A stretch of DNA of 64,000 nt from Streptococcaceae bacterium (GTDB lineage: Bacteria; Bacillota; Bacilli; Lactobacillales; Streptococcaceae): assembly GCA_031253335.1 (NCBI GenBank), contig JAIRWF010000027.1, positions 1-64,000 on the forward strand, given 5' to 3'. This document shows, one piece after another, positions 1 through 64,000 of this stretch. The notes under the pieces were generated by a model. That model was not told the DNA's origin, did not search any database, and worked only from the letters and a program-made list of their open reading frames with translations. Positions within the stretch are counted from its first letter, which is position 1. Every line of letters begins with the position of its first letter. Position numbers and translations under genes: made by a program.

Positions 1-1317
1 GAGGTCATCGCCCAATTAGGCGACCGTGTCGTCGATAAAGATGCGACAGACGCTGCAGTAGCCGCTACGGGTGGTGCAGCTCAAGGCGGAAGTAAAAATC
101 CATTCGTCCGTGGTTTCCAGGTTATCATTGGCACGATTACAGGCTCAATGATTCCGATTATCGGGCTCCTTGCAGCCGGTGGTATGATCAACGGGCTATT
201 GAATATTTTTGTGAAAGGCAATCATCTGATTGAACTCATCCCGACAACGAGTTCGACCTATGTCATTGTCTCAACTCTCGCGATGGCACCCTTTTATTTC
301 TTGCCAGTCCTCGTCGGCTTCTCGGCTGCGAGAAATCTCGGCGCAAATGAATACGTCGTTGCGGCTGTTGGTGGCTTCATGATTGATCCAGGTTTAATTA
401 ATCTGGTCAACCCATCTGTTTCAAATGGTAAGGTCATCTCATCAACTGCCCCTGTTGCGATTCAACACATCTTGGGTGTCACTTTCAATACCAATTACTT
501 TGGCATTCCTGTGGCTTTGCCAAGCTATGCCTACACGATTTTCCCAATCATCTGTGCTGCAGCAATCGCCGCACCTATCGGGAAATGGCTTCACAAGCAT
601 TTGCCACTCGCCCTTCGCCCAATCTTTGAGCCGATGATTACTTTCTTCATCGTCGCTTCACTCGTTTTGATTGTCGTAGGTCCAGTTGTCAGCTTGCTGT
701 CATCTGCTCTCTCGAACGTCATTACATGGCTCTTGGGCTTGAACCTAGGCATCGCCTCTATCATCGTGGGTGGTTTCTATCAATGTCTCGTTATCTTTGG
801 TCTTCACTGGCTCGTCGTCCCTATCATCTCGCAACAAATCGCTGCTACAGGTGAATCTGCTATCAACATGATTGTCAGCTTTACAATGTTAGCACAAGGT
901 GTGGGTGCGCTTGCTGTCTTCTTCAAATCAAAGAAGACAGATCTCAAAGGTCTCTCTCTTCCAGCAGCAATTTCCGCTTTCTGTGGGGTAACAGAGCCCG
1001 CGATGTACGGGATTAACTTGAAGTACATGCGTGTCTTCATCATGAGCTCTATCGGTGCCGCTGCTGGCGCAGGTGTGGCAGGATTCATGAACTTGAAGAT
1101 GTTTGGCTTCTCGGGCTCCCTCATTGGCTTCCCGAACTTTATCTCAAACCCACATACACACGTTGCACCACCAAATAATCTTTTGATCTTCTGGATTGCT
1201 TCGGCTGTGACGATTGTCGTAGCTTTTGTCCTCGTTTGGCTCTTTGGCTACAAGGATACTGATGAAATCGGAGCGGGTGTCGAGAAGAAGAATGTCTTTA
1301 AAGACGCTGTACAATAA
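1..1317 (+). CDS. PTS sugar transporter, IIC domain (5'-truncated)
   Basis: This is the C-terminal part of a membrane permease of the glucose/beta-glucoside/sucrose/trehalose PTS superfamily. Such proteins import a sugar while phosphorylating it. The reading frame is open from base 1, so the IIB domain and the start lie outside the window. About ten hydrophobic segments follow a Gly/Ala-rich linker at residues 20-35. The signature GVTEPAMYGINL, typical of this family's IIC domain, is at about residue 330. The protein ends without a IIA domain, so phosphate must come from a separate IIA or a shared glucose-type IIA. The substrate cannot be told from this fragment. A terminator follows directly. 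Confidence 0.9.
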   Translation, partial: EVIAQLGDRVVDKDATDAAVAATGGAAQGGSKNPFVRGFQVIIGTITGSMIPIIGLLAAGGMINGLLNIFVKGNHLIELIPTTSSTYVIVSTLAMAPFYFLPVLVGFSAARNLGANEYVVAAVGGFMIDPGLINLVNPSVSNGKVISSTAPVAIQHILGVTFNTNYFGIPVALPSYAYTIFPIICAAAIAAPIGKWLHKHLPLALRPIFEPMITFFIVASLVLIVVGPVVSLLSSALSNVITWLLGLNLGIASIIVGGFYQCLVIFGLHWLVVPIISQQIAATGESAINMIVSFTMLAQGVGALAVFFKSKKTDLKGLSLPAAISAFCGVTEPAMYGINLKYMRVFIMSSIGAAAGAGVAGFMNLKMFGFSGSLIGFPNFISNPHTHVAPPNNLLIFWIASAVTIVVAFVLVWLFGYKDTDEIGAGVEKKNVFKDAVQ

Positions 1318-1340
1318 TTTGTAAAAATGAGTTAATTGAA

Positions 1341-1365
1341 AGTCCGCTACGGCGGGCTTTTTTTC
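1341..1365 (+). terminator. Rho-independent terminator of the PTS gene
   Basis: The stem AGTCCGC/GGCGGGCT closes a three-base loop and is followed by seven T residues. Confidence 0.85.
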
Positions 1366-1439
1366 TATTTATTCCCGAATTTTAGAATGTCTAATTTTCG
1401 CAGATTTTTTATGATAAACTGAGTGCGAAAGGAATTTTT

Positions 1440-1701
1440 ATGACTGAAGAAAAAGAAAATGTGAATGCACTTGAAAACTTGAATGAAGAACAATGCGCGA
1501 CTGGCGTAGAGTATCTCTGGGCGCAGAATATCTCTGGGCGCAGAACTTCTGGGTGCCAGTGCTTATGATTGCCATTGCGATTGGGATTCAATTTTTGGGA
1601 CTGAGCGTATGGACTGTGGTCATAGGCCTGTGCTCATTGGACTCGCCGTCTTTTATATACGCTATCTTTATCGCCACATACCTGCGAACATCAAGCGGTA
1701 A
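1440..1701 (+). pseudogene. Small membrane protein, broken by a 17-bp duplication and a 1-base deletion
   Basis: A reading frame starts at 1440 after the ribosome site AAAGGAA. Its acidic N-terminus (MTEEKENVNALENLNEEQ) is followed by a short polar stretch. The 17-mer TATCTCTGGGCGCAGAA is present twice in tandem (1512-1528 and 1529-1545) and shifts the frame. Downstream, a second frame encodes a hydrophobic segment (FWVPVLMIAIAIGIQF), and near 1630 a one-base loss shifts it again. The third frame ends with a basic tail (YIRYLYRHIPANIKR) and a stop at 1699-1701. Joining the three frames gives a small protein of about 80 residues with an acidic cytoplasmic N-terminus and two membrane segments. 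I do not recognise the family. Confidence 0.7.
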
Positions 1702-1863
1702 TGGCGTGATAAAAACAAATGCTTTTGTTTAGAGCTCTGCTTCAAGGTTGTAGATGAAACGACTTAGTACATTGCAAACAGACTGGAGAAAAGACTGAGC
1801 AATCGCATAAAATCATTTAAAAATTTGATATGAAAATGAAGTGAAAAATGTTATACTAGGCAT

Positions 1864-2295
1864 ATGAAAAGACTGAAACTTTCTGGTTGGCTCATTTTTG
1901 GACTTGGAATTTTGATGTTCATTGCAATGTTTTTGCCTGCTACGATTGACGCAGGGAAACTTCAAAAGACTTATAGTTACGCAAAAAGTTACAGCAATTA
2001 TTTTTATCTCTTAGCGCAGCGTTATGTGAGCGCCACCTTGCTTTTTAGCTTACTCATCGCAACCTTGCTCTTGTTTTTCTTTCAGCGCTTTCGTGTAGGG
2101 GGCTATGTTTCGTTTGCCTTGTTGATTATTTGGGGCTATATCTATTTTATTGATCCTGTTGTGACGTATTGGTCTGAAGCAGGTTTCAAGGGATTAGGAA
2201 TCGTTTTTCCAGTTGGCTTTTGGCTGGTAAGCCTCTTAGGACTTGCCTTTATGACTGCACTTTTTTGGTATGCCTTGCGTCGGGCTAAATCTTGA
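1864..2295 (+). CDS. Hypothetical four-TM membrane protein
   Basis: A 143-residue protein with four predicted membrane segments at about residues 8-27, 52-72, 78-97 and 113-137. It begins with a basic N-terminus (MKRLKLSG) and has a small extracytoplasmic loop between segments 1 and 2. I see no family motif. There is no Shine-Dalgarno sequence. An extended -10 box (TGTTATACT, 1850-1857 region) ends six bases before the ATG, so the transcript is probably leaderless. It sits 31 bases before serC, which has its own promoter. Confidence 0.75.
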   Translation: MKRLKLSGWLIFGLGILMFIAMFLPATIDAGKLQKTYSYAKSYSNYFYLLAQRYVSATLLFSLLIATLLLFFFQRFRVGGYVSFALLIIWGYIYFIDPVVTYWSEAGFKGLGIVFPVGFWLVSLLGLAFMTALFWYALRRAKS

Positions 2296-2320
2296 AAGTG
2301 TCAGAAAATTTTGATAAAAT
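2292..2320 (+). promoter_or_regulatory. serC promoter with a CodY-like box
   Basis: TTGAAA (2292-2297) and TAAAAT (2315-2320) are separated by 17 bases. The spacer carries AAGTGTCAGAAAATT, which matches 13 of 15 positions of the CodY consensus AATTTTCWGAAAATT. This would link serine synthesis to branched-chain amino acid or GTP status, which is an inference. The -10 box ends six bases before the serC ATG. Confidence 0.55.
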
Positions 2321-2326
2321 GAGTTT

Positions 2327-3421
2327 ATGAAAATCTATAATTTTGCAGCAGGCCCTGCAGTCCTTCCTACGGAAGTCATGATGCAGGCACAAAAAGAATT
2401 CATGGATTATGCAGGCACAGGCATGTCCATCATGGAAATGACCCACCGCGGAAAAGTCTTTCAAAGCGTCATTGACCGCGCTGAGGCAACTCTTCGCGAA
2501 CTCATGGGGATTCCTGAAAATTACAAAGTCTTATTCTTACAAGGCGGCGCAAGTACGCAATTTAGCATGATTCCGCTGAATCTCGCACGTCATCAAAAAG
2601 CCTATTATGTCATCTCAGGAAGCTTTGGGGATAAAGCCTACAAAGAGGCTGTTAAATGTTCGGAAACCTTGACGGATATTGAGCCAGTCTTACTGGCTTC
2701 ATCAAAAGAGGAGCATTATGCACATTTAGCGACTTTTGATGCACAGGCTATTGATCCAAATGCCGCATACGTCCATGTGACCCTGAACAATACAATTGAA
2801 GGTACGACGATTTTTGACTTACCTGAGACAAATGGCGTCCCTTTGGTTGGGGATATGAGTTCAGATATTCTCGCCGTACGTTACAATGTAGAGAAATTTG
2901 GTCTGATTTATGCAGGCGCACAAAAAAATATCGGGCCAGCAGGGGTGACTGTTGTCATTGTCCGCGAAGATTTGCTGCCAGAGAAGCCTGTGTTATCCAG
3001 TATGCTAGACTATCGGATTTTAGCAGATAACGGGAGTTTGTATAATACCCCACCTACTTTTGGCATTTACATGGCGGGTCTTGTCTTTGACTGGGTGAAC
3101 TCACTCGGTGGCGTTGATGCGATGGAAAGTCGCAATCGTGAAAAAGCTGCACTGCTCTATGATTATCTGGACAGTCAAGATTTTTACATCAGCCCCGTTG
3201 AAAAGAAAGATGAACGCAGCATCTGTAATGTTGTTTTCCGCACGTCGAATCCTGAGATGGACGCAGACTTTGTTGCGGCGGCTGAAAAAGAAGGTTTCAT
3301 GAATATCAAAGGCCACCGGAGTGTTGGTGGTATGCGGGCAAGTATTTATAATGCTTTTCCAAGGCAAGGGGTTGTTGATTTGGTAACATTCATGCAGAAA
3401 TTTGAAAAGGAGCACCACTAA
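2327..3421 (+). CDS. serC: Phosphoserine aminotransferase
   Basis: Pyridoxal-phosphate enzyme converting 3-phosphohydroxypyruvate and glutamate to phosphoserine, the second step of serine synthesis. At 364 residues it has normal family length. The N-terminal [10 protein letters not shown], the phosphate-binding QGGASTQF near residue 75, and [12 protein letters not shown] around residue 196, where Lys binds the cofactor, are all present. The stop codon overlaps the serA start (TAATG), so serC-serA-serB form one operon in pathway-related order. No ribosome site precedes the ATG, consistent with a leaderless mRNA. Confidence 0.97.
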
Positions 3422-4608
3422 TGGTTTATAATATCAAAACAATCGGAAATAACATCGATGCAGAAGGCTTAAAGGTCTTTGACCGTCCAGGCTTTGCAGT
3501 GGATCAAGTGGAAGAGCCAGATGCGGATGCTTTTATCTGTCGGGCGCAGAAATTCCATGGTTATGCTTTTTCAGACAAGTTGCTGGCGATGGGGCGTGCG
3601 GGGGCTGGATTTAACAATATTCCCATTGAAGAATGCGCAAGTCGTGGGATTGTTGTTTTTAATGCACCTGGTGGCAATGCAAATGCCGTGAAAGAACTTG
3701 TCATTGCGAATCTTATTTTTGGCTCACGGAATCTGAAGCCTGCGAATAAATGGTTGACAAGTCTCAAAGGAACGGACGTTGAGATTGACAGCGCCGTTGA
3801 AAAAGGCAAGAAAAACTATTCGGGGAAGGAAATTGCGGGAAAAACGCTCGGCATTATTGGGCTCGGAAATATCGGAACCAAAGTAGCCAACGATGCGGAG
3901 CGTCTCGGGATGTCCGTCTTGGGCTACGACCCTTATCTTTCCATCGAGCATGCTTGGGATTTGTCTAGTCATGTCCAACGTGTCAATGAGATTTCTGAGA
4001 TTTTTGAGAAGTCGGACTACATCACGATTCACACGCCGTTGACGGATGAGACGCGCGGTATGTATGGGGCGGAGAATTTTGCTAAATTGAAAGACGGTGC
4101 GATTGTCCTTAATTTTGCACGCGATGAAATTACAGACAAAGATGCTGTACTTGCTGCGATTGAATTGGGTAAAATCGCCTATTTTGCGACGGATTTTGGT
4201 TCGGAGAAGTTTTACCATAATGAACATATCTTCCTCTCACCACATCTGGGAGGCTCTACTGCTGAAGCCTCGCTGAATTGTACCCGTATGGCGTCTGAGT
4301 CAGTCGCTTTGTATTTGACGACGGGTCAAATTATTAACTCTGTGAACTTCCCACGGGTCGTGCAAGAGATGACCACGCCTTTTCGCGTGACGCTCATCAA
4401 TAAAAACGTACCAGGTGTTGTAGCACGTATTTCTGCGGCAGTGGCAGATCGAGGGATTAACCTCTCCAACATTGTCAATCGTGGGCAGGAAGATTTTGCT
4501 TACACGTTGATTGATTTGGATGAGACAGATGAAGCAAAAGTCGATGAGCTCGTAGCTTATTTCAAGGACAATGAAAATGTCGTTCGCGTCCGGAAATTAA
4601 CGAAATGA
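3421..4608 (+). CDS. serA: D-3-phosphoglycerate dehydrogenase
   Basis: NAD-dependent enzyme for the first step of serine synthesis, oxidising 3-phosphoglycerate. It has 395 residues. The NAD-binding motif GIIGLGNIGTKVA is near residue 143, followed by the D-isomer-specific dehydrogenase signature LKDGAIVLNFARDE. The catalytic His lies in LSPHLGGSTAEA. A C-terminal ACT domain, starting at about residue 325 (VTLINKNVPGVVARI), suggests feedback control by serine. It is translationally coupled to serC upstream and overlaps serB by four bases. Confidence 0.97.
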   Translation: MVYNIKTIGNNIDAEGLKVFDRPGFAVDQVEEPDADAFICRAQKFHGYAFSDKLLAMGRAGAGFNNIPIEECASRGIVVFNAPGGNANAVKELVIANLIFGSRNLKPANKWLTSLKGTDVEIDSAVEKGKKNYSGKEIAGKTLGIIGLGNIGTKVANDAERLGMSVLGYDPYLSIEHAWDLSSHVQRVNEISEIFEKSDYITIHTPLTDETRGMYGAENFAKLKDGAIVLNFARDEITDKDAVLAAIELGKIAYFATDFGSEKFYHNEHIFLSPHLGGSTAEASLNCTRMASESVALYLTTGQIINSVNFPRVVQEMTTPFRVTLINKNVPGVVARISAAVADRGINLSNIVNRGQEDFAYTLIDLDETDEAKVDELVAYFKDNENVVRVRKLTK

Positions 4609-5243
4609 CCCAGAAATTACTCGTCATGGATGTCGATTCCACGCTGATTGAAGAAGAAGTCATTGATTTATTGGGCGAAGAAGCAGGTGTCGGAGATGAA
4701 ATTGCGGCGGTAACAGCTGCTGCAATGCGAGGGGAATTAGATTTTCGAGAGGCGCTTAAAGAACGCGTAGCAAAACTCGCTGGTCTTCCCGACTCCATTT
4801 TTTCTGATGTCTATCAGAAAGTGCATTTGACGCATGGTGCGAGGGAGTTGGTTGAAGGCGCACATCTCAGAGACTGGAAAGTCGGCGTCGTTTCAGGGGG
4901 CTTTCATGAAATTGTCGATTTGATAGCGACAGATTTGGGCTTAGATTTTGTTCTGGCGAATCGGCTGGGAGTGGTGGATGGCGTCCTCACTGGAAATACG
5001 GTCGGAGATGTTGTCACGAAGGAGTTGAAGCTAGAAACGTTAAAGCAATGGGCACGTAAGTGTGACCTTGAAATGAAAGATACCATTGCAATGGGCGATG
5101 GGGCGAACGATATTCCAATGATTTTAGCTGCTGGTTTCGGGATTGCCTTTTGTGCGAAGCCTGTAGTCGTCGAAGCAGCACCGTTTGCGATAAATGTACG
5201 AGATTTAACGAAAGTTTTTGATAGTGTGGACAAAGAAAAATGA
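4605..5243 (+). CDS. serB: Phosphoserine phosphatase
   Basis: HAD-superfamily phosphatase performing the last step of serine synthesis (phosphoserine to serine). Motif I is MDVDSTLIEEE at residues 8-18, where the nucleophile is the first Asp. Motif II is VVSGGFHE and motif III/IV is MGDGANDIPMI near residue 162. At 212 residues it is the short form without an N-terminal ACT domain. The ATG lies inside the end of serA (ATGA overlap), so it is coupled to the operon. Its stop codon sits within the terminator hairpin. Confidence 0.96.
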   Translation: MTQKLLVMDVDSTLIEEEVIDLLGEEAGVGDEIAAVTAAAMRGELDFREALKERVAKLAGLPDSIFSDVYQKVHLTHGARELVEGAHLRDWKVGVVSGGFHEIVDLIATDLGLDFVLANRLGVVDGVLTGNTVGDVVTKELKLETLKQWARKCDLEMKDTIAMGDGANDIPMILAAGFGIAFCAKPVVVEAAPFAINVRDLTKVFDSVDKEK

Positions 5244-5261
5244 GCATGCAGCTCATTTTTT
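5237..5261. terminator. Terminator between convergent serB and exoA
   Basis: AAATGAGC/GCTCATTT is a stem with loop ATGCA and a T run on both strands. It overlaps the serB stop and lies seven bases from the end of exoA. Confidence 0.8.
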
Positions 5262-5267
5262 GATGGT

Positions 5268-6107
5268 CTAAAGTTCTACCTCAAGCAATATCGGCACGTG
5301 GTCCTGGCGCTCGCCTGAGTCCATCATCTCAGAAGTCATGACTTTATCGGCCACACCCTCACTGACCAGCCAATAATCTATGCGCCAGCCGGTATTATTA
5401 ACCTTTGCCAAGCGAGAGCGTTGTGAAAACCAGCTGTACTTGCCCTCCACATCGCCGTGAATGTATCGGAAACTATCCACAAAGCCCGCTTCTAAGAGTT
5501 TCCCAAAACCTGCACGTTCTTCATCAGTGAAGCCAGGATTCATGTGATTGCTTGCTGGGTTTGCCAAGTCAATTTCTTGATAGGCAGCATTGAAGTCTCC
5601 ACTTGCAAAAACAGGCTTTTTTTCTGAGAGACTCGCGAGATAGTTTTTATAGGCTCTGTCCCAAGCTTGACGCTCTGTAAGACGTTTTAATCCATCTCCT
5701 GAGTTTGGCGTATAAACTTGTGTCACAAAGAAATCAGGGAACTCTAGTGTAATAATGCGGCCCTCAAAATCCATAGTTGAAGGAGCTCCAATTTCAGGTG
5801 TTGTTACTATTGGCTCAGGGAGTGCTTTTTTGTAGAGGTACATAGTTCCTGCATAGCCTTTTCGCGCAGGCTCAACGGAAGAGCGCCACGTGATAGCGTA
5901 CTCAGGGAAAAGCAACTCTAAGGCCGTTAAATGGGCACCAGTGGGACCAGCAGCAGAAAGTTTGGTTTCTTGGAGGGCTAAAATATCAGGATTTTTTTGA
6001 GCTAAGTTTGCAAGAACAGCTCGTGTCAGCTCAGATCTCGGCGAAGTGCCTGTAAGTGCGGCGTTTAGAGAGTCAATGTTCCAAGAGATAAATGTGTAGT
6101 GTGTCAT
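5268..6107 (-). CDS. exoA: Exodeoxyribonuclease III (AP endonuclease)
   Basis: Mg-dependent repair nuclease that cuts at abasic sites and degrades 3' ends. It belongs to the exonuclease-endonuclease-phosphatase fold. Visible motifs are ISWNIDSL near the N-terminus, LALQETKL with the metal-binding Glu, QVYTPNSGDG, GDFNAA near residue 170, WRIDYWLVS, and the C-terminal DHVPI holding the catalytic His. Length (279) is normal. It has its own minus-strand promoter: TATACT with an upstream TG lies six bases before the ATG and there is no ribosome site, so it is probably leaderless. Confidence 0.95.
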   Translation of the reverse strand: MTHYTFISWNIDSLNAALTGTSPRSELTRAVLANLAQKNPDILALQETKLSAAGPTGAHLTALELLFPEYAITWRSSVEPARKGYAGTMYLYKKALPEPIVTTPEIGAPSTMDFEGRIITLEFPDFFVTQVYTPNSGDGLKRLTERQAWDRAYKNYLASLSEKKPVFASGDFNAAYQEIDLANPASNHMNPGFTDEERAGFGKLLEAGFVDSFRYIHGDVEGKYSWFSQRSRLAKVNNTGWRIDYWLVSEGVADKVMTSEMMDSGERQDHVPILLEVEL

Positions 6108-6152
6108 GGTTTTAGTATAACAAAAAAGAGCCTTATGAGCTCCTTTTATGTT

Positions 6153-7469
6153 TTATTTCGTAAAGTCCGTATCTTTTGTTTCTTTATGGCTCACGAGGGA
6201 TATGACTGCGACAACTGCCATGATAGCTAAATAGTAGCCTACAGTATTGATACCAAAACTTGAAGCTAACCAAGTTAAGATATAAGGGACAAACGCAGCA
6301 CCAATAATGGCAGCGAGATTATAAGAAATTCCTGCGCCCGAGTAACGTACTTTCGTGATGAAAAGCTCAGGTAAGACGGCACCAACCGGACCAAAAGAAA
6401 TCCCCATGAGTGCAAAACCAATGAGCAAGAAGGTCAAAGCACCAGCGACATTTTCTTTACCTGATAAGAAGAGAGGAATCAAGAATGAGAAGACGAAGAT
6501 GCCACATGCTGAGGCAATTAATACTTTTTTACGCCCAATTTTATCTGCGACAAGGGTTGAGATCAAAATAAATGCTGCAAAACTAATGATTCCAATAAGA
6601 AGGAGCATGAGGTAGCCCTGACTCGTAAAGCCTAACTTAGTTGTTGCATAACTTAAGGACCATGTGGTTAGTGTATAGAATAGCGTATATGTTACCGCCA
6701 CAATAAAGGTTCCTTGCACAATCTGGACCCAGTGTGATTTGAAGACTTCGGCGAGCGGAGATTTTGTCGTATTTTGCGTCTCCATGGCAATCCGGAACAG
6801 CGGTGTTTCTTGCATTTGTTCACGGACAATAAAACCTACGATGACAAGAATGGCAGAAGCTAAAAATGGAATACGCCAACCAAAGCTTGCCATTTGGGCA
6901 GGACTCAGTGTACTTTCTAAGATAAAGAAGAGTCCGTTTGAGAGGGCAAAGCCAATAGGTGCACCAAGCTCTGGGAATGCCCCATAAAGTGCGCGACGAT
7001 TTTCAGGCGCATTTTCAGTCGCAACGAGCGCAGCACCAGACCATTCGCCGCCGAGACCAATTCCCTGGAAAAAGCGACAGAGACATAGTAGGACAACGGC
7101 TCCCATACCAAGCGTTGCATAACCCGGAAGAATACCAATCAAGAAAGTTGAAATTCCCATAATGAGAAGACTAGCAACGAGCGTCCGCTTACGCCCAATC
7201 TTATCTCCAAAATGCCCAAAGACAAAGGAACCAAAAGGACGCGCGATAAAAGCTACGGCAAAAGTTAAAAGTGAGAGGAGCTGTGCTATCGCTGGCGTAA
7301 TCTCAGGAAAGAAAACCTTTGGAAAAAAGACAGCTGCCGCAGTAGCATAGGCATAGAAATCGAAGAACTCAATGGTCGTGCCAACCATAGAAGCAAAGAT
7401 GACAGTAGCCACAGAATCACGTTTTTCTTTTTCAAGGAGTGCCTCCGTGGAGGTAGTAGAAGAATCCAT
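6153..7469 (-). CDS. MFS transporter, metabolite:H+ symporter type
   Basis: Twelve-TM major facilitator protein, 438 residues. Its family signatures are GSFVFGHFGDKIGRKRTL after TM2 and DKIGRKKVL after TM8. FFDFYAYATAAAVFFP in TM1 and the overall pattern resemble the MHS family (proline/betaine, shikimate, alpha-ketoglutarate or citrate symporters). The substrate is unknown. I chose the ATG at 7469 because AAAAGGA lies about 12 bases upstream; a TTG at 7490 would place that ribosome site inside the gene. A perfect inverted repeat at 7501-7515 lies just upstream. Confidence 0.88.
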   Translation of the reverse strand: MDSSTTSTEALLEKEKRDSVATVIFASMVGTTIEFFDFYAYATAAAVFFPKVFFPEITPAIAQLLSLLTFAVAFIARPFGSFVFGHFGDKIGRKRTLVASLLIMGISTFLIGILPGYATLGMGAVVLLCLCRFFQGIGLGGEWSGAALVATENAPENRRALYGAFPELGAPIGFALSNGLFFILESTLSPAQMASFGWRIPFLASAILVIVGFIVREQMQETPLFRIAMETQNTTKSPLAEVFKSHWVQIVQGTFIVAVTYTLFYTLTTWSLSYATTKLGFTSQGYLMLLLIGIISFAAFILISTLVADKIGRKKVLIASACGIFVFSFLIPLFLSGKENVAGALTFLLIGFALMGISFGPVGAVLPELFITKVRYSGAGISYNLAAIIGAAFVPYILTWLASSFGINTVGYYLAIMAVVAVISLVSHKETKDTDFTK

Positions 7470-7500
7470 AATAAAAATTATCCTTTTCAATCTATAATAT

Positions 7501-7515
7501 AATTGTCTGACAATT
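7501..7515. promoter_or_regulatory. Candidate operator upstream of the MFS gene
   Basis: AATTGTC-T-GACAATT is a perfect 7+1+7 inverted repeat. It is embedded in an AT-rich stretch with -10-like TATAAT/TATATT boxes on the minus strand. The position fits a repressor site for the transporter. No regulator gene is adjacent. Confidence 0.5.
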
Positions 7516-7624
7516 CATTATTATAACTTATTTACTGAGACAATGCAAGGTTTATTTTAAACTTTTAATTTTCATCCCTTAGCCTACTTTAGCAAGCTCT
7601 TTTACTTTTTGCTATAATGAACTT

Positions 7625-8539
7625 ATGATTCAAAACTATGATTTATCTTCTAATTGTCTCGTGACAAAAGAAGAAGGGACGGCTTTTATTGAGGCCTTAA
7701 CTCCAACAAAATCAGAGATAGGAGCACTTTCTGATCGCTTTCATTTCCCATTTGACTATATTGGCGGGATTTTAGACGACTATGAAAATGCACGCTTTGA
7801 GGTAAGGCCTGAGGGGACACACCTTTTACTGTTACAATATCCGTCGGAGCCAACACGTGGTGAGATTGAGACTTACCCTTATGCCTTGGTTGATGCGTCA
7901 TCAGGCCCTATTATACTTGCTCTCAACCACGAGGTGGATATTTCTCAGCTGTACGGGCGCCATTATGAGGAAAAACGTGCCAAACATCAGTTGATTTACC
8001 ATATTATCTCTCAGATGACAAAAAGCTTTGAAGCATACTTGACAGATTTTCGGACGCTCCGCGAAAAAATCAGCCATAGTATCACAAAATCTACAAAAAA
8101 TGACCAACTTCTTGCTATGATTCGTATGCAATCTTCTCTAGTCTATTTTGAGGATGCGCTGAACAATAATTGCCAAGTTCTTAAACATTATATGGATTAT
8201 TTGAAAGAGCAAGGGGAAGACGGCTTTGCAGAACGTATTTTTGATCTCTATCTAGCTTGTGATCAAGCGCGAAATGAGTCCCGTATGCAAGCTAAGTTGA
8301 TTGAAAATCTCAGGGATTTGTTTAGCAACATCGTTGCCAATAATTTGAATATCGTGATGAAAATCATGACCTCTGCTACCTTTGTTCTTGGGATTCCAGC
8401 GATTATCGTTGGTTTTTGGGGCATGAACGTCCCGCTTCCAGGCCAGAAAATTACTTGGATGGTCTGGGGCATCCTTGGTTTTATGGCCCTTCTATCTTGG
8501 TATGTCGCTCACTGGCTTAAAAAGCGAGATTTGATGTAG
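7625..8539 (+). CDS. corA: CorA-family magnesium transporter
   Basis: Pentameric inner-membrane Mg2+ channel family, 304 residues. The long helical cytoplasmic domain is followed by two C-terminal membrane segments (about 248-267 and 277-297). The selectivity motif GMN is in the loop between them (GFWGMNVPLPG). The length is typical of the short Firmicute CorA proteins. TATAAT (7613-7618) ends six bases before the ATG with no Shine-Dalgarno sequence, so this is a likely leaderless gene. Cobalt or nickel transport cannot be excluded. Confidence 0.92.
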   Translation: MIQNYDLSSNCLVTKEEGTAFIEALTPTKSEIGALSDRFHFPFDYIGGILDDYENARFEVRPEGTHLLLLQYPSEPTRGEIETYPYALVDASSGPIILALNHEVDISQLYGRHYEEKRAKHQLIYHIISQMTKSFEAYLTDFRTLREKISHSITKSTKNDQLLAMIRMQSSLVYFEDALNNNCQVLKHYMDYLKEQGEDGFAERIFDLYLACDQARNESRMQAKLIENLRDLFSNIVANNLNIVMKIMTSATFVLGIPAIIVGFWGMNVPLPGQKITWMVWGILGFMALLSWYVAHWLKKRDLM

Positions 8540-8613
8540 TCAAATGGCATCTCCTTTTTAAGCATGAAAGTGCTATAATAAACTGGAATATACTACACAA
8601 TTTAAGGGGTTCT

Positions 8614-11600
8614 ATGAAAAAATTACTTGTTGCCAATCGTGGCGAAATTGCGATTCGTGTCTTTCGTGCCTGCAATGAGCTCGGCCTGCAGACCGTCGCT
8701 ATCTATGCGCAGGAAGACGAATACTCTGTCCACCGTTTCAAAGCAGACGAGGCTTATCTTGTCGGCAAAGGCAAAAAACCGATTGACGCTTACCTTGACA
8801 TTGATGACATCATCCGTGTGGCTTTAGACTGCGGCGCTGATGCCATACACCCAGGCTACGGTCTTTTGTCCGAAAATCTTGAGTTTGCGACCAAAGTTCG
8901 CGAGGCTGGCATTACCTTTGTTGGTCCATCCAATGAATCGCTCGATACCTTTGGCGATAAAATCAAAGCAAAAGCTGCAGCAGTACTTGCGGATGTGCCA
9001 GGGATTCCTGGAACTCCTGGTTCCGTGGATCTTGACGGCGCGCTTGACTTTGCGAAGCAATATGGCTATCCTGTCATGATCAAGGCGGCTTTGGGCGGCG
9101 GCGGACGCGGCATGCGCGTCGCACGCAGTGATCAAGAAATGCGAGACGGCTATGCGCGTGCAAAATCTGAGGCCATTGGTGCATTTGGCTCTGGCGAAAT
9201 TTACGTCGAGAAATATATCGAAAATCCAAAGCACATCGAAGTCCAAATCATGGGCGATACGCACGGCAACGTCTTACATTTGCACGAGCGAGATTGCTCG
9301 GTGCAACGCCGCAACCAAAAGGTCATCGAAATCGCTCCTGCCGTAGGTCTTCCGCTTGAGCTTCGCGAACGCATCTGTGATGCCGCAGTTAAGCTCTGTA
9401 AGGCAGTCAACTACTACAATGCGGGGACCGTCGAGTTCCTTGTGACAGGCAATGACTTTTATTTCATTGAGGTCAACCCACGCGTCCAGGTCGAGCACAC
9501 GATTACCGAGCTCATCACGGGAATTGACATCGTAACGACCCAAATCAAGGTTGCACAAGGCCTTGACCTCTTCAAAGACATCAAGCTTCCAAGTCAAGAC
9601 GAAGTGCCGCTTTTGGGCTCAGCTATCCAGTGCCGTATTACAACTGAAGACCCTGAAAATAATTTCCTACCAGATACAGGTAAAATCAACACCTACCGCT
9701 CGCCAGGTGGTTTTGGCGTACGGCTTGACGTCGGGAACGCCTATGCAGGCTATGAAGTCACGCCTTACTTTGACAGCTTACTCGTCAAGGCGTGCACCTT
9801 CTCTAAAGACTGGGAAGTCACGGTCGATAAGATGAAACGGGTCCTTCATGAATTCCGTATCCGTGGAGTCAAGACGAACATTCCTTTCCTCATCAATGTG
9901 ATTAACGACGAACACTTCACATCAGGTGCAGCCACGACCACCTTTATCGACAATACGCCTAGTCTTTTTAACTTTCCACGCCTCAAAAACCGCGGGACCA
10001 AGACGCTACACTATATCGCAAACATAACGGTCAATGGCTTTCCAGGGATTGCTAAAGCACCCAAACAAGATTATAGTGTGGCGCGTCAGCCAGAGCTTGA
10101 GTTGAAGCCAATCGCAAAGACTTTCAAAAATATTTTGGATGAATCTGGACCTGAAGCAGTTGCTAAGGCGGTCCTCGAGACAAAGGAAGTTCTTTTAACA
10201 GATACAACTTTGCGTGATGCACACCAGTCGCTCCTTGCGACGCGCCTGCGTTTAAAGGACATGTTAGGCATCGCGGAAAGTATAGATAAAGGCCTTCCTG
10301 AGCTCTTTTCTGTTGAAAATTGGGGAGGTGCAACTTTTGATGTCGCCTATCGTTTCTTACACGAAAGTCCTTGGTATCGCTTGCGTAAGCTTCGTGCACT
10401 CATGCCAAATACGCTCTTCCAGATGCTTTTTCGTGGGTCAAACGCTGTTGGTTATCAAAATTATTCGGACAATGTTTTAGAAGAGTTCATTAAGATTGCA
10501 GCCAAAGAGGGAATTGATGTTTTTCGTATCTTTGATAGTCTCAACTGGGTGCCACAGATGGAAAAATCTATACAGTATGTGCGTGACGCTGGAAAGATCG
10601 CAGAAGCTGCGATTTGCTATACGGGTGACATTTTGGACGATAATCGCCAGAAGTACTCTATCCAGTATTATAAAGACTTAGCCAAAGAGCTTGAAGCTGA
10701 AGGTGCGCATATCCTGGCGATTAAAGATATGGCAGGGCTTTTAAAACCACAAGCAGCTTATCGTTTGGTTTCTGAGTTAAAAGATACGCTTTCTATTCCG
10801 GTGCATCTTCATACGCATGATACGAGTGGAAATGGGATTATTACATACTCAGGTGCGACACAGGCGGGTGCAGATATTATTGATGTGGCAACGGCAAGCC
10901 TTGCAGGCGGGACGTCGCAGCCATCAATGCAGTCCATCTTCTATGCCTTGGAGCATGGGAAACGTCATGCCAAAATCAATATTCATAATGCAGAGCAGAT
11001 TGATCACTATTGGGAAGATGTCCGCAAGTATTATGCACCTTTTGAAGGGGGGATTACGAGTCCCTCAACTGAGGTTTATTTGCATGAGATGCCAGGGGGA
11101 CAATACACCAACCTCAAGTCACAGGCAACGGCTGTAGGACTTGGTGAGCGTTTTGATGAGATTAAAGGCATGTATGCCAGGGTCAATCAGATGTTTGGCG
11201 ACATTATCAAAGTGACGCCATCTTCCAAGGTTGTAGGCGATATGGCGCTTTTTATGGTTCAAAATAACCTGACAGAAGAAGATGTCTATGAAAAGGGCGA
11301 AAGTTTGAACTTCCCGGAGTCCGTTGTTTCCTTCTTTAAGGGCGATTTGGGGCAACCTGTTGGTGGCTTTCCAGAAAAGCTTCAAAAGCTTGTGTTGAAA
11401 GGCCAACAGCCACTGACAGACCGTCCTGGGGCTCATGCTGCTCCTGTGGACTTTGATGCAGTTAAACAGGAACTTGCAGAAAAAATAGGCTTTGAACCTG
11501 GTGCTCACGAAGTGATTAGTTACTTGATGTATCCACAGGTTTTTCTGGACTATCAAAAGGCTAAAAACGAATATGGCTCCGTGACGCTCCTTGATACACC

Positions 11601-12030
11601 GACATTCTTTTATGGGATGAAGGTAGGTGAGCAGATTGAGGTTGTCCTTGAAAAAGGAAAAACGTTGATCATTCGCCTGGATGAGATTGGAGAGCCAAAT
11701 GCTGCTGGGGATCGTGTGCTCTTCTTTAACTTAAATGGGCAACGCCGTGAGTTTGTGACGCATGACCTCTCGGTTAAAACGACGGTTACGGCTCGACAAA
11801 AAGCAGAGACTGGCAATCCAAATCAGCTCGGTGCAACCATGCCAGGATCTGTCTTGCAAGTTCAGGTCAAAGTCGGCGATAAAGTCACAAAAGGTCAGAC
11901 GCTACTTGTGACGGAGGCGATGAAGATGGAGACAAGTATCCAAGCACCGTTTGATGGCGAAGTGACACAAGTTCTAGTAAAAGCGGGCGATCGGATTGCG
12001 ACACATGATCTTCTTGTGGAGCTGAGTTAA
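8614..12030 (+). CDS. pyc: Pyruvate carboxylase
   Basis: Biotin enzyme making oxaloacetate from pyruvate, bicarbonate and ATP. It has 1138 residues in the single-chain order: biotin carboxylase with ATP-grasp (KKLLVANRGEIA at the start, GGGGRGMRVA near 170, FIEVNPRVQVEHT near 285), carboxyltransferase (LLTDTTLRDAHQS near 530, ending with HTHDTSGNG near 735), and the biotinyl domain with Lys in EAMKMETS near residue 1105. AAGGGG precedes the ATG, and TATAAT lies about 35 bases upstream. Codon third positions change visibly at about 10.1 kb: C-rich before, T/G-rich after. Confidence 0.97.
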   Translation: MKKLLVANRGEIAIRVFRACNELGLQTVAIYAQEDEYSVHRFKADEAYLVGKGKKPIDAYLDIDDIIRVALDCGADAIHPGYGLLSENLEFATKVREAGITFVGPSNESLDTFGDKIKAKAAAVLADVPGIPGTPGSVDLDGALDFAKQYGYPVMIKAALGGGGRGMRVARSDQEMRDGYARAKSEAIGAFGSGEIYVEKYIENPKHIEVQIMGDTHGNVLHLHERDCSVQRRNQKVIEIAPAVGLPLELRERICDAAVKLCKAVNYYNAGTVEFLVTGNDFYFIEVNPRVQVEHTITELITGIDIVTTQIKVAQGLDLFKDIKLPSQDEVPLLGSAIQCRITTEDPENNFLPDTGKINTYRSPGGFGVRLDVGNAYAGYEVTPYFDSLLVKACTFSKDWEVTVDKMKRVLHEFRIRGVKTNIPFLINVINDEHFTSGAATTTFIDNTPSLFNFPRLKNRGTKTLHYIANITVNGFPGIAKAPKQDYSVARQPELELKPIAKTFKNILDESGPEAVAKAVLETKEVLLTDTTLRDAHQSLLATRLRLKDMLGIAESIDKGLPELFSVENWGGATFDVAYRFLHESPWYRLRKLRALMPNTLFQMLFRGSNAVGYQNYSDNVLEEFIKIAAKEGIDVFRIFDSLNWVPQMEKSIQYVRDAGKIAEAAICYTGDILDDNRQKYSIQYYKDLAKELEAEGAHILAIKDMAGLLKPQAAYRLVSELKDTLSIPVHLHTHDTSGNGIITYSGATQAGADIIDVATASLAGGTSQPSMQSIFYALEHGKRHAKINIHNAEQIDHYWEDVRKYYAPFEGGITSPSTEVYLHEMPGGQYTNLKSQATAVGLGERFDEIKGMYARVNQMFGDIIKVTPSSKVVGDMALFMVQNNLTEEDVYEKGESLNFPESVVSFFKGDLGQPVGGFPEKLQKLVLKGQQPLTDRPGAHAAPVDFDAVKQELAEKIGFEPGAHEVISYLMYPQVFLDYQKAKNEYGSVTLLDTPTFFYGMKVGEQIEVVLEKGKTLIIRLDEIGEPNAAGDRVLFFNLNGQRREFVTHDLSVKTTVTARQKAETGNPNQLGATMPGSVLQVQVKVGDKVTKGQTLLVTEAMKMETSIQAPFDGEVTQVLVKAGDRIATHDLLVELS

Positions 12031-12062
12031 AATTAGCAATCTTGATACCCGAGTGCTAAATG

Positions 12063-12103
12063 TTTGACCTTTTTTGACCTTTGTGTTAAAATGAGTTTAT
12101 TAT
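12063..12103 (+). promoter_or_regulatory. clpP promoter with CtsR operator
   Basis: TTTGACC-TTT-TTTGACC (12063-12079) is the reverse complement of the CtsR heptad repeat GGTCAAA-NNN-GGTCAAA. Its second half doubles as the -35 element (TTGACC), with TATTAT at 12098-12103. Heat-shock control by CtsR is well known for clp genes in low-G+C Gram-positives. Confidence 0.85.
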
Positions 12104-12164
12104 ATAAAGGCACGCATGAAATGCGCCTTGGCGGGGCTTGCTCTCGCTTAGAATGGAGAAACAC

Positions 12165-12764
12165 ATGGGATATTTAGTACCAACAGTTATTGAACAGAGC
12201 TCGCGTGGGGAACGCGCCTATGACATTTACTCGCGTCTTTTAAAAGATCGGATTATCATGTTGCAAGGACCTGTGGAGACAGGTATGGCCAATGCGATTA
12301 TCGCACAACTCCTCTTTTTGGATGCACAGGATAATAGTAAAGATATCTATCTCTATATCAATAGCCCTGGCGGGTCTGTGACTGACGGTCTTGCGATTGT
12401 AGATACGATGAATTTCATCAAGAGTGATGTGCAGACGATTGTCATGGGGATGGCAGCAAGCATGGGGACGATTATCGCCTCAAGCGGTGCGAAAGGCAAA
12501 CGCTTTATGTTACCAAACGCTGAGTACCTCATCCACCAACCAATGGGTGGCGCAGGAAGTGGCACGCAAGAGACAGATATGTCTATCATCGCTGAAAATC
12601 TACGTAAAACGCGTGAACGCCTTGAGAAAATTCTTGCGGACAACTCTGGTAAGAGCGTTGAGCAGATCCATAAGGATGCGGAGCGTGACCACTGGTTGGA
12701 TGCGAAAGAAACTCTGGACTATGGTTTCATTGATGAAATCATGGAACATAATGAGATGAAATAA
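12165..12764 (+). CDS. clpP: ATP-dependent Clp protease proteolytic subunit
   Basis: Serine peptidase that forms the tetradecameric chamber used by Clp ATPases, here probably including ClpE encoded at 39.9 kb. It has 199 residues. The catalytic triad is visible: Ser in [11 protein letters not shown] near residue 97, His in YLIHQPMGG near 122, and Asp in [10 protein letters not shown] near 171. The ATG at 12165 was chosen because GGAG lies eight bases upstream and [11 protein letters not shown] is the usual N-terminus. The 5' leader is about 55 bases. The CtsR box upstream indicates stress induction. Confidence 0.97.
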
Positions 12765-12771
12765 AATAATG

Positions 12772-12800
12772 AAAAGCCTATCCAAGAGATAGGCTTTTTT
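12772..12800 (+). terminator. clpP terminator
   Basis: AAAAGCCTATC/GATAGGCTTTT is an 11-bp stem with a five-base loop followed by T residues. It separates clpP from the CRISPR region. Confidence 0.9.
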
Positions 12801-12844
12801 GATAAGCTTTAAGAGTGCTGTAGTGCTATAACGCAGGCTGTAAG

Positions 12845-13010
12845 TGGACTTTCACAATGAAAGAGGATATAATGAAGGTGGTTTTAGCTAACGCTTATTA
12901 TGAAGAAGTTAAAAAAGTATGTAAGGGAAAAACTCAGCACGGCGAGTCGGCCTGATATACTAAGCATATCAGCTTTTGACTTCCCAGTCAAAAGCATACT
13001 CATAGAAAAG
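12845..13010 (+). promoter_or_regulatory. cas9 promoter and structured leader
   Basis: TGGACT (12845-12850) and TATAAT (12868-12873) are 17 bases apart, giving an RNA start near 12880 and a leader of about 138 bases. The leader holds GTTTTAGC, identical to the first eight bases of the CRISPR repeat, and a complementary AGTTAAAA 17 bases after the stem arm. It also has two perfect hairpins: CTGATAT/ATATCAG at 12951-12971 and GCTTTTGACT/AGTCAAAAGC at 12972-12995. Neither has a T run. A 27-codon frame (12872-12955) starts within the -10 box after AAAGAGG, so it needs an upstream promoter to be translated. Confidence 0.55.
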
Positions 13011-13017
13011 GTGAAGC

Positions 13018-16000
13018 ATGACAAAAGAAAGTAAAAACTACACCATCGGTCTTGACATCGGGACCAACTCAGTCGGCTGGGCCGTCATCCAAGACGACTT
13101 TAGTCTTGCCCAAGGCAAAAAGAAAATCATCGACATCGCGCCAGACGGCACGACCACCAAGCGCAGCTCGCGCACCAATCTCTGGGGTGTCCGGCTTTTT
13201 GACGAGGGCCAAGTTGCGGCTGATCGTAGGCTCAAACGGGGCATGCGTCGGCGCATTGCACGCCGCAAAAGCGCCTAAACTATCTCCGCGCCATTTTTGA
13301 GCCGGAAATCCTCAGCTTTGACGACAGCTTTTTCATCCGCATGGACGAGAGTTTCCTGCAAAACGACGACACCGTCAAATCCGTCAAAACCCGCTATCCG
13401 CTTTTCAACGGCAAGATAGGCACTGGCGAGACCTACGAAGACGAAGTGGCTTATTACGCCAAGTATCCGACGATCTACCACCTGCGCGATCGCTTGATCA
13501 AGGACACGAGTCAAGCTGATTTACGCTTGGTCTATCTCGCTATACATCACATTCTCAAGTATCGCGGGCATTTTGTCAATCAAGGCCAAGTCTTTGACTT
13601 GACCAAGCCGATTGATGTGTCAGAGAGCCTCTCAGAAGTCCTCGTCAAATTTGACGAAAACTCAGCCTTTGACTGGAGATTTGACGAAGAAAAATTCTCG
13701 GATGCCAATGAAATTCTGACCAATCGCCGCACCTCAAAGTCCAAGAAAGCCTTTGATTTGACGGAACTTTTCAAACCTTCAGAAATCGATCAAAATTTTG
13801 ACAGCTACAGCAAAAAAGAGCTGGACGAAAAAGACAAACAGCTTAAAGCCCTCTTCACTGCCCTCGTTGGCAATGGTATTGACCTTGCGAAAATTTTTGA
13901 CAAGAAAGAAGACTACAAGCCTTTAGACGAAAACAATTATCCCAAAGCTGGCGATTTCAAATACAGCAACGAAAATTTTGATGAAAAACTCGCCGAAATC
14001 GAGTCTAGCATCACGGCAGAAGAATTTGAAATTCTCCAGAGTGGGAAAGCCGTCTTTGAAGCCATCGTCCTCTCAGGCATTCTGACGGCGGACACCCTCT
14101 CTGCCTCTATGGTCGAGAAATACGTTGCCCATTTCTGCCAACTCCAAGCGCTCAAACGCTTTGCCCATGAAATCGGCGACGACTTTTACAAATCCCTTTT
14201 CGCAGACGGCGGCATCTACAGTAATTACGTCGAGGGCACGGGAAATCCCGCCAAAACCACACCGCGAGAAGACTTTTATAAAGCGCTGAGTAAAGCTTTG
14301 GATGAACTCAAAGACTTGACCGATACACAAACGCAGTTCATCGACTCCGTCAAATCCGACATTGAGTTCGAGACCTATCTTCCCAAGCAACGTCAATCTG
14401 ACAACGGCGCCATCCCATACCAAATCCATGAGCACGAGCTCGTCAAAATTCTTGAAAATCAAGGTCAGTATTATCCATTTTTGCGAGAGACCGTCACGTC
14501 AGAAATCGAAGACGAAGATGGCAACGTCAGTCAAAAAGACCAGTACAAAATCCAAGCTCTCTTCAAGTTCCGCATTCCTTACTATGTCGGCACCCTTTCT
14601 ACCAATCCTGGCTGGGTGCGTGATAGCTCAGGAAATCTTGTCAAATCCGACGAAAGCCCCGCAAAGAACGCCTGGTTGGTCCGAAAGTCTGAAGAAAAGC
14701 TGACCCCTTGGAATTTTGACGCCGTCATCGACAAAAACGCCTCCGCCGTGAATTTCATCGAGCGCATGACGAATTTTGACACCTACCTCCCGTCAGAAAA
14801 AGTCCTCCCGAAAAATTCCCTTCTCTATCAAGAATTCACGATATACAACGAACTCATGATTTCGGGCTATTTTGATAACGGCCAAAAGGTCTATTTTGAC
14901 CCTGCCACCCGCCAAGCCATCGTCAATGACCTCTTCAAAAAGCACAAAAAAGTCTCCGCGAATCAGCTCATTGACTTCCTAGAATCTGAAGGCATTGCCC
15001 ATTTTTCAAGCCCACGTGATCTCTTTGGCATTGACACATATGTCAAGGCGCCTGGCTTCAATACGACCTACAGCACTTACCTGGATCTCATCAAAGCCGG
15101 CCTCACTGACGAAGAAATCACCGCCCACCGCGCCCAGCTTGAGCAAATCATCAAGTGGCAGACGATTTTTGAAGATAAGAAAATCCTCAAGAAGACCATC
15201 AAAGCGCAAAACTGGGATTTCATCACGCCAGAAATTCTCAAAAAATTGGCCAACAAACACTACACCGGCTGGGGCCGCCTCTCTGAAAAACTTCTGGATG
15301 GCCTTCACACCTCAAACGGCAAAACCATCATCGAAGAGCTGAAAACAGGCAAATACGATAACTTCATGCGCCTTTTGGAAGACCCTGAAATCGCCCAACA
15401 AATCAAAGACGCCCAGCTCGCTGAAGTGGATGAGACCAAGCTCAATTATGGCATGGTCGCTGACCTGGCAGGCTCTCCAGCCATCAAAAAGGGCATCTGG
15501 CAGAGTCTTCAAGTCGTCGCCGAGCTTGAGAAAGTCCTGGGGCGTGAGAACATTGCTAAAATCGTCGTTGAAATGGCGCGCGGCAATCAAGGCGGTCGCA
15601 CAACCACACGGCAAAAGCAAATCGAGAAATTCTACGAGAAATTCAGTGAAAAGACGGGCGAAGACGTCCCGTCAGACATTCGCGACGAATTCAACGCCCA
15701 GCCGCAGCACGCTTTTGACTCTGAGCGCCTCTTCCTCTATTTCCTCCAAAACGGCAAGTGCATGTACTCGGGCAGGGACTTAGACCTTGACCGCCTCAGC
15801 GACTACGAAGTTGACCACATCGTGCCTCGGACCTACATCAAAGACGACAGTTTTGATAACAAAGTCCTTGTCCTCAAGTCCGAAAACCAAAATAAGGGCG
15901 GCGACGTTCCCTCCAAAGCGATTATCGCAAAGATGCGCGACTACTGGGAACTTCTCGCCAAAGCCGGCCAAGTTTCCCCACGCAAGCTCGCGAACCTCAA

Positions 16001-17411
16001 GCGTGGCAGTCTTTCAGATGACGCCAAAGAAGGCTTCATCAAACGTCAACTAGTCGAGACCCGTCAAATCACAAAGCACGTGGCCAATCTCCTTGCCAAG
16101 TACTTCGAGAGTGCGAATACCGAAATCCTCACTCCAAAAGCTGGTCTCACCCATGACTTCCGCGAAGGTGTCGTTTATATTCCAGCCAAGGAGTTTGACT
16201 TTGAACATGCACAGCAGCTAAACTACGCTTACGACCACAAGCACGTCAATCAAGGCGAAATCACAGACACGACCTACAACGACAGCAAGTTCGTCAAGCT
16301 CTACATCCACGATGGCTTCCCCAAAAATCGTGACCTCAACGACTATCACCATGCGCATGATGCTTATCTCAACGCGGTCGTTGCCAACTATGTCTATGAA
16401 ACTCGCCCTGACCTAAAGAAAATGTGGATTTACGGGGACTATCAACGCAAGTCACAGCGTGAAATGGGCAAGCACGGCGCACAGCACAAAGACTTCTTCA
16501 AGCAGCTCTTGACTGATATGAAAGATGAACGTTGGTTGCGCTATCTCTATGATGAAGAGGCAAAAAAGAGCTATGAGTCCGGGGAGTTCTGGAAGCGAGA
16601 TGACGTGTTTGAAACGATTGAAAAGACACTGAATCTTAGAAATGTGAACATCGTCAAGAAAACCGAGCATCAAATCGGGAAATTTGGCGATGAGACGGTC
16701 TATAAGGCTGATCCGACAGTCAAAAACTATGCCACAGGCATCAAGCAGCATCTTGATCCCAATCGCTATGGCGGACCCAAAGGCCCAATTTCTGCCTTTG
16801 CCGTCGTCGTGCGGAGTACTAAAGGGCGCAATCAAGTCATCAAAGCCCTCTCGATTCCTTCCATGCTGGGTGAGCGCTACCGCAAGACCTCAGACAAACT
16901 CGCTTTCGTGCAAGCGCTCTACCCGACAGAGAAAGTCAGCGCAATCCTCGTTCCCGAAGTCGATAAATATACCAAGTTTGAAAACCAAGGTGTCGTCCGC
17001 TTGCTATCAAGCTACCAAGAAGCCCTCAAAGCCGATGCGCTGACGCTGACTATGGACGAAGTCCGATCACTCAGTCAAGAAAACTCAGACCTCCTCCCTC
17101 TCTTTGATAAAATCACCGCCTATCTCAAGCGCAATCAAGTCTATGGCGACAAACACCTGACAGACTGGGAAACCAATGTGCGCGAGGAATTCTTAGCCTA
17201 CGACCACGCGACACAAGCCCAATTCATCAAAGACGCTTTTACCATCTCTCACACCGGGACGACCAACGCCAAAGGCCTCGTCAAAGGTAAAATCGGCATA
17301 GCCTCTGGTCAGCAGCAGCACAAATCAAGCGCCATCGACGTCATCACCGACGGCACCACCCTCATCCACCAATCCATCACCGGCCTCTACGAGACACGGC
17401 GGAAGTTGTAA
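13018..17411 (+). pseudogene. cas9: cas9 (type II-A), split by a one-base deletion
   Basis: RNA-guided DNA endonuclease, broken into 86 and 1356 codons. Fragment 1 (13018-13278) has the RuvC-I motif [13 protein letters not shown] with the catalytic Asp at residue 13 and the Arg-rich bridge helix ([12 protein letters not shown]). It stops at TAA 13276. Continuity with the frame [14 protein letters not shown] is restored by adding one A to the run at 13267-13270, giving 1464 residues in all, slightly longer than S. pyogenes Cas9. The rest is open: RuvC-II IVVEMARG, HNH EVDHIVPRTYIKDD (His near residue 826 of fragment 2), RuvC-III HHAHDAYLNAVV and a full C-terminus. All catalytic residues survive, so the break is recent or a sequencing error in a homopolymer. 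The start has AAAAGG nine bases upstream. Confidence 0.93.
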
Positions 17412-17414
17412 GCC

Positions 17415-17443
17415 TTGACAAACTGAATTATATTGATATAATT
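17415..17443 (+). promoter_or_regulatory. mazEF promoter and dyad operator
   Basis: TTGACA (17415-17420) and TATAAT (17437-17442) are 16 bases apart. AATTATAT-TG-ATATAATT (17426-17443) is a perfect palindrome covering the -10 box, a typical site for autorepression by an AbrB-fold antitoxin. The promoter begins four bases after the cas9 stop, with no terminator between. Confidence 0.7.
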
Positions 17444-17465
17444 AAATGATATCAGGAGGTTTCTC

Positions 17466-17687
17466 ATGCTTGAAATGCGAACAAGAAAAGTTGGCGCGTC
17501 TGTCGCCATCACGCTCCCCAAAGAGCTAAATATCCCAGTGGATAAAGATTTTATCGTCTCAAAGACAGCGGACGGCAGCTTGATTTTTGTCCCTAAAATT
17601 AAAAATCCTTTAGATGAATTGCCAGATGATTTTGTAATGGCTGATGAGTTTTCAGAGGCTGTCCTGACGGAAAGTGAGATTGATTGA
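17466..17687 (+). CDS. mazE: MazE-like AbrB-family antitoxin
   Basis: Small acidic protein of 73 residues with a swapped-hairpin AbrB N-terminus (MRTRKVGASVAITLPKELNI) and an acidic C-terminal tail (DELPDDFVMADEFSEA) of the type that blocks the toxin. It should bind DNA at the palindrome over its own promoter and neutralise the toxin encoded next. The ribosome site AGGAGG is eight bases upstream. The stop overlaps the toxin start by one base (TGATG). The pair sits between cas9 and the adaptation genes, an uncommon location. Confidence 0.85.
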   Translation: MLEMRTRKVGASVAITLPKELNIPVDKDFIVSKTADGSLIFVPKIKNPLDELPDDFVMADEFSEAVLTESEID

Positions 17688-18037
17688 TGTTTATCCCAAA
17701 GCAAGGCGATATCATCTGGATCAATTTTGATCCCTCCAAAGGCCGAGAAATCAAAAAAAGACGCCCTGCTTTGGTGGTCAGCTCGACCCTCTACAATCAA
17801 AAGCTAAAGTTTGCGATGATTTGCCCGATTACGAGCACCATCCGTAAAGAGAGCATTTACTATACCCTCAAAAATTATAAAACCAAAGGTCAAGTCGTCA
17901 CAGCACAGCTCTATTCCTTCGATTTAACCGATAAAGCGAACCGACAGGCTGAATTCATCGAAACGATGGAAGCCATCGACTTTGTCCAAGTCAGCCAACG
18001 CATCGACGCCTACTTTGACTTTCAAAACTTTCAATAA
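17687..18037 (+). CDS. mazF: MazF/PemK-family mRNA interferase toxin
   Basis: Sequence-specific endoribonuclease toxin, 116 residues. Family marks are the N-terminal PKQGDIIWINFDPSKGREIKKRRPALVVS, where the conserved Arg-Pro after the basic loop is clear, and the later ICPITST and VVTAQLYSFDL segments (the usual Q-hT strand). The ATG at 17687 overlaps the antitoxin stop, implying coupling. A TTG codon three bases earlier is a less likely start. No truncation is visible, so the pair is probably functional. Confidence 0.88.
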   Translation: MFIPKQGDIIWINFDPSKGREIKKRRPALVVSSTLYNQKLKFAMICPITSTIRKESIYYTLKNYKTKGQVVTAQLYSFDLTDKANRQAEFIETMEAIDFVQVSQRIDAYFDFQNFQ

Positions 18038-18061
18038 AGCACTCAAAAAAATGGTACGACC

Positions 18062-18328
18062 ATGAAAATTGACCAATTACGTGAGAAAGAACTCCAAAAT
18101 CCAGAGTTTGCCAAAGGTTACACGATTGTAAAGGAAAAACTCGCTTCAGCCGTTTCCCTCTATAAGGCGGGTGAAGCGGCAGGATTGACCCAAAAAGAAT
18201 TGACCGAGAAAGCCGGCACGACATAAGCGACGATTGCCCGCATCGAAAGTGGTGAAAACGTCAGCTTTGAAAAACTCGCCGAAATCGCACTCTCCATGGC
18301 TAAAAAACTAACGGTGACCTTTGCATAA
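18062..18328 (+). pseudogene. HTH (Xre/HigA-like) antitoxin with a nonsense codon
   Basis: An 88-codon frame encodes an N-terminal helix (MKIDQLREKELQNPEFAKGY) and a helix-turn-helix (AGLTQKELTEKAGTT-x-ATIARIESG). At 18224-18226 the codon is TAA where family members normally have Gln (CAA), so a single C-to-T change truncates the protein in the middle of the recognition region. The frame then stays open to 18326. Proteins of this type normally pair with a RelE/HigB toxin, but none is adjacent. The next gene is a Fic protein. The start lacks a good ribosome site. Confidence 0.75.
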
Positions 18329-18357
18329 TAGCGAAATTTAAAAAAGAAAGGAGGAAT

Positions 18358-19167
18358 ATGATGAACTTTGAGGCTTTGACTCAAAAATTAGCGAAATTGA
18401 ATCACTATCGCCCACTCAATGCGATTGAGCTAAAAGCACTCAACGAAAATATCAAAGTAGAGCATATCTGGTCAAGTAATGCCATCGAAGGCAATACGCT
18501 AACTCTAAATGAAACACGCCTCGTCTTGGAAAATGGCCTTACCGTTTCAGGTAAACCGCTCAAAAATTATTTAGAAGTGCTAGATTTGAGTGCAGCCTAT
18601 GATTATGTGGGAAGTCTCGCCTCAAAAAAGCAGAAGCTTGAAAGTAAGGATATTCGTGACATCAATCGTTTGGTCACTTTGAAAACAAGCGAAGAAAGTT
18701 CTTTGGCTGGCGCTTTTCGGAAAGTTGACGCCTATCCCAATGGTTTTCCCGACGAAAAATATAATTCTCCTTTTTTCATTTCTGAGGACGTCGAAGATTT
18801 TATTATTTGGTATAATGCTGAAAATCACTTGCACCCTGTTGAGAAAGCCGCCCAGACTCACTTGAAACTCGTCAGTATTCATCCTTTTGCAGATGGGAAT
18901 GGCCGCACGAGTCGCCTCTTTATGAATTTTGCCTTGATGACCGCAGGCTATCCGATTATTAATATCCAGCCGGACCAAGAAAGCCGGACTGCTTATATAA
19001 GTGCTTTAAGGGAGTTGCGCAATGATAATCATCCAGAAAAATTTACAGCGCTTGTTGCAGATTACGTGGATAAAACGCTGGACTTTATGTTGAAAACACT
19101 TGAACTAGCTGAGAAAAATCAATCTGATTTTGAAAAATATAAAGCCACAAGTGAACTTCCCGAATAA
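18358..19167 (+). CDS. Fic-domain protein (AMP transferase family)
   Basis: 269-residue Fic/DOC protein. The catalytic motif HPFADGNGRTSRLFMN is near residues 179-194, matching HxFx(D/E)GNGRxxR. An N-terminal SSNAIEGN (about residues 39-46) fits the self-inhibiting helix motif (S/T)xxxE(G/N) of class II Fic proteins, which do not need a separate antitoxin. Family members usually transfer AMP to target proteins; the target is unknown. GAAAGGAGG lies just before tandem ATG codons. It follows the broken HTH gene by 29 bases and ends at a terminator. It may act as an addiction or abortive-infection element in the cas region, which is an inference. Confidence 0.9.
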   Translation: MMNFEALTQKLAKLNHYRPLNAIELKALNENIKVEHIWSSNAIEGNTLTLNETRLVLENGLTVSGKPLKNYLEVLDLSAAYDYVGSLASKKQKLESKDIRDINRLVTLKTSEESSLAGAFRKVDAYPNGFPDEKYNSPFFISEDVEDFIIWYNAENHLHPVEKAAQTHLKLVSIHPFADGNGRTSRLFMNFALMTAGYPIINIQPDQESRTAYISALRELRNDNHPEKFTALVADYVDKTLDFMLKTLELAEKNQSDFEKYKATSELPE

Positions 19168-19174
19168 ACCAAAC

Positions 19175-19195
19175 CGCTCTCCACGAGCGTTTTTT
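19175..19195 (+). terminator. Terminator after the Fic gene
   Basis: CGCTC/GAGCG with a five-base loop, followed by six T residues. Confidence 0.75.
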
Positions 19196-19204
19196 GAGTA
19201 TAAA

Positions 19205-19310
19205 AAAAGACACTGGCTTCGCCAGCCGCTCCGCAGTCTTCGCCTTTCGGCTACGTTGTCTGCTTTTCAGTCCGCTAAAGCGCACGAATAAAGGCGATGA
19301 CGCCCCGTAT
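19205..19310. repeat. Degenerate left part of the hairpin-rich repeat family (copy C)
   Basis: TCTTCGCC-TTTC-GGCTACGTTGTC matches TCTTCGCC-ACTTCGT-GGCTACGCTGTC in the 26.9-kb copy, with a different loop between conserved stem arms. A second perfect hairpin (CTGGCTTCGCCAG) lies just before. The matching right module is at 19640-19684, with the type I toxin locus between them. Confidence 0.5.
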
Positions 19311-19345
19311 TTATAAGTGTCATCAAATTTGGGGGTGCTTTTTGA

Positions 19346-19477
19346 TATAATTAATACGGCTTCCTAGCCTAGAAAGGAGGTCATATGTTCAATTTCTTAC
19401 AGAAACTAACGATTGCTGTGTCGCCAGTAATAGTTAGTACTCTTCTTGCTTACTGGCATAACCACAAGAAGAAGTAA
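19346..19477 (+). CDS. Fst-like type I toxin (small membrane peptide), with promoter
   Basis: A 30-codon gene (19385-19477) preceded by an ideal ribosome site (AAAGGAGG, six bases before the ATG) and an extended -10 promoter (TGATATAAT, -10 at 19346-19351). The peptide has a short N-terminal helix, one hydrophobic segment (TIAVSPVIVSTLLAYW) with a central Pro, and a basic tail (HNHKKK). This matches the Fst/Ldr toxins, which insert into the membrane. A convergent antisense RNA gene follows and shares its terminator, the classic par layout. I extended the entry to include the promoter; the coding part starts at 19385. Confidence 0.75.
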
Positions 19478-19514
19478 ACTAGGCAGGTTTGCCCCACAAC
19501 GCTTTTAGAGTGAA

Positions 19515-19601
19515 AAAAATACCTCAGTCATTGCAGGACTGGGGTATTTGTGTTCAATTCTTACTTCAAAAATATTATAACATTTTTTAGTATATTGTCA
19601 A
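19515..19601 (-). ncRNA. Antisense RNA gene of the Fst-like locus
   Basis: A minus-strand promoter has TTGACA (19601-19596), a 16-base spacer and TATAAT (19579-19574) with an upstream TG. The predicted start is near 19567. The RNA runs about 50 bases leftward to the hairpin AAATACC-CAGTC/GACTG-GGTATTT (19517-19549), which on this strand is followed by seven T residues. The toxin mRNA ends at the same hairpin from the other side. The size and arrangement match RNA II of the plasmid pAD1 par system. Confidence 0.72.
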
Positions 19602-19639
19602 TTAAAAAGAGCGATGTCGCATTACTTTTACAAGTTGAT

Positions 19640-19684
19640 TGCCTCTGCGACTTGCGACTTTAGTCGCTTAGCGAGCAAGGACAT
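19640..19684. repeat. Right module of the hairpin-rich repeat family (copy C)
   Basis: TGCGACTTGC-GACTTTAGTC-GCTTAGCGAGCA aligns with modules at 27131-27176 and 60788-60832. The inner stem is GCGAC/GTCGC here and GCCAGC/GCTGGC at 60.8 kb. The flanking unpaired bases are conserved while the stem pairs change together. Confidence 0.6.
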
Positions 19685-19696
19685 TCCAAAAGTAAA

Positions 19697-19860
19697 TGAA
19701 AACTCCTCATGCGATGACGCCAGGCAGAAGCCTCGAGGAGTTCTACTTTTGGATACGGACTTGGTTACCTGAGTTCAGTCAGGGCCTTATTTTAACGAGT
19801 ACTTCGGATGCCGAAGCACCTAAAATACTTGCCGTGTTGAATAGAATGCCTCTAACAACA
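19697..19860 (-). ncRNA. tracrRNA
   Basis: On the minus strand, GGCATTCTATTCAACACGGC (19850-19831) is the exact complement of 20 bases of the CRISPR repeat. It is followed by AAG (the usual bulge), an extra hairpin (19826-19795), the lower-stem arm TAAAAT (19794-19789), AAGGC, a nexus-like stem CCTGA/TCAGG, GTCCGT, and a terminal stem AACTCCTC/GAGGAGTT ending near 19698 in TTTTC. The promoter is strong: TAGACA, 17 bases, TATAAT with an upstream TG. It is transcribed divergently from cas1. The 3' end is uncertain because the T run is short. Confidence 0.88.
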
Positions 19861-19865
19861 AGACC

Positions 19866-19898
19866 ATTATAGCATTTCTCGCAAGATTTGTCTATAAT
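19866..19898. promoter_or_regulatory. Overlapping divergent promoters of tracrRNA and cas1
   Basis: The tracrRNA promoter (minus) uses -10 TATAAT at 19871-19866 and -35 TAGACA at 19894-19889. The cas1 promoter (plus) uses TATAAT at 19893-19898. The tracrRNA -35 overlaps the cas1 -10 by two bases, so both promoters cannot easily be occupied at once. The cas1 -35 would fall on the tracrRNA -10. Confidence 0.7.
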
Positions 19899-19904
19899 AA
19901 AGTC

Positions 19905-20771
19905 ATGTCTTTTAGAACAGTAACCGTCAATACACATTGCAAACTTTCCTACAAAAACAATCACTTGATTTTCAAATCCGCAGAGCACACGGAGTCGATT
20001 CATATCCCTGAGGTTGATGTTCTGATTTTGGAGACGACCGATATTGCGCTCACGACCATGCTGATGGCAAAGTTGATTGAGGAAAATGTCCTCGTCATTT
20101 TTTGCGATGAAAAGCACCTCCCGTCCAGTATGGTCACGCCTTTTTACGCGCGGCACGACTCCAGCCTCCAACTTGCGAAGCAAATTGCTTGGGATGAGGA
20201 GAAAAAAGCAAGCGTCTGGACGGAAATCATTCGCCAGAAAATTGCGAATCAGCAACGTTTTTTGGAGTTCCAGCACTTTGAGAAGCAAGCTGGGCAAGTT
20301 GAAGAAATGCTTTCTGGGCTTGAGCTTTTTGACCCTAGCAATCGTGAAGGGCACGCTGCAAGGACTTATTTTGGCGCGCTTTTTGGCACGAAATTCTCCC
20401 GTGAGCAAGAAAACAGCATCAATGCGGGCCTTGACTATGGCTACACGCTCCTCATGAGTGTTTTCGCGCGTGAAATCGTAAAATGCGGCTGCATGACGCA
20501 GCTCGGCCTCAAGCACGTCAATCAATTTAATGAGTTCAATCTGGCGAGTGATCTCATGGAGCCTTTTCGTCCGTTGGTGGATACGATTGTCTATCGCGAG
20601 AAGCAAAATTCTTTTGACTATATCAAGCGCTATCTCTTTGAAATTTTTGAGAAGACCTACAGCTATCGTGGTCAAGAGATGTACCTGACCAATATCGCCC
20701 AAGACTATGTGAAGCGTGTGATTGACTGCTTGCACGGAGAGAAAAAAGAAGTCCCGGAGTTTAGATTGTGA
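19905..20771 (+). CDS. cas1: CRISPR-associated integrase Cas1 (type II-A)
   Basis: Metal-dependent nuclease/integrase that inserts new spacers with Cas2. It has 288 residues, normal for type II. The conserved metal ligands appear in [14 protein letters not shown] (Glu near residue 149), [17 protein letters not shown] (His near 205) and MEPFRPLVD (Glu near 220). TATAAT ends six bases before the ATG and there is no ribosome site, so it is probably leaderless. cas2 starts within its stop codon (GTGA overlap). It is intact, although cas9 in the same locus is broken. Confidence 0.96.
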
Positions 20772-21160
20772 GCTATAGGTATATGAGAATGATTTTGATG
20801 TTTGATTTGCCGATGGACACGCCGGACGAGAAACGCGCCTATCGAAAATTCCGCAAATATCTCTTGTCGGAGGGCTTTATCATGCACCAGTACAGCGTGT
20901 ATAGCAAGCTTTTGCTCAATAGTACAGCGAATACCGCACTTGTAGCCCGTCTTAAAAAGCACAATCCCAAAATGGGCAATATCAGCGTACTCACGGTCAC
21001 GGAAAAGCAATTTGCACGGATGATTTTACTGCATGGCGAGCGCGACACCAGTGTGGCTAATAGCGACAAGCGGGTCGTCTTTTTGGGCCATGACCCTTTG
21101 GAAGATTTTAATAAAGATGAAGAAGAGGAGGGTGCTGAAGATGATGAAGCTAAACTTTGA
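20768..21160 (+). CDS. cas2: CRISPR-associated Cas2
   Basis: Small ferredoxin-fold partner of Cas1 in spacer integration. It shows the type II-A N-terminus [21 protein letters not shown], with the conserved Asp after the first strand, and [14 protein letters not shown]. At 130 residues it is longer than usual because of a very acidic tail ([13 protein letters not shown]). Part of that tail is encoded by bases that also hold the ribosome site of csn2 (GAGGAGG). The start is GTG at 20768, overlapping the cas1 stop; an ATG at 20783 or 20789 is possible. Confidence 0.94.
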
Positions 21161-21827
21161 ATTTTTAGATGAGCCGCTGGAAATCAATGGTCTCACGAGT
21201 GTGATTCTCGAGGATAAACGGATTTTTGCCAAAGTCATTCAGGAACTCTACCGCTACACGGGAGAAGTGGACTACCTGAAGCTTTTTGATGAGAGCTATA
21301 AGTCCTTAAAATCTGCGGAACTCATGATTATCACAGATGTTTTGGGCTTTGATGTGAATTCTGCGAGTGTTCTGAAGCTCATCTATCAAGATTTGGAGCT
21401 GCAAATTTCTGAGAAGCCCGAGGTCAAGACGGAGATTGAAAATCTCTTGCAGGAAGTCACGAATCTTGTCAATGCAGAATTGCTGGATTTTGAGATTGAC
21501 CTGGAGTCCGATGAAATTACCTTTCCTGAGGTCTTCAAGGTGCTGGGCGTCCAGGTCGAGATCAAAAGTGACACGATTTTTGAGCGGATGGAAGAGATCA
21601 TCGAGGTTTTTAAGTATCTCTCCAAAAAGAAACTCTTGATTTTCGTGAACTGCGGGAGCTACCTGACGGCAAAAGAAGTCAACTACCTGCAAGAGTATAT
21701 CGGCCTGCATGAAATCAGCTGTCTCATGCTTGACAATACCCGATTTGACGGGATTTCTAAGCGTTTTGTGCTGGATGGAGACTTGATATTACTGGAAGAA
21801 AGTGGTAAAATAAAAACTAAAGATTAG
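21141..21827 (+). CDS. csn2: CRISPR-associated Csn2
   Basis: Ring-forming, DNA-end-binding protein needed for spacer acquisition in type II-A systems. At 228 residues it is the short Csn2 form of S. pyogenes. It begins [15 protein letters not shown], has acidic calcium-binding-type regions ([16 protein letters not shown]), a helix [29 protein letters not shown] and ends [10 protein letters not shown]. It overlaps the end of cas2 by 20 bases. The leader and array begin about 110 bases downstream. Its presence assigns the system to subtype II-A. Confidence 0.93.
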
Positions 21828-21936
21828 TTCTTTGAAAATTTAAAACACGAAATGAGTATTCTGTTCTGAAAGCCTGCCAAGCCTAATGGCATAAGGCTAA
21901 TCCCTCGAATTTTGAAAAATTAAAAAATCCTGCGAG
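21828..21936 (+). promoter_or_regulatory. CRISPR leader
   Basis: AT-rich 109-base stretch between csn2 and the first repeat. It ends CTGCGAG directly at the repeat, close to the conserved leader-end motifs (CTACGAG or ATTTGAG) that guide integration in type II-A. It also contains a near-perfect dyad, AGCCTAATGGCATAAGGCT, at 21880-21898. I do not see a convincing array promoter. Confidence 0.65.
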
Positions 21937-22170
21937 GTTTTAGCGCCGTGTTGAATAGAATGCCCCCAAAACCGTCAAAAATTATAAAAAAACTGTATGC
22001 TGGTTTTAGCGCCGTGTTGAATAGAATGCCCCCAAAACCGCCCGAAATTGTCACAACGTCGCCGATTTGTTTTAGCGCCGTGTTGAATAGAATGCCCCCA
22101 AAACCATATGTCAAGAATAAAGTATTAAATTTGTGTTTTAGCGCCTTACGGATATGCTAGTTTTTTCACC
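21937..22170 (+). CRISPR. Type II-A CRISPR array, three spacers
   Basis: Three identical 36-base repeats at 21937-21972, 22003-22038 and 22069-22104. They start GTTTTAGCGCCGTGTTGAAT and end GCCCCCAAAAC. The spacers are exactly 30 bases each (21973-22002, 22039-22068, 22105-22134). A degenerate terminal repeat at 22135 keeps only about the first 12 bases, which fixes the direction with the leader on the left. All three spacers begin with C, so the repeat could also be read as 37 bases. The array is short, fitting an old or rarely used system. Confidence 0.97.
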
Positions 22171-22235
22171 CCAGTTAGCCTTCAAAAGTAACCCGGTTTT
22201 TGGACACGTCCTTTATTCTAGTTCAGGAGGGATAA

Positions 22236-22295
22236 TAGAGCCCCGACTTTGGAAGAGATGTTTTTCCTCTTCTGAAGTCGGGGCTCTAATTTTTT
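22236..22295 (+). terminator. Terminator after the CRISPR array
   Basis: TAGAGCCCCGACTT/AAGTCGGGGCTCTA is a long G+C-rich stem with a roughly 24-base AG/T-rich loop region and six T residues. It ends the array transcript just before uvrA. Confidence 0.9.
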
Positions 22296-22323
22296 GCTTT
22301 CAAATTTGTTATAATTAGCTATT

Positions 22324-25137
22324 ATGCCTCAAGATAAAATTATCATTCATGGTGCGCGTGAGCACAATCTCAAAAATATTGATGTCACGATTCCGCGGGA
22401 CCAGCTCGTGGTGGTCACTGGCGTCTCAGGCTCAGGAAAGTCGAGCCTTGCTTTTGAGACCCTTTATGCCGAAGGACAACGTCGATATGTCGAAAGTCTG
22501 TCGGCCTATGCTCGCCAATTTCTGGGAAATATGGACAAGCCTGATGTCGATAGCATCGACGGTCTTTCGCCTGCCATTTCCATTGATCAGAAGACGACGA
22601 GTAAAAATCCGCGCTCGACGGTGGGGACAGTCACAGAAATCAATGATTACCTGCGTTTGCTCTATGCGCGGGTTGGGGTACCTTATTGTGTGAATGGTCA
22701 TGGAGAAATTTCCGCCCAGTCGCCTGAAGAAATTGTGAATCAAATCTTGGAACTCCCAGAAAAGACGCGGCTTCAAATTTTGGCGCCTGTTGCCAGGAAA
22801 GCCAAAGGCACGCATGCGCGGACGCTCGAGCAAATAGCCAAAGACGGTTACGTCCGTGCCCGCATTGACGGTGAGGTCTTTGATGTGTCGGATGCGCCTG
22901 AGCTCGACAAAAACAAGAAGCACGATATTGAAGTGGTGGTCGATCGGATTGTCATCAAGCAAGATATTCGTTCGCGACTCTTTGACTCGGTCGAAACAGC
23001 ACTGCGCTTATCTGAAGGTTATGTAATCGTGGATACCATGGACGGCAATGAGCTGCTTTTTAGCGAATTTTATGCTTGCCCCGTTTGTGGTTTCACGGTG
23101 CCAGAGCTGGAACCCCGTTTATTCTCGTTCAATGCGCCTTTTGGGCAATGCCCAGAGTGTGAAGGCCTTGGCATGAAACTCGAAGCTGACGTGGATCTCC
23201 TTATTCCTGATAAGTCGAAGACGCTGAATGAAGGGGCGATTGTCTATTGGTACGGGAAGACTTCGACTTACTATCCTGCCTTGCTTGAGCAGGCCTGCGC
23301 AACCTACAAAATCCCGATGGATAAACCTTGGGAGAAATTGACGGCGAAGCAGCAAGATATTATCTTAAACGGCTCGGATGAACTTTTCCACTTCGAGCAT
23401 ATGGGGGATTTCGGCTATCGCAATCAGGATATGCCTTTTGAGGGTGTCATTCCAAACCTCTGGCGACGTTATCAGTCGGGCATGACGGAGTCTAGCCGTG
23501 AGGTGGCGCGTGCTTACATGACGGAGCTTCCTTGTACGACCTGCCATGGTTTGCGTCTCAATGATCAAGCGCTTTCTGTCAAAGTCGGCAAGAAAAATAT
23601 TGCTGAGTTTTCGAGTATGGCGATTGTCGATACTCTCGCTTATGTTAAGACGTTAAAACTCAAGAAAAATGAAGAAACGATTGCGCGTCCCATTTTAAAG
23701 GAAATTGATGACCGCCTGACCTTTTTGGAAAATGTAGGCCTCGATTATCTGACATTATCACGAAGCGCAGGCACGCTGTCGGGTGGAGAATCCCAGCGGA
23801 TTCGTTTGGCAACGCAGATTGGCTCCAATCTTTCTGGTGTCTTGTATATTCTTGATGAACCTTCGATTGGTCTGCATCAACGGGATAATGATCGTCTGAT
23901 TGATAGCCTCAAAAAAATGCGGGATTTGGGCAATACCTTGATTGTCGTCGAGCACGACGAAGATACCATGATGGCCGCAGATTGGCTGATTGACGTCGGA
24001 CCTGGTGCAGGGGACTTGGGCGGCGAAATCATCGCTTCAGGGACGCCTCAACAAGTAGCGAAAGATAAAAAGTCCTTGACTGGGCAGTATTTGAGCGGGA
24101 AAAAATCCATTCCTGTCCCTGAAAAACGCCGTAAAGCAGGGAAGGATAAATTGACCGTCTTAGGTGCTGAAGAAAATAATTTGCAAAAGCTGGATGTCGG
24201 TTTCCCACTAGGCTTGATGACGGCAGTGACTGGGGTTTCAGGCTCTGGAAAATCGACGCTGGTCAATGCCATCTTGAAAAAATCGCTTGCGCAAAAGCTC
24301 AATCATAACTCTGAAAAGCCTGGGAAACATACCGATTTAAAGGGCTGGGAGAAGATTGATCGCTTGATTGACATTGATCAAAGCCCGATTGGGCGAACGC
24401 CACGCTCGAATCCAGCGACTTACACGAGTGTCTTTGATGATATGCGCGATTTGTATGCCAACACCAATGAGGCCAAGGTGCGCGGCTATAAAAAAGGGCG
24501 TTTTAGCTTTAATGTCAAGGGGGGACGTTGTGAGGCTTGCTCGGGCGACGGGATTATCAAGATTGAGATGAATTTCCTACCTGATGTCTATGTGCCTTGT
24601 GAAGTGTGTCACGGGCGCAGGTACAACTCTGAGACGCTTGAGGTACACTATAAAGGGAAAAATATCTCGGAGGTGCTCAATATGCGCGTCTCTGAGGCTT
24701 TGGAATTTTTCCAAAACGTGCCGAAAATTGCGCGGAAGCTCCAGACGATTGTCGATGTGGGCTTGGGCTATGTCCAGCTGGGGCAACCTGCAACAACTTT
24801 ATCTGGCGGTGAGGCGCAGCGTATGAAACTTGCCTCTGAACTCCAAAAACGTGCCACAGGAAAGACTCTGTATATCTTGGACGAACCGACGACGGGTCTT
24901 CATACGGATGATATCCGCGTGTTGCTGGACGTGATGAATCGCCTCGTTGATCAAGGGAATACGATTGTGGTGATTGAGCATAATCTTGATGTCATCAAGA
25001 CGGCGGACTGGATCATTGACCTGGGCCCTGAAGGTGGTGCTGGTGGAGGAACCTTGATTGCTGCGGGGACACCAGAGGACGTCGCAAAGGTCAAAGAAAG
25101 CTATACGGGACAGTATTTGAAAGGGAAATTAGCCTGA
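22324..25137 (+). CDS. uvrA: UvrABC excinuclease subunit A
   Basis: DNA damage-recognition ATPase of nucleotide excision repair, 937 residues. It has two ABC ATPase modules: Walker [13 protein letters not shown] near residue 33 with signature [12 protein letters not shown] near 485, and [12 protein letters not shown] near 640 with [12 protein letters not shown] near 825. Zinc-binding Cys pairs are seen in CPVCGF and CPEC, and in CEACSGDG and CEVCHGRR. An extended -10 (TATAAT at 22310-22315) lies eight bases before the ATG without a ribosome site, so the mRNA is probably leaderless. It follows the CRISPR array terminator. Confidence 0.98.
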
Positions 25138-25159
25138 CAGGTGTCGGGATTTTTTCTTT
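25134..25159 (+). terminator. uvrA terminator
   Basis: CCTGACA/TGTCGGG stem with a two-base loop and six T residues, overlapping the uvrA stop codon. Confidence 0.75.
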
Positions 25160-25182
25160 GAAAAAGTGCTACAATAAACTAA

Positions 25183-26097
25183 ATGACAACGATAGTACTG
25201 AATGCGCTGGCGCTGCTTGTCACCATCCTGCTAGCTTTTGCTGTAAAGAGCTGGGGTATTTTGCGTCAAGAAGATGGGCAGACAGTCGCTAAAATCGTGG
25301 TTTGGGTGACGTTGCCTGCAACGCTAATTGTGGGGGTTAATGGCTTTCACTTGAGTGCTGAGGTCTTTGCTTTACTGGGTCTTGGAGTGCTGTGCAATGT
25401 GCTTGCCATGGGGCTGGGCTATGTAGTCAGTGGACGCGAAACTTCTGCGCGACGGGGGCTTTATTTGTTTAATGTGGGGGGCTACAATATTGGAAATTTC
25501 ACGATTCCTTTTGTGTCAAGCTTTTTTCCTGTGGCGATTCCATTTCTCGCGATGTTTGATATGGGAAATTCACTCATGGTGACGGGAACGACACAGGGTC
25601 TTGTGGAAGGGATTTTAGGAAAACGGCAACAGGGTCTCGATTTTCGTGTGATTGGGCGCATTTTGCTCAAGAGTCCGCCTTTTTTGACGTATATGGGGAT
25701 GCTAGTCCTTGCGGCTGTGGGTGTGAAACTACCTAGTCAGGTGCTTGTGCCTGTCAGGTTTTTGGCATCGGGGAATTCGTTTTTGTCTTTGTTTATGATT
25801 GGACTGTTCATGCAGTTTGAACTTCGAAAACTCAAGGCGGTGTGGGGGATTTTGCTCGCGCGCTATGCGGGGGCTGCGGTTCTTTCAGCTCTTTGTTATT
25901 TTTTGTTGCCTTTTCCTAGCTTTGTGCGGGAAGTGCTTGTTCTCGTGCTCTTTTGTCCGATTTCGTTTTTAACAACCATCCAAGCGGTGCAATTTGGCGC
26001 GGATGAGGGGGAGGCGGGTCTGGCATCAAGCCTTTCGATGTTGCTCTCACTCCTATTTATGAGTGGAATTGTGATGCTTTTTGGCTTAAGAACTTGA
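25183..26097 (+). CDS. AEC-family permease (auxin efflux carrier-like)
   Basis: 304-residue integral membrane protein with about ten hydrophobic segments in two inverted halves. NVGGYNIGNFTIPF in the first half and FLASGNSFLSLFMIGLFMQ after the central loop are typical of the auxin efflux carrier/malate permease family. The substrate is unknown; bacterial members carry malate or other small acids. TACAAT ends seven bases before the ATG and no ribosome site is present, so it is probably leaderless. Bases are strongly G-rich on this strand, unlike cas9 or ffh. Confidence 0.87.
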   Translation: MTTIVLNALALLVTILLAFAVKSWGILRQEDGQTVAKIVVWVTLPATLIVGVNGFHLSAEVFALLGLGVLCNVLAMGLGYVVSGRETSARRGLYLFNVGGYNIGNFTIPFVSSFFPVAIPFLAMFDMGNSLMVTGTTQGLVEGILGKRQQGLDFRVIGRILLKSPPFLTYMGMLVLAAVGVKLPSQVLVPVRFLASGNSFLSLFMIGLFMQFELRKLKAVWGILLARYAGAAVLSALCYFLLPFPSFVREVLVLVLFCPISFLTTIQAVQFGADEGEAGLASSLSMLLSLLFMSGIVMLFGLRT

Positions 26098-26171
26098 GCT
26101 ATTTCGGAGTAGCTATGAGCGCGTAGTGGTGCTAGCAATTTAGATGAAATTTTGCTAAAATAGTAAAATCT

Positions 26172-26867
26172 ATGGACGATTTACAGGAAAAATTGCAAGC
26201 GCAATGGGGAATTGTCTTTCGGGACGTTCGGCTTTTAACGACGGCTTTTACGCACTCGTCGTATCAAAATGAGCAAAAGCTGCCCAAGATTGCGAATAAT
26301 GAGCGTTTGGAGTTTTTGGGGGATGCGGCTTTGCAACTTGTGATTTCGCGTTATTTGTATGAGCGTTTTCCAGAGAAGTTAGAGGGGGAGCTGTCCAAGT
26401 TGCGCAGTTCGATTGTGCGGACGGAGTCACTAGCGGACTTTACGCGTCGTTGCGGCTTTCAGGACTTTCTGCTTTTGGGCAACGGCGAGGAGAAGACGGG
26501 GGGACGCGAGCGGGATACGATTTTAGAGAATTTGTTTGAGGCTTTTTTGGGCGCTTTGCTCGAGGATCAGGGAATTGAGGCGGTGACGCATTTTCTGGAA
26601 GAGGTAGTGATACCGCATGTGGAACTGGGAGACTATGAGCGCGTGACAGACTGGAAAACAGCTTTGCAGGAGGCTTTGCAGGCAGGGGGAGATACAGAGA
26701 TTGAGTATCGTGTCATGGAGGAGTCGGGACCTGCGCATGATAGGCGTTTCCGAGTGTCTGTCTTTGAGAAGGGGCGGGAACTTGGAACGGGGGAAGGTCA
26801 CTCAAAGAAGCTTGCGGAGCAGGATGCGGCGCATCAGGCCTTTGAAAAGGCGAAAGAGCGCACGTAA
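26172..26867 (+). CDS. rnc: Ribonuclease III
   Basis: Double-stranded RNA endonuclease for rRNA and mRNA processing. In type II CRISPR systems it also cuts the crRNA:tracrRNA duplex, so it is a host factor for the locus 5 kb upstream. It has 231 residues: catalytic domain with [15 protein letters not shown] (metal-binding Glu and Asp) near residue 42 and [15 protein letters not shown] near 116, then a C-terminal double-stranded RNA-binding domain from about 157 ([14 protein letters not shown] to [12 protein letters not shown]). TAAAAT lies ten bases before the ATG and no ribosome site is seen. smc follows after repeat copy A. Confidence 0.97.
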
Positions 26868-26879
26868 AAAGATAGTTAA

Positions 26880-27200
26880 GGGCGTGTCTATCTCCGCCAC
26901 TTGTGTCGGGCTGTCCGCTCTGATAACCCTACTAGCATCGCTGTAAGGTGCAGACCGCACCAACAGACGTCCTTTGCTAAGGCGCAGACCGCGCCAAGTC
27001 GAGCCGCAAAAACCGTTTTGCTTTTGAAGGCTATCTTCGCCACTTCGTGGCTACGCTGTCCATTCTCTGTTGGCGCTTTAGCGCCTTAGAGCGAATGGAC
27101 ATGCTTTAGCTAGGCGAAAAAGCAGGGCGTTGCCATGCGACTTGCCAGCTATGCTTGCTTAGCGAGCATGGACAGCACAGCGCAAAGCGCGGAGATAGAG
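26880..27200. repeat. Hairpin-rich interspersed repeat, copy A
   Basis: A non-coding element of about 320 bases between rnc and smc. Its ends are inverted (CTATCTCCGC at 26888-26897, GCGGAGATAG at 27189-27198). Its first 140 and last 90 bases are nearly identical to the element at 60464-60862, while the middle differs. The middle here has CCACTTCGTGG and a nested hairpin TGTCCATTC/GAATGGACA around GGCGCTTTAGCGCC. I see no coding capacity. Confidence 0.85.
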
Positions 27201-27319
27201 GTAACCTTAATATCGGGTAGCGAAAGCAAGTGGGCAAAGTTACGCAAGGTCTCGTGCAGATAGGCAATAGCAGGTTAATCGGGATAACTTAACAGAAAAT
27301 TTGTGGAAAGGAGGTGTGC

Positions 27320-30300
27320 ATGTATCTTAAAAAGCTGGAATTACAAGGGTTTAAGAGTTTTGCGGATAAAACAGCGATTGCGTTTGATCAGGGAATCACA
27401 GCGGTTGTGGGGCCAAATGGCTCTGGAAAGTCGAATATCACTGAAGGTCTGCGCTGGGTCATGGGTGAGCAATCGGCGAAGTCCTTGCGTGGTGGGAAGA
27501 TGCCTGATGTGATTTTTTCGGGAACTGCGAAACGTAAGGCGATGAATTATGCGGAAGTGACGGCGCATTTTGATAATAGCGATGGTTACTTGGATGGGGA
27601 AGCTGAACTTATCGTAACACGGCGCCTCTACCGCAACGGGGATTCGGATTATTTGATTAATGGGAAAAAGAAGCGCTTGAAGGATATTCATGGGCTTTTT
27701 ATGGATTCTGGGACGGGACGGGATTCGTTGTCAATCATTTCTCAGGGGCGTATTGAGGGGATTTTCAATGCAAAGCCGGAGGACAGACGAGCGATTTTTG
27801 AGGAAGCAGCGGGCGTCAACAAGTATAAAAACTCGAAGCTCGAGACGGAGTCTAAGCTCAAGCATACGCAAGAGAATTTGGATCGTTTGGAAGATATTAT
27901 TTATGAGTTGTCTGGTCAGCTGACACCTTTGCGGGCGCAGCGAGAGGCTGCTCTGAAGTTCCAAGAATTGGACGGGGAACGTGCTGAGATGGCACTTGCC
28001 GTGCTTGTGGCGCAGATTGATGCGGGTCTTGCGGCACGGACTGAGGGACAAAAAGAATTGAAGCAAGTCTCAGGGGAGCTTGAGGCGCTTTTGACGTCTC
28101 AGAGTGGTTTTGAGAAGGAACTCGCAGATTTGCGGGAAAAGCGGGTGGAAGCTGAGACGGCGCTTGAAACCCTGTCTGCGGAGATTTTGACTTTGTCAGA
28201 TCTGAAAGCAGGGCTTGAGCGGCGGCTTGCGGTAGCCGAAGAACAGGCGAAATCTGCTGAAAAGTCTGCTGGAGAGCGGTCGGAACGTTTGTCAAATTTG
28301 ACAGAGGAACGTCAGGGGCTTGAAGAAGAGTTGTCAAACTTGACAGAACGTCTGACAGTACTTGATAAGGAGGTTGCGGAGGCTGATGAGCAAGTGGCAA
28401 CGCTTGCACAGGAGTTGTCAGATTTTGATGAGTCGCCCGAGACGGTGACTGAGCGTTTGCAAGAAGAGTATTTGGCGCTTGTGCAGCGGGAGGCGGAGTT
28501 GTCAAACTTGATGACACGTGCGCAGGCAGAGATGGAAGCCATCCAGGAACGTGCGAGTGCTGAGGACAGTGAAGCTGCTGCCAATCAAGAAAAACTAGTG
28601 TTGGCGAAATCGCAGCAACAGGCGGCTGAAGAAGAAGTCGCAAATTTATCTCAGGCGATTGATGCTTTGGTGGCTGATTTTCAAGCGCAAGATGCTCAGA
28701 ATCATGCACTTTCTGGTGAGGTGGATGCTGCACAGAATGCGCAATTTGCTGCGATGGAAGCGTTGCAAAAGTTAGAAGCCCAGCTGGCAAGCCTTGAGCG
28801 GATTCGGGAGAATCACTCGAATCTGTATGCGGGTGTGCGCGCGGTGATGCAGAATACAAAGCTTTCTGGGATGATTGGCGTGGTGGGGGATTTGATTCGT
28901 TTTGATTCGCAGTATGCTACGGCACTTGACGTTGCTCTGGGCGCGGGTGCACAGAATATTATTACAGAAAATGAAAATGATGCCAGGCAGGCGATTGCCT
29001 ATTTGCGAGACCAGCGCCTGGGTCGGGCAACTTTTTTGCCGCTGACGACGATTAAAGCGCGGGATTTCAGAGATTATAATCGTGTCAAATCGCAGCCTGG
29101 CTTTATTGATCTGGCGGTGAATCTTGTCAAATTTGACAGCCACTTAGAAAATGCCATTTCGAGCCTTCTAGGAACCACGCTCATCGTGGATAATGGGGAT
29201 CATGCCTCTGCAATCGCACGGAACATGGGCTTTAACGTGCGTATCGTTACGCTCGACGGGACACAAATCAATCCTGGTGGCTCTTACGCTGGCGGCTCAC
29301 GTGGGAAAAACTCAACGACCTTCACGACAGCTGAGATTGAAAACCTGCAAAACCAGATTGTGCAAGCAAAGGCAGAGCTTTCTGAACTTGAACAGCAAAG
29401 CCAGGAGCTGTCTAAAAAACAGACGGCACTTGCCGCGTCCCTTATCGCATTGCGGGAGGAAGGCGAACAGAAACGCTTGAGTGAAAAGGAAGCGGAGCTA
29501 AAGCGAGATAACTTGCGGCAGACCGTCAAGGATTTGGAAGAGCTATTAGCCTTATCCGCAGGCCACGAAGATTCTGAACGCTTGAAGACGCTCGCTGCTG
29601 AAAATGAAGCGACAAACCAAGAACTTGCTGTGATTTCTGAAAAGAAAGAAACGCTCAATGAGGAACTCGACCGCGTCCGCAGCAATGCCTCTGAAATTAC
29701 TGCACTCAAAGCCCAGAAACAGAGCGATTGGACAGCTGCCAAGGTTGCTCAAACCGAGGCCAAATCCGAACGAGACCATGCGGCTATGGAACAAGCGCGT
29801 CTAACTGAAGCCCTCACGCAGCTTTCCTCGGAAATCGAAGCTCTGTCAAATTTGACAGCAACGACAGAAGTCCATGTAGAGTCTCAAACGAACCTTGCTG
29901 CGCAGCTCGAAGAGGCCACATCAAAGCTAACAGCCTCCCAAGTTCGCCAAGTCAGTCTCCGTATGGAACGCGACGACCTCTCAGCCCAATTAGAAGATCT
30001 CGAGACCCACAATGCGTCCTCTCTCACAGAACGTGAGACCTTAACCACGCAGAAAACACGCCTTGAACTCCAACTTGAGCAGCTTGAGCAGCAGCTTCGT
30101 ACTTATCAGCAGCGTCTGAGCGAGGAACACCAACTCTCCTACGAGGCTGCACGCACGAAACTCACGCATCCACAGACTTCAGAAAACTCTGAAAATCCAA
30201 ATACAGACGAATCACGCTTTGACAGCGCATCTGCACAGAAAGCCACACCAGCCTCCGCTGCGCCACAAAGTACCGTTCAAGCCACGCAAGAATTCACAAC

Positions 30301-31033
30301 GGAAGCCGATACACACACGTCTAAGCTCATTTCCCCGGAGAATCTTCCCAATGCTGAAAAGACACTGCGCGACTTGGAACGCCAGATTCGGGCCTTAGGT
30401 CCCGTCAATCTTGAAGCTGTTGCCCAGTTTGACGAGGTCAATGCCCGCTACGAGCTTTACACTAGCCAAAAAGCAGATTTGGATGCGGCAAAATCCCTTC
30501 TTCTCACCAATATCAACAGCATGGATGATGAAGTCCGCAAGCGCTTTGAAACAGCCTTCACAGCCATTCGCGAAAGCTTCCAACTGACTTTCCGCCAGAT
30601 GTTTGCAGGTGGCGAAGCAGATTTGGAGCTCACGACAGAAGACTTCCTCACAGCAGGTATTGAAATCAATGTTCAGCCACCAGGGAAAAAGCTCGCGAGC
30701 CTTTCACTCATGTCAGGTGGCGAGAAAGCCTTGACCGCGTTAGCCCTTCTGTTTGCCATCTTGCGCGTCCGCACTGTCCCGTTTGTCGTATTGGATGAGG
30801 TTGAAGCAGCCCTCGATGAGGCCAATGTCAAACGCTTCGGCGATTACATGAACAACTTTGACTCCAGCAACCAATTTATTGTCGTGACCCACCGCAAAGG
30901 CACGATGAAAGCAGCTCGCGTCCTCTATGGCGTAACCATGCTGGATGCAGGCGTCTCCAAAATTGTCTCTGTCAAATTTGACGATGTGCCAGATGATGTT
31001 GAAACATCCCAGGAAGTCACTGTCAAAAGCTGA
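27320..31033 (+). CDS. smc: Chromosome segregation protein SMC
   Basis: Condensin ATPase that compacts and separates chromosomes. The N-terminal head has Walker A GPNGSGKSNI near residue 32. Long coiled coils flank the hinge (about residues 500-680, with GGSYAGGSRG). The C-terminal head has the signature LMSGGEKALTALALLFA and Walker B FVVLDEVEAALDEANV. At 1237 residues it is some 50-60 longer than most relatives. The excess is a Ser/Thr/Ala/Pro-rich stretch at about residues 951-1008, near the C-terminal head. ATG 27320 was chosen because GGAGG lies eight bases upstream. Codon third positions change from G/T-rich to C-rich near 29.15 kb. Confidence 0.96.
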   Translation: MYLKKLELQGFKSFADKTAIAFDQGITAVVGPNGSGKSNITEGLRWVMGEQSAKSLRGGKMPDVIFSGTAKRKAMNYAEVTAHFDNSDGYLDGEAELIVTRRLYRNGDSDYLINGKKKRLKDIHGLFMDSGTGRDSLSIISQGRIEGIFNAKPEDRRAIFEEAAGVNKYKNSKLETESKLKHTQENLDRLEDIIYELSGQLTPLRAQREAALKFQELDGERAEMALAVLVAQIDAGLAARTEGQKELKQVSGELEALLTSQSGFEKELADLREKRVEAETALETLSAEILTLSDLKAGLERRLAVAEEQAKSAEKSAGERSERLSNLTEERQGLEEELSNLTERLTVLDKEVAEADEQVATLAQELSDFDESPETVTERLQEEYLALVQREAELSNLMTRAQAEMEAIQERASAEDSEAAANQEKLVLAKSQQQAAEEEVANLSQAIDALVADFQAQDAQNHALSGEVDAAQNAQFAAMEALQKLEAQLASLERIRENHSNLYAGVRAVMQNTKLSGMIGVVGDLIRFDSQYATALDVALGAGAQNIITENENDARQAIAYLRDQRLGRATFLPLTTIKARDFRDYNRVKSQPGFIDLAVNLVKFDSHLENAISSLLGTTLIVDNGDHASAIARNMGFNVRIVTLDGTQINPGGSYAGGSRGKNSTTFTTAEIENLQNQIVQAKAELSELEQQSQELSKKQTALAASLIALREEGEQKRLSEKEAELKRDNLRQTVKDLEELLALSAGHEDSERLKTLAAENEATNQELAVISEKKETLNEELDRVRSNASEITALKAQKQSDWTAAKVAQTEAKSERDHAAMEQARLTEALTQLSSEIEALSNLTATTEVHVESQTNLAAQLEEATSKLTASQVRQVSLRMERDDLSAQLEDLETHNASSLTERETLTTQKTRLELQLEQLEQQLRTYQQRLSEEHQLSYEAARTKLTHPQTSENSENPNTDESRFDSASAQKATPASAAPQSTVQATQEFTTEADTHTSKLISPENLPNAEKTLRDLERQIRALGPVNLEAVAQFDEVNARYELYTSQKADLDAAKSLLLTNINSMDDEVRKRFETAFTAIRESFQLTFRQMFAGGEADLELTTEDFLTAGIEINVQPPGKKLASLSLMSGGEKALTALALLFAILRVRTVPFVVLDEVEAALDEANVKRFGDYMNNFDSSNQFIVVTHRKGTMKAARVLYGVTMLDAGVSKIVSVKFDDVPDDVETSQEVTVKS

Positions 31034-31058
31034 CAAACCCTGTCAAATTTGATATAAT
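31030..31058 (+). promoter_or_regulatory. Promoter of the 31.1-kb gene with a palindrome in the spacer
   Basis: CTGACA (31030-31035) and TATAAT (31053-31058) are 17 bases apart. TGTCAAATTTGATA (31041-31054), one version of the window's frequent palindrome, fills the spacer and enters the -10 box. A protein bound there would block transcription. The RNA start would be near 31065, giving a 40-base leader. Confidence 0.6.
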
Positions 31059-31105
31059 GACCACATGACGTATTTCAGAATAGCCAAACAGCCAAGGACT
31101 TGCCG

Positions 31106-32143
31106 ATGAAGACGATTCACAAAATTCTCATTGCCCTAGCAGGTCTTTTTGTCTTGATTGCAGCTGTCATAGGCATTGGACTGGCTAAAAACATGGGACA
31201 AGCCGCCAAAACGGCAGCTTCAGAGCAACGAGCAACTTCCAAAGCCCAAACGACACTTGCTCAGCTTCAAAATGGCTTTAGCTCTGCCAAAACAGATACA
31301 GACAAAATCAATGCCTTAAAGCTCCTGGAACTTAGCGCAGGCGCTCTTCCAACAAAGACCTCCCAAGACAAAAAGCTCGCAGCGACCTACCAGAGTACTA
31401 TCAACAAAGACAAGTCTTCTATCCTAGCCGACTATGACAAGATTCTCTCAGAAAACACCCTCACTAATCTTCACAGCATTACCGATAAAAGCAAGTTAAA
31501 CGCTGCAACCACCGCGCTCACAGCACTTGATAATCGCATTACCAAGGAAACTGGTACCGTAACCACAAGTGACCAGCTAAAGACCTACCAAAGCAAGATT
31601 TCAACACTCCTTGCAAGCTATAGAACTCAAGTCGCAAGCCTTGCCATGGACCTTACACAGATTGAAAAAGGGAACTTCACAAGCCTTGTGGGTACTTGGA
31701 AGAATCCTGCTGGAGAAACCTTGAACATTACCAGCTCAACGATTACAACGCAAGCTTTTCCTGCCATTAAAATGCAAGGTACAACTGCAGCAACTCTGAC
31801 AGGTCTCAAACTTTCAATCCCAAGCCTTAACACACAAAACGGCACCCCGCAGACTGTCCCTGGCGTTCGGGGAACTTCCCTCACAGCAGGCGCCCCCTAT
31901 TATCAACAAACGCTCAAGATTAGCCCGCCCAACCCTGCTCATTACGGGACGAACTATCTTGCCCTCTACAGCTCGATTCCAGACGCTTTTGTAGCCATTG
32001 AGTTTCTCCCCGCAGGAAAACTCCCCTTCAATAGCCCTGAGACACCAGCAAACAACACCTCTAGCGAAGACCGTATCGCCATTACAAGCGGCCAGAACGC
32101 AAACTTCCCCATAACAACTGCATTTACTCGCATCAATTCATAA
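31106..32143 (+). CDS. Membrane-anchored hypothetical protein
   Basis: 345 residues with one N-terminal membrane anchor (about residues 6-27, KILIALAGLFVLIAAVIGIGLA) and a large outside part. Residues 30-180 are Ala/Lys/Thr-rich and helical. The rest (from about 195, FTSLVGTWKNPAGETLNI) looks like a beta-rich domain, perhaps the DUF6287-like lipoprotein-tail type, which is only a guess. It is not a lipoprotein because no lipobox Cys is present. AAGGA lies nine bases before the ATG. The next gene follows after 11 bases, so the two are probably co-transcribed. Confidence 0.7.
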   Translation: MKTIHKILIALAGLFVLIAAVIGIGLAKNMGQAAKTAASEQRATSKAQTTLAQLQNGFSSAKTDTDKINALKLLELSAGALPTKTSQDKKLAATYQSTINKDKSSILADYDKILSENTLTNLHSITDKSKLNAATTALTALDNRITKETGTVTTSDQLKTYQSKISTLLASYRTQVASLAMDLTQIEKGNFTSLVGTWKNPAGETLNITSSTITTQAFPAIKMQGTTAATLTGLKLSIPSLNTQNGTPQTVPGVRGTSLTAGAPYYQQTLKISPPNPAHYGTNYLALYSSIPDAFVAIEFLPAGKLPFNSPETPANNTSSEDRIAITSGQNANFPITTAFTRINS

Positions 32144-32154
32144 AAGGAGACACT

Positions 32155-32592
32155 ATGTTAAACGATTTACTCAACCAATTTTTCAAATTCACCGCCCTAT
32201 TCATTTTTCTAGGCATTATTTTACATATCATTTGGACAATCCTGTGGTTCCTCGTGATTAGCCGTCTCACAGACGACGAGCTAGAGCACCCGATTTTAAC
32301 TTTTCTCATCATATTCTTTGCGCCCTTTGGCTTTGCAATTGAGCTCGCGCGTAACACCAGCATTACCAACAACAAACGTCGCATCAAAGCTGCTGCTAGC
32401 GACAGCCAAAAGCTGGTCTTGGCGATTCTTGCTGAGGATAAAGGCGTGCTCTTACACAATATCTTGAAAAATGGCGGCCAAAAAAGTGAAACACCTGCGA
32501 GTGCAGCCTATTCAACGAGTAACTCTTCGAGCAGTTTTGCAAGCGCCTCCGAGGCCATGGATAAGGCTTCTGAGAGCCTCTCTGAAAGCTAA
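32155..32592 (+). CDS. Hypothetical two-TM protein
   Basis: 145 residues with two membrane segments (about 13-36 and 45-66) and a polar C-terminal half rich in Ser and Ala (SSSFASASEAMDKASESLSES). The ribosome site AAAGGAG is six bases upstream. It is coupled by short spacing to the membrane-anchored gene before it and ends at two terminators. I do not recognise the family. The topology suggests that both ends are cytoplasmic. Confidence 0.65.
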   Translation: MLNDLLNQFFKFTALFIFLGIILHIIWTILWFLVISRLTDDELEHPILTFLIIFFAPFGFAIELARNTSITNNKRRIKAAASDSQKLVLAILAEDKGVLLHNILKNGGQKSETPASAAYSTSNSSSSFASASEAMDKASESLSES

Positions 32593-32660
32593 AAAGTCTG
32601 AGTTGCTCAGATTTCTTTGCCTAAGGCAAACCACCAATCAAACGGCAAGATTGCCGTTTT
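32593..32660. terminator. Two tandem terminators before ffh
   Basis: AAGTCTGAG-TTG-CTCAGATTT (32597-32617) is followed by AAACGGCA-AGAT-TGCCGTTT (32639-32659) with a short T run. Both are hairpins on either strand. Confidence 0.7.
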
Positions 32661-32688
32661 TAGTTTCCAAAAATGATATAATAACAGC

Positions 32689-34233
32689 ATGGCATTTGAA
32701 TCTTTAACCGAACGCTTCCAGAAGGTCTTTTCAGGTCTTCGCGGCAAGCGCAAATTGACCGAAAACGACATCCAGGATCTCACGAAAGAAATCCGCACAG
32801 CGCTCTTAGAAGCCGACGTCGCTTTGCCTGTCGTCCGGACCTTTATTAAAAATATTCGCGAACGGGCGGTTGGCACCGAAGTCTCCGAAGCGCTTGACCC
32901 GACCCAGCAATTTATCAGCATCGTTGATGAAGAACTCACGAAAATCCTAGGTGGGGGCGAATCCGAACTTCAGAAATCCCCTAAAATACCGACCGTTATC
33001 ATGATGGTGGGACTTCAAGGGGCTGGTAAGACGACCTTTGCGGGGAAACTCGCCAAGAAACTCAAAGAAGAAGAACATGCAAGGCCTCTCATGGTCGCAG
33101 GAGACGTCTATCGGCCAGCCGCTATTGACCAGTTGAAGACCCTCGGCGAGCAACTCGAGATTCCTGTTTACGACGAAGGCACCGATGTGTCACCCGTGAC
33201 GATTGTTAAAAACGCTCTGAAAGAAGCGGACAAAGCGAAAAACGACTACGTCCTCATTGATACGGCGGGGCGTCTTGAGATTGACGACAAGCTCATGAAC
33301 GAGCTCTTAGAAATCAAAAAAGTCGCGCGTCCTACCGAGATTCTCCTCACGGTCGATGCTATGACGGGTCAAGTCGCAGCGACAGTGGCAAAGACTTTCA
33401 ACGATATTCTTGACATCACAGGCGTCGTCGTCACAAAACTTGATGGCGATACGCGTGGCGGTGCGGCGTTATCCATTCGTGAAATCACAGGCAAACCAAT
33501 TAAATTTACTGGGACGGGCGAAAAACTCACCGACATTGAGACCTTCTATCCTGACCGCATGTCGAGCCGTATTCTCGGTATGGGCGATATTCTCACCCTC
33601 ATTGAAAAGACGCAAGCGCAGTATGACGAAGAGCAAGCTGCAGCACTTGAGCAAAAAATGCTCGAAAACCGCTTTGATTATAGCGATTTCGTCGAGCAAC
33701 TCGATCAGGTCAACAATATGGGGGGCATGGAGTCCGTCATGAAAATGATGCCAGGCATGGGCAGTCTCCCAAATGCTGCCATGGCACAGATTGACGACAA
33801 GCAAATTGCCCGCCAAAAAGCGATTGTACTTTCCATGACCCCCGCTGAAAGGACTCTGCAAGTCGAACTCTCTCCCGCGCGGCGCCGCAGACTTGCCGCA
33901 GGCTCAGGGAACTCCTACGTCGATGTCAATAAGTTCATCAAGCAGTTCAATCAGTCGAAGGACATGATGCAGGCTGTGATGGACGGCGACATGACAAAAG
34001 CCATGAAGGCCATGGGTGCACAACGCGGGCCAAACGGCCAGATGCCTGATATGGGTGCTTTGGGCGATATGCTGGGTGGCATGGATATGTCGGCACTTGC
34101 AGGCGCTGGTGGAGCGGGAGCTCCTGATATGTCAGCCATGCTCGGTGGCGGACTCAAAGGCAAAGCCACAGAATTCGCCATGAAGCAAGCCATGAAACGT
34201 GCCCAGAAAAAGATGAAAAAAGGCAGGAAATAA
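32689..34233 (+). CDS. ffh: Signal recognition particle GTPase
   Basis: SRP54 protein that delivers nascent membrane proteins to the translocon with 4.5S RNA and FtsY. It has 514 residues: N domain, G domain with GLQGAGKTTFAGKLA near residue 108, DTAGR near 190 and TKLDGDTRGG near 247, then a Met-rich M domain (MGGMESVMKMMPGMG from about 343) that binds signal sequences. A long Gly/Met/Ala-rich tail (GALGDMLGGMDMSAL) precedes the basic C-terminus. TATAAT (32677-32682) ends six bases before the ATG without a ribosome site, so it is likely leaderless. No ylxM lies upstream, unlike many Firmicutes. Confidence 0.97.
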   Translation: MAFESLTERFQKVFSGLRGKRKLTENDIQDLTKEIRTALLEADVALPVVRTFIKNIRERAVGTEVSEALDPTQQFISIVDEELTKILGGGESELQKSPKIPTVIMMVGLQGAGKTTFAGKLAKKLKEEEHARPLMVAGDVYRPAAIDQLKTLGEQLEIPVYDEGTDVSPVTIVKNALKEADKAKNDYVLIDTAGRLEIDDKLMNELLEIKKVARPTEILLTVDAMTGQVAATVAKTFNDILDITGVVVTKLDGDTRGGAALSIREITGKPIKFTGTGEKLTDIETFYPDRMSSRILGMGDILTLIEKTQAQYDEEQAAALEQKMLENRFDYSDFVEQLDQVNNMGGMESVMKMMPGMGSLPNAAMAQIDDKQIARQKAIVLSMTPAERTLQVELSPARRRRLAAGSGNSYVDVNKFIKQFNQSKDMMQAVMDGDMTKAMKAMGAQRGPNGQMPDMGALGDMLGGMDMSALAGAGGAGAPDMSAMLGGGLKGKATEFAMKQAMKRAQKKMKKGRK

Positions 34234-34258
34234 AGCCAAAGAAGGAGGAAAGACCCCT

Positions 34259-35026
34259 GTGAAATACCCACGTCAAAAGTCTAACTGGCACTATGACCGT
34301 ATTCTCATTGCGGCCTTTCTTTTGGTAGTCCTGTTGCTTGCCCTTATCTTAGGCCTCCCAAAACTCTCACAGACCCTTGCCGGTGCAAAAAACTCAACGA
34401 CCCAATCTTCCTCCTCCAATATGGCGACAAGTTCTTCCGCTCTCAACGGTCTCGTGACAAGTTCTAGCAAGACTTATTTTTATCACAACAATGTCCAAGA
34501 GACAGGCTTTCAGACGGTGAATGGCGATACATATTATTTTGATCCAACCACAAAAGCAGAAGTTGGCCAGATGCGCCCCATGACAGGTGAGTATTGGCGT
34601 GAATCCTCAATGCTAAAAGCCTATCCAGATGTTGCAAAACTTTCTAAACTTTCTGTATTCGTCAGCCTCAGTGAGCAACGCGTTTACCTAAAATCCGATA
34701 CTAAAGTGATTTATGTCATGTATGCGAGCTCAGGTGGAGAAGACGGCACCACGCCAACAGGCAATTTCACGCTCAATGATTACCGTGCTGCAAGCTTTTA
34801 TAATAGCGCAGAAGGTGAAGGGGCCAATTATCCCACGGGCTTTTACGAATACAGTATCTATCTTTTTCATTCGGTTCCGACAGATAGTAGCGGGCAATAT
34901 ATCCTCTCTCAGGCCACACTCCTAGGAAAGTCAGCTGCTTCTCACGGCTGTATCCGTCTCTCCGTCGCAGATAGCCAGTGGTTCCAAAAAAATATGCCTA
35001 CAGGCACTCCTGTTTCCATTCACTAA
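34259..35026 (+). CDS. L,D-transpeptidase (YkuD family)
   Basis: Cell-wall enzyme with an N-terminal membrane anchor (about residues 14-36), a Ser/Thr-rich linker, a small Tyr/Asn-containing region and a C-terminal YkuD catalytic domain. The active-site motif is HGCIRLSV near residue 229, with the catalytic Cys and the preceding Ser-His. It would cross-link peptidoglycan stem peptides or anchor proteins outside the membrane. It starts with GTG at 34259, preceded by AAGGAGG. It lies 25 bases after ffh, so read-through from ffh is likely. Confidence 0.9.
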   Translation: MKYPRQKSNWHYDRILIAAFLLVVLLLALILGLPKLSQTLAGAKNSTTQSSSSNMATSSSALNGLVTSSSKTYFYHNNVQETGFQTVNGDTYYFDPTTKAEVGQMRPMTGEYWRESSMLKAYPDVAKLSKLSVFVSLSEQRVYLKSDTKVIYVMYASSGGEDGTTPTGNFTLNDYRAASFYNSAEGEGANYPTGFYEYSIYLFHSVPTDSSGQYILSQATLLGKSAASHGCIRLSVADSQWFQKNMPTGTPVSIH

Positions 35027-35029
35027 GAT

Positions 35030-35160
35030 TTGACTTTTTCCCCATTTCATGCTACAATTTCTCCATCAAGGTTTGCACATAAAAACCGCGGACGTCAACC
35101 GCGGCGTGCTAATTATTCTTGGTGATTGGTGGGGACTAGCTAAGCTAGTCTTTTTCTTTT
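35030..35160 (+). ncRNA. Candidate antisense RNA of a type I toxin-antitoxin pair
   Basis: TTGACT (35030-35035), 17 bases, TACAAT (35053-35058) would start an RNA near 35065. It ends at a perfect terminator, GACTAGC-TAA-GCTAGTC plus T5CT4 (35134-35160), giving about 94 bases. It overlaps the minus-strand toxin mRNA over roughly 35081-35158. No gene is encoded on this strand. Confidence 0.6.
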
Positions 35161-35225
35161 CGAAGAATGTCGATAGTCGTCACAACAATGTCGATGACGT
35201 CGATCACCACGATAAGAAAGCTCAC
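35145..35225 (-). CDS. Candidate small hydrophobic toxin (type I)
   Basis: A 26-residue peptide starts with GTG at 35225. It has alternating Ile/Val and Asp (LIVVIDVIDIVVTTIDIL) and a charged tail (RKEKD), so it could form an amphipathic membrane helix like TisB or the staphylococcal small toxins. GAAAGG lies nine bases upstream. The mRNA would end at CCGCGG-7-CCGCGG followed by T5 (35104-35081). A 40-codon frame (35262-35140), overlapping in another register and with a better ribosome site (GGAGG), might instead be the translated one, or a leader for coupling. No clear promoter was found on this strand. Confidence 0.45.
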   Translation of the reverse strand: MSFLIVVIDVIDIVVTTIDILRKEKD

Positions 35226-35373
35226 ACCGCTCACCTTTCTTAAGAATTTGACACTTTGTCATGTGTACTTTGCCTCCATTTTCTAAACTAGTGTGTAGGC
35301 AGAAGTCACCGCAAAAAATTAGCTCAGAAGATAAATCTGAATTTAGGATTTATCCTCCTACCTTATTATTCGC

Positions 35374-35413
35374 AAAAACTTTCGATTTGTTACAAAAAAT
35401 CGAAAGTTTTTGA
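35374..35413. terminator. Bidirectional terminator-like hairpin
   Basis: AAAACTTTCGATTT/AAATCGAAAGTTTT with a seven-base loop and T runs on both strands. It marks the left border of the AT-rich island. From 35263 to 35373 I see nothing else. Confidence 0.7.
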
Positions 35414-35486
35414 TTAGAATAAAAATAAAATCTCACATAATAATCTGAATTACAGTTTAAAACGATTTACTTTAATTGCTTGGACC

Positions 35487-35522
<36 letters not shown>

Positions 35523-35580
35523 GCGATTTCTGAGTAAAAATTTTTCTTTTTTATAAATAAAATTATTATGAAACTGAAAC

Positions 35581-35608
35581 TTGACTTTAACGATTAAAAG
35601 TTTATAAT
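35581..35608 (+). promoter_or_regulatory. Promoter of the serine-rich protein operon
   Basis: TTGACT (35581-35586) and TATAAT (35603-35608) are 16 bases apart. The RNA start would be near 35615, about 30 bases before the small gene at 35647. Confidence 0.75.
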
Positions 35609-35646
35609 AGAGTTAACACCAAAACTTATTATTATAGAGGAAAAAT

Positions 35647-35778
35647 ATGAAAAATCGAAAAATTATTTTAGAAAGGGATATTGCAAACGTAAAATTAATT
35701 CTAGCAAATCATAATTTCTTGAATACCCTGCCATATGCACCTAATGATTCAAGTAAATCTGTTGTATATGTTAATTGA
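35647..35778 (+). CDS. Small hypothetical protein (43 aa)
   Basis: A 43-codon frame with ribosome site AGAGGA seven bases before the ATG and the strong promoter at 35581. The peptide is basic at the start (MKNRKIILERD), has a short mildly hydrophobic stretch (VKLILANHNFLNTL) and ends SKSVVYVN. It has no signal peptide. The secreted Ser-rich protein starts 19 bases after its stop, so they are one operon. I do not recognise it; it could be a leader or helper for the larger gene, or a remnant. Confidence 0.5.
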   Translation: MKNRKIILERDIANVKLILANHNFLNTLPYAPNDSSKSVVYVN

Positions 35779-35796
35779 CGGAAAGGAAAATGGATA

Positions 35797-38616
35797 ATGA
35801 AAGCATTACATACAAAAAATAATTTTAGGACATGGAAATCAGGAAAAAAATGGCTGTTTACTGCAGGATTGGTTTTTACTGCGGTAAGTGTAGGTGCTGT
35901 TTCAAACGGAATAACGACAAGTGCAGATCCCACCCAATCCCCTGATTCTCAATTAGGATCTTTAGCGCAAACTGCAGAAAGTCTATCAAGTACGGCTTAT
36001 ATAGACAGTTCAACTGCTGAATGGATGTCTTCTTTGGAAGCGTCAATTCATCCAGTATCTAATGATATGAGTTCTTCATCTAGCACAGTGGCTGGGTCTG
36101 TATCTGTATCTGTATCATCTTTTTCATCTCATGCGATTGTATATATTGATGATAATACATCTACAGTGTCAATCGCATCGTTAGAGCCTGATTCATCTAC
36201 TCAGAGTGAATCAGCGACATCACTTTCTGATAATAGTAATGTGATTTCAAGTTCTTCAGATTTAACAGAAAAAAGAATTACGGTGAATGCTAATTCTTTA
36301 GGGGTCTATCATTTAAGTACCAATACCTCTGATGGTACTATTTCTGAGGTTGTTGATAATTCAACTGGGAGTAGCGTCTCATTGACTCAATATTCAGCAG
36401 TTGATAATGGAGCAGGGACTTACACTGAAGAAGGTGCAAATTATGCGCTTCCAGTCGGCGACTATACAATATATTCAGCCAGCAACACACATTATCGACT
36501 CACAGTACTACCTTTTGTTACGATTGAAGATGAGGGAAATCAATCATCTACACAGAGTGAATCAGCGACATCAGACTCAGCAAGCTCCTCAACAAATATA
36601 GTAATCGTTCCCTCGGACGCACCATTAGTCATGTCTCCAGGAGTAGTAGTGTCAACAACATCATCATCAAGCACTACGTCTGCAGGTTCCTCAGCAACAG
36701 TTAATCAGACATATGTTGAAACAAATCCAGGATCGGATACTTATGCTTATTACCCACCTTACTCATCGCCTGGCTTTACAGTTCAAGGACAGACAGCGAC
36801 AACAGTTTATCAACATAATATGTATGAAAGTACTACGGGATTTCCAGTATATTATCTCAAAGCAGGCACTTATACAGTGAATGATGCGTCTGGAAATCCA
36901 TCAGAAGTTCTCGTGGTTTCAAGCCCTATTTGGGGAGATGCTACCACACCCCCTACAATTACTGTTACAGCGGATACTCTTAATGGGGGACAACAAATTT
37001 ACAATTACGCGCCTGACGAAGGGGTAACGTCAGTTATTAATAATGCAAGTGGAGATTCTGTTTCACTCCATTTCGTGACTGACGCAGACTCATCTACTTA
37101 TTACTTCTTATCACCTGGGACCTATACTGTGACTTCTGATCAAGGAACGATGCAGCTTAACGTCATCGAACCAGACTCAGTGCCACTTACTGATGCAGAA
37201 CCAAGCCTTGACTCCTTTACTGCACTTTCTAGTACTGCGTCATCCGTCCTAGATGAGATTAACAAAGATTTAGCTCTTGCAAATTCTGCAGATACATCGG
37301 CCACTGCAAATAACAGTCCTTTCTTAAACTACATTTCAAACTATCCAACAGATATCTCTGGTTTATTGACTTCGGCAACCAGTTTGCAAGCTGAGATAAG
37401 TAGTTTGACCGTAGCCGCAGCGAAAAGTATCAATAGCGCCTATGCGGCAGGTGATAGTGCAGCTGCACAGTCCTATTTTGCGGATGCTTTCTCTGCGGTG
37501 AGCTCAGTAGCCGCTTATCAGTCTGGCTTTGGCACTTTGGCAGATATTTATGCCTCACTCGCGACGAGTCTCGTAGCCTACCAGCTTCCAACGATTACCG
37601 TCAAAGACGCGACTTACACGTCTTACGCAGATGGTCTGTCCCAAGCAGTCATTCCAGCTGGTACTGCTTGGCAATTTGCCAATACCTTTGTCTCAGCAAC
37701 AGATGAGTATGGCAGCGCAATCCCTCAAGATCAAGTCTCAGAAAGTGACAATATCGGTTGGCTTACTCCCGGCACTTACGAAGTGACTTATACCATTCCA
37801 GGCCTCTCAGCAAATCTAAATGATGCTGTCAATAGTTATGCTGTCCGGTCGGATGGTTCGATCGTTGAAACAGCTATAGGCGGCGCATTTCAATCGTCCC
37901 CAGTGACGGCAACAGCAAAAGTTACCGTTGTGATTGATGATATAACAAGTACATCGACGAGTACGGATAACTCTCAAAGTACGAACACTTCTGAAAGCAC
38001 AGGAAATTCTCAAAGTGCAGAGAATTCTGAGAGTACTAGTAACTCCCAGAGTACAAATAGTTCAGAAAGTACTGGAAACTCTCAGAGTCTTACAAACTCA
38101 GACAGTACAGATAACGCTATTACATCAGATAGCACTACGCCGTCGGATAACCTGACAACTTCTAACAGCACAGCTCCCGCAACTAGTCAGTCTGATAGTC
38201 AATCTATTTACCAGATTGCCTCGGAGACACCAGCAAAAGATCCAAATCAAGACCGGATGGACTCACTCCTAGCCAGTCTCATCCACCAATCTGTCGGTTT
38301 TATCCCAGCTGGCACACAATCAGACGCAGATGCCAAATTGGCAGCTCTCGTGAGAGGACTCTCTCAAGGAAGCGGTTATACACCAGTATTATCCCCTTCT
38401 GACGCAGATGCCCTCCTTGTAAAACTTGCAGCCGGTGTAGGAAAGACACTTAACTTACAAGGAAACATTTCTCTATCAGCTAGCACCCCTGCTCAGGAGA
38501 CTTCTGATACAGTCTTTACAAAGTCTGTCACAGATCCTCATGATGCGATTCTCGCACAACTCGCAGCCCAGACACAGGCACAAGTTCGCTCTGTTCTACT
38601 TGGCCTCCCAGATTGA
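35797..38616 (+). CDS. Serine-rich secreted/surface protein with KxYKxGKxW-type signal
   Basis: 939 residues. The N-terminus (FRTWKSGKKWLFTAGLVFTAV) matches the KxYKxGKxW signal class, known for adhesins and often exported by the accessory SecA2 route. The body is very rich in Ser and Thr. Two similar beta-type units are visible at about residues 165-235 and 390-460 (each with DGT/DEG, SGSSVSL or SGDSVSLH, and GDYT or GTYTV). Around 720-770 there are about eight hexad repeats (NSQSTx, xSEST). The C-terminus repeats SDADAxLxxL twice and has no LPXTG anchor. The first half is AT-rich and the last third is not, so the gene looks mosaic. The ribosome site is GGAAAGG. Confidence 0.8.
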   Translation: MKALHTKNNFRTWKSGKKWLFTAGLVFTAVSVGAVSNGITTSADPTQSPDSQLGSLAQTAESLSSTAYIDSSTAEWMSSLEASIHPVSNDMSSSSSTVAGSVSVSVSSFSSHAIVYIDDNTSTVSIASLEPDSSTQSESATSLSDNSNVISSSSDLTEKRITVNANSLGVYHLSTNTSDGTISEVVDNSTGSSVSLTQYSAVDNGAGTYTEEGANYALPVGDYTIYSASNTHYRLTVLPFVTIEDEGNQSSTQSESATSDSASSSTNIVIVPSDAPLVMSPGVVVSTTSSSSTTSAGSSATVNQTYVETNPGSDTYAYYPPYSSPGFTVQGQTATTVYQHNMYESTTGFPVYYLKAGTYTVNDASGNPSEVLVVSSPIWGDATTPPTITVTADTLNGGQQIYNYAPDEGVTSVINNASGDSVSLHFVTDADSSTYYFLSPGTYTVTSDQGTMQLNVIEPDSVPLTDAEPSLDSFTALSSTASSVLDEINKDLALANSADTSATANNSPFLNYISNYPTDISGLLTSATSLQAEISSLTVAAAKSINSAYAAGDSAAAQSYFADAFSAVSSVAAYQSGFGTLADIYASLATSLVAYQLPTITVKDATYTSYADGLSQAVIPAGTAWQFANTFVSATDEYGSAIPQDQVSESDNIGWLTPGTYEVTYTIPGLSANLNDAVNSYAVRSDGSIVETAIGGAFQSSPVTATAKVTVVIDDITSTSTSTDNSQSTNTSESTGNSQSAENSESTSNSQSTNSSESTGNSQSLTNSDSTDNAITSDSTTPSDNLTTSNSTAPATSQSDSQSIYQIASETPAKDPNQDRMDSLLASLIHQSVGFIPAGTQSDADAKLAALVRGLSQGSGYTPVLSPSDADALLVKLAAGVGKTLNLQGNISLSASTPAQETSDTVFTKSVTDPHDAILAQLAAQTQAQVRSVLLGLPD

Positions 38617-38622
38617 CGCCTT

Positions 38623-38650
38623 AGCCCATCTTAGATGGGCTTTTATTTTT
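38623..38650 (+). terminator. Terminator of the surface-protein gene
   Basis: AGCCCATC-TTA-GATGGGCT followed by TTTATTTTT. Confidence 0.9.
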
Positions 38651-38692
38651 CTGCGAGATTTCTATGCTTACTTTTGTGCTATAATTTCCCCA

Positions 38693-39400
38693 ATGAACGC
38701 AGACCTTTCATTCCGCGCAGGTATCCATGACACGCTCCCGACTGTTTTTGGCTATATCGGCATTGGCATCGCCTTTGGCATTGTCGCACACGCCTCAAAC
38801 CTTGTTCTCTGGGCGATTTTCATGCTGAGCTCGGTCGTATTCGCGGGGTCTGCCCAGTTTATCATGGTCGCCATGCTGGCAAGTAAAAGCCCCGCTCTTT
38901 CCATCATTCTCGCCGTTTTTCTGGTAAATTCCCGCATGATTCTCATGGCGATGACGTCGGCCGGCTATTTCAAAGAAGAATCCATTTGGCGCAACATCTG
39001 GATTGGCACGCTTTTGACCGACGAGTCTTTTGCCCTTGGCATGAATAAACGCAATCTGACGGGTGGACAGCTCAGTTTCTCGTGGTTTTCTGCGTCGAAC
39101 ACACTGGCTTATCTTGTCTGGAACGTCTCAACCTTGATTGGCGCACTGGCGGGCTCCCTCATCACGAATCCCTACCAGCTAGGCCTTGGTTTTGCGATGA
39201 CTGCGATGTTCATTGGTCTTCTTTTTGGGCAAATGGCTGCTGACAAGTCTATGACGTTGAAACTCCAAGGCACAATGGTTGTGCTCACGCTTGCACTCTA
39301 CATCCTGGGTCTGATAGTCATTCCTGCAAATTTTCTGGTACTTGCTGTGACCCTCATGGCTTGCGCGATTGGACTGGGGGTCAAGCATGGCTTCCACTAA
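38693..39400 (+). CDS. azlC: Branched-chain amino acid exporter, large subunit
   Basis: 235-residue AzlC protein, the large partner of a two-component exporter for branched-chain amino acids and analogues. It has about seven hydrophobic segments and the family segment GYIGIGIAFGIVA near the start, followed by FAGSAQFIMVAML and LLTDESFAL. The start at 38693 was chosen over upstream codons because an extended -10 (TGCTATAAT, 38680-38685) lies seven bases before it, giving a likely leaderless mRNA; an earlier start would precede the promoter. It overlaps azlD by 14 bases. Confidence 0.93.
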   Translation: MNADLSFRAGIHDTLPTVFGYIGIGIAFGIVAHASNLVLWAIFMLSSVVFAGSAQFIMVAMLASKSPALSIILAVFLVNSRMILMAMTSAGYFKEESIWRNIWIGTLLTDESFALGMNKRNLTGGQLSFSWFSASNTLAYLVWNVSTLIGALAGSLITNPYQLGLGFAMTAMFIGLLFGQMAADKSMTLKLQGTMVVLTLALYILGLIVIPANFLVLAVTLMACAIGLGVKHGFH

Positions 39401-39713
39401 AATCTTGCTTTTGACAATCCTTGGCAGCGCCCTCGTGACCTGGCTTTCGCGTATACTTCCTTTTGTATTACTTAAGAAAATGGCACTCCCACAGTGGCTA
39501 GTGGATTTTCTTAGCTTTGTACCTATCGTTATCATGAGCGCACTTTGGTTCTCCGCTTGTTTTACGCAACACCTTGGGCATCTCCCGTCCGTGAATTGGC
39601 CCAATCTCGCAGCTAGTCTTCCTACCGCCCTTGCAGCTATTCTAAGCAAGAATCTCTTTATGGTTGTGATTGTGGGCGTACTTTCTCTAGCCTTGATACA
39701 ACTGGTTTTCTAG
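39387..39713 (+). CDS. azlD: Branched-chain amino acid exporter, small subunit
   Basis: 108-residue AzlD protein with four membrane segments. It starts inside azlC (ATGGCTTCC), so the two are translationally coupled. The family features LVTWLSRILPFVLLKK and PVNWPNL-like (PSVNWPNLAASL) segments are clear. It forms the export pair with AzlC. No terminator is visible before the clpE promoter 15 bases downstream, but that promoter is strong and stress-regulated. Confidence 0.92.
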   Translation: MASTKILLLTILGSALVTWLSRILPFVLLKKMALPQWLVDFLSFVPIVIMSALWFSACFTQHLGHLPSVNWPNLAASLPTALAAILSKNLFMVVIVGVLSLALIQLVF

Positions 39714-39727
39714 CCGAGTTTTCTTTC

Positions 39728-39785
39728 TTGACATCTAAAATAAAATGCGTTATAATAAAAACATCAAAGGTCAAATTTGGTCAAA
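39728..39785 (+). promoter_or_regulatory. clpE promoter with CtsR operator
   Basis: A consensus promoter (TTGACA 39728-39733, 17 bases, TATAAT 39751-39756) is followed by the perfect CtsR heptad repeat GGTCAAA-TTT-GGTCAAA (39769-39785) around the RNA start. Repression by CtsR and induction by heat or misfolded protein are expected. Confidence 0.92.
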
Positions 39786-39865
39786 CTTTCTCATTGAACT
39801 CTCAGACTTGAGCTTTGATAAAGGGTCATATCCTATAATAGTAACCATAACAGGAGGTAACTACT

Positions 39866-42118
39866 ATGTTTGAAGAAGCAAATAATCGGAGATTGTGCCA
39901 AAACTGCAATCTCAATGAGGCCACAATACATCTCTACACGAATGTCAATGGCCAAAAGAAACAGACAGATCTCTGCCAAAACTGCTACCAGATTATGAAG
40001 TCTGGTGGCCAAGAGGCTTTCTTTAACCTTGAAGGCCAGGAACCTCAGGGTTTTAATCCATTTGAAAATTTCTTTGGTAACTTTGGCGCACCACAGCCAG
40101 ACCAAGTTCAAGGTCCCGCAGCTCAGGCAGGTGGACGAGGCGGACAACCCCCAAAAAAAGACAAAGGTCTTTTGGGTGAGTTTGGGATTAACGTTACGAA
40201 ACAAGCAGAACGCGGAGAGATTGATCCTGTCATCGGGCGAGATGATGAGATTCGCCGTGTGATCGAAATCCTCAACCGCCGTACGAAGAACAACCCCGTC
40301 CTCATTGGAGAACCTGGGGTTGGTAAAACAGCTGTTGTCGAAGGCTTGGCTCAAAAAATCGTCGATGGTGACGTCCCACAAAAACTCTTAAATCGCTCGG
40401 TTATCCGACTGGACGTCGTGAGTCTCGTACAGGGAACAGGGATTCGTGGTCAGTTTGAAGAGCGCATGAAAAAACTCATGGATGAAATCCGTAAACGCAA
40501 GGATGTCATTCTCTTTATTGATGAAATCCATGAGATTGTAGGTGCGGGATCTGCAGGCGATGGCAACATGGATGCCGGCAATATCCTAAAACCTGCTTTG
40601 GCACGTGGCGAACTTCAACTCGTCGGAGCCACAACGCTTAACGAATATCGCATTATTGAAAAAGATGCTGCCCTTGAGCGTCGTATGCAACCTGTCCAAG
40701 TTGATGAACCATCCGTTGAAGAGACAATTACGATTTTAAAGGGGATTCAAAAACGCTACGAAGATTATCACCATGTGAAATACACAGACGATGCCATTGA
40801 AGCAGCAGCTGTCCTTTCAAACCGCTATATCCAAGATCGTTTCATGCCAGATAAGGCCATTGATTTGCTTGATGAAGCAGGCTCCAAGAAAAACTTAACC
40901 CTGAAGTTTGTTGATAGTGAAGCCGTCAAAGAACGTCTTCAAAAAGCAGAAGCTGAGAAGAACGAAGCTCTGCAGAATGAAGACTATGAAAAAGCAGCTA
41001 ATTTGCGCGACCAGATTGACAAACTCAAAGAGTTACAAACACAAGATGTTACGGATGAAGATACGCCAGTCATTGATGAAAAGACGATTGAGGCGATTGT
41101 TGAGCAAAAGACGAATATCCCAGTTGGCGACCTCAAAGAAAAAGAACAAACACAACTTATCAACCTTGCCAATGACTTGAAAGCTAATGTCATCGGTCAA
41201 GATGAGGCGATTGAGAAGATTTCTAAAGCCGTCCGTCGCTCGCGCGTTGGCTTGGGCAAACCAAATCGTCCAATTGGTAGTTTCCTCTTTGTGGGGCCTA
41301 CGGGCGTTGGGAAAACAGAACTTGCCAAGCAACTTTCTAAAGAACTCTTCGGCTCAGAAGATAGTATGATTCGCTTTGACATGAGTGAGTACATGGAGAA
41401 ACACAGCGTGGCAAAGCTTGTTGGTGCTCCTCCAGGATATGTCGGCTACGATGAAGCGGGTCAGTTGACCGAAAAAGTCCGTCGCAATCCGTATTCTGTC
41501 ATTCTTTTGGATGAGGTTGAAAAAGCCCATCCAGACGTCATGCACATGTTCTTACAAATCTTGGATGATGGTCGCTTGACAGATAGCCAGGGGCGCACGG
41601 TATCCTTCAAAGATACGCTCATTATTATGACGAGTAATGCGGGTACTGGTAAGTCTGAAGCCAACGTAGGCTTTGGTGCGGCGCATGAAGGCCGTACCAA
41701 TAGCGTCTTAGACCAGCTGGGCGATTTCTTTAGCCCTGAGTTCATGAACCGCTTTGATGCGATTGTCGAGTTCAATGCCTTATCTAAAGAGAACCTCATG
41801 CACATCGTGGATCTGATGCTCGAAGATGTCAATCGTCAGATTGCCAAAAATGAGATTCATTTGGAAGTGACACAGGCTGCAAAAGAAAAACTTGTTGATC
41901 TAGGCTACGATCCGAAGATGGGTGCGCGTCCATTGCGTCGCACGATTCAGGATAATATTGAAGATCCAATCGCCGACTTCTTCATTGAGCACCCTGAAAA
42001 TAAGGAACTTGTAGCAGACGTCATTGAAGATAAGATTGTGATTGTTAATAAAGGCAATGATACGACAGTCGTTGTTGAGGAAGACAAAAAAGAAGAAACT
42101 CCTGAAAAAGCAGAGTAA
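39866..42118 (+). CDS. clpE: ATP-dependent Clp protease ATPase ClpE
   Basis: Hsp100 unfoldase that works with ClpP and helps reactivate CtsR after heat stress. It has 750 residues. An N-terminal zinc finger with two Cys pairs (CQNCN at residue 11 and CQNCY at 37) is the mark of ClpE. A Gly/Gln-rich linker follows. Two AAA+ modules carry Walker [12 protein letters not shown] and [11 protein letters not shown], with a UVR-like coiled-coil segment (about 360-400) between them. The ribosome site ACAGGAGG precedes the ATG. The leader is long and holds the CtsR box. Confidence 0.97.
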
Positions 42119-42120
42119 AC

Positions 42121-42145
42121 GAAAGCCCTCATACGAGGGCTTTTT
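42121..42145. terminator. Terminator between convergent clpE and rex
   Basis: AAAGCCCTC-ATAC-GAGGGCTTT plus T residues on both strands. Confidence 0.9.
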
Positions 42146-42151
42146 GAGTGC

Positions 42152-42820
42152 TTAATCATTATCGCTTTCAATGCGAATATCGTTGATGGTAAAGAAGATT
42201 AAGGTTTGCAGTTCCTTAGTTAAGTCAATGGACTGGACGTGGATGTGCTCTGGAACTTGTAGAAAAACAGGGGTAAAGTTTAGAATGCCTTTGATACCAG
42301 CCGCGACTAGGACATCTGCGACCTCTTGTGCATGGGGAGTATCGACCGAGAGAATAGCAGTTTCAATGTGATCTTCTTCAAGATGACTTTTGATGTCTGC
42401 AATGTCATAGACTGGAATCCCAGAGTCTGATGTGGTTCCGACGAGTGGATTTGAGGCAACATCGTAGGCTTGCACAATTTGAAGACGATTACGTCGTTGG
42501 AAGGGATAGTGGAGCAAAGCATGCCCAAGATTCCCGACGCCAATAAGTGCAATATAAGTATCAACGTCGTTACCCAAGAGATGCGCAAAGAACTCGCGAA
42601 GAATCTTGGTATCGTAGCCATAACCACGTCGTCCCAATTCACCAAATAGGCTAAAGTCACGTCGTACAGTAGCCGCATCAATGCCAATCGTTTCTGAGAT
42701 TTTTCGGGAGTTGGTGCGGGTCGTATTTTCGTCAAGTAATTGCTTGAACAATCGATAATACTGCGGAAGACGTTTGATGGTTGCCTTGGGCAGATTATTG
42801 TAATCTACTTTTTCTACCAT
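42152..42820 (-). CDS. rex: Redox-sensing transcriptional repressor Rex
   Basis: NADH/NAD+-responsive repressor of fermentation and respiration genes. It has 222 residues: N-terminal winged helix (LPKATIKRLPQYYRLFKQL, then RKISETIGIDAATVRRDFSLFG) and a Rossmann domain with IGVGNLGHALLHY near residue 95. The start at 42820 has AAAGGGG eight bases upstream and fits the usual N-terminus. The promoter is TTGAAA-17-TACAAT. An imperfect Rex-type dyad (TGTGAAATTTTCAACA, 42857-42872) covers its -35, suggesting self-control. Confidence 0.95.
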   Translation of the reverse strand: MVEKVDYNNLPKATIKRLPQYYRLFKQLLDENTTRTNSRKISETIGIDAATVRRDFSLFGELGRRGYGYDTKILREFFAHLLGNDVDTYIALIGVGNLGHALLHYPFQRRNRLQIVQAYDVASNPLVGTTSDSGIPVYDIADIKSHLEEDHIETAILSVDTPHAQEVADVLVAAGIKGILNFTPVFLQVPEHIHVQSIDLTKELQTLIFFTINDIRIESDND

Positions 42821-42908
42821 AAGTCCCCTTTCTTTGTGACTATTGTAACAAAAAAATGTGAAATTTTCAACAAAGCTAGCCCTAGATAGATTATGATAAA
42901 ATAAAAGC

Positions 42909-44798
42909 ATGATACTTTTACAGGGAAATGGCTTGGCAAGGGACTTTAGCGGAGATGTTCTTTTTGAGAATGTGAACTTTGCAATAGCTGACAAGGCTAG
43001 AATTTCGCTTGTTGGACGCAACGGTGCGGGAAAGTCAACACTATTAAAAATAATTGTGGGAGAAGAAGAACCCTCAAAAGGAGAGCTCATCCAGGCGCGT
43101 GATTTAACCCTTTCTTATCTGGCACAAGATACAGGTCTCTCTTCAGAAAAAACTATCTTTGATGAAATGGAGAGTGTCTTTATAGAGTTAAAGAAACTTG
43201 AAAAAGAGCTTGAAAATCTAGCTTTAACACTTGCAGACGGGGGAGAGGAAGCGCTGACTCGTTATGATAACATGCAGGAGTCCTTTCGTACCAAAGGAGG
43301 CTATCAGTATGAAGCGGAAATCAAGTCTGTCTTAAATGGTTTTCAATTTCCTGAAAGCATGTGGCAACAGAACATTTCTGATCTCTCTGGGGGACAAAAG
43401 ACGCGGTTAGCCCTTGCTAAAATGCTACTTGAAAAGCCAAGCCTTTTGGTGTTGGATGAGCCGACAAATCACCTGGATATTGCGACTTTGAGCTGGTTGG
43501 AAGGTTATCTCAAAAGCTATGCTGGGGCACTTCTTATGGTAAGCCATGACCGCTATTTTTTAGACCAGGTGACGACAGAGACGCTTGAACTTGCACAGGG
43601 GAAACTGACTCGTTTTTCTGGGAATTACTCGGCTTATCTTGCGCAAAAGGCTGTGCAGTTGGAAAGTGAAGCGAAAGCTTTTGACAAACAACAAAAAGAA
43701 ATCAATGCGTTAGAAGACTATGTCGCGCGCAATCTAGCCCGTGCTTCGACAACAAAAATGGCACAGTCCAGGCGAAAAAGGCTTGAAAAAATGGAGCGAC
43801 TGGATGCGCCTTCTGGGAAAGAGAAATCTGCACATCTTGTCTTTGAAGCAGAAAAGCGCTCGGGTAATGACGTATTGCTCGTCTCAGAAGCTGCTCTGGG
43901 TTATGACACAGTCTTAGCGGCACCCGTCTCGCTAGATCTCAAGCGAGGAGAGGTTGTTGCCGTGGTAGGTCCAAATGGGGTTGGCAAAACGACTTTTTTG
44001 AAATCGATTTTAGGCGAAATACCTCTGAAGGCGGGAACTGTTAAACTTGGTGCCAATGTGATGGTGGGTTATTATGATCAGGCGCAAGAGGGTCTTGGAC
44101 TTAAAAATACCGTCTTAGATGAGCTGTGGAATGCGCACCGTTTGTTACCCGAGGTAGAAATCCGGACGGTTCTTGGGAATTTTCTCTTTAGTGGGGAAGA
44201 TGTGAAAAAAACGGTTGGGATGCTATCAGGTGGGGAAAAAGCACGCTTGCTATTAGCAAAGCTCTCCATGGCGCATGATAATTTTCTTGTACTGGATGAA
44301 CCGACAAACCATTTGGACATAGACTCGCGGGCAGTACTTGAAAATGCCTTGATTGATTTTGAAGGAACCATTTTGTTTGTCTCACATGACCGCTATTTCA
44401 TCAATCGGGTGGCCACGCAGGTTTTGGAACTCTCAAAAGATGGATGTCGCCTCTATCTTGGAAACTATGATTATTACCTAGAGAAAAAAGCAGAAGAGGC
44501 GCTAGGAGTAGTAAACACTGAAATTGTGAAATCTGAAAAAGTGGATACTCGAGCGGATGACAAAGCGCTGAAAGCTGAGGAAAGGCGTTTGACCAGACGG
44601 ATTGAGGATTTATCGGAAAAATTGGCAGCGATTGATCAGCAAGAGTCTGAGATTACCGCAGAAATGGCGGAAAATCCGAATGATTATGAGCTCTTGGGTG
44701 ATTGGCAACATACGCTTGATCGTCTGGAAAAAGAGAATGCAGCACTTGAGGAGGCGCTTCTTGAAACGATGTCTGCCTTAGAAGACTTGGGACTTTAA
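42909..44798 (+). CDS. ABC-F family ATPase (Uup/YfmR-like)
   Basis: 629-residue soluble protein with two ABC modules and no membrane domain. Walker A GRNGAGKSTLLK near residue 37 and GPNGVGKTTFLK near 355; signatures LSGGQKTRLALA and LSGGEKARLLLA. The ABC-F linker between modules (about 240-300, with ARASTTKMAQSRRKRLEKM) and a C-terminal coiled coil (about 545-625) point to the Uup/YfmR group, which acts on ribosomes or branched DNA. A drug-resistance role is less likely. TAAAAT ends six bases before the ATG with no ribosome site, so it is probably leaderless; its start region faces rex. Confidence 0.92.
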   Translation: MILLQGNGLARDFSGDVLFENVNFAIADKARISLVGRNGAGKSTLLKIIVGEEEPSKGELIQARDLTLSYLAQDTGLSSEKTIFDEMESVFIELKKLEKELENLALTLADGGEEALTRYDNMQESFRTKGGYQYEAEIKSVLNGFQFPESMWQQNISDLSGGQKTRLALAKMLLEKPSLLVLDEPTNHLDIATLSWLEGYLKSYAGALLMVSHDRYFLDQVTTETLELAQGKLTRFSGNYSAYLAQKAVQLESEAKAFDKQQKEINALEDYVARNLARASTTKMAQSRRKRLEKMERLDAPSGKEKSAHLVFEAEKRSGNDVLLVSEAALGYDTVLAAPVSLDLKRGEVVAVVGPNGVGKTTFLKSILGEIPLKAGTVKLGANVMVGYYDQAQEGLGLKNTVLDELWNAHRLLPEVEIRTVLGNFLFSGEDVKKTVGMLSGGEKARLLLAKLSMAHDNFLVLDEPTNHLDIDSRAVLENALIDFEGTILFVSHDRYFINRVATQVLELSKDGCRLYLGNYDYYLEKKAEEALGVVNTEIVKSEKVDTRADDKALKAEERRLTRRIEDLSEKLAAIDQQESEITAEMAENPNDYELLGDWQHTLDRLEKENAALEEALLETMSALEDLGL

Positions 44799-44834
44799 GC
44801 TGAATTGCCTGAAGCATTGTGGTAAAATAGAGAA

Positions 44835-45500
44835 ATGAACTTTCAAGAAGAATATAAGAATCGGCCTTTGGTATTACCCCAGGCAATGTTGATGCATTTT
44901 GCAGCTGTTTTTGAAACGGCAGATGCGTTTTTGATGTGGACTTTTTGCTATAGTAATCCACAGATTGCACCATCTGAGATTGCAGAGAGCGTGGGGATGA
45001 CAGTTGCTGAGGTAAACGGTGCGATCAGTCGTCTGACGGCTCAGGGCTTACTGAAAATCGAACTTTTCGGGAATGAAATGAGCTATGATGCAAGCCCTGC
45101 CTTTGCAAAGTTAGATCAGTTATTAGAAAATGACGATGTAGAAAATACCGAAATCATGAGTAAGGTATCTGGAGGTGCTTTACAAGCGCTTGTAGCAGAC
45201 TTTGAGGCTGAAATGGGAATGATGTCGCCCATTCAGATGGAGGAAATCCGCTCGTGGCTTGAAAAAGATAAGTATGATGCAGCCTTGATTCGCGAAGCCT
45301 TACGTGAAGCAGTGTTAAACCGTAAGGTGAATCTCAATTATATTCGTGCGATTTTAAGGAATTGGGCGCAAGACGGTGTGAAAACAGCTGCAGATGTGGC
45401 AGATAAGCGTCTGGAGCGTGAGGAGGCGATGGCGCCAAGTGAAACGGGTGAGAGTTTCTTTATTCCTATAGATGGGCCGTGGAATGCTGAGCAAAAGTAA
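44835..45500 (+). CDS. dnaD: DnaD-domain replication initiation protein
   Basis: 221-residue primosome protein that helps load the replicative helicase. It has an N-terminal winged-helix-like region (PSEIAESVGMTVAEVNGAISRLTAQGL) and a C-terminal DnaD domain (about 120-190, FEAEMGMMSPIQMEEIRSWL to LNYIRAILRNWAQDGV) with its conserved YIRxILxxW motif. TAAAAT (44823-44828) ends six bases before the ATG without a ribosome site. It overlaps nth, and the order dnaD-nth is common in Firmicutes. Confidence 0.94.
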   Translation: MNFQEEYKNRPLVLPQAMLMHFAAVFETADAFLMWTFCYSNPQIAPSEIAESVGMTVAEVNGAISRLTAQGLLKIELFGNEMSYDASPAFAKLDQLLENDDVENTEIMSKVSGGALQALVADFEAEMGMMSPIQMEEIRSWLEKDKYDAALIREALREAVLNRKVNLNYIRAILRNWAQDGVKTAADVADKRLEREEAMAPSETGESFFIPIDGPWNAEQK

Positions 45501-46128
45501 ATTTTTAGAGGCGCTCGATTTAATCGCAGCTCTCTTTCCAGATGCGCATGGGGAGCTGAATTGGGATACGCCTTTTCATTTGCTAGTGGCGGTGTCTCTT
45601 TCTGCACAGACGACGGATGTCGGGGTGAATAAAGCGACGCCTGCTTTATTTGCACGCTATCCTGAGCCTGAGGACTTGGCACAAGCGGATTTAACGGAAG
45701 TAGAGAGTTATATCAAAACGATTGGTCTTTATAAAACAAAGGCGAAGCACATTGTTGCAGCTAGCCAGATGCTTGTGGCGCGCTATGGTGGAGAAGTACC
45801 ACAAGATAAGGGAGAGCTTGTGAAGCTTCCTGGTGTGGGAGTTAAAACCGCAAATGTCGTGGCAGCAGAAGCTTTTGGAGTGCCTGGGATTGCGGTGGAT
45901 ACCCATGTCGATCGAGTGACAAAGCGCTTGGGTCTTGTCGCTTGGAATAAGACCGTGGGAGATGTGGAAGCAAAACTCATGCGAACGATTCCAAAAAATC
46001 GTTGGATTAAAGCTCATCACCAGCTCATTTTTTTTGGGCGCTATCATTGTACGGCGAAAAAGCCGAAATGTGCGGATTGTCCAGTCTTTGACATCTGCCA
46101 ATGGGATGGGAAATATGAAGCTGTCTAA
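45484..46128 (+). CDS. nth: Endonuclease III
   Basis: DNA glycosylase/AP lyase for oxidised pyrimidines, about 214 residues. It has the helix-hairpin-helix KLPGVGVKTANVV, the catalytic Asp in AVDTHVDRVTKRLGL, and the iron-sulphur cluster Cys set near the C-terminus (CTAKKPKCADCPVFDIC, spacing C-x6-C-x2-C-x5-C). It overlaps the end of dnaD. I prefer ATG 45484 (MLSKSKFLEAL); an in-frame ATG at 45472 would add four residues. Neither has a strong ribosome site, so coupling to dnaD is likely. Confidence 0.95.
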   Translation: MLSKSKFLEALDLIAALFPDAHGELNWDTPFHLLVAVSLSAQTTDVGVNKATPALFARYPEPEDLAQADLTEVESYIKTIGLYKTKAKHIVAASQMLVARYGGEVPQDKGELVKLPGVGVKTANVVAAEAFGVPGIAVDTHVDRVTKRLGLVAWNKTVGDVEAKLMRTIPKNRWIKAHHQLIFFGRYHCTAKKPKCADCPVFDICQWDGKYEAV

Positions 46129-46753
46129 GCGCTTGCAGGCTGTGGCTAATCAGGTGCTTCAAGGCGCTCGTGTCGCAGATATAGGGAGTGACCATGCAAA
46201 ACTCCCCATTTGGTTGGTGGAAAATGCTGTCTCTGACTTTGTTGTTGCTGGGGAGGTCGCAAAAGGACCTTTTGAGATTGCACAAGAGGCTTGTCAAGAA
46301 ATTTCAGGGATTGAGGTTCGGCTGGGAGATGGACTGTCGGTCTTGCAAGCTGAAGATGGGGTGGATACAGTAGTCATTGCTGGCATGGGCGGGGTTCTCA
46401 TTTCAGAGATTTTAGAGCGAGGACCGCTCGATGGTCTAAAGCGATTGATTTTGCAGGCTAATAACGAAGAAGCAGAACTGCGCAAATGGCTCATGGAACA
46501 TGACTGGATGATTGCTCAGGAAGAAATTTTAGAAGATAAGGGCAAGATTTATGAGCTTATGGTGTACCAGCGTGGGGAAGAAGTCTTGAGCGATAAAGAG
46601 TTGACTTTTGGGAAAAACCTTGCGGGGCCTGTCTTTGAAAAGAAATGGCAGAAAGGTCTGGTTGAAATTGAAAAGATCCAAAGCCTGCATTTTCAGACAG
46701 AATTAGAAGCCGAAAAAAAGAAAATTGAGGAGGTATTGAGTGAACGTCGCTGA
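46115..46753 (+). CDS. trmK: tRNA (adenine(22)-N1)-methyltransferase
   Basis: SAM-dependent methyltransferase acting on A22 of bacterial tRNAs, 212 residues. It has the Rossmann SAM motif RVADIGSDHAKLPIWL near residue 19, IAGMGGVLISEIL near 88, and LILQANNEEAELRKWL near 110, all typical of the TrmK/YqfN family. It starts inside nth (14-base overlap) with GATGGGA as ribosome site and overlaps the NIF3 gene downstream. trmK next to yqfO/nif3 is conserved across Firmicutes. Confidence 0.93.
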   Translation: MKLSKRLQAVANQVLQGARVADIGSDHAKLPIWLVENAVSDFVVAGEVAKGPFEIAQEACQEISGIEVRLGDGLSVLQAEDGVDTVVIAGMGGVLISEILERGPLDGLKRLILQANNEEAELRKWLMEHDWMIAQEEILEDKGKIYELMVYQRGEEVLSDKELTFGKNLAGPVFEKKWQKGLVEIEKIQSLHFQTELEAEKKKIEEVLSERR

Positions 46754-47507
46754 TTTTATAAAAGCTTATGAAAGTTGGTGCCCTGCAGATTTAGCACTTG
46801 CAGATGATCCTGTCGGTTTGCAAATAGGGTCATTGAATCAAGAAATCTCACGTGTTCTTGTGACACTTGATATTCGGGAGCAGACGGTGGCTGAGGCGAT
46901 TGCAAAAGATTGCCAACTGATTTTAGCCAAACACCCGGTGATTTTTCGGCCTTTAGCTGGGATGACAGATGCCGATTCTCAAGAGGCTATTGTTCGTGAG
47001 CTTGTGCAGCATGATATTGCTGTTTATACTTGCCATACGGGGATTGATATTTTGCAAGGCGGCTTGAACGACTACTTTTGTGAGCTGCTGGACATAAAGG
47101 ATGTGGAAAACTTTAACGACGAAGGACTTGGTCGGATTGGGAACGTTGAGATGCAGACAGTCGCACAATTTTCAGATAAAGTGAAGCAAGGTTTTGGGCA
47201 AGAACGCTTACGCACGGTGACGTACGATCATAGCCTCGAGCAAAAAATCTCTCGTGTCGCGATTTGTGGTGGTTCCGGTGGGAATTTCTGGCGGGAGGCG
47301 CGTGAAGCTGGGGCTGACGTCTATATCACGGCGGATATTTATTACCATACGGCGCATGATATGCTCTCAAGTGGGCTTCTTGCAATTGATCCAGGACATT
47401 ATATGGAAAGATTGTTTGTGCCACTGGTGGCTACAAAATTGCGAGAAGTGACAACGCTTGAAGTTGTGGCGTCCAAGGAGAATACAAATCCATTTTATGA
47501 TGTATAA
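46740..47507 (+). CDS. Nif3-like dinuclear metal centre hexameric protein
   Basis: 255-residue NIF3/YqfO-family protein. Metal-binding motifs are AKHPVIFRPL near residue 64 and CHTGIDI near 98, with DPGHYMERL near the C-terminus. It is the short form without the inserted domain of B. subtilis YqfO. It is often annotated as GTP cyclohydrolase I type 2, but that activity is doubtful. The start is GTG at 46740 inside trmK, with GGAGG nine bases upstream. Its last codons overlap the lipoprotein gene. Confidence 0.9.
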   Translation: MNVADFIKAYESWCPADLALADDPVGLQIGSLNQEISRVLVTLDIREQTVAEAIAKDCQLILAKHPVIFRPLAGMTDADSQEAIVRELVQHDIAVYTCHTGIDILQGGLNDYFCELLDIKDVENFNDEGLGRIGNVEMQTVAQFSDKVKQGFGQERLRTVTYDHSLEQKISRVAICGGSGGNFWREAREAGADVYITADIYYHTAHDMLSSGLLAIDPGHYMERLFVPLVATKLREVTTLEVVASKENTNPFYDV

Positions 47508-48612
47508 AAAAATACTACCTATTTTAGCTAGTCTCATGCTACTCGGAGGTTGTAGTGCGACAACTACGCAAGAACAACCGAATGGTCACAAAGAGCCGAC
47601 AAGCTCTGTGATTTCAGTCGCGCCGAAAACGGCAACGAAAGAAGCGGATGTGGATTACGGCAGCGTGCAGGATAAAGAACCCACAGAATCGCTTTGTGAG
47701 TCGGTCTTAACTCCTAGTGTCTTAAAACAACTTGGTGGGCAAGTCAGCTACAATGGCAATGGCTCGTTTATCGTGGCAAATAATGACCCGAACATCACGG
47801 TAACATCCACGACGAAGGCCTATGCAAAAGAGCCCCCTATTGCAGCAAATCAGCAACTCCAAAAAGCGGTAGCGCTCCTCAATCACAGCACTTATCAAGG
47901 TTCAAACCGCAGTCAGACTTCATCGGACGGCCACTCGAACTCGTCAACCATTGATCCGCCCGGTTGGCACCAGATGAAGCTCCTTTCAAGTCCTTATAGT
48001 GAACTGTATAACCGTGGACACTCGCTGGGTTATGCACTCGTTGGGAATTTGCCAGGTTTTGATGCTTCGGAGGCGAATCCTGATAACATTTCCAGCCAGA
48101 CCGCCTGGGCGAATCAGGCTGACGGTGGCTCGCAAGGCGATGGGCAAAATTACTATGAAGGGATTGTGCGCGACGCCATTAAATCTGGAGAGACGGTTGA
48201 ATATAGTGTGCAGCCAGTTTATGATGGGAATAATATTGTCCCAAGTGGTTCGGAGATTGAGGCAAAGGGTATTGGGAATGATGTGAGCTTTAATGTTTTT
48301 GTGCCAAATGTTGAGCCTGGCGTGGCGATAAACTATGCGACAGGGCTTGCAAGCATCCAGACGGGGAAAGCAACCGTCACAAGCTCACAAGCAAGTGCTA
48401 CAAGTGCATCGAAGTCCTCACAAGCTACAAACGCAGATAGTAATTTTGCTACAAGCAAGCGTGTGGTTTATGTCGCAAGTAAAGGCAAGTCAAATGCCTA
48501 TTGGTACAATGAAAATGATATGCCGTCTGATACAAACCGTGCCAATGTTGTCACCATGACTGAAGCACAAGCAATTGCTGCGGGGAAACATCACTCAGAG
48601 GATGAAAAGTAA
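47497..48612 (+). CDS. Lipoprotein DNA/RNA non-specific endonuclease (EndA-like)
   Basis: 371 residues. A lipoprotein signal peptide ends LLGGC (Cys near residue 20), so the protein is anchored outside the membrane. The middle (about 160-260) is a non-specific nuclease domain: WHQMKLLSSPYSELYNRGHSLGYALVG contains the RGH-type catalytic His, and SSQTAWANQADGG with YYEGIVRDA follows, as in streptococcal DNA-entry nuclease EndA. The C-terminus is Ser/Thr-rich and ends in a short TEAQAIAAGKH region seen in related nucleases. Its start overlaps the end of the NIF3 gene. Roles could be nutrient salvage, biofilm DNA cutting or DNA uptake. Confidence 0.82.
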   Translation: MMYKKILPILASLMLLGGCSATTTQEQPNGHKEPTSSVISVAPKTATKEADVDYGSVQDKEPTESLCESVLTPSVLKQLGGQVSYNGNGSFIVANNDPNITVTSTTKAYAKEPPIAANQQLQKAVALLNHSTYQGSNRSQTSSDGHSNSSTIDPPGWHQMKLLSSPYSELYNRGHSLGYALVGNLPGFDASEANPDNISSQTAWANQADGGSQGDGQNYYEGIVRDAIKSGETVEYSVQPVYDGNNIVPSGSEIEAKGIGNDVSFNVFVPNVEPGVAINYATGLASIQTGKATVTSSQASATSASKSSQATNADSNFATSKRVVYVASKGKSNAYWYNENDMPSDTNRANVVTMTEAQAIAAGKHHSEDEK

Positions 48613-48637
48613 AAAGACCTCCGTGCGGAAGTCTTTT
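48613..48637. terminator. Terminator between convergent nuclease and LURP-one genes
   Basis: AAAAGACCTCCG-TG-CGGAAGTCTTTT with T residues on the plus strand. Confidence 0.85.
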
Positions 48638-48640
48638 TTG

Positions 48641-49132
48641 TTAATTTGTAGCAGCGCGTCGTTCTTGCTCTTTGATGAAATCGACGGTGAGGACCATAGC
48701 GAGGACGAGGAGCTCTTCGCTTTCATCATCAACCTCTATCTGGTACTTGTCCTTGATGGACACCCATTTTTTGTCAATCTGCCCAATTTTGGCGCCGTTT
48801 TTGAGAATTTCAAAGTTCATATCGAGATAATTTCCATTGACCGTAATACCAGCGCCGTCAATCTCATACTTGGGCTTTAAGAAACTGATTTTCTTGGTAA
48901 TGGTTACTTTTTCGCGCCCGTCAATCTCGACGAAAAACTTGGGCAAGAGTGAGACAGCCTTCCCCGTAATCGTCGCAACCGTATTGCCCGAGGCATCCTG
49001 GATATAAAAGGTCGGACGAAGGCTAAAGATTTTGTTTTCCGTCTGATAGACGACGTTGCCAGCCTCGTCTGTGATGGTGGCTTTGCCTTTGATGCTCAAG
49101 AGCTTGCGCTCGAAGTAAAGATTTTTGGTCAT
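48641..49132 (-). CDS. LURP-one-related (YxjI-like) protein
   Basis: 163 residues, all beta-rich, with repeated strands of the kind ATITDEAGNVVYQTENKIF and TFYIQDASGNTVATITGK. This pattern is typical of the tubby-like LURP-one family (B. subtilis YxjI). The biochemical role of bacterial members is unknown; the fold suggests lipid or membrane binding. The start at 49132 has GGAG eight bases upstream and was chosen over a TTG/ATG further back. It is convergent with the nuclease gene. Confidence 0.8.
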   Translation of the reverse strand: MTKNLYFERKLLSIKGKATITDEAGNVVYQTENKIFSLRPTFYIQDASGNTVATITGKAVSLLPKFFVEIDGREKVTITKKISFLKPKYEIDGAGITVNGNYLDMNFEILKNGAKIGQIDKKWVSIKDKYQIEVDDESEELLVLAMVLTVDFIKEQERRAATN

Positions 49133-49204
49133 GAGGACTCCAGTCTTTCTTTTTATTGTATCAAAAAATAAAAAGCAAACCATATAAGCTTGCTTGTGAA
49201 TTTT

Positions 49205-50014
49205 TTAGTTTAACACCCACTGCTCTATCGCGTAGGCGACGCCGGCTTCGGTGTTGGGTTTCGTGACTTCTTTTGCGATTTTTTTGAGGGCTTCTTTGCC
49301 GTTTTCCATGACGACGGGGAAGCCGACGGCTTCGAGCATGGAGCGGTCATTTTCTTCGTCGCCAATCGCCATGACTTCGGTCTCGAGGTCAAGATAGAGT
49401 TTCTCAGCGAGTGCCTTGACGGCGTTGCCTTTAGAGGCTTTTTTATTCATGAGTTCGAGATAGTAGGGGGTGGATTTGACCATGGTATAGGTCTCAAAGA
49501 GCTCGAAGGGGAGGTAGGCGATACCATTATCGAGGACGTCGGGTTCATCAACCATCATGACTTTGGCGATTTCGAGCTTGCCGATTTCGCTTTCCGTGCG
49601 GTAGTAAAGGGGCATGTCGCAAATGGTTGCTTCGTGGACGGTGTATTTGCCGATGTCACGGTTCGGCGTGTAGACACCATCTGCGGTAATCGCATGGATG
49701 TGAAGACCAGCTTTTCGTGCCGCAACTTCCATGTCGAGCCAATCGTCGCCCGTGAGCGGGAAATGGGAGAGCACAACGCCCGTCTTGGTGTACTGAACGA
49801 GGGCGCCGTTGTTCGAAATCGCGATGTCGCCGTCTTCTACGAGATTGAGCTCTTCGAGGGTCTTTGAAAAACCAGGCAAGGGCCGACCTGTGCAGATGAC
49901 GATTTTGGTGCCCTGGGCTTTGGCTTTCGCGACGGCAACTTTTACTTCAGGCAGAATCACGCCACCTGGTGCGTAAAGGGTTCCGTCGAGGTCAATGGCA
50001 ATCATTTTAATCAT
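49205..50014 (-). CDS. Cof-type HAD hydrolase
   Basis: About 269 residues of the HAD IIB (Cof) phosphatase class. Motif I is MIAIDLDGTLYAP, motif II ICTGRP, the Lys of motif III lies in NKKASKGNAVKAL and motif IV is MAIGDEENDRSMLEAVG. The cap domain between motifs II and III is C2b. The substrate is probably a sugar phosphate or cofactor phosphate. No ribosome site is clear for any start; I chose the Met that gives the usual N-terminus (MIKMIAIDLDGTL). The alternative at 50035 adds seven residues. Confidence 0.88.
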   Translation of the reverse strand: MIKMIAIDLDGTLYAPGGVILPEVKVAVAKAKAQGTKIVICTGRPLPGFSKTLEELNLVEDGDIAISNNGALVQYTKTGVVLSHFPLTGDDWLDMEVAARKAGLHIHAITADGVYTPNRDIGKYTVHEATICDMPLYYRTESEIGKLEIAKVMMVDEPDVLDNGIAYLPFELFETYTMVKSTPYYLELMNKKASKGNAVKALAEKLYLDLETEVMAIGDEENDRSMLEAVGFPVVMENGKEALKKIAKEVTKPNTEAGVAYAIEQWVLN

Positions 50015-50138
50015 AATGAGTGTGTGAGAGTACATGTTCTGCTTGATGATGACAGATGAATCTTGTGTTTATTTACTTGGACGCAAGTCCAAGCACTAGA
50101 TGAAACAGTCACTCAGCAAGCAGTGTACTTGAACCTTT
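50015..50138. other. Intergenic region with a stable hairpin
   Basis: CTTGGAC-GCAA-GTCCAAG (50076-50093) is a perfect 7-bp stem with a GNRA-type loop on the plus strand. No T run and no reading frame are present. It may end the HD-domain gene transcript on the minus strand, but weakly. Confidence 0.4.
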
Positions 50139-51410
50139 CTAAGAGTGTAGGTCTTCCTTTTGGAGATAATCTGTAAAGACTGAGTTTTCGAGCATTTCCT
50201 TGGGGAAGTAGAAGCGGGAATCGCCGAAACGTTCGCCTGTGAGGGCTTGGACGAGGGGTGAAAGTTTCGAGAGTTCTGTGAGTTGGAGCTTTTTATCCAT
50301 AATCATAATTGGCGTGCGCGAGGTCTCAGGATTGTAATCATCATAGGGCAGGTCGAAGTTATTATGAATGCCTGTGTAGTAGTCTGTATCAAATCCGGCG
50401 GCTTCTACAAGTTCTGTCAAATTTGACAAGCGCTTGTCAGAAGGTCCATCAATTTTGACAGACTTGAAAACGCGACGATTGATGTAAAAAGTGGCGAGGT
50501 CTGAAAGAATCTTGTCGTCTGACGTCTCCCAAGTCTGGAAATAGGTGTTGGTTACACCATCATCGAGATGCAAGTAGTCTGGTAAAACCCAAGTTCCTTC
50601 AAAAAATGGGACAAGGCGTGGCGAGGTGCTCTCAAAATAGGTTTTGTGGCTAGGGTATAAGAATTTTGCACGCTTAAGAAGAAGATTTAGTAAGACTTCC
50701 ATGGCACGTGACGCGGGGTGGAAATAAACCTGCATGTACATCTGATAACGGCTCACGATGTAGTCCTCGACGGCATGCATGCCATTTTGCCGGAAAGCAA
50801 TGCCATTTTCAATCGGTGTGATAAAGCGCAAAATCCGCGTCATATCAAAGTTCCCATAGACAGCGCCTGTGTAATAAGCATCGCGCAGGAGATAGTCCAT
50901 GCGGTCGGCATCAATTTGCGAAGAAATCAGTGCTGTGACCTGTGGATTGGGATATTCATGCGCAATGACACTGGCGACTTTATCTGGAAAATCAGGCGAG
51001 ACTTGGCGCAAGACTTGACCAATCTCGGTTTTCTCCGAGCGAATGATTTCGCGCGTGATGGCCTCATGGTCGGTCTCAAACAAATGCTCAAAGGTGTGTG
51101 AATAGGCGCCGTGCCCGACGTCATGCAAAAGCGCCGCACACTGCGTGACGAGATTTTCCTCGGGGTTCCAAAAAATAAAACTCGACTCTGTGAAATAATC
51201 CGTGATGGTCTTTGCAATATGATAAACACCCAAACAATGACTAAACCTCGAATGCTCCGCTCCGTGAAAGGTGAATGATGAGGTGCCTAGCTGCTTGATA
51301 CGTCTTAAACGTTGAAACTCTGCGGTGTTGATGAGTTGGTAGATGATTTCATCTTCGACATGAATATAGCCGTGAACGGGGTCACGAAAGACTTTGTCAG
51401 TAAAGCTCAT
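50139..51410 (-). CDS. HD-domain phosphohydrolase (YwfO-like)
   Basis: 423 residues of the dGTPase-like HD family. Metal ligands are visible: HSRFSHCLGV near residue 52, LLHDVGHGAYSHTFEH near 92 and DADRMDYLLRDAYYTG near 167. It probably hydrolyses nucleotides or (p)ppGpp-like substrates, which is unproven for this subgroup. TATAAT on the minus strand ends six bases before the ATG and no ribosome site exists, so the mRNA is likely leaderless. It is divergent from the DUF1934 gene, and both promoters lie within about 37 bases. The gene contains a perfect TGTCAAATTTGACA at 50415-50428. Confidence 0.9.
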   Translation of the reverse strand: MSFTDKVFRDPVHGYIHVEDEIIYQLINTAEFQRLRRIKQLGTSSFTFHGAEHSRFSHCLGVYHIAKTITDYFTESSFIFWNPEENLVTQCAALLHDVGHGAYSHTFEHLFETDHEAITREIIRSEKTEIGQVLRQVSPDFPDKVASVIAHEYPNPQVTALISSQIDADRMDYLLRDAYYTGAVYGNFDMTRILRFITPIENGIAFRQNGMHAVEDYIVSRYQMYMQVYFHPASRAMEVLLNLLLKRAKFLYPSHKTYFESTSPRLVPFFEGTWVLPDYLHLDDGVTNTYFQTWETSDDKILSDLATFYINRRVFKSVKIDGPSDKRLSNLTELVEAAGFDTDYYTGIHNNFDLPYDDYNPETSRTPIMIMDKKLQLTELSKLSPLVQALTGERFGDSRFYFPKEMLENSVFTDYLQKEDLHS

Positions 51411-51447
51411 ACTTTCATTATAGCCTTTTTCGTGTTAAAATAAAAGG

Positions 51448-51825
51448 GTGAAGATTATTTTTGACAATCAAATTAGTATTGACAACCAGCATGAACATCT
51501 GACAGAGGAGTTTGACGGGGACGCCAAGCTCATTGACGGTAAGACTTGGTTAACATTTGAGAATACAGATAAAGAAAAGGTTCTTGTCAAATTTGACGAA
51601 ACGGAACTTGTGATGACGCGCTACGGCGATTTTCCAACCACCATGCGCTATGTGCCTGACAAAACCACGCAAAATCAATATCAGGGTCTAGGAACCCTTG
51701 ATATTCTGACCAAATGGTACGAGGTTTTCACGGAGGAGTGCCGCGTACTTTTGCACTACACCATGTTTCAGGGGACCCAGGAGCTGGGAAATTATAAATT
51801 AGAAATTACGTATAAAGATGACTGA
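51448..51825 (+). CDS. DUF1934 (YwiB-like) beta-barrel protein
   Basis: 125 residues, lipocalin-like beta-barrel of unknown role. The conserved pieces are FENTDKEKVLVKFDETELVMTRYGD, YQGLGTLDILT and the final LGNYKLEITYK. TAAAAT ends six bases before the GTG start. A GG pair is all that remains of a ribosome site, so it is probably leaderless. It overlaps the membrane protein gene that follows by eight bases. In many Firmicutes ywiB lies beside argS or rpoE; here it does not. Confidence 0.8.
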   Translation: MKIIFDNQISIDNQHEHLTEEFDGDAKLIDGKTWLTFENTDKEKVLVKFDETELVMTRYGDFPTTMRYVPDKTTQNQYQGLGTLDILTKWYEVFTEECRVLLHYTMFQGTQELGNYKLEITYKDD

Positions 51826-53071
51826 GACGGTTGAAAATAAAAGAAAAGGTCTTCTTGAGCGCCTGCGAAAGGTGATAAATGAGGCGTCTTCATCTACTGA
51901 TCAATCTAGTGATGAAGAAATTAGTCTTCCTAAAGAACTCTACATGCGCCTTGATCTTGATCCAGGTGCTGAAGAAGTCGAAGTGACAGAACTATCACGT
52001 GATAGCTTTACCATAAAAGCTCGTTCGCAACGTCATACAAGTGATTACGCCCCACGTTGGTTCTTACTACCGACGGTGATTGCGACGGTTATTTTTTTGA
52101 GCGTTGCCCTGATTTTGCATCCGCATGTTATCCCGATGTCTGGCAACCTTTCCATTGCGACAGGGAGTCTTGTGATTGCAAATGCAGCGGCCTTTGTGAC
52201 CTTCATCCTTGCTTATATCAACCACCGAAAAGATCTCTATCATAGCATGACACCACGTATTTATTGGCGGACATTTCCAGTCGTTTTGGCGAGTTACCTC
52301 ATGGTGGTGAGCCTTGCGATGGTTGCCCTTTACTGGTTTATTGACCAGATTTTCCACGGGGTTGCCTTTGATATCTGGACATCTACCTTGATTTTCGCTA
52401 TTTTTACGGGGATTCTCTGCTATTTTGTTATTCAACTTGTCGAGACGTGGTCAATCAATATGCTGACAAGCCTGATGATACTTGTAGTAATCGGTGGTCT
52501 TGTTTCCTCTATGGCGACAAATGGTAATCAATATTGGTGGCAGCGTAATTTTAGCCTTTTGGGAACACGTGCATCGCATGCCAGTCTGCAGTTTAACCTG
52601 ACGTTAGTCATCTCTGCAGCCTTATTTCTTGCTCTTGTGGACTATATCTTTGTCTCCATGGCACAAAAATATGGACACAACTGGCGACATACTGTTTTGC
52701 GACTCCTCATGTCAGGGTCTGCTTTATCTATCGCAGGTGTTGGTCTTGTCCCCAATAACGGCTTAGGCCTTGCGCATTTTTGGCATGATCAAATTTCGAT
52801 GTTTATTGTCTATTTCATGGCCTTTGCCATTCTTTTGATTCGTTGGCTCTTGCCCGAGGCAGGACGCACTCTCCAACTCGTTTCATACGGGATTGTGCTA
52901 CTCCTTATTATTGTCTATATTCTCTGGTATTTTGTCAGCTATTTTTCACTCACGAGCTTTGAGATCCTCTCCTTTAGCCTTTCATTTGCATGGTTTATGC
53001 TTTTTATCAATACCCTGCTCTCGCTTTTGTGGAATGAAAAACGGACCTATAAAGTCGTTTCGCACGACTAG
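51818..53071 (+). CDS. DUF998-like multi-TM membrane protein
   Basis: 417 residues. An acidic cytoplasmic N-terminus of about 80 residues (KRKGLLERLRKVINEASSSTDQSSDEE) precedes some ten hydrophobic segments. GLVPNNGLGLAHFWHDQISMF resembles the conserved His-containing region of DUF998 proteins. Function unknown. Its ATG lies inside the end of the DUF1934 gene, so the two are coupled. No terminator follows before the T-box promoter. Confidence 0.7.
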   Translation: MTETVENKRKGLLERLRKVINEASSSTDQSSDEEISLPKELYMRLDLDPGAEEVEVTELSRDSFTIKARSQRHTSDYAPRWFLLPTVIATVIFLSVALILHPHVIPMSGNLSIATGSLVIANAAAFVTFILAYINHRKDLYHSMTPRIYWRTFPVVLASYLMVVSLAMVALYWFIDQIFHGVAFDIWTSTLIFAIFTGILCYFVIQLVETWSINMLTSLMILVVIGGLVSSMATNGNQYWWQRNFSLLGTRASHASLQFNLTLVISAALFLALVDYIFVSMAQKYGHNWRHTVLRLLMSGSALSIAGVGLVPNNGLGLAHFWHDQISMFIVYFMAFAILLIRWLLPEAGRTLQLVSYGIVLLLIIVYILWYFVSYFSLTSFEILSFSLSFAWFMLFINTLLSLLWNEKRTYKVVSHD

Positions 53072-53074
53072 TCC

Positions 53075-53245
53075 TTGCAATTTAGCCGAAAATCATGTAA
53101 AATAACCTCAGAGCGATTCGGGAGAGTGAAAGCCGAAAAAACGATGGCGTATCAATAGTTTAAACATTAAAGTGATAAATTTAGGTGGAACCGCGCGAAT
53201 GCGCCCTATGCTGTTAGGGACTTTTGGGCGGTTTTTGCTGATATT
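53075..53245 (+). promoter_or_regulatory. Glycine T-box leader
   Basis: The promoter TTGCAA-17-TAAAAT (53075-53103) is followed by a T-box leader: stem I region with AGAGTGAAAGCC and a possible GGC specifier in GATGGCGTATC (about 53142), then the conserved GGTGGAACCGCG (about 53184-53195), the antiterminator. A terminator pairs CGCCC with GGGCG and ends in GTTTTT (about 53201-53238). Uncharged tRNA-Gly would allow read-through into the DUF2316 and glyQ genes. Confidence 0.9.
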
Positions 53246-53321
53246 CATGTGGCTTTAGCCGCTTAGAATGTCAGTACGCAAGGAGCGTTAGCGCGTTGTG
53301 AACCTATCAGAAAGGGAAAAT

Positions 53322-53606
53322 ATGACGTTAGACGAGACCCAGCGCACGCAGACTCAGCAAGACTTCGCACGGGCAATAGCGAAAACACAGCTGACGGTGG
53401 AGCAAATCGCGGCAGAGCTTTCGACAACGGCAGGAAAGATTGATCGGATTTTAGCTCTGGAAGACCAATCGCGTGAGAATGTCTGGATTTTGCGGGATTA
53501 TTTCCTGAGAAAAGATGAGACGCTGGATTTTACAGAACTTCCTGGAAACGCTCTTGACTACTGGTTTTTGGACCAGGTGAAAATAAAGGAGAGAAGAATA
53601 TCATGA
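53322..53606 (+). CDS. DUF2316-family protein
   Basis: 94 residues, helical, with an HTH-like middle ([21 protein letters not shown]) and a conserved ending (NALDYWFLD). The family is known in Streptococcus and Lactobacillus, with no assigned function. The ATG at 53322 is preceded by AAAGGGA; an in-frame GTG at 53298 would add eight residues without a ribosome site. It is the first gene after the T-box and overlaps glyQ by four bases, so it is made with glycyl-tRNA synthetase. Confidence 0.8.
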
Positions 53607-54562
53607 CCACAAAATTAGCATTTCAAGACATTATCTTGACGCTGCAGGGCTTCTGGGCAAAGCAAGGCGCAAATCTCATGCAGGCCTACGACGAAAACGT
53701 GGGGGCAGGCACCATGTCGCCTTATACCTTCTTGCGGGCGAACGGCCCTGAGCCTTGGGGTGCGGCTTATGTGCAGCCTTCAAGACGGCCAGCCGATGGC
53801 CGTTACGGGGAAAATCCGAATCGATTGTTCCAGCACCACCAATTTCAGGTGGTTTTAAAACCAAGTCCCAAAAATATTCAAGAACTCTACTTGCAATCCC
53901 TTGAAGCACTTGGTATTACAGGTCTTGAGCATGACATCCGCTTTGTTGAGGACAACTGGGAAAATCCTAGTATGGGCTGTGCCGGGATTGGCTGGGAAGT
54001 CTGGATTGACGGGCAAGAATGCACGCAGTTTACCTATTTCCAGCAGGTCGGTGGTATCGAGGTCGATAGTGTGACGGCTGAGATTACCTACGGGCTCGAG
54101 CGGATTGCCGTCGCCGTGCAGGACGTGGACTCCGTCTATGACATCGAGTGGGGCAATGGCGTAAGCTACGGCGATATTTTCCAGGAACCTGAATATGAAC
54201 ACTCGAAATTCGCCTTTGAAGAAAGCAATCAAGACTTGCTCTTGGAACTCTTTGGTAAATTTGAAGCAGAGGCCTTGCATTTGCTAGACTTGGGTCTCGT
54301 GCATCCGGCTTATGACTACATTCTGAAGTCCTCGCATACCTTTAATTTACTCGACGCGCGTGGCGCCGTGTCGGTGACCGAGCGTGCCGGCTACATGCAC
54401 CGAGTGCGCGGTATGGCGCGTAAAGTCGCGAAAACCTTCATCGAAGAACGCGCAAAACTAGGCTTCCCACTTTTGAAAGACGAAGCGCTTCGCGAGAAAT
54501 ACCTCGGTGCAAACGGCAAATATGCAGAAAAAGAAGACAAAGAAGTCGCTCAGGCGAAGTAA
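53603..54562 (+). CDS. glyQ: Glycyl-tRNA synthetase alpha subunit
   Basis: Catalytic subunit of the bacterial (alpha2beta2) enzyme that charges tRNA-Gly. It has 319 residues, with [20 protein letters not shown] near the start, [20 protein letters not shown] near residue 55 (motif 2 region), and [10 protein letters not shown] near 170. AAGGAG lies nine bases before the ATG. It is under the T-box upstream. Its usual partner glyS is not adjacent but about 2 kb further on. Confidence 0.97.
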
Positions 54563-54565
54563 AGC

Positions 54566-55117
54566 ATGAATAAAGAACGGTTCCTTGCTTTTACGGACGC
54601 CATCATAGCGATTATCGCGACCATCATGGTTTTGGAGTTCAAGACGCCAAAGACGGGGGATGTGTCTGCGCTACGGGAGATTGCGATTCCTTTTGCGGCC
54701 TACACCATCAGCTTTTTCATGGTGCTAACCGTCTGGTACAATCACCATCAGCTCTACCGAGATGTGCGCACGATTACACGCCGGGCTTATCTCTACAACA
54801 TCATCTGGCTCTTTATCATGAGCTTTTTCCCCTTCACGACCGCTTGGGTCGGATCCTATCCCACACAATTTCTACCTGAGTTGATTTACATCTTGATTGT
54901 GTCTGCTTGGGCGGGTGTGTTTCACGTCATGGAGTGGGAGTTGCACAAGGAAAATCATGAGATGATGCGGGCAGAGCTGACACATTCGGTCGATTCCTGG
55001 CGGATTTTTGGGATTAATTTTGCGGCGCTTGTCATCGTCTGGTTCTGGCCACCGATTGGGCTCGTGAGTATTGCACTACTGGGAATTTTGGCCGTGGTTC
55101 AGTTTTTTAGGAAATAA
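54566..55117 (+). CDS. TMEM175-family (DUF1211) potassium channel-like protein
   Basis: 183 residues with about five or six hydrophobic segments. The family starts with R-x3-FSDA; here RFLAFTDAIIAIIATIMVLEFKTP. The following FMVLTVWYNHHQLYRDV and VVQFFRK end fit the bacterial members, which conduct K+. It starts three bases after the glyQ stop and has no ribosome site of its own, so it relies on coupling. Confidence 0.85.
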   Translation: MNKERFLAFTDAIIAIIATIMVLEFKTPKTGDVSALREIAIPFAAYTISFFMVLTVWYNHHQLYRDVRTITRRAYLYNIIWLFIMSFFPFTTAWVGSYPTQFLPELIYILIVSAWAGVFHVMEWELHKENHEMMRAELTHSVDSWRIFGINFAALVIVWFWPPIGLVSIALLGILAVVQFFRK

Positions 55118-55128
55118 GGAGGATGGGA

Positions 55129-55488
55129 ATGTTAAATCATATTTCAATCGCGGTGTCTGATATAGATAAGTCGATGAAATTCTATGAAGCGGTGCTTGCG
55201 CCTCTGGGCTATCACGTCGCACACGCAGGTGAGGAACGGGCCATTTTGCTGGATAGTGAGGGCGGTGCCTTTGCGCTCTATCAGGGCAAGCCGTTTCCAT
55301 TTCACTTTGCCTTTGATGCGAAGACGAAAGAGGCGATTTCCGCTTGGTACGATGCAGCTCTGGCTAATGGTGGGACGGATAATGGTGCACCAGGTTTCAG
55401 GCTGAATTACCATGAGCACTACTATGCGGCCTTTGTGATTGATCCAGATGGCTACAAGATTGAAGCCGTGAATCAGGAAATGATGTGA
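55129..55488 (+). CDS. VOC-superfamily (glyoxalase-like) protein
   Basis: 119 residues in two beta-alpha-beta-beta-beta halves, with LNHISIAVSDIDKSMKFYEAVL at the start and YYAAFVIDPDGYKIEAV at the end. Metal ligands are His near residue 3 and Glu near the C-terminus. The substrate is unknown. ATG 55129 was chosen because AAGGAGG would touch the ATG at 55123 directly. Its last codons and stop form part of the first unit of the tandem repeat that follows. Confidence 0.85.
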   Translation: MLNHISIAVSDIDKSMKFYEAVLAPLGYHVAHAGEERAILLDSEGGAFALYQGKPFPFHFAFDAKTKEAISAWYDAALANGGTDNGAPGFRLNYHEHYYAAFVIDPDGYKIEAVNQEMM

Positions 55489-55829
55489 AGCCGACTGTTT
55501 TGAAGTTGAGCTCAAATAACTGATGTGAAGCCGACTGTTTTGAAGTTGAGCTCAAATAACTGATGTGAAGCCGACTGCTTTGAAGTTGAGCAATTTAGGA
55601 AATTTAGAGGCTCTGTCGAAGACAGGTTCCTAAATTTATCTAATTGCCGAAACGTCAAGGAGGCTGAACTCAAATAACTGATGTGAAGCCGACTGTTTTG
55701 AAGTTGAGCAATTTAGGAAATTTAGAGGTTCTGTCGAAGACAGATTCCTAAATTTATCTAATTGCCGAAACGTCAAGGAGGCTGAGCTCAAATAACTGAT
55801 GTGAAGCCGACTGCGTTGGCTCAAATAGA
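55481..55829. repeat. Nested tandem repeat array
   Basis: Two 40-bp units (55481-55520, 55521-55560) and two 118-bp units (55561-55678, 55679-55796), then a decayed unit. The long units are the 40-bp unit with 78 extra bases inserted at the centre of its palindrome TTGAGCTCAA. The insert folds on itself (AATTTAGGAA/TTCCTAAATT outside, CTGTC-GAA-GACAG inside). The first unit includes the stop codon of the VOC gene. The last ends at the ribosome site of the isochorismatase gene. Confidence 0.95.
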
Positions 55830-55840
55830 ATGGAGAAAAA

Positions 55841-56371
55841 ATGAATTTAGAACACGCCGCATTACTTGAAATTGATTTGCAAAAAGGGACGCGAGCGCTC
55901 TTTAAGACCGCGATTCCTCACGATTGGGAGACATTAGTGGCAAACAACAAAGCACTGATTGAAGCTTTTGTGGCGCAAAATTTGCCAGCCTATCAGATTC
56001 ATGTGCATTTGCCAAAGCTTCTAGCGGGAGTAGCGAAGAAATTTCCTGAGTTGATTTTCCGCGACGATCGTGCGATAGATCTTGAAAAGCACGGGCCGTC
56101 GGTCATTACGCAAGCCAATGAAGATTTGGTGGCTGCGCTCAAGGCAAAAGGTGTGGATACTGTCGTCGTGGCAGGCGTTTCGACGAATAACGGTGTCATC
56201 AAAACGGCACGAGACGCGAAAAAAGAAGGTTTTACTATTATTGTCGTTGAAGATGCTTGTGCAGGGCGGGATTTGAAAGGCCATGAAGCGGCGATTCAAG
56301 AAGCTCGAGAGCTGGGAGAGGTTGTGACGACGAGCGAGCTTTTGCAGAAACTGGAGTCAAATCGTGGATAA
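55841..56371 (+). CDS. Isochorismatase-family cysteine hydrolase
   Basis: 176 residues. The fold is that of nicotinamidase/isochorismatase: Asp in ALLEIDLQKG at residue 9, Lys at about 87 (DLVAALKAKGVDTVVVAG region), and the expected Cys position near 111, where the sequence reads VVVAGVSTNNGV. A Ser/Thr stretch stands where the catalytic Cys of active hydrolases usually sits (GVxTxxCV), so activity is doubtful. A later EDACAGRDLKGHE does keep a Cys and the usual DAC motif. GGAG precedes the ATG. It stands alone between the repeat array and glyS. Confidence 0.82.
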   Translation: MNLEHAALLEIDLQKGTRALFKTAIPHDWETLVANNKALIEAFVAQNLPAYQIHVHLPKLLAGVAKKFPELIFRDDRAIDLEKHGPSVITQANEDLVAALKAKGVDTVVVAGVSTNNGVIKTARDAKKEGFTIIVVEDACAGRDLKGHEAAIQEARELGEVVTTSELLQKLESNRG

Positions 56372-56466
56372 GAAGGAATTTAAAGCGGATTTGACGACGC
56401 TTAAAGATATTTGGGCTGAAAAATTGGCGGATGAAGGACAGCAATTTTATTAAATCAAGATGAGTG

Positions 56467-56557
56467 AGAGGCTTGGGAGAAGCGTGTGAAAAATAGGAAA
56501 TTAAGCGGCGAGCTTGCTCAGCCCAAATTTTTCTTTTTTCATTCGCTTCTAGCCTCT
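56467..56557. other. Large inverted repeat before glyS
   Basis: AGAGGC and AGAAGCG on the left (56467-56484) pair with CGCTTCT and AGCCTCT on the right (56544-56557), enclosing about 60 bases with AAATTTTTCTTTTTTC. It could be a terminator-like or regulatory leader structure. I see no T-box motif for glyS. Confidence 0.5.
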
Positions 56558-56579
56558 TGAACTTAATTAAGGAGAGAAA

Positions 56580-58589
56580 ATGAGCAATTATTTATTAGAA
56601 ATTGGTTTGGAAGAGGTGCCGGCCCACTTGGTAACGCCAAGTGTGGATCAACTAGAAGAGCGCATGGCAACTTTTTTGGAGGACCATGCGGTCAAGTTTG
56701 AGCGGATTATCAAGTTTTCGACACCACGGCGTTTGGCGGTCTTGGTGGAGGGCTTGTCGGAGCTAACAGAAGCGTCGGACGAAGAAGTCAAAGGTCCTTC
56801 AGCGAAGATTGCAAAAGATACCGATGGTAACTGGACAAAAGCCATCGAAGGTTTTTCACGTGGGCAAGGCCTGACGCCAGATGACTTGGTCTTGAAAGGT
56901 GATTATTATTTTGCCCAAAAACATATTGCAGGGCAGCCTGTGGCAGATGTCTTGACGGCAGTTGGAACGGACGTCGTTGAAAAGATGACCTTTTCGACCT
57001 ACATGAAGTGGGGAAATGAAAGCCTGCTGTATGTGCGGCCGATTCAATGGTTGGTGTCTCTCCTGGATAGTAAAGTCGTGCCTTTCCAGATTTTGGATGT
57101 GGTTGCGGGGCGGAATTCGCGGGGGCATCGCTTCTTGGCAAATAATGAGCAGATTCCGATTGTGGCGGCGCATTTGTATGATTTGGCGCTGGAGCGGGCG
57201 AATGTGATTGCCTATGCGCCTGCGCGCAAGATGATTATTGCGCAGCAGATTTTCCATATTGCGGATGATAAGGGCTGGGCGGTGGAGTTGCACGATGATT
57301 TGCTGGAAGAAGTCAATAATATTGTGGAATATCCGACGGCCTTTTACGGAAAGTTTGATGCGAAATATCTCGAAGTTCCTGCGGAGGTCTTGATTACCTC
57401 GATGCGCGATAATCAGCGCTATTTTGAGGTTTATGATGCTGCTGGCCATTTGCAGCCGAATTTTGTATCGGTGCGTGACGGGAATGTGGAACACATTGAA
57501 AATGTCATTGCAGGGAACGAAAAGGTCTTAATTGCACGTCTGGAGGACGCGAAATTTTTCTGGGAGGAAGATCAAAAACTCAGCATTGATGATTTGGTCG
57601 CAAAATTGCAGAACGTGACCTTCCATGCAAAGATTGGCTCTTTAAGCGAGCACATGGCGCGTGTGAAGGTGCTTGCACTGGAGCTGGCTGAGAAATTAAA
57701 TTTGAAATCTAAGAAATCAGATATTGAGCGGGTAGCAGCTATTTATAAATTTGACTTGCTCACAGGCATGGTTGATGAGTTTGATGAGCTGCAAGGCGTC
57801 ATGGGTGAAAAATATGCGCGTCTTTCTGGTGAGCCTGAAGCTGTGTCTGTTGCGATTCGAGAGCATTATATGCCAACGTCGGCAGAAGGCGACTTGCCTG
57901 AAACGGAGCTTGGGGCTTTACTTGCGGTGGCGGATAAACTGGATAGCGTGAAGAGCTTCTTTGCGGCGGGATTGATTCCAAGCGGCTCGAACGACCCTTA
58001 TGCATTGCGACGCGCGACAACAGGGATTATCCGAATTTTGGAGAAGTTTGGTTGGCATGTAGATTGGGCTGATTTGACGGATTCGCAAGAGATTTTGGAC
58101 TTTACGCTGGATCGAGTCAAGAAAATGGCACAAGACCGCGGCTTACGTTTTGATTTCATTGAGGCAGCACTTGCGCAGCCTGTCTTTGATGTGGTCAATA
58201 TGCTTGAGATGGCGCGAATTCTCGACAGTCACAAGGGACATCCGCCATTTAAAACCACAATGGAAGCTGTGACGCGCGTGAATAATATTTTAAGTAAAAA
58301 TCATACGGATGCGAATGTTGACGAAAGCCTTTTCCAAGAGGCGGAAGAAACGGTGCTCTATCAAGCTTTGCAACCTGCAAAAGCAAGCTTTGCAAGTTTG
58401 TCTTTAGAAGATAAATTCCGCACCACGGTGCATACCCTGGCTGCGCCGATCAATGCTTATTTTGAAGCGGTCATGGTGCTAGCGGACGATGAGAAGCAAA
58501 AAGCTAATCACTTGGCACTTCTCCAAGAAGTCGCTAACTTGACCTCTCAGCTCGGGGATTTATCGAAAGTGAATACAAAGGATTTGTAA
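56580..58589 (+). CDS. glyS: Glycyl-tRNA synthetase beta subunit
   Basis: tRNA-binding subunit of glycyl-tRNA synthetase, 669 residues. It begins YLLEIGLEEVPAHLV, carries FSTPRRLAVL near residue 47, and has an HD-like middle domain. Near the C-terminus (DPYALRRATTGIIRIL at about 473) and in the anticodon-binding region it matches the family. AAGGAG lies eight bases before the ATG. It is separated from glyQ by three genes and a repeat array and has no visible T-box, so the two subunits may not be regulated together. ynzC follows one base after its stop. Confidence 0.96.
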   Translation: MSNYLLEIGLEEVPAHLVTPSVDQLEERMATFLEDHAVKFERIIKFSTPRRLAVLVEGLSELTEASDEEVKGPSAKIAKDTDGNWTKAIEGFSRGQGLTPDDLVLKGDYYFAQKHIAGQPVADVLTAVGTDVVEKMTFSTYMKWGNESLLYVRPIQWLVSLLDSKVVPFQILDVVAGRNSRGHRFLANNEQIPIVAAHLYDLALERANVIAYAPARKMIIAQQIFHIADDKGWAVELHDDLLEEVNNIVEYPTAFYGKFDAKYLEVPAEVLITSMRDNQRYFEVYDAAGHLQPNFVSVRDGNVEHIENVIAGNEKVLIARLEDAKFFWEEDQKLSIDDLVAKLQNVTFHAKIGSLSEHMARVKVLALELAEKLNLKSKKSDIERVAAIYKFDLLTGMVDEFDELQGVMGEKYARLSGEPEAVSVAIREHYMPTSAEGDLPETELGALLAVADKLDSVKSFFAAGLIPSGSNDPYALRRATTGIIRILEKFGWHVDWADLTDSQEILDFTLDRVKKMAQDRGLRFDFIEAALAQPVFDVVNMLEMARILDSHKGHPPFKTTMEAVTRVNNILSKNHTDANVDESLFQEAEETVLYQALQPAKASFASLSLEDKFRTTVHTLAAPINAYFEAVMVLADDEKQKANHLALLQEVANLTSQLGDLSKVNTKDL

Positions 58590-58590
58590 A

Positions 58591-58785
58591 ATGGCTGTCA
58601 CGAAGGAACAAATTACCAGGATCAATGAACTGGCACACAAGCAAAAGTCAGAAGTTGGATTGACTGATGATGAGCGCGCGGAGCAACAGGTGCTTCGTCA
58701 GATGTATTTGGATGCGGTGAAAGAGAGCTTCAAGGCAGAGCTTGACAATATTGAACTCGTGGATGATGAGGGCGCAAAGAGTTGA
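58591..58785 (+). CDS. DUF896 (YnzC-like) protein
   Basis: 64 residues, two long helices: ITRINELAHKQKSEVGLTDDE, then RAEQQVLRQMYLDAVKESFKAELDNI. It matches the small DUF896 family (B. subtilis YnzC/YneU), linked to SOS or stress but of unknown activity. AAGGA lies within the end of glyS eight bases before the ATG, so it is coupled to glyS. Confidence 0.9.
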   Translation: MAVTKEQITRINELAHKQKSEVGLTDDERAEQQVLRQMYLDAVKESFKAELDNIELVDDEGAKS

Positions 58786-58810
58786 AAAATGTCGGAAAAG
58801 ATGTTAGAAT
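58782..58810 (+). promoter_or_regulatory. efp promoter
   Basis: TTGAAA (58782-58787), 17 bases, TAGAAT (58805-58810) with an upstream TG. It overlaps the stop codon of the DUF896 gene. Confidence 0.65.
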
Positions 58811-58844
58811 AGCTTGAATACTTTTAGAAACAAAGGAGACCAGA

Positions 58845-59402
58845 ATGGTTGCAGCACATGAATTAAAAGCGGGAATGACTTTTTTGAATGGGGATAAATT
58901 GCTTCGCGTTGTCGAGGCGTCTCACCACAAGCCTGGTAAGGGCAATACCATTATGCGTATGAAGTTGCGTGATGTCAGAACAGGTAGTGTGTTTGATGAT
59001 ACTTATCGTCCTGAAGATAAGTTTGATCAGGCCGTGATTGAGACGGTCAATGCGCAATATCTTTATAATCAAGATGGGACTGCCTTTTTCATGAACAATG
59101 AAACCTATGAGCAGTACGAAATACCGCTTGCTAACGTTGAGCATGAACTGTTGTTCGTCTTGGAAAATACGGATGTGAAGATTCAGTTTTATGGGACGGA
59201 AGTCATCGGGATTCAGCTACCAACGACGGTTGAATTGACCGTCAAAGACACACAGCCATCTCTGAAAGGTGCGACAGTGACGGGCTCAGGGAAACCTGCG
59301 ACGATGGAAACGGGTCTTGTGGTGAATGTTCCAGACTTTATCGAAGTTGGACAGAAGCTTGTCATCAATACGGAGACAGGCGAATACTCAAAACGCGCCT
59401 AA
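58845..59402 (+). CDS. efp: Elongation factor P
   Basis: Translation factor that rescues ribosomes stalled on polyproline. It has 185 residues and three beta-barrel domains. The tip Lys that may be modified is in HHKPGKGN near residue 29-34. [29 protein letters not shown] matches the domain III signature. AAAGGAG is seven bases before the ATG. The order efp-asp23-nusB is typical of Streptococcaceae. Confidence 0.97.
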
Positions 59403-59431
59403 GGGTGCGCATGCGGGGTGAAGGAGAAGAT

Positions 59432-59824
59432 ATGGCGACAGATACAGAGTTGGGCGAAATTGTCATTGCACCTGAAGTACTTGAGGTAATCATCGGAATT
59501 GCAGCTTCTAAGGTCGATGGCGTGCATAGTCTGCGCAATAAGCGCAATCTCACGGGCGTCAACAAGCGTTCTGAGGGACGTGGCGTCTATGTAGAAAACA
59601 TTGATGGCAAAGTGGTTGCGGACTTGTATGTTTATCTCACAGCAGGGATAAAAGTGCCCAAGGTAGCGAGCGATATTCAGCGTGAGGTGAAAGGTGTCGT
59701 GAGCCGAATGACCGATGTTGTGATTGACGAGGTCAATATTCACGTGCTTGAGATTTTGCCTTCTAGTGAAGAGAAACCGGAGTTTGATGATTTGTTCAAG
59801 GAAGGCTTCTTTGATGTCGAGTGA
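59432..59824 (+). CDS. Asp23/Gls24 family envelope stress protein
   Basis: 130 residues with the conserved GEIVIAPEVLEVIIGIAASKVDGVHSL, then YVYLTAGIKVPKVASDIQREVKGVV and VIDEVNIHVLEIL. These cytoplasmic proteins sit near the membrane and are linked to envelope and alkaline stress. ATG 59432 was chosen because AAGGAGAAG precedes it; the open frame extends to 59405 without a ribosome site. It overlaps nusB by 11 bases. Confidence 0.92.
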   Translation: MATDTELGEIVIAPEVLEVIIGIAASKVDGVHSLRNKRNLTGVNKRSEGRGVYVENIDGKVVADLYVYLTAGIKVPKVASDIQREVKGVVSRMTDVVIDEVNIHVLEILPSSEEKPEFDDLFKEGFFDVE

Positions 59825-60260
59825 GGCTCTGGCTTCCGAGGGTCGAAAGTTGACCCAGCATGAAATCCGTCAGCAGGCTTTGCAGGCGCTTTTTATGTTA
59901 GACGCACGAGAGGACAAGACGCCATCACAGGCGATTTCTTTTGTGACGCGGCTCGAAAATCCCGAAGATGAGAGCTTGGAGACACCGGCATTTTTGGATA
60001 GCTTGGTGCTAGGGACCTGGGGAGAAATGGCCGAGATTGATGCTTGGCTGCGCTTGCATTTGACGGCTGAGTGGGATTTGATGCGGCTGACGGGTGTGGA
60101 ACGCAGCATCTTGCGGCTTGGCGCTTATGAAATGCGTGCGGGCAATACACCGCCGAAGGTGGCACTTGATGAGGCGCTGAATCTCGCTCATGATTTCTCG
60201 GATGAGCGTGCAGTGAAGCTGATTAATGGAGTCTTGACGCAGATAATAACTGAAAAATAA
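59814..60260 (+). CDS. nusB: Transcription antitermination protein NusB
   Basis: 148-residue helical factor that, with NusE (S10), supports rRNA antitermination. Typical pieces are LTQHEIRQQALQALFMLD at the start, LTGVERSILRLGAYEM near residue 92, TPPKVALDEALNLAHDFSDERAVKLINGVL at the end. The ATG at 59814 lies inside the Asp23 gene with AAGGAAGG upstream. It is followed by a cluster of palindromic terminators. Confidence 0.95.
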   Translation: MSSEALASEGRKLTQHEIRQQALQALFMLDAREDKTPSQAISFVTRLENPEDESLETPAFLDSLVLGTWGEMAEIDAWLRLHLTAEWDLMRLTGVERSILRLGAYEMRAGNTPPKVALDEALNLAHDFSDERAVKLINGVLTQIITEK

Positions 60261-60264
60261 GCGC

Positions 60265-60441
60265 TGTCAAATTTGATGGCCTTTTTGTTATCTGAATTTT
60301 ACAGCTGTCATTTTTGACAGTCTTTTTTGTGGTTATTTTTGAGGGAATCAGATTTGACGAACGGGGATTTTGAGCTATTTTTTTGGCTGTCAAATTTGAC
60401 AGTCTTTTTTTGTCTGATTTTGACACTTATCAAATTTGACA
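60265..60441. terminator. Cluster of palindromic terminators after nusB
   Basis: Four copies or near-copies of TGTCAAATTTGACA lie in 180 bases (60265, 60306, 60388, 60428). Two are directly followed by TCTTTTTT (60320 and 60402), so they act as short-stem terminators (CTGTCA/TGACAG). The others lack the T run. No gene lies here. Confidence 0.75.
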
Positions 60442-60463
60442 AGGGTAAGAAATTGGTAAATTT

Positions 60464-60862
60464 AGGGCGTGTCTATCTCCGCCACTTGTGTCGGGCTGTC
60501 CCTCTGATAACCCTACGAGCATCGCTGTAAGGTGCAGACCGCACCAACAGACGTCCTTCGCTAAGGCGCAGACCGCACCTAGTCGAGCCGCAAAAACCGG
60601 GTGCTTTTGCTTGCTTGGACGACTCGTCCAAGGTGGTAGATAAAGACTTGTGAAGCAAGTCCCAGCCCGCTTCAAGGTAAAGAATGAAACAAGCGAAGCT
60701 TGTGTCTCCCAAAAGCTCAGCTCCCCGTTCATAAACTCGGTGTTTACACCGAGCGAGGGAGCGTGGCTAGACAAAAAAGCAGGGAGTTGCCATGCGACTT
60801 GCCAGCTTTGCTGGCTTAGCGAGCATGGACAGCGCAGCGCAGCGCAAAGCGCGGAGTTAGAG
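60464..60862. repeat. Hairpin-rich interspersed repeat, copy B
   Basis: Same element as at 26880-27200: nearly identical first 140 bases (GGGCGTGTCTATCTCCGC start) and last 90 bases. The ends are inverted (CTATCTCCGC at 60473, GCGGAGTTAG at 60851). The middle is different and longer. It holds perfect hairpins CTTGGACGACTCGTCCAAG, CAAGCGAAGCTTG and CTCGGTGTTTACACCGAG. No gene is visible. Confidence 0.88.
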
Positions 60863-60916
60863 GAAACCTTTATCGTTTTTACAATTCGCAACTGTGCATT
60901 TTCAAAGGAAAAGCGC

Positions 60917-60947
60917 TATAATAAATTTGTAATTGTAAACGCTTTCA
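60917..60947 (+). promoter_or_regulatory. malQ promoter with cre site
   Basis: TATAAT (60917-60922) is followed by TGTAAACGCTTTCA (60934-60947), a full match to the cre consensus WTGNAARCGNWWWCA core bound by CcpA. Placed just after the RNA start, it should repress malQ-glgC on good carbon sources. The -35 is weak. Confidence 0.85.
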
Positions 60948-61004
60948 TAATTGAATTTGTTGAACGAGATACCTGCAAAAACCACAGGTAGAAAGGAGTC
61001 CACT

Positions 61005-63023
61005 ATGGCCGAAAATTTTAGAATTAGTCCGTATGGAGACAAGCCCTATCACACGGGGACTGCAATCCCTGTTTTTTCCTTACGCAGTCAGCATTCTGCA
61101 GGTGTCGGGCAGTTTAGTGATTTAAAGGCCTTCGCAGATTATTTAGCAGCAACAGGACAGGATGTTCTGCAACTTTTACCGATTAATGATACGACGACCT
61201 ACATGGATTGGCGAGATAGCTATCCCTATCGCTCGGTGAGCGTCTTTGCCTTACACCCGATTTATTTGGATATTGAGCCGTTTTTACCACAGCTTTCTGT
61301 CAAAGATGCAGCGCATTATGTCAAAGAAGCAAAGGCCTTAAATGACCTTCCTGAAGTAGATTACGAGGCGTCTCTTGCGCTCAAGTGGAACTATGCGACA
61401 CTTGCTTTTGAGGCTATGTTTTCTTCTGTCAAATCTGACAAGGCCTATCAAGACTTTGTCAAAGCACGGGAATTCTGGCTCAAACCATACGCAATTTTCT
61501 GTTACTTGAGAGACACACTAAAAACTGCTGATTTCAGCCAATGGGGTAACTTTGTCAAATTTGACAGCAGCACCTATGACATCTTAAAGGCCTCTGGGAC
61601 TGAAAACTTCGAAAACTACTACAATCTCCAGCTCTTTGTCCAATATGAACTTCATGTACAGCTTTCAGAATCGGTTGCTTATGCACATAGTCTTGGCATC
61701 GCAATTAAAGGTGACATCGGTATTGGCATCGCCCATGACTCTGCGGATGCCTGGTCCAATCCAGCTCTCTACCACATGGATATGTCTGCAGGTGCACCGC
61801 CAGACGTCTTTAGCGAATCCGGCCAAAACTGGGGCTTTCCAACCTACAATTGGGAAGAAATGGCCAAGGATGATTACGCCTGGTGGAAAGCTCGCTTGAG
61901 CACTATGAGCCAGTACTTCGACGCTTATCGACTTGATCACATCTTAGGCTTCTTTCGTATCTGGGAAATCCCGAAGACCTCTGTACGAGGCCTCTTGGGT
62001 CAATTCTCTCCAGCCATCGGCTTGACACCTGAAGAAATTGAAAACTACTACGGCATTCCACTGCGTGCCTGGGGCGAAGATCGCTTCACAAAGCCTTTTA
62101 TTAAAGATTGGGTCATTGACGAAATTTTTGGCCGTGACGAACGCGACCGTATCATCCAAAGCTACTTGACCTATAGTGGCAGTGGCAATTATGCCTTGGC
62201 TTCAAAATTCGATACCGAGGTAAAGGTCGAAAAAGTTGCAGAGGAAGCGGATAAACACGGCCTCTACCAACTTCTTGAAAATATCATTTTCTTAAAAGAC
62301 CACAGAGAGCCCGACCGCTACCACCCTCGTATCAAACTTTTTGAGACCTCAAGCTACCGTGAGTTTGGTGACGCCTACCGCAAGAAGCTCTACACCCTCT
62401 ACGAAGTCTATTATTATCAACGCAACAATGACTTCTGGCAACAAGAAGCGCTTAAGAAGCTTCCTGTCTTAACCCAAGCCACTGACATGCTCCCGTGTGG
62501 CGAAGACCTTGGCATGGTACCAGACAATGTGCCAGACACCATGTGGCAGCTGAAAATTCTCCGCCTCATCCTGGAGCGTATGCCGGCAGATGATAGCTTT
62601 GTCAATAGCTTCGAGTTTGCGCCTTACCTCTCGGTCTTGACGACCTCCTCACACGACACCTCAAACCTCCGCGCCTTTTGGTGGGAAGACCGCGCTTATA
62701 CACAGCGTTATTACAATGAAATTATGGGCTGGGAGGGAGCCGCACCAAACGATGCCACACCAGAAATCATCCAAAACATTGTGGGACGCGCATTGAACTC
62801 CCCTGCGATGATTGTGAGCTTGCCTTTATCGGACTGGCTTGCCCTCACGCAAAATGAAAGACGAGACGATCCGCTTGCTGAGCGTATCAACGTCCCTGAC
62901 GAACCCTTCCACTATTGGCGCTACCGGATGCACCTGACGATTGAAGACCTTCTTGAAAACACTGGCTTTACCACGTTCCTCAAAGACTTCATCGCAGCAA
63001 GTCGTCGCATCGCAACAAAATAA
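61005..63023 (+). CDS. malQ: 4-alpha-glucanotransferase
   Basis: GH77 amylomaltase that rearranges alpha-1,4-glucans from maltodextrin or glycogen. It has 672 residues. Motifs are SVFALHPIYLD near residue 78, IAIKGDIGIGIAHDSADAW near 235, FDAYRLDHILGFFRIWEIP (catalytic Asp) near 305, CGEDLGMVPDNVP (catalytic Glu) near 505 and TTSSHDTSNLRAFWWE near 545. AAAGGAG is eight bases before ATG 61005; the frame is open to 60951 without a ribosome site. Two copies of the window's palindrome (61427, 61553) lie where codon third positions change. Confidence 0.96.
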   Translation: MAENFRISPYGDKPYHTGTAIPVFSLRSQHSAGVGQFSDLKAFADYLAATGQDVLQLLPINDTTTYMDWRDSYPYRSVSVFALHPIYLDIEPFLPQLSVKDAAHYVKEAKALNDLPEVDYEASLALKWNYATLAFEAMFSSVKSDKAYQDFVKAREFWLKPYAIFCYLRDTLKTADFSQWGNFVKFDSSTYDILKASGTENFENYYNLQLFVQYELHVQLSESVAYAHSLGIAIKGDIGIGIAHDSADAWSNPALYHMDMSAGAPPDVFSESGQNWGFPTYNWEEMAKDDYAWWKARLSTMSQYFDAYRLDHILGFFRIWEIPKTSVRGLLGQFSPAIGLTPEEIENYYGIPLRAWGEDRFTKPFIKDWVIDEIFGRDERDRIIQSYLTYSGSGNYALASKFDTEVKVEKVAEEADKHGLYQLLENIIFLKDHREPDRYHPRIKLFETSSYREFGDAYRKKLYTLYEVYYYQRNNDFWQQEALKKLPVLTQATDMLPCGEDLGMVPDNVPDTMWQLKILRLILERMPADDSFVNSFEFAPYLSVLTTSSHDTSNLRAFWWEDRAYTQRYYNEIMGWEGAAPNDATPEIIQNIVGRALNSPAMIVSLPLSDWLALTQNERRDDPLAERINVPDEPFHYWRYRMHLTIEDLLENTGFTTFLKDFIAASRRIATK

Positions 63024-63100
63024 AATACGAGAAAGGAGTAACTGCTCATTACACATGAGGCTGCCTAGCAGCAGAGCCTAGCTCTCAGTGACACATCACT
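63024..63100 (+). other. Structured malQ-glgC spacer
   Basis: A good ribosome site (GAAAGGAG, 63031-63038) is followed not by glgC but by an eight-codon frame (63053-63079). That frame lies in a hairpin region (GAGGCTGCCTAGCAGC, AGCCTAGCTCT). No ribosome site lies next to the glgC ATG. Confidence 0.5.
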
Positions 63101-64000
63101 ATGCCAACCAATGAAATGCTCGCCTTGATCCTCGCAGGGGGCCAAGGCACCCGCTTAGGAAAATTAACCAAAGACGTCGCGAAACCCGCCGTTCCCTTTG
63201 GAGGCCGTTACCGCATCATCGACTTTGCCCTCTCCAACTGTGCCAACTCTGGTATCAAAACAGTCGGTGTTATCACACAGTACCAACCCCTAGCTCTCAA
63301 TGCTCATATTGGAAACGGGGCTCCTTGGGGACTTGACGGGATTAACTCAGGGGTGACGATTTTGCAACCTTATAGCTCCACCGAAGGCTCCAAATGGTTT
63401 GAAGGCACCTCACACGCCATTTATCAAAATATCGACTACATCGACCAGCAAGACCCAGACTACGTCCTCATCCTCTCGGGTGATCACATCTACAAGATGG
63501 ACTATGAGGCGATGCTCGAAGAGCACAAAAAGAAAAATGCGGATCTCACCGTCTCTGTCATGGAAGTCCCTCTCAAAGAAGCCAGTCGCTTTGGCATCAT
63601 GAACATTGACGAAAACGATCGCATCATCGAGTTTGATGAAAAGCCCGCTGAGCCAAAGAGCAATCTCGCCAGTATGGGAATTTACATCTTCAGCTGGAAG
63701 CGGCTCCGCGAGGTCCTTGTCAACGGCTATAACAAGGGTGTTGCCATGGAAGACTTCGGGAACAATGTCATTCCAAGCTATATCGAGTCTGGCGACAATG
63801 TCTTTGTCTATCGCTTTAGCGGTTATTGGAAAGATGTCGGAACGATTGAGAGCTTGCATGAGTCCAATATGGAGTTCTTGAGCCGCGACAACGAGCTCAA
63901 CATCTATGATAAAACCTGGCGCATCTATAGCCGTAATGACATCTCAACCCCGCACTACATCACTGCAAAAGCGCATGTGCACAATGCTATGATTGGGGAT
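63101..64000 (+). CDS. glgC: Glucose-1-phosphate adenylyltransferase (3'-truncated)
   Basis: ADP-glucose pyrophosphorylase, first step of glycogen synthesis. The first 300 residues are present and the frame runs off the window. [29 protein letters not shown] holds the nucleotide-binding motif; [11 protein letters not shown] and FGIMNIDEN (catalytic Asp and substrate site) follow, with [12 protein letters not shown] near 248. An in-frame TGA at 63089 fixes the ATG at 63101. No ribosome site is adjacent. It is probably co-transcribed with malQ, and glgD, glgA and glgP would be expected next. Confidence 0.96.

Follow-up and report, generated by a model that had tools for sequence, protein, structure and literature searches.

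A hairpin at the repeat:anti-repeat bulge of a type II-A tracrRNA, predicted in two genera of the Streptococcaceae

The tracrRNAs of Streptococcus type II-A systems (S. pyogenes type; RF02348) share with the RNA described here an array-complementary anti-repeat, an AAG bulge, a UUAAAAU lower arm, a nexus of the AAGG...GUCCGUA type, a terminal hairpin and a location in the cas locus. They differ from it in that AAG and UUAAAAU are contiguous in the relatives that we read, whereas here they are split by 32 nt. Removing the bulge from the guide RNA abolishes the function of S. pyogenes Cas9 (PMC7337959). Surveys report absence of the bulge, variation in nexus length and non-canonical metagenomic folds (PMC6882279, PMC7606464, PMC10278012); some published systems have no bulge (PMC6882279), and in metagenomes a good many tracrRNAs do not adopt the canonical structure (PMC10278012, whose supplement may include a case similar to ours). 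Natural growth of a hairpin inside the tracrRNA module is known from the extended-nexus tracrRNAs of Mollicutes (stems of 3-18 bp, PMC6882279) and of some streptococci, but there the nexus is extended, not the bulge. Engineered hairpin insertions also go elsewhere, into the tetraloop or stem loop 2 (PMC7716540). We found no published report of a natural hairpin at the bulge in a body of literature that lacked important surveys, and its novelty is provisional.

A tracrRNA anti-repeat split by 32 nucleotides

The stretch of DNA that we analysed (the window, 64,000 nucleotides from a Streptococcaceae bacterium) belongs to contig C22 of a 1.66-Mb assembly of 44 contigs that is 81.6% complete. It contains a type II-A CRISPR-Cas locus in which Pfam and PADLOC matched Cas9, Cas1, Cas2 and Csn2 around a tracrRNA gene on the minus strand, starting at about 19860. 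The features of the locus are these:

13018..17411, plus strand: cas9, which a frameshift close to 13260-13290 divides into two frames (86 and 1356 aa)
17466-18037, after cas9: small-protein/MazF-like pair
18358..19167, plus strand: Fic/DOC gene, between cas9 and the tracrRNA gene
19694..19742, minus strand: terminal hairpin AACUCCUC...GAGGAGUU and U-rich tail (-19.0 kcal/mol, z = -2.8)
19753..19788, minus strand: nexus region AAGG...CCGUAUCC, an extended loop with CCUGA/UCAGG
19789..19795, minus strand: lower arm TTAAAAT, predicted to pair with GUUUUA(GC) of the repeat
19796..19827, minus strand: 32-nt hairpin-forming insert TATTTTAGGTGCTTCGGCATCCGAAGTACTCG, separating AAG from the lower arm
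19828..19830, minus strand: AAG, first part of the bulge (in relatives AAG or GAG stands directly before UUAAAAU)
19831..19850, minus strand: anti-repeat (upper arm) GGCATTCTATTCAACACGGC, 20/20 against the reverse-complemented repeat of the array in this locus
19866..19894, minus strand: putative tracrRNA promoter, TAGACA, 17 nt, TGC-TATAAT (11/12 consensus bases, TG ahead of the -10)
19905..21827, plus strand: cas1, cas2 and csn2, type II-A adaptation genes with open frames
21937..22104, plus strand: CRISPR array, three full repeats GTTTTAGCGCCGTGTTGAATAGAATGCCCCCAAAAC

The 20-base match of the anti-repeat holds for all three full repeats of the array, the neighbours are those of a type II-A system (cas9-cas1-cas2-csn2), and lower arm, nexus and terminal hairpin follow the anti-repeat in the order found in type II-A tracrRNAs. 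The promoter was recognised by its consensus match alone (TAGACA-17-TATAAT). Extended nexus loops also occur in three relatives (L148, L160 and L195). What the RNA of the window lacks is the usual short contiguous bulge between the arms. The first-pass annotation had reported 32 extra bases here, at 19826-19795; we confirm them and place them at 19827-19796, the earlier placement lying one base later and describing the same insert, which has a T on either side. TTAAAATAAGG and then the rest of the tracrRNA follow directly after it.

The insert folds at -13.7 kcal/mol, against a mean of -4.6 for shuffled sequences (z = -4.6; 0/200 shuffles as stable), in agreement with the hairpin drawn in that annotation. 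Two folds are nearly equal in energy, with a gap of 0.2 kcal/mol. Stem B, which is the one described previously, pairs GGUGCUUCGG (19820-19811) with CCGAAGUACU (19807-19798) at -13.7 kcal/mol. Stem A, at -13.5 kcal/mol, pairs AGUAUUUU (19829-19822) with GAAGUACU (19805-19798) and continues into GGUGC(UUCG)GCAUC (19820-19807), closed by a C(UUCG)G loop. We also considered the insert as a mobile or repetitive palindromic element. It has no second copy in the genome within 2 mismatches and is therefore not a repeated mobile element; a plasmid collection gave no match, and neither the anti-repeat with its insert nor a relative of the Cas1 was found among viral contigs, where the 63 matches to a 15-mer came from a query too short for specificity.

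Some observations on the surroundings are given for completeness. The cas9 frameshift, which may be a real mutation or an assembly error, separates the initial RuvC segment from the remainder of the gene, and the catalytic motifs otherwise seem to be present. Since the resident cas9 is frameshifted, CRISPR activity in this genome is doubtful and the system may now be off. Between cas9 and the tracrRNA gene lies a cluster of small toxin-antitoxin-like genes, including the frame of an HTH protein, interrupted by a stop (18063-18330), beside the MazF/PemK-like toxin pair and the Fic gene. In the region 19386-19601, a 30-residue hydrophobic frame on the plus strand (from 19386) and a minus-strand promoter of perfect sequence, TTGACA-16-TATAAT, face each other across a terminator-like hairpin; the arrangement resembles an Fst-type type I toxin-antitoxin pair. 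A degenerate last repeat, GTTTTAGCGCCTTACGGATATGCTAG, is seen at about 22135-22160, followed by a run of T. In a protospacer search with spacers 1 and 2, spacer 1 had no match in viral contigs and spacer 2 matched only Klebsiella phages, weakly, which we take as chance. Two genomes of the same genus (G019 and G026) have arrays that use another repeat, and no tracrRNA was seen on their examined contigs.

A hairpin at the same point in a second genus

A counterpart was found in one other genome, G067, of another genus in the same family. The elements on its contig C164 (cas1, tracrRNA, Fic, cas9) are arranged as in the window, the Cas9 frame is uninterrupted (1334 aa), and TGCTATAAT stands at the promoter position here too. 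The tracrRNA reads GGCATTCTATTCAACACGGC AAG TATCCTTTGGGTACTCG TTAAAATAAGC, with an anti-repeat identical to that of the window over 20 nt, and its junction can be written AAG[UAUCCUUUGGGUACUCG]UUAAAAUAAG, that is, with a 17-nt hairpin at exactly the insertion point seen in the window. This hairpin, AGUAUCC(UUU)GGGUACU, folds at -6.6 kcal/mol (z = -4.4). The two RNAs differ in the length of the hairpin (17 and 32 nt), in the AUUUUA segment, which G067 lacks, in nexus and terminator, and in the clade of the Cas9 that they accompany.

The ends of the two inserts are identical (AAGUAU and GUACUCGUUAAAAUAAG, GUACUCG). Both can form a common 7-bp stem, which in the window is stem A, with five identical pairs and two compensatory ones (C-G to U-A). 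Pairing in this stem is 100% in both and drops to 36-50% after sliding one arm by 1-3 bases. In a shuffle control of the covariation 128/500 shuffles did as well, a control that has no power with two sequences only; because only two members are known, the covariation is support and not proof. Taken together with the position, these features indicate that the G067 hairpin is homologous to that of the window and that the insert is no private accident. The loci share 71% identity in Cas1, 77% in the Fic protein and 38% in Cas9, and are therefore old relatives rather than recent copies. The G067 contig stops inside cas1, and an array with a repeat matching the anti-repeat was not found in the assembly, which is 85% complete.

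The suggestion of the first-pass annotation that the insert might be a damaging one, taken here as decay of a locus already dead, has to be judged against this counterpart. For such decay speak the cas9 frameshift, the array of three repeats and a degenerate one, and the stop inside the neighbouring HTH frame of the window. Yet the homologous hairpin, with its compensatory changes, is kept at the same point beside an intact Cas9 frame, the anti-repeat is 20/20 in both loci, the stems are perfect and not of a kind that decay builds, and the insert has no second genomic copy. Decay is thus unsupported and mostly refuted, and we regard it as highly improbable.

In the other related tracrRNAs that we read, the junction is contiguous. 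A covariance model of canonical tracrRNAs aligned the G067 RNA with a single insertion, of 17 bases, located precisely where AAG would meet UUAAAAU. A second model, built from the two hairpin forms, matched 49 of 335 family genomes, and insert-sized spans at tracrRNA loci were confined to the window (87 nt) and to G067 (75 nt); in 18/18 other matches whose sequence we inspected, the junction was uninterrupted. The same was read by motif in 27 related loci bearing Cas9, a search that favours contiguous forms, and in the tracrRNAs of three Cas9 relatives (L031, L032 and L033), of which L032 has the first half of its repeat, GUUUUAGCGCCGUGUUGA, in common with the window and carries no insert. The splitting of the anti-repeat at the bulge that Cas9 contacts thus sets the window and G067 apart from the other related junctions that we read. 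Neither the canonical model nor an anti-repeat pattern found a canonical tracrRNA elsewhere in the assembly of the window, 81.6% complete as it is, so that within the assembled part the refutation named by the first-pass annotation was looked for with a negative outcome.

Rfam gave no match in the whole window at the gathering threshold, and RF02348 itself matched neither window positions 19400-19910 (at E up to 10) nor L003 (at E up to 1). The same model scores 88.7 bits on L148 and 60.6 bits on the canonical tracrRNA of Lactococcus insecticola, with a gathering threshold of 70. An order-wide search with the pattern GCAAG-gap-TTAAAATAAG was uninformative, control matches being about equally frequent by eye, and in the 30 loci kept from it tblastn found no Cas9 or Cas1. 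A tracrRNA remnant suspected by eye upstream of cas9 (12880-12990) was supported by neither Rfam nor the canonical model.

Predicted folds and the Cas9 partners

The folds given here are secondary-structure predictions on protein-free RNA, in which competing duplex folds were compared by direct energy evaluation. When the tracrRNA is paired with its repeat, a three-way junction is predicted in both the window and G067. Its elements follow in the order upper helix, one A, hairpin, one C and then GUUAAAAU, paired with GUUUUAGC of the repeat. The duplex keeps the bulge bases (AA...GU) as well as the lower stem, which forms with a probability of 0.77-0.89 for the window RNA and of 0.88-0.99 for that of G067. 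The prediction for the hairpin-free L032 has the same G:C8 and U:G7 pairs, with AA alone bulged, and we therefore read the hairpin as growing out of the AA bulge without disturbing the pairs on its flanks.

The first-pass annotation had also noted that the AUUUUA at the start of the insert could pair with the lower arm, and had proposed from this a self-inhibited tracrRNA or a switch, in which the insert would hide the lower arm from the crRNA until opened. The pairing is borne out by prediction: in the free window tracrRNA, UAAAAU has an unpaired probability of 0.05-0.08 (about 95% paired), within an extended hairpin of -16.0 kcal/mol. The regulation built on it is weakly supported, since in free G067 tracrRNA the AAAAU stays open (0.98-1.00 unpaired). 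In the window, too, the lower stem still forms once the repeat has bound the 20-nt upper arm: the duplex with stem B (-42.1 kcal/mol) or stem A (-41.9 kcal/mol) is better than the fold with the hidden lower arm (-39.5 kcal/mol), the gain being about 2.5 kcal/mol. No ligand or partner is apparent, and a switch seems to us a very unlikely function.

By kinship the host of the window falls in the family that holds Lactococcus and Streptococcus. The closest Cas9 that we found to that of the window is from Lactococcus insecticola (62% identity), whose cas9 appears altered or truncated at its 5' end (L030:9700-14400). The tracrRNA of this species shares the lower arm UUAAAAU and 18/20 anti-repeat bases with that of the window, but it joins GAG directly to UUAAAAU and lies on another contig (L196:4490-4590), away from the cas genes. 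The Cas9 proteins of the window (13341-17411) and G067 (L042:1635-5639) fall in different clades, while cas1, Fic and the 5' parts of the tracrRNAs are sisters; on these grounds cas9 was probably exchanged in one of the two loci while the tracrRNA and the adaptation genes stayed.

The nexus sequences also bear on this pairing of RNA and protein. Relatives of the window-type Cas9 (L. insecticola and L031-L033) have a nexus AAGC...GCGUA, and those of the G067 type AAGGC...GUCCGUA. The window nexus (19753-19788) is AAGG...CCGUAUCC and that of G067 (L042:700-730) is AAGC...GCGUAAGC, so that the types look crossed, each hairpin tracrRNA having the one usual for the Cas9 clade of the other. This may reflect an imperfect fit between tracrRNA and Cas9 in both loci or compensatory evolution of two nexus pairs. 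As for the bulge, it is contacted in S. pyogenes Cas9 by Tyr325, His328, Tyr359 and Asp364; at the aligned positions the Cas9 of the window has Y, H, Y, E and that of G067 has F, H, Y, E, and neither set goes beyond the variation among relatives without the hairpin.

Readings of the hairpin

The explanation that we favour, and hold to be rather probable, is that of an inherited hairpin at the bulge contacted by Cas9, giving a guide RNA with a three-way junction and the normal contacts left in place. The bulge between repeat and anti-repeat would have gained a hairpin that was inherited and kept as a structure. The crRNA repeat would pair with the upper and lower arms, the hairpin standing out between the two helices. 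AA and GU would be retained on its flanks, where G7-C8 of the repeat can pair with GU as in L032. With the lower stem formed and the hairpin pointing outward, the usual contacts could stay accessible to Cas9. Under this explanation the RNA would be made, loaded into Cas9 and tolerated, and the hairpin would have been kept for being helpful or at least no hindrance. Several points weigh against it. A hairpin at the bulge might not be tolerated, because the bulge of S. pyogenes is intolerant of removal (PMC7337959); tracrRNA and Cas9 may be mismatched, because the window and G067 each have a nexus that departs from the type of their closest Cas9 relatives; and the window combines a frameshifted cas9 with an array of three full repeats, while no array with this repeat was found in the 85%-complete assembly of G067.

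A stronger form of this explanation would give the guide RNA a functional third arm under selection, the bulge hairpin serving for docking or tuning at the bend contacted by Cas9, where it might, for example, favour one Cas9, recruit a partner or time the loading of the crRNA; this would be a new tracrRNA architecture, kept through the exchange of cas9, and we consider it unlikely. It is likewise doubtful, in our judgement, that the hairpin is a neutral passenger, inserted once, facing outward and tolerated without benefit, its pairing kept since an unpaired stretch would harm binding to Cas9. The wide differences in hairpin length (17 and 32 nt) and sequence over a fixed base would suit such a passenger, as would its occurrence in only 2/49 genomes matched by the model, which argues that the hairpin is not needed in general. 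Its persistence over a long divergence (cas1 71%, Cas9 38%) speaks against it.

Scarcely credible is a natural single-guide RNA, in which the tracrRNA would load Cas9 alone and be guided by its anti-repeat to the cas promoter: S. pyogenes tracr-L is an established precedent for a tracrRNA able to form a scaffold-like fold alone (PMC11417352), the predicted fold of the free window RNA resembles the scaffold of an sgRNA (a lower stem UAUUUUA/UUAAAAU, a bulge of 3 nt, an upper stem of 10 bp and the nexus), and TCAGCACGGCGAGT at 12934-12947, followed by CGG upstream of the cas9 start at 13018, matches the end of the anti-repeat at 12/14 bases, but this best site is mismatched at the fourth PAM-proximal base and so lacks a PAM-proximal seed match, no model recognises the site as tracrRNA, tracr-L functions with an 11-nt match (PMC11417352) and owes its fold to an upstream extension from a second promoter whereas the self-pairing part lies inside the anti-repeat in the window, and the sgRNA-like fold is not conserved because G067 is without the lower stem.

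Both hairpin forms escaped the Rfam model, which shows why genuine tracrRNAs can be overlooked in searches by homology. If the inherited, outward-pointing hairpin is the right explanation, the bulge would be a possible site for adding RNA elements, which bears on the flexibility of Cas9 guide RNAs. A natural bulge hairpin, kept in two genera, also predicts the existence of Cas9 proteins able to work with a guide that has a three-way junction.
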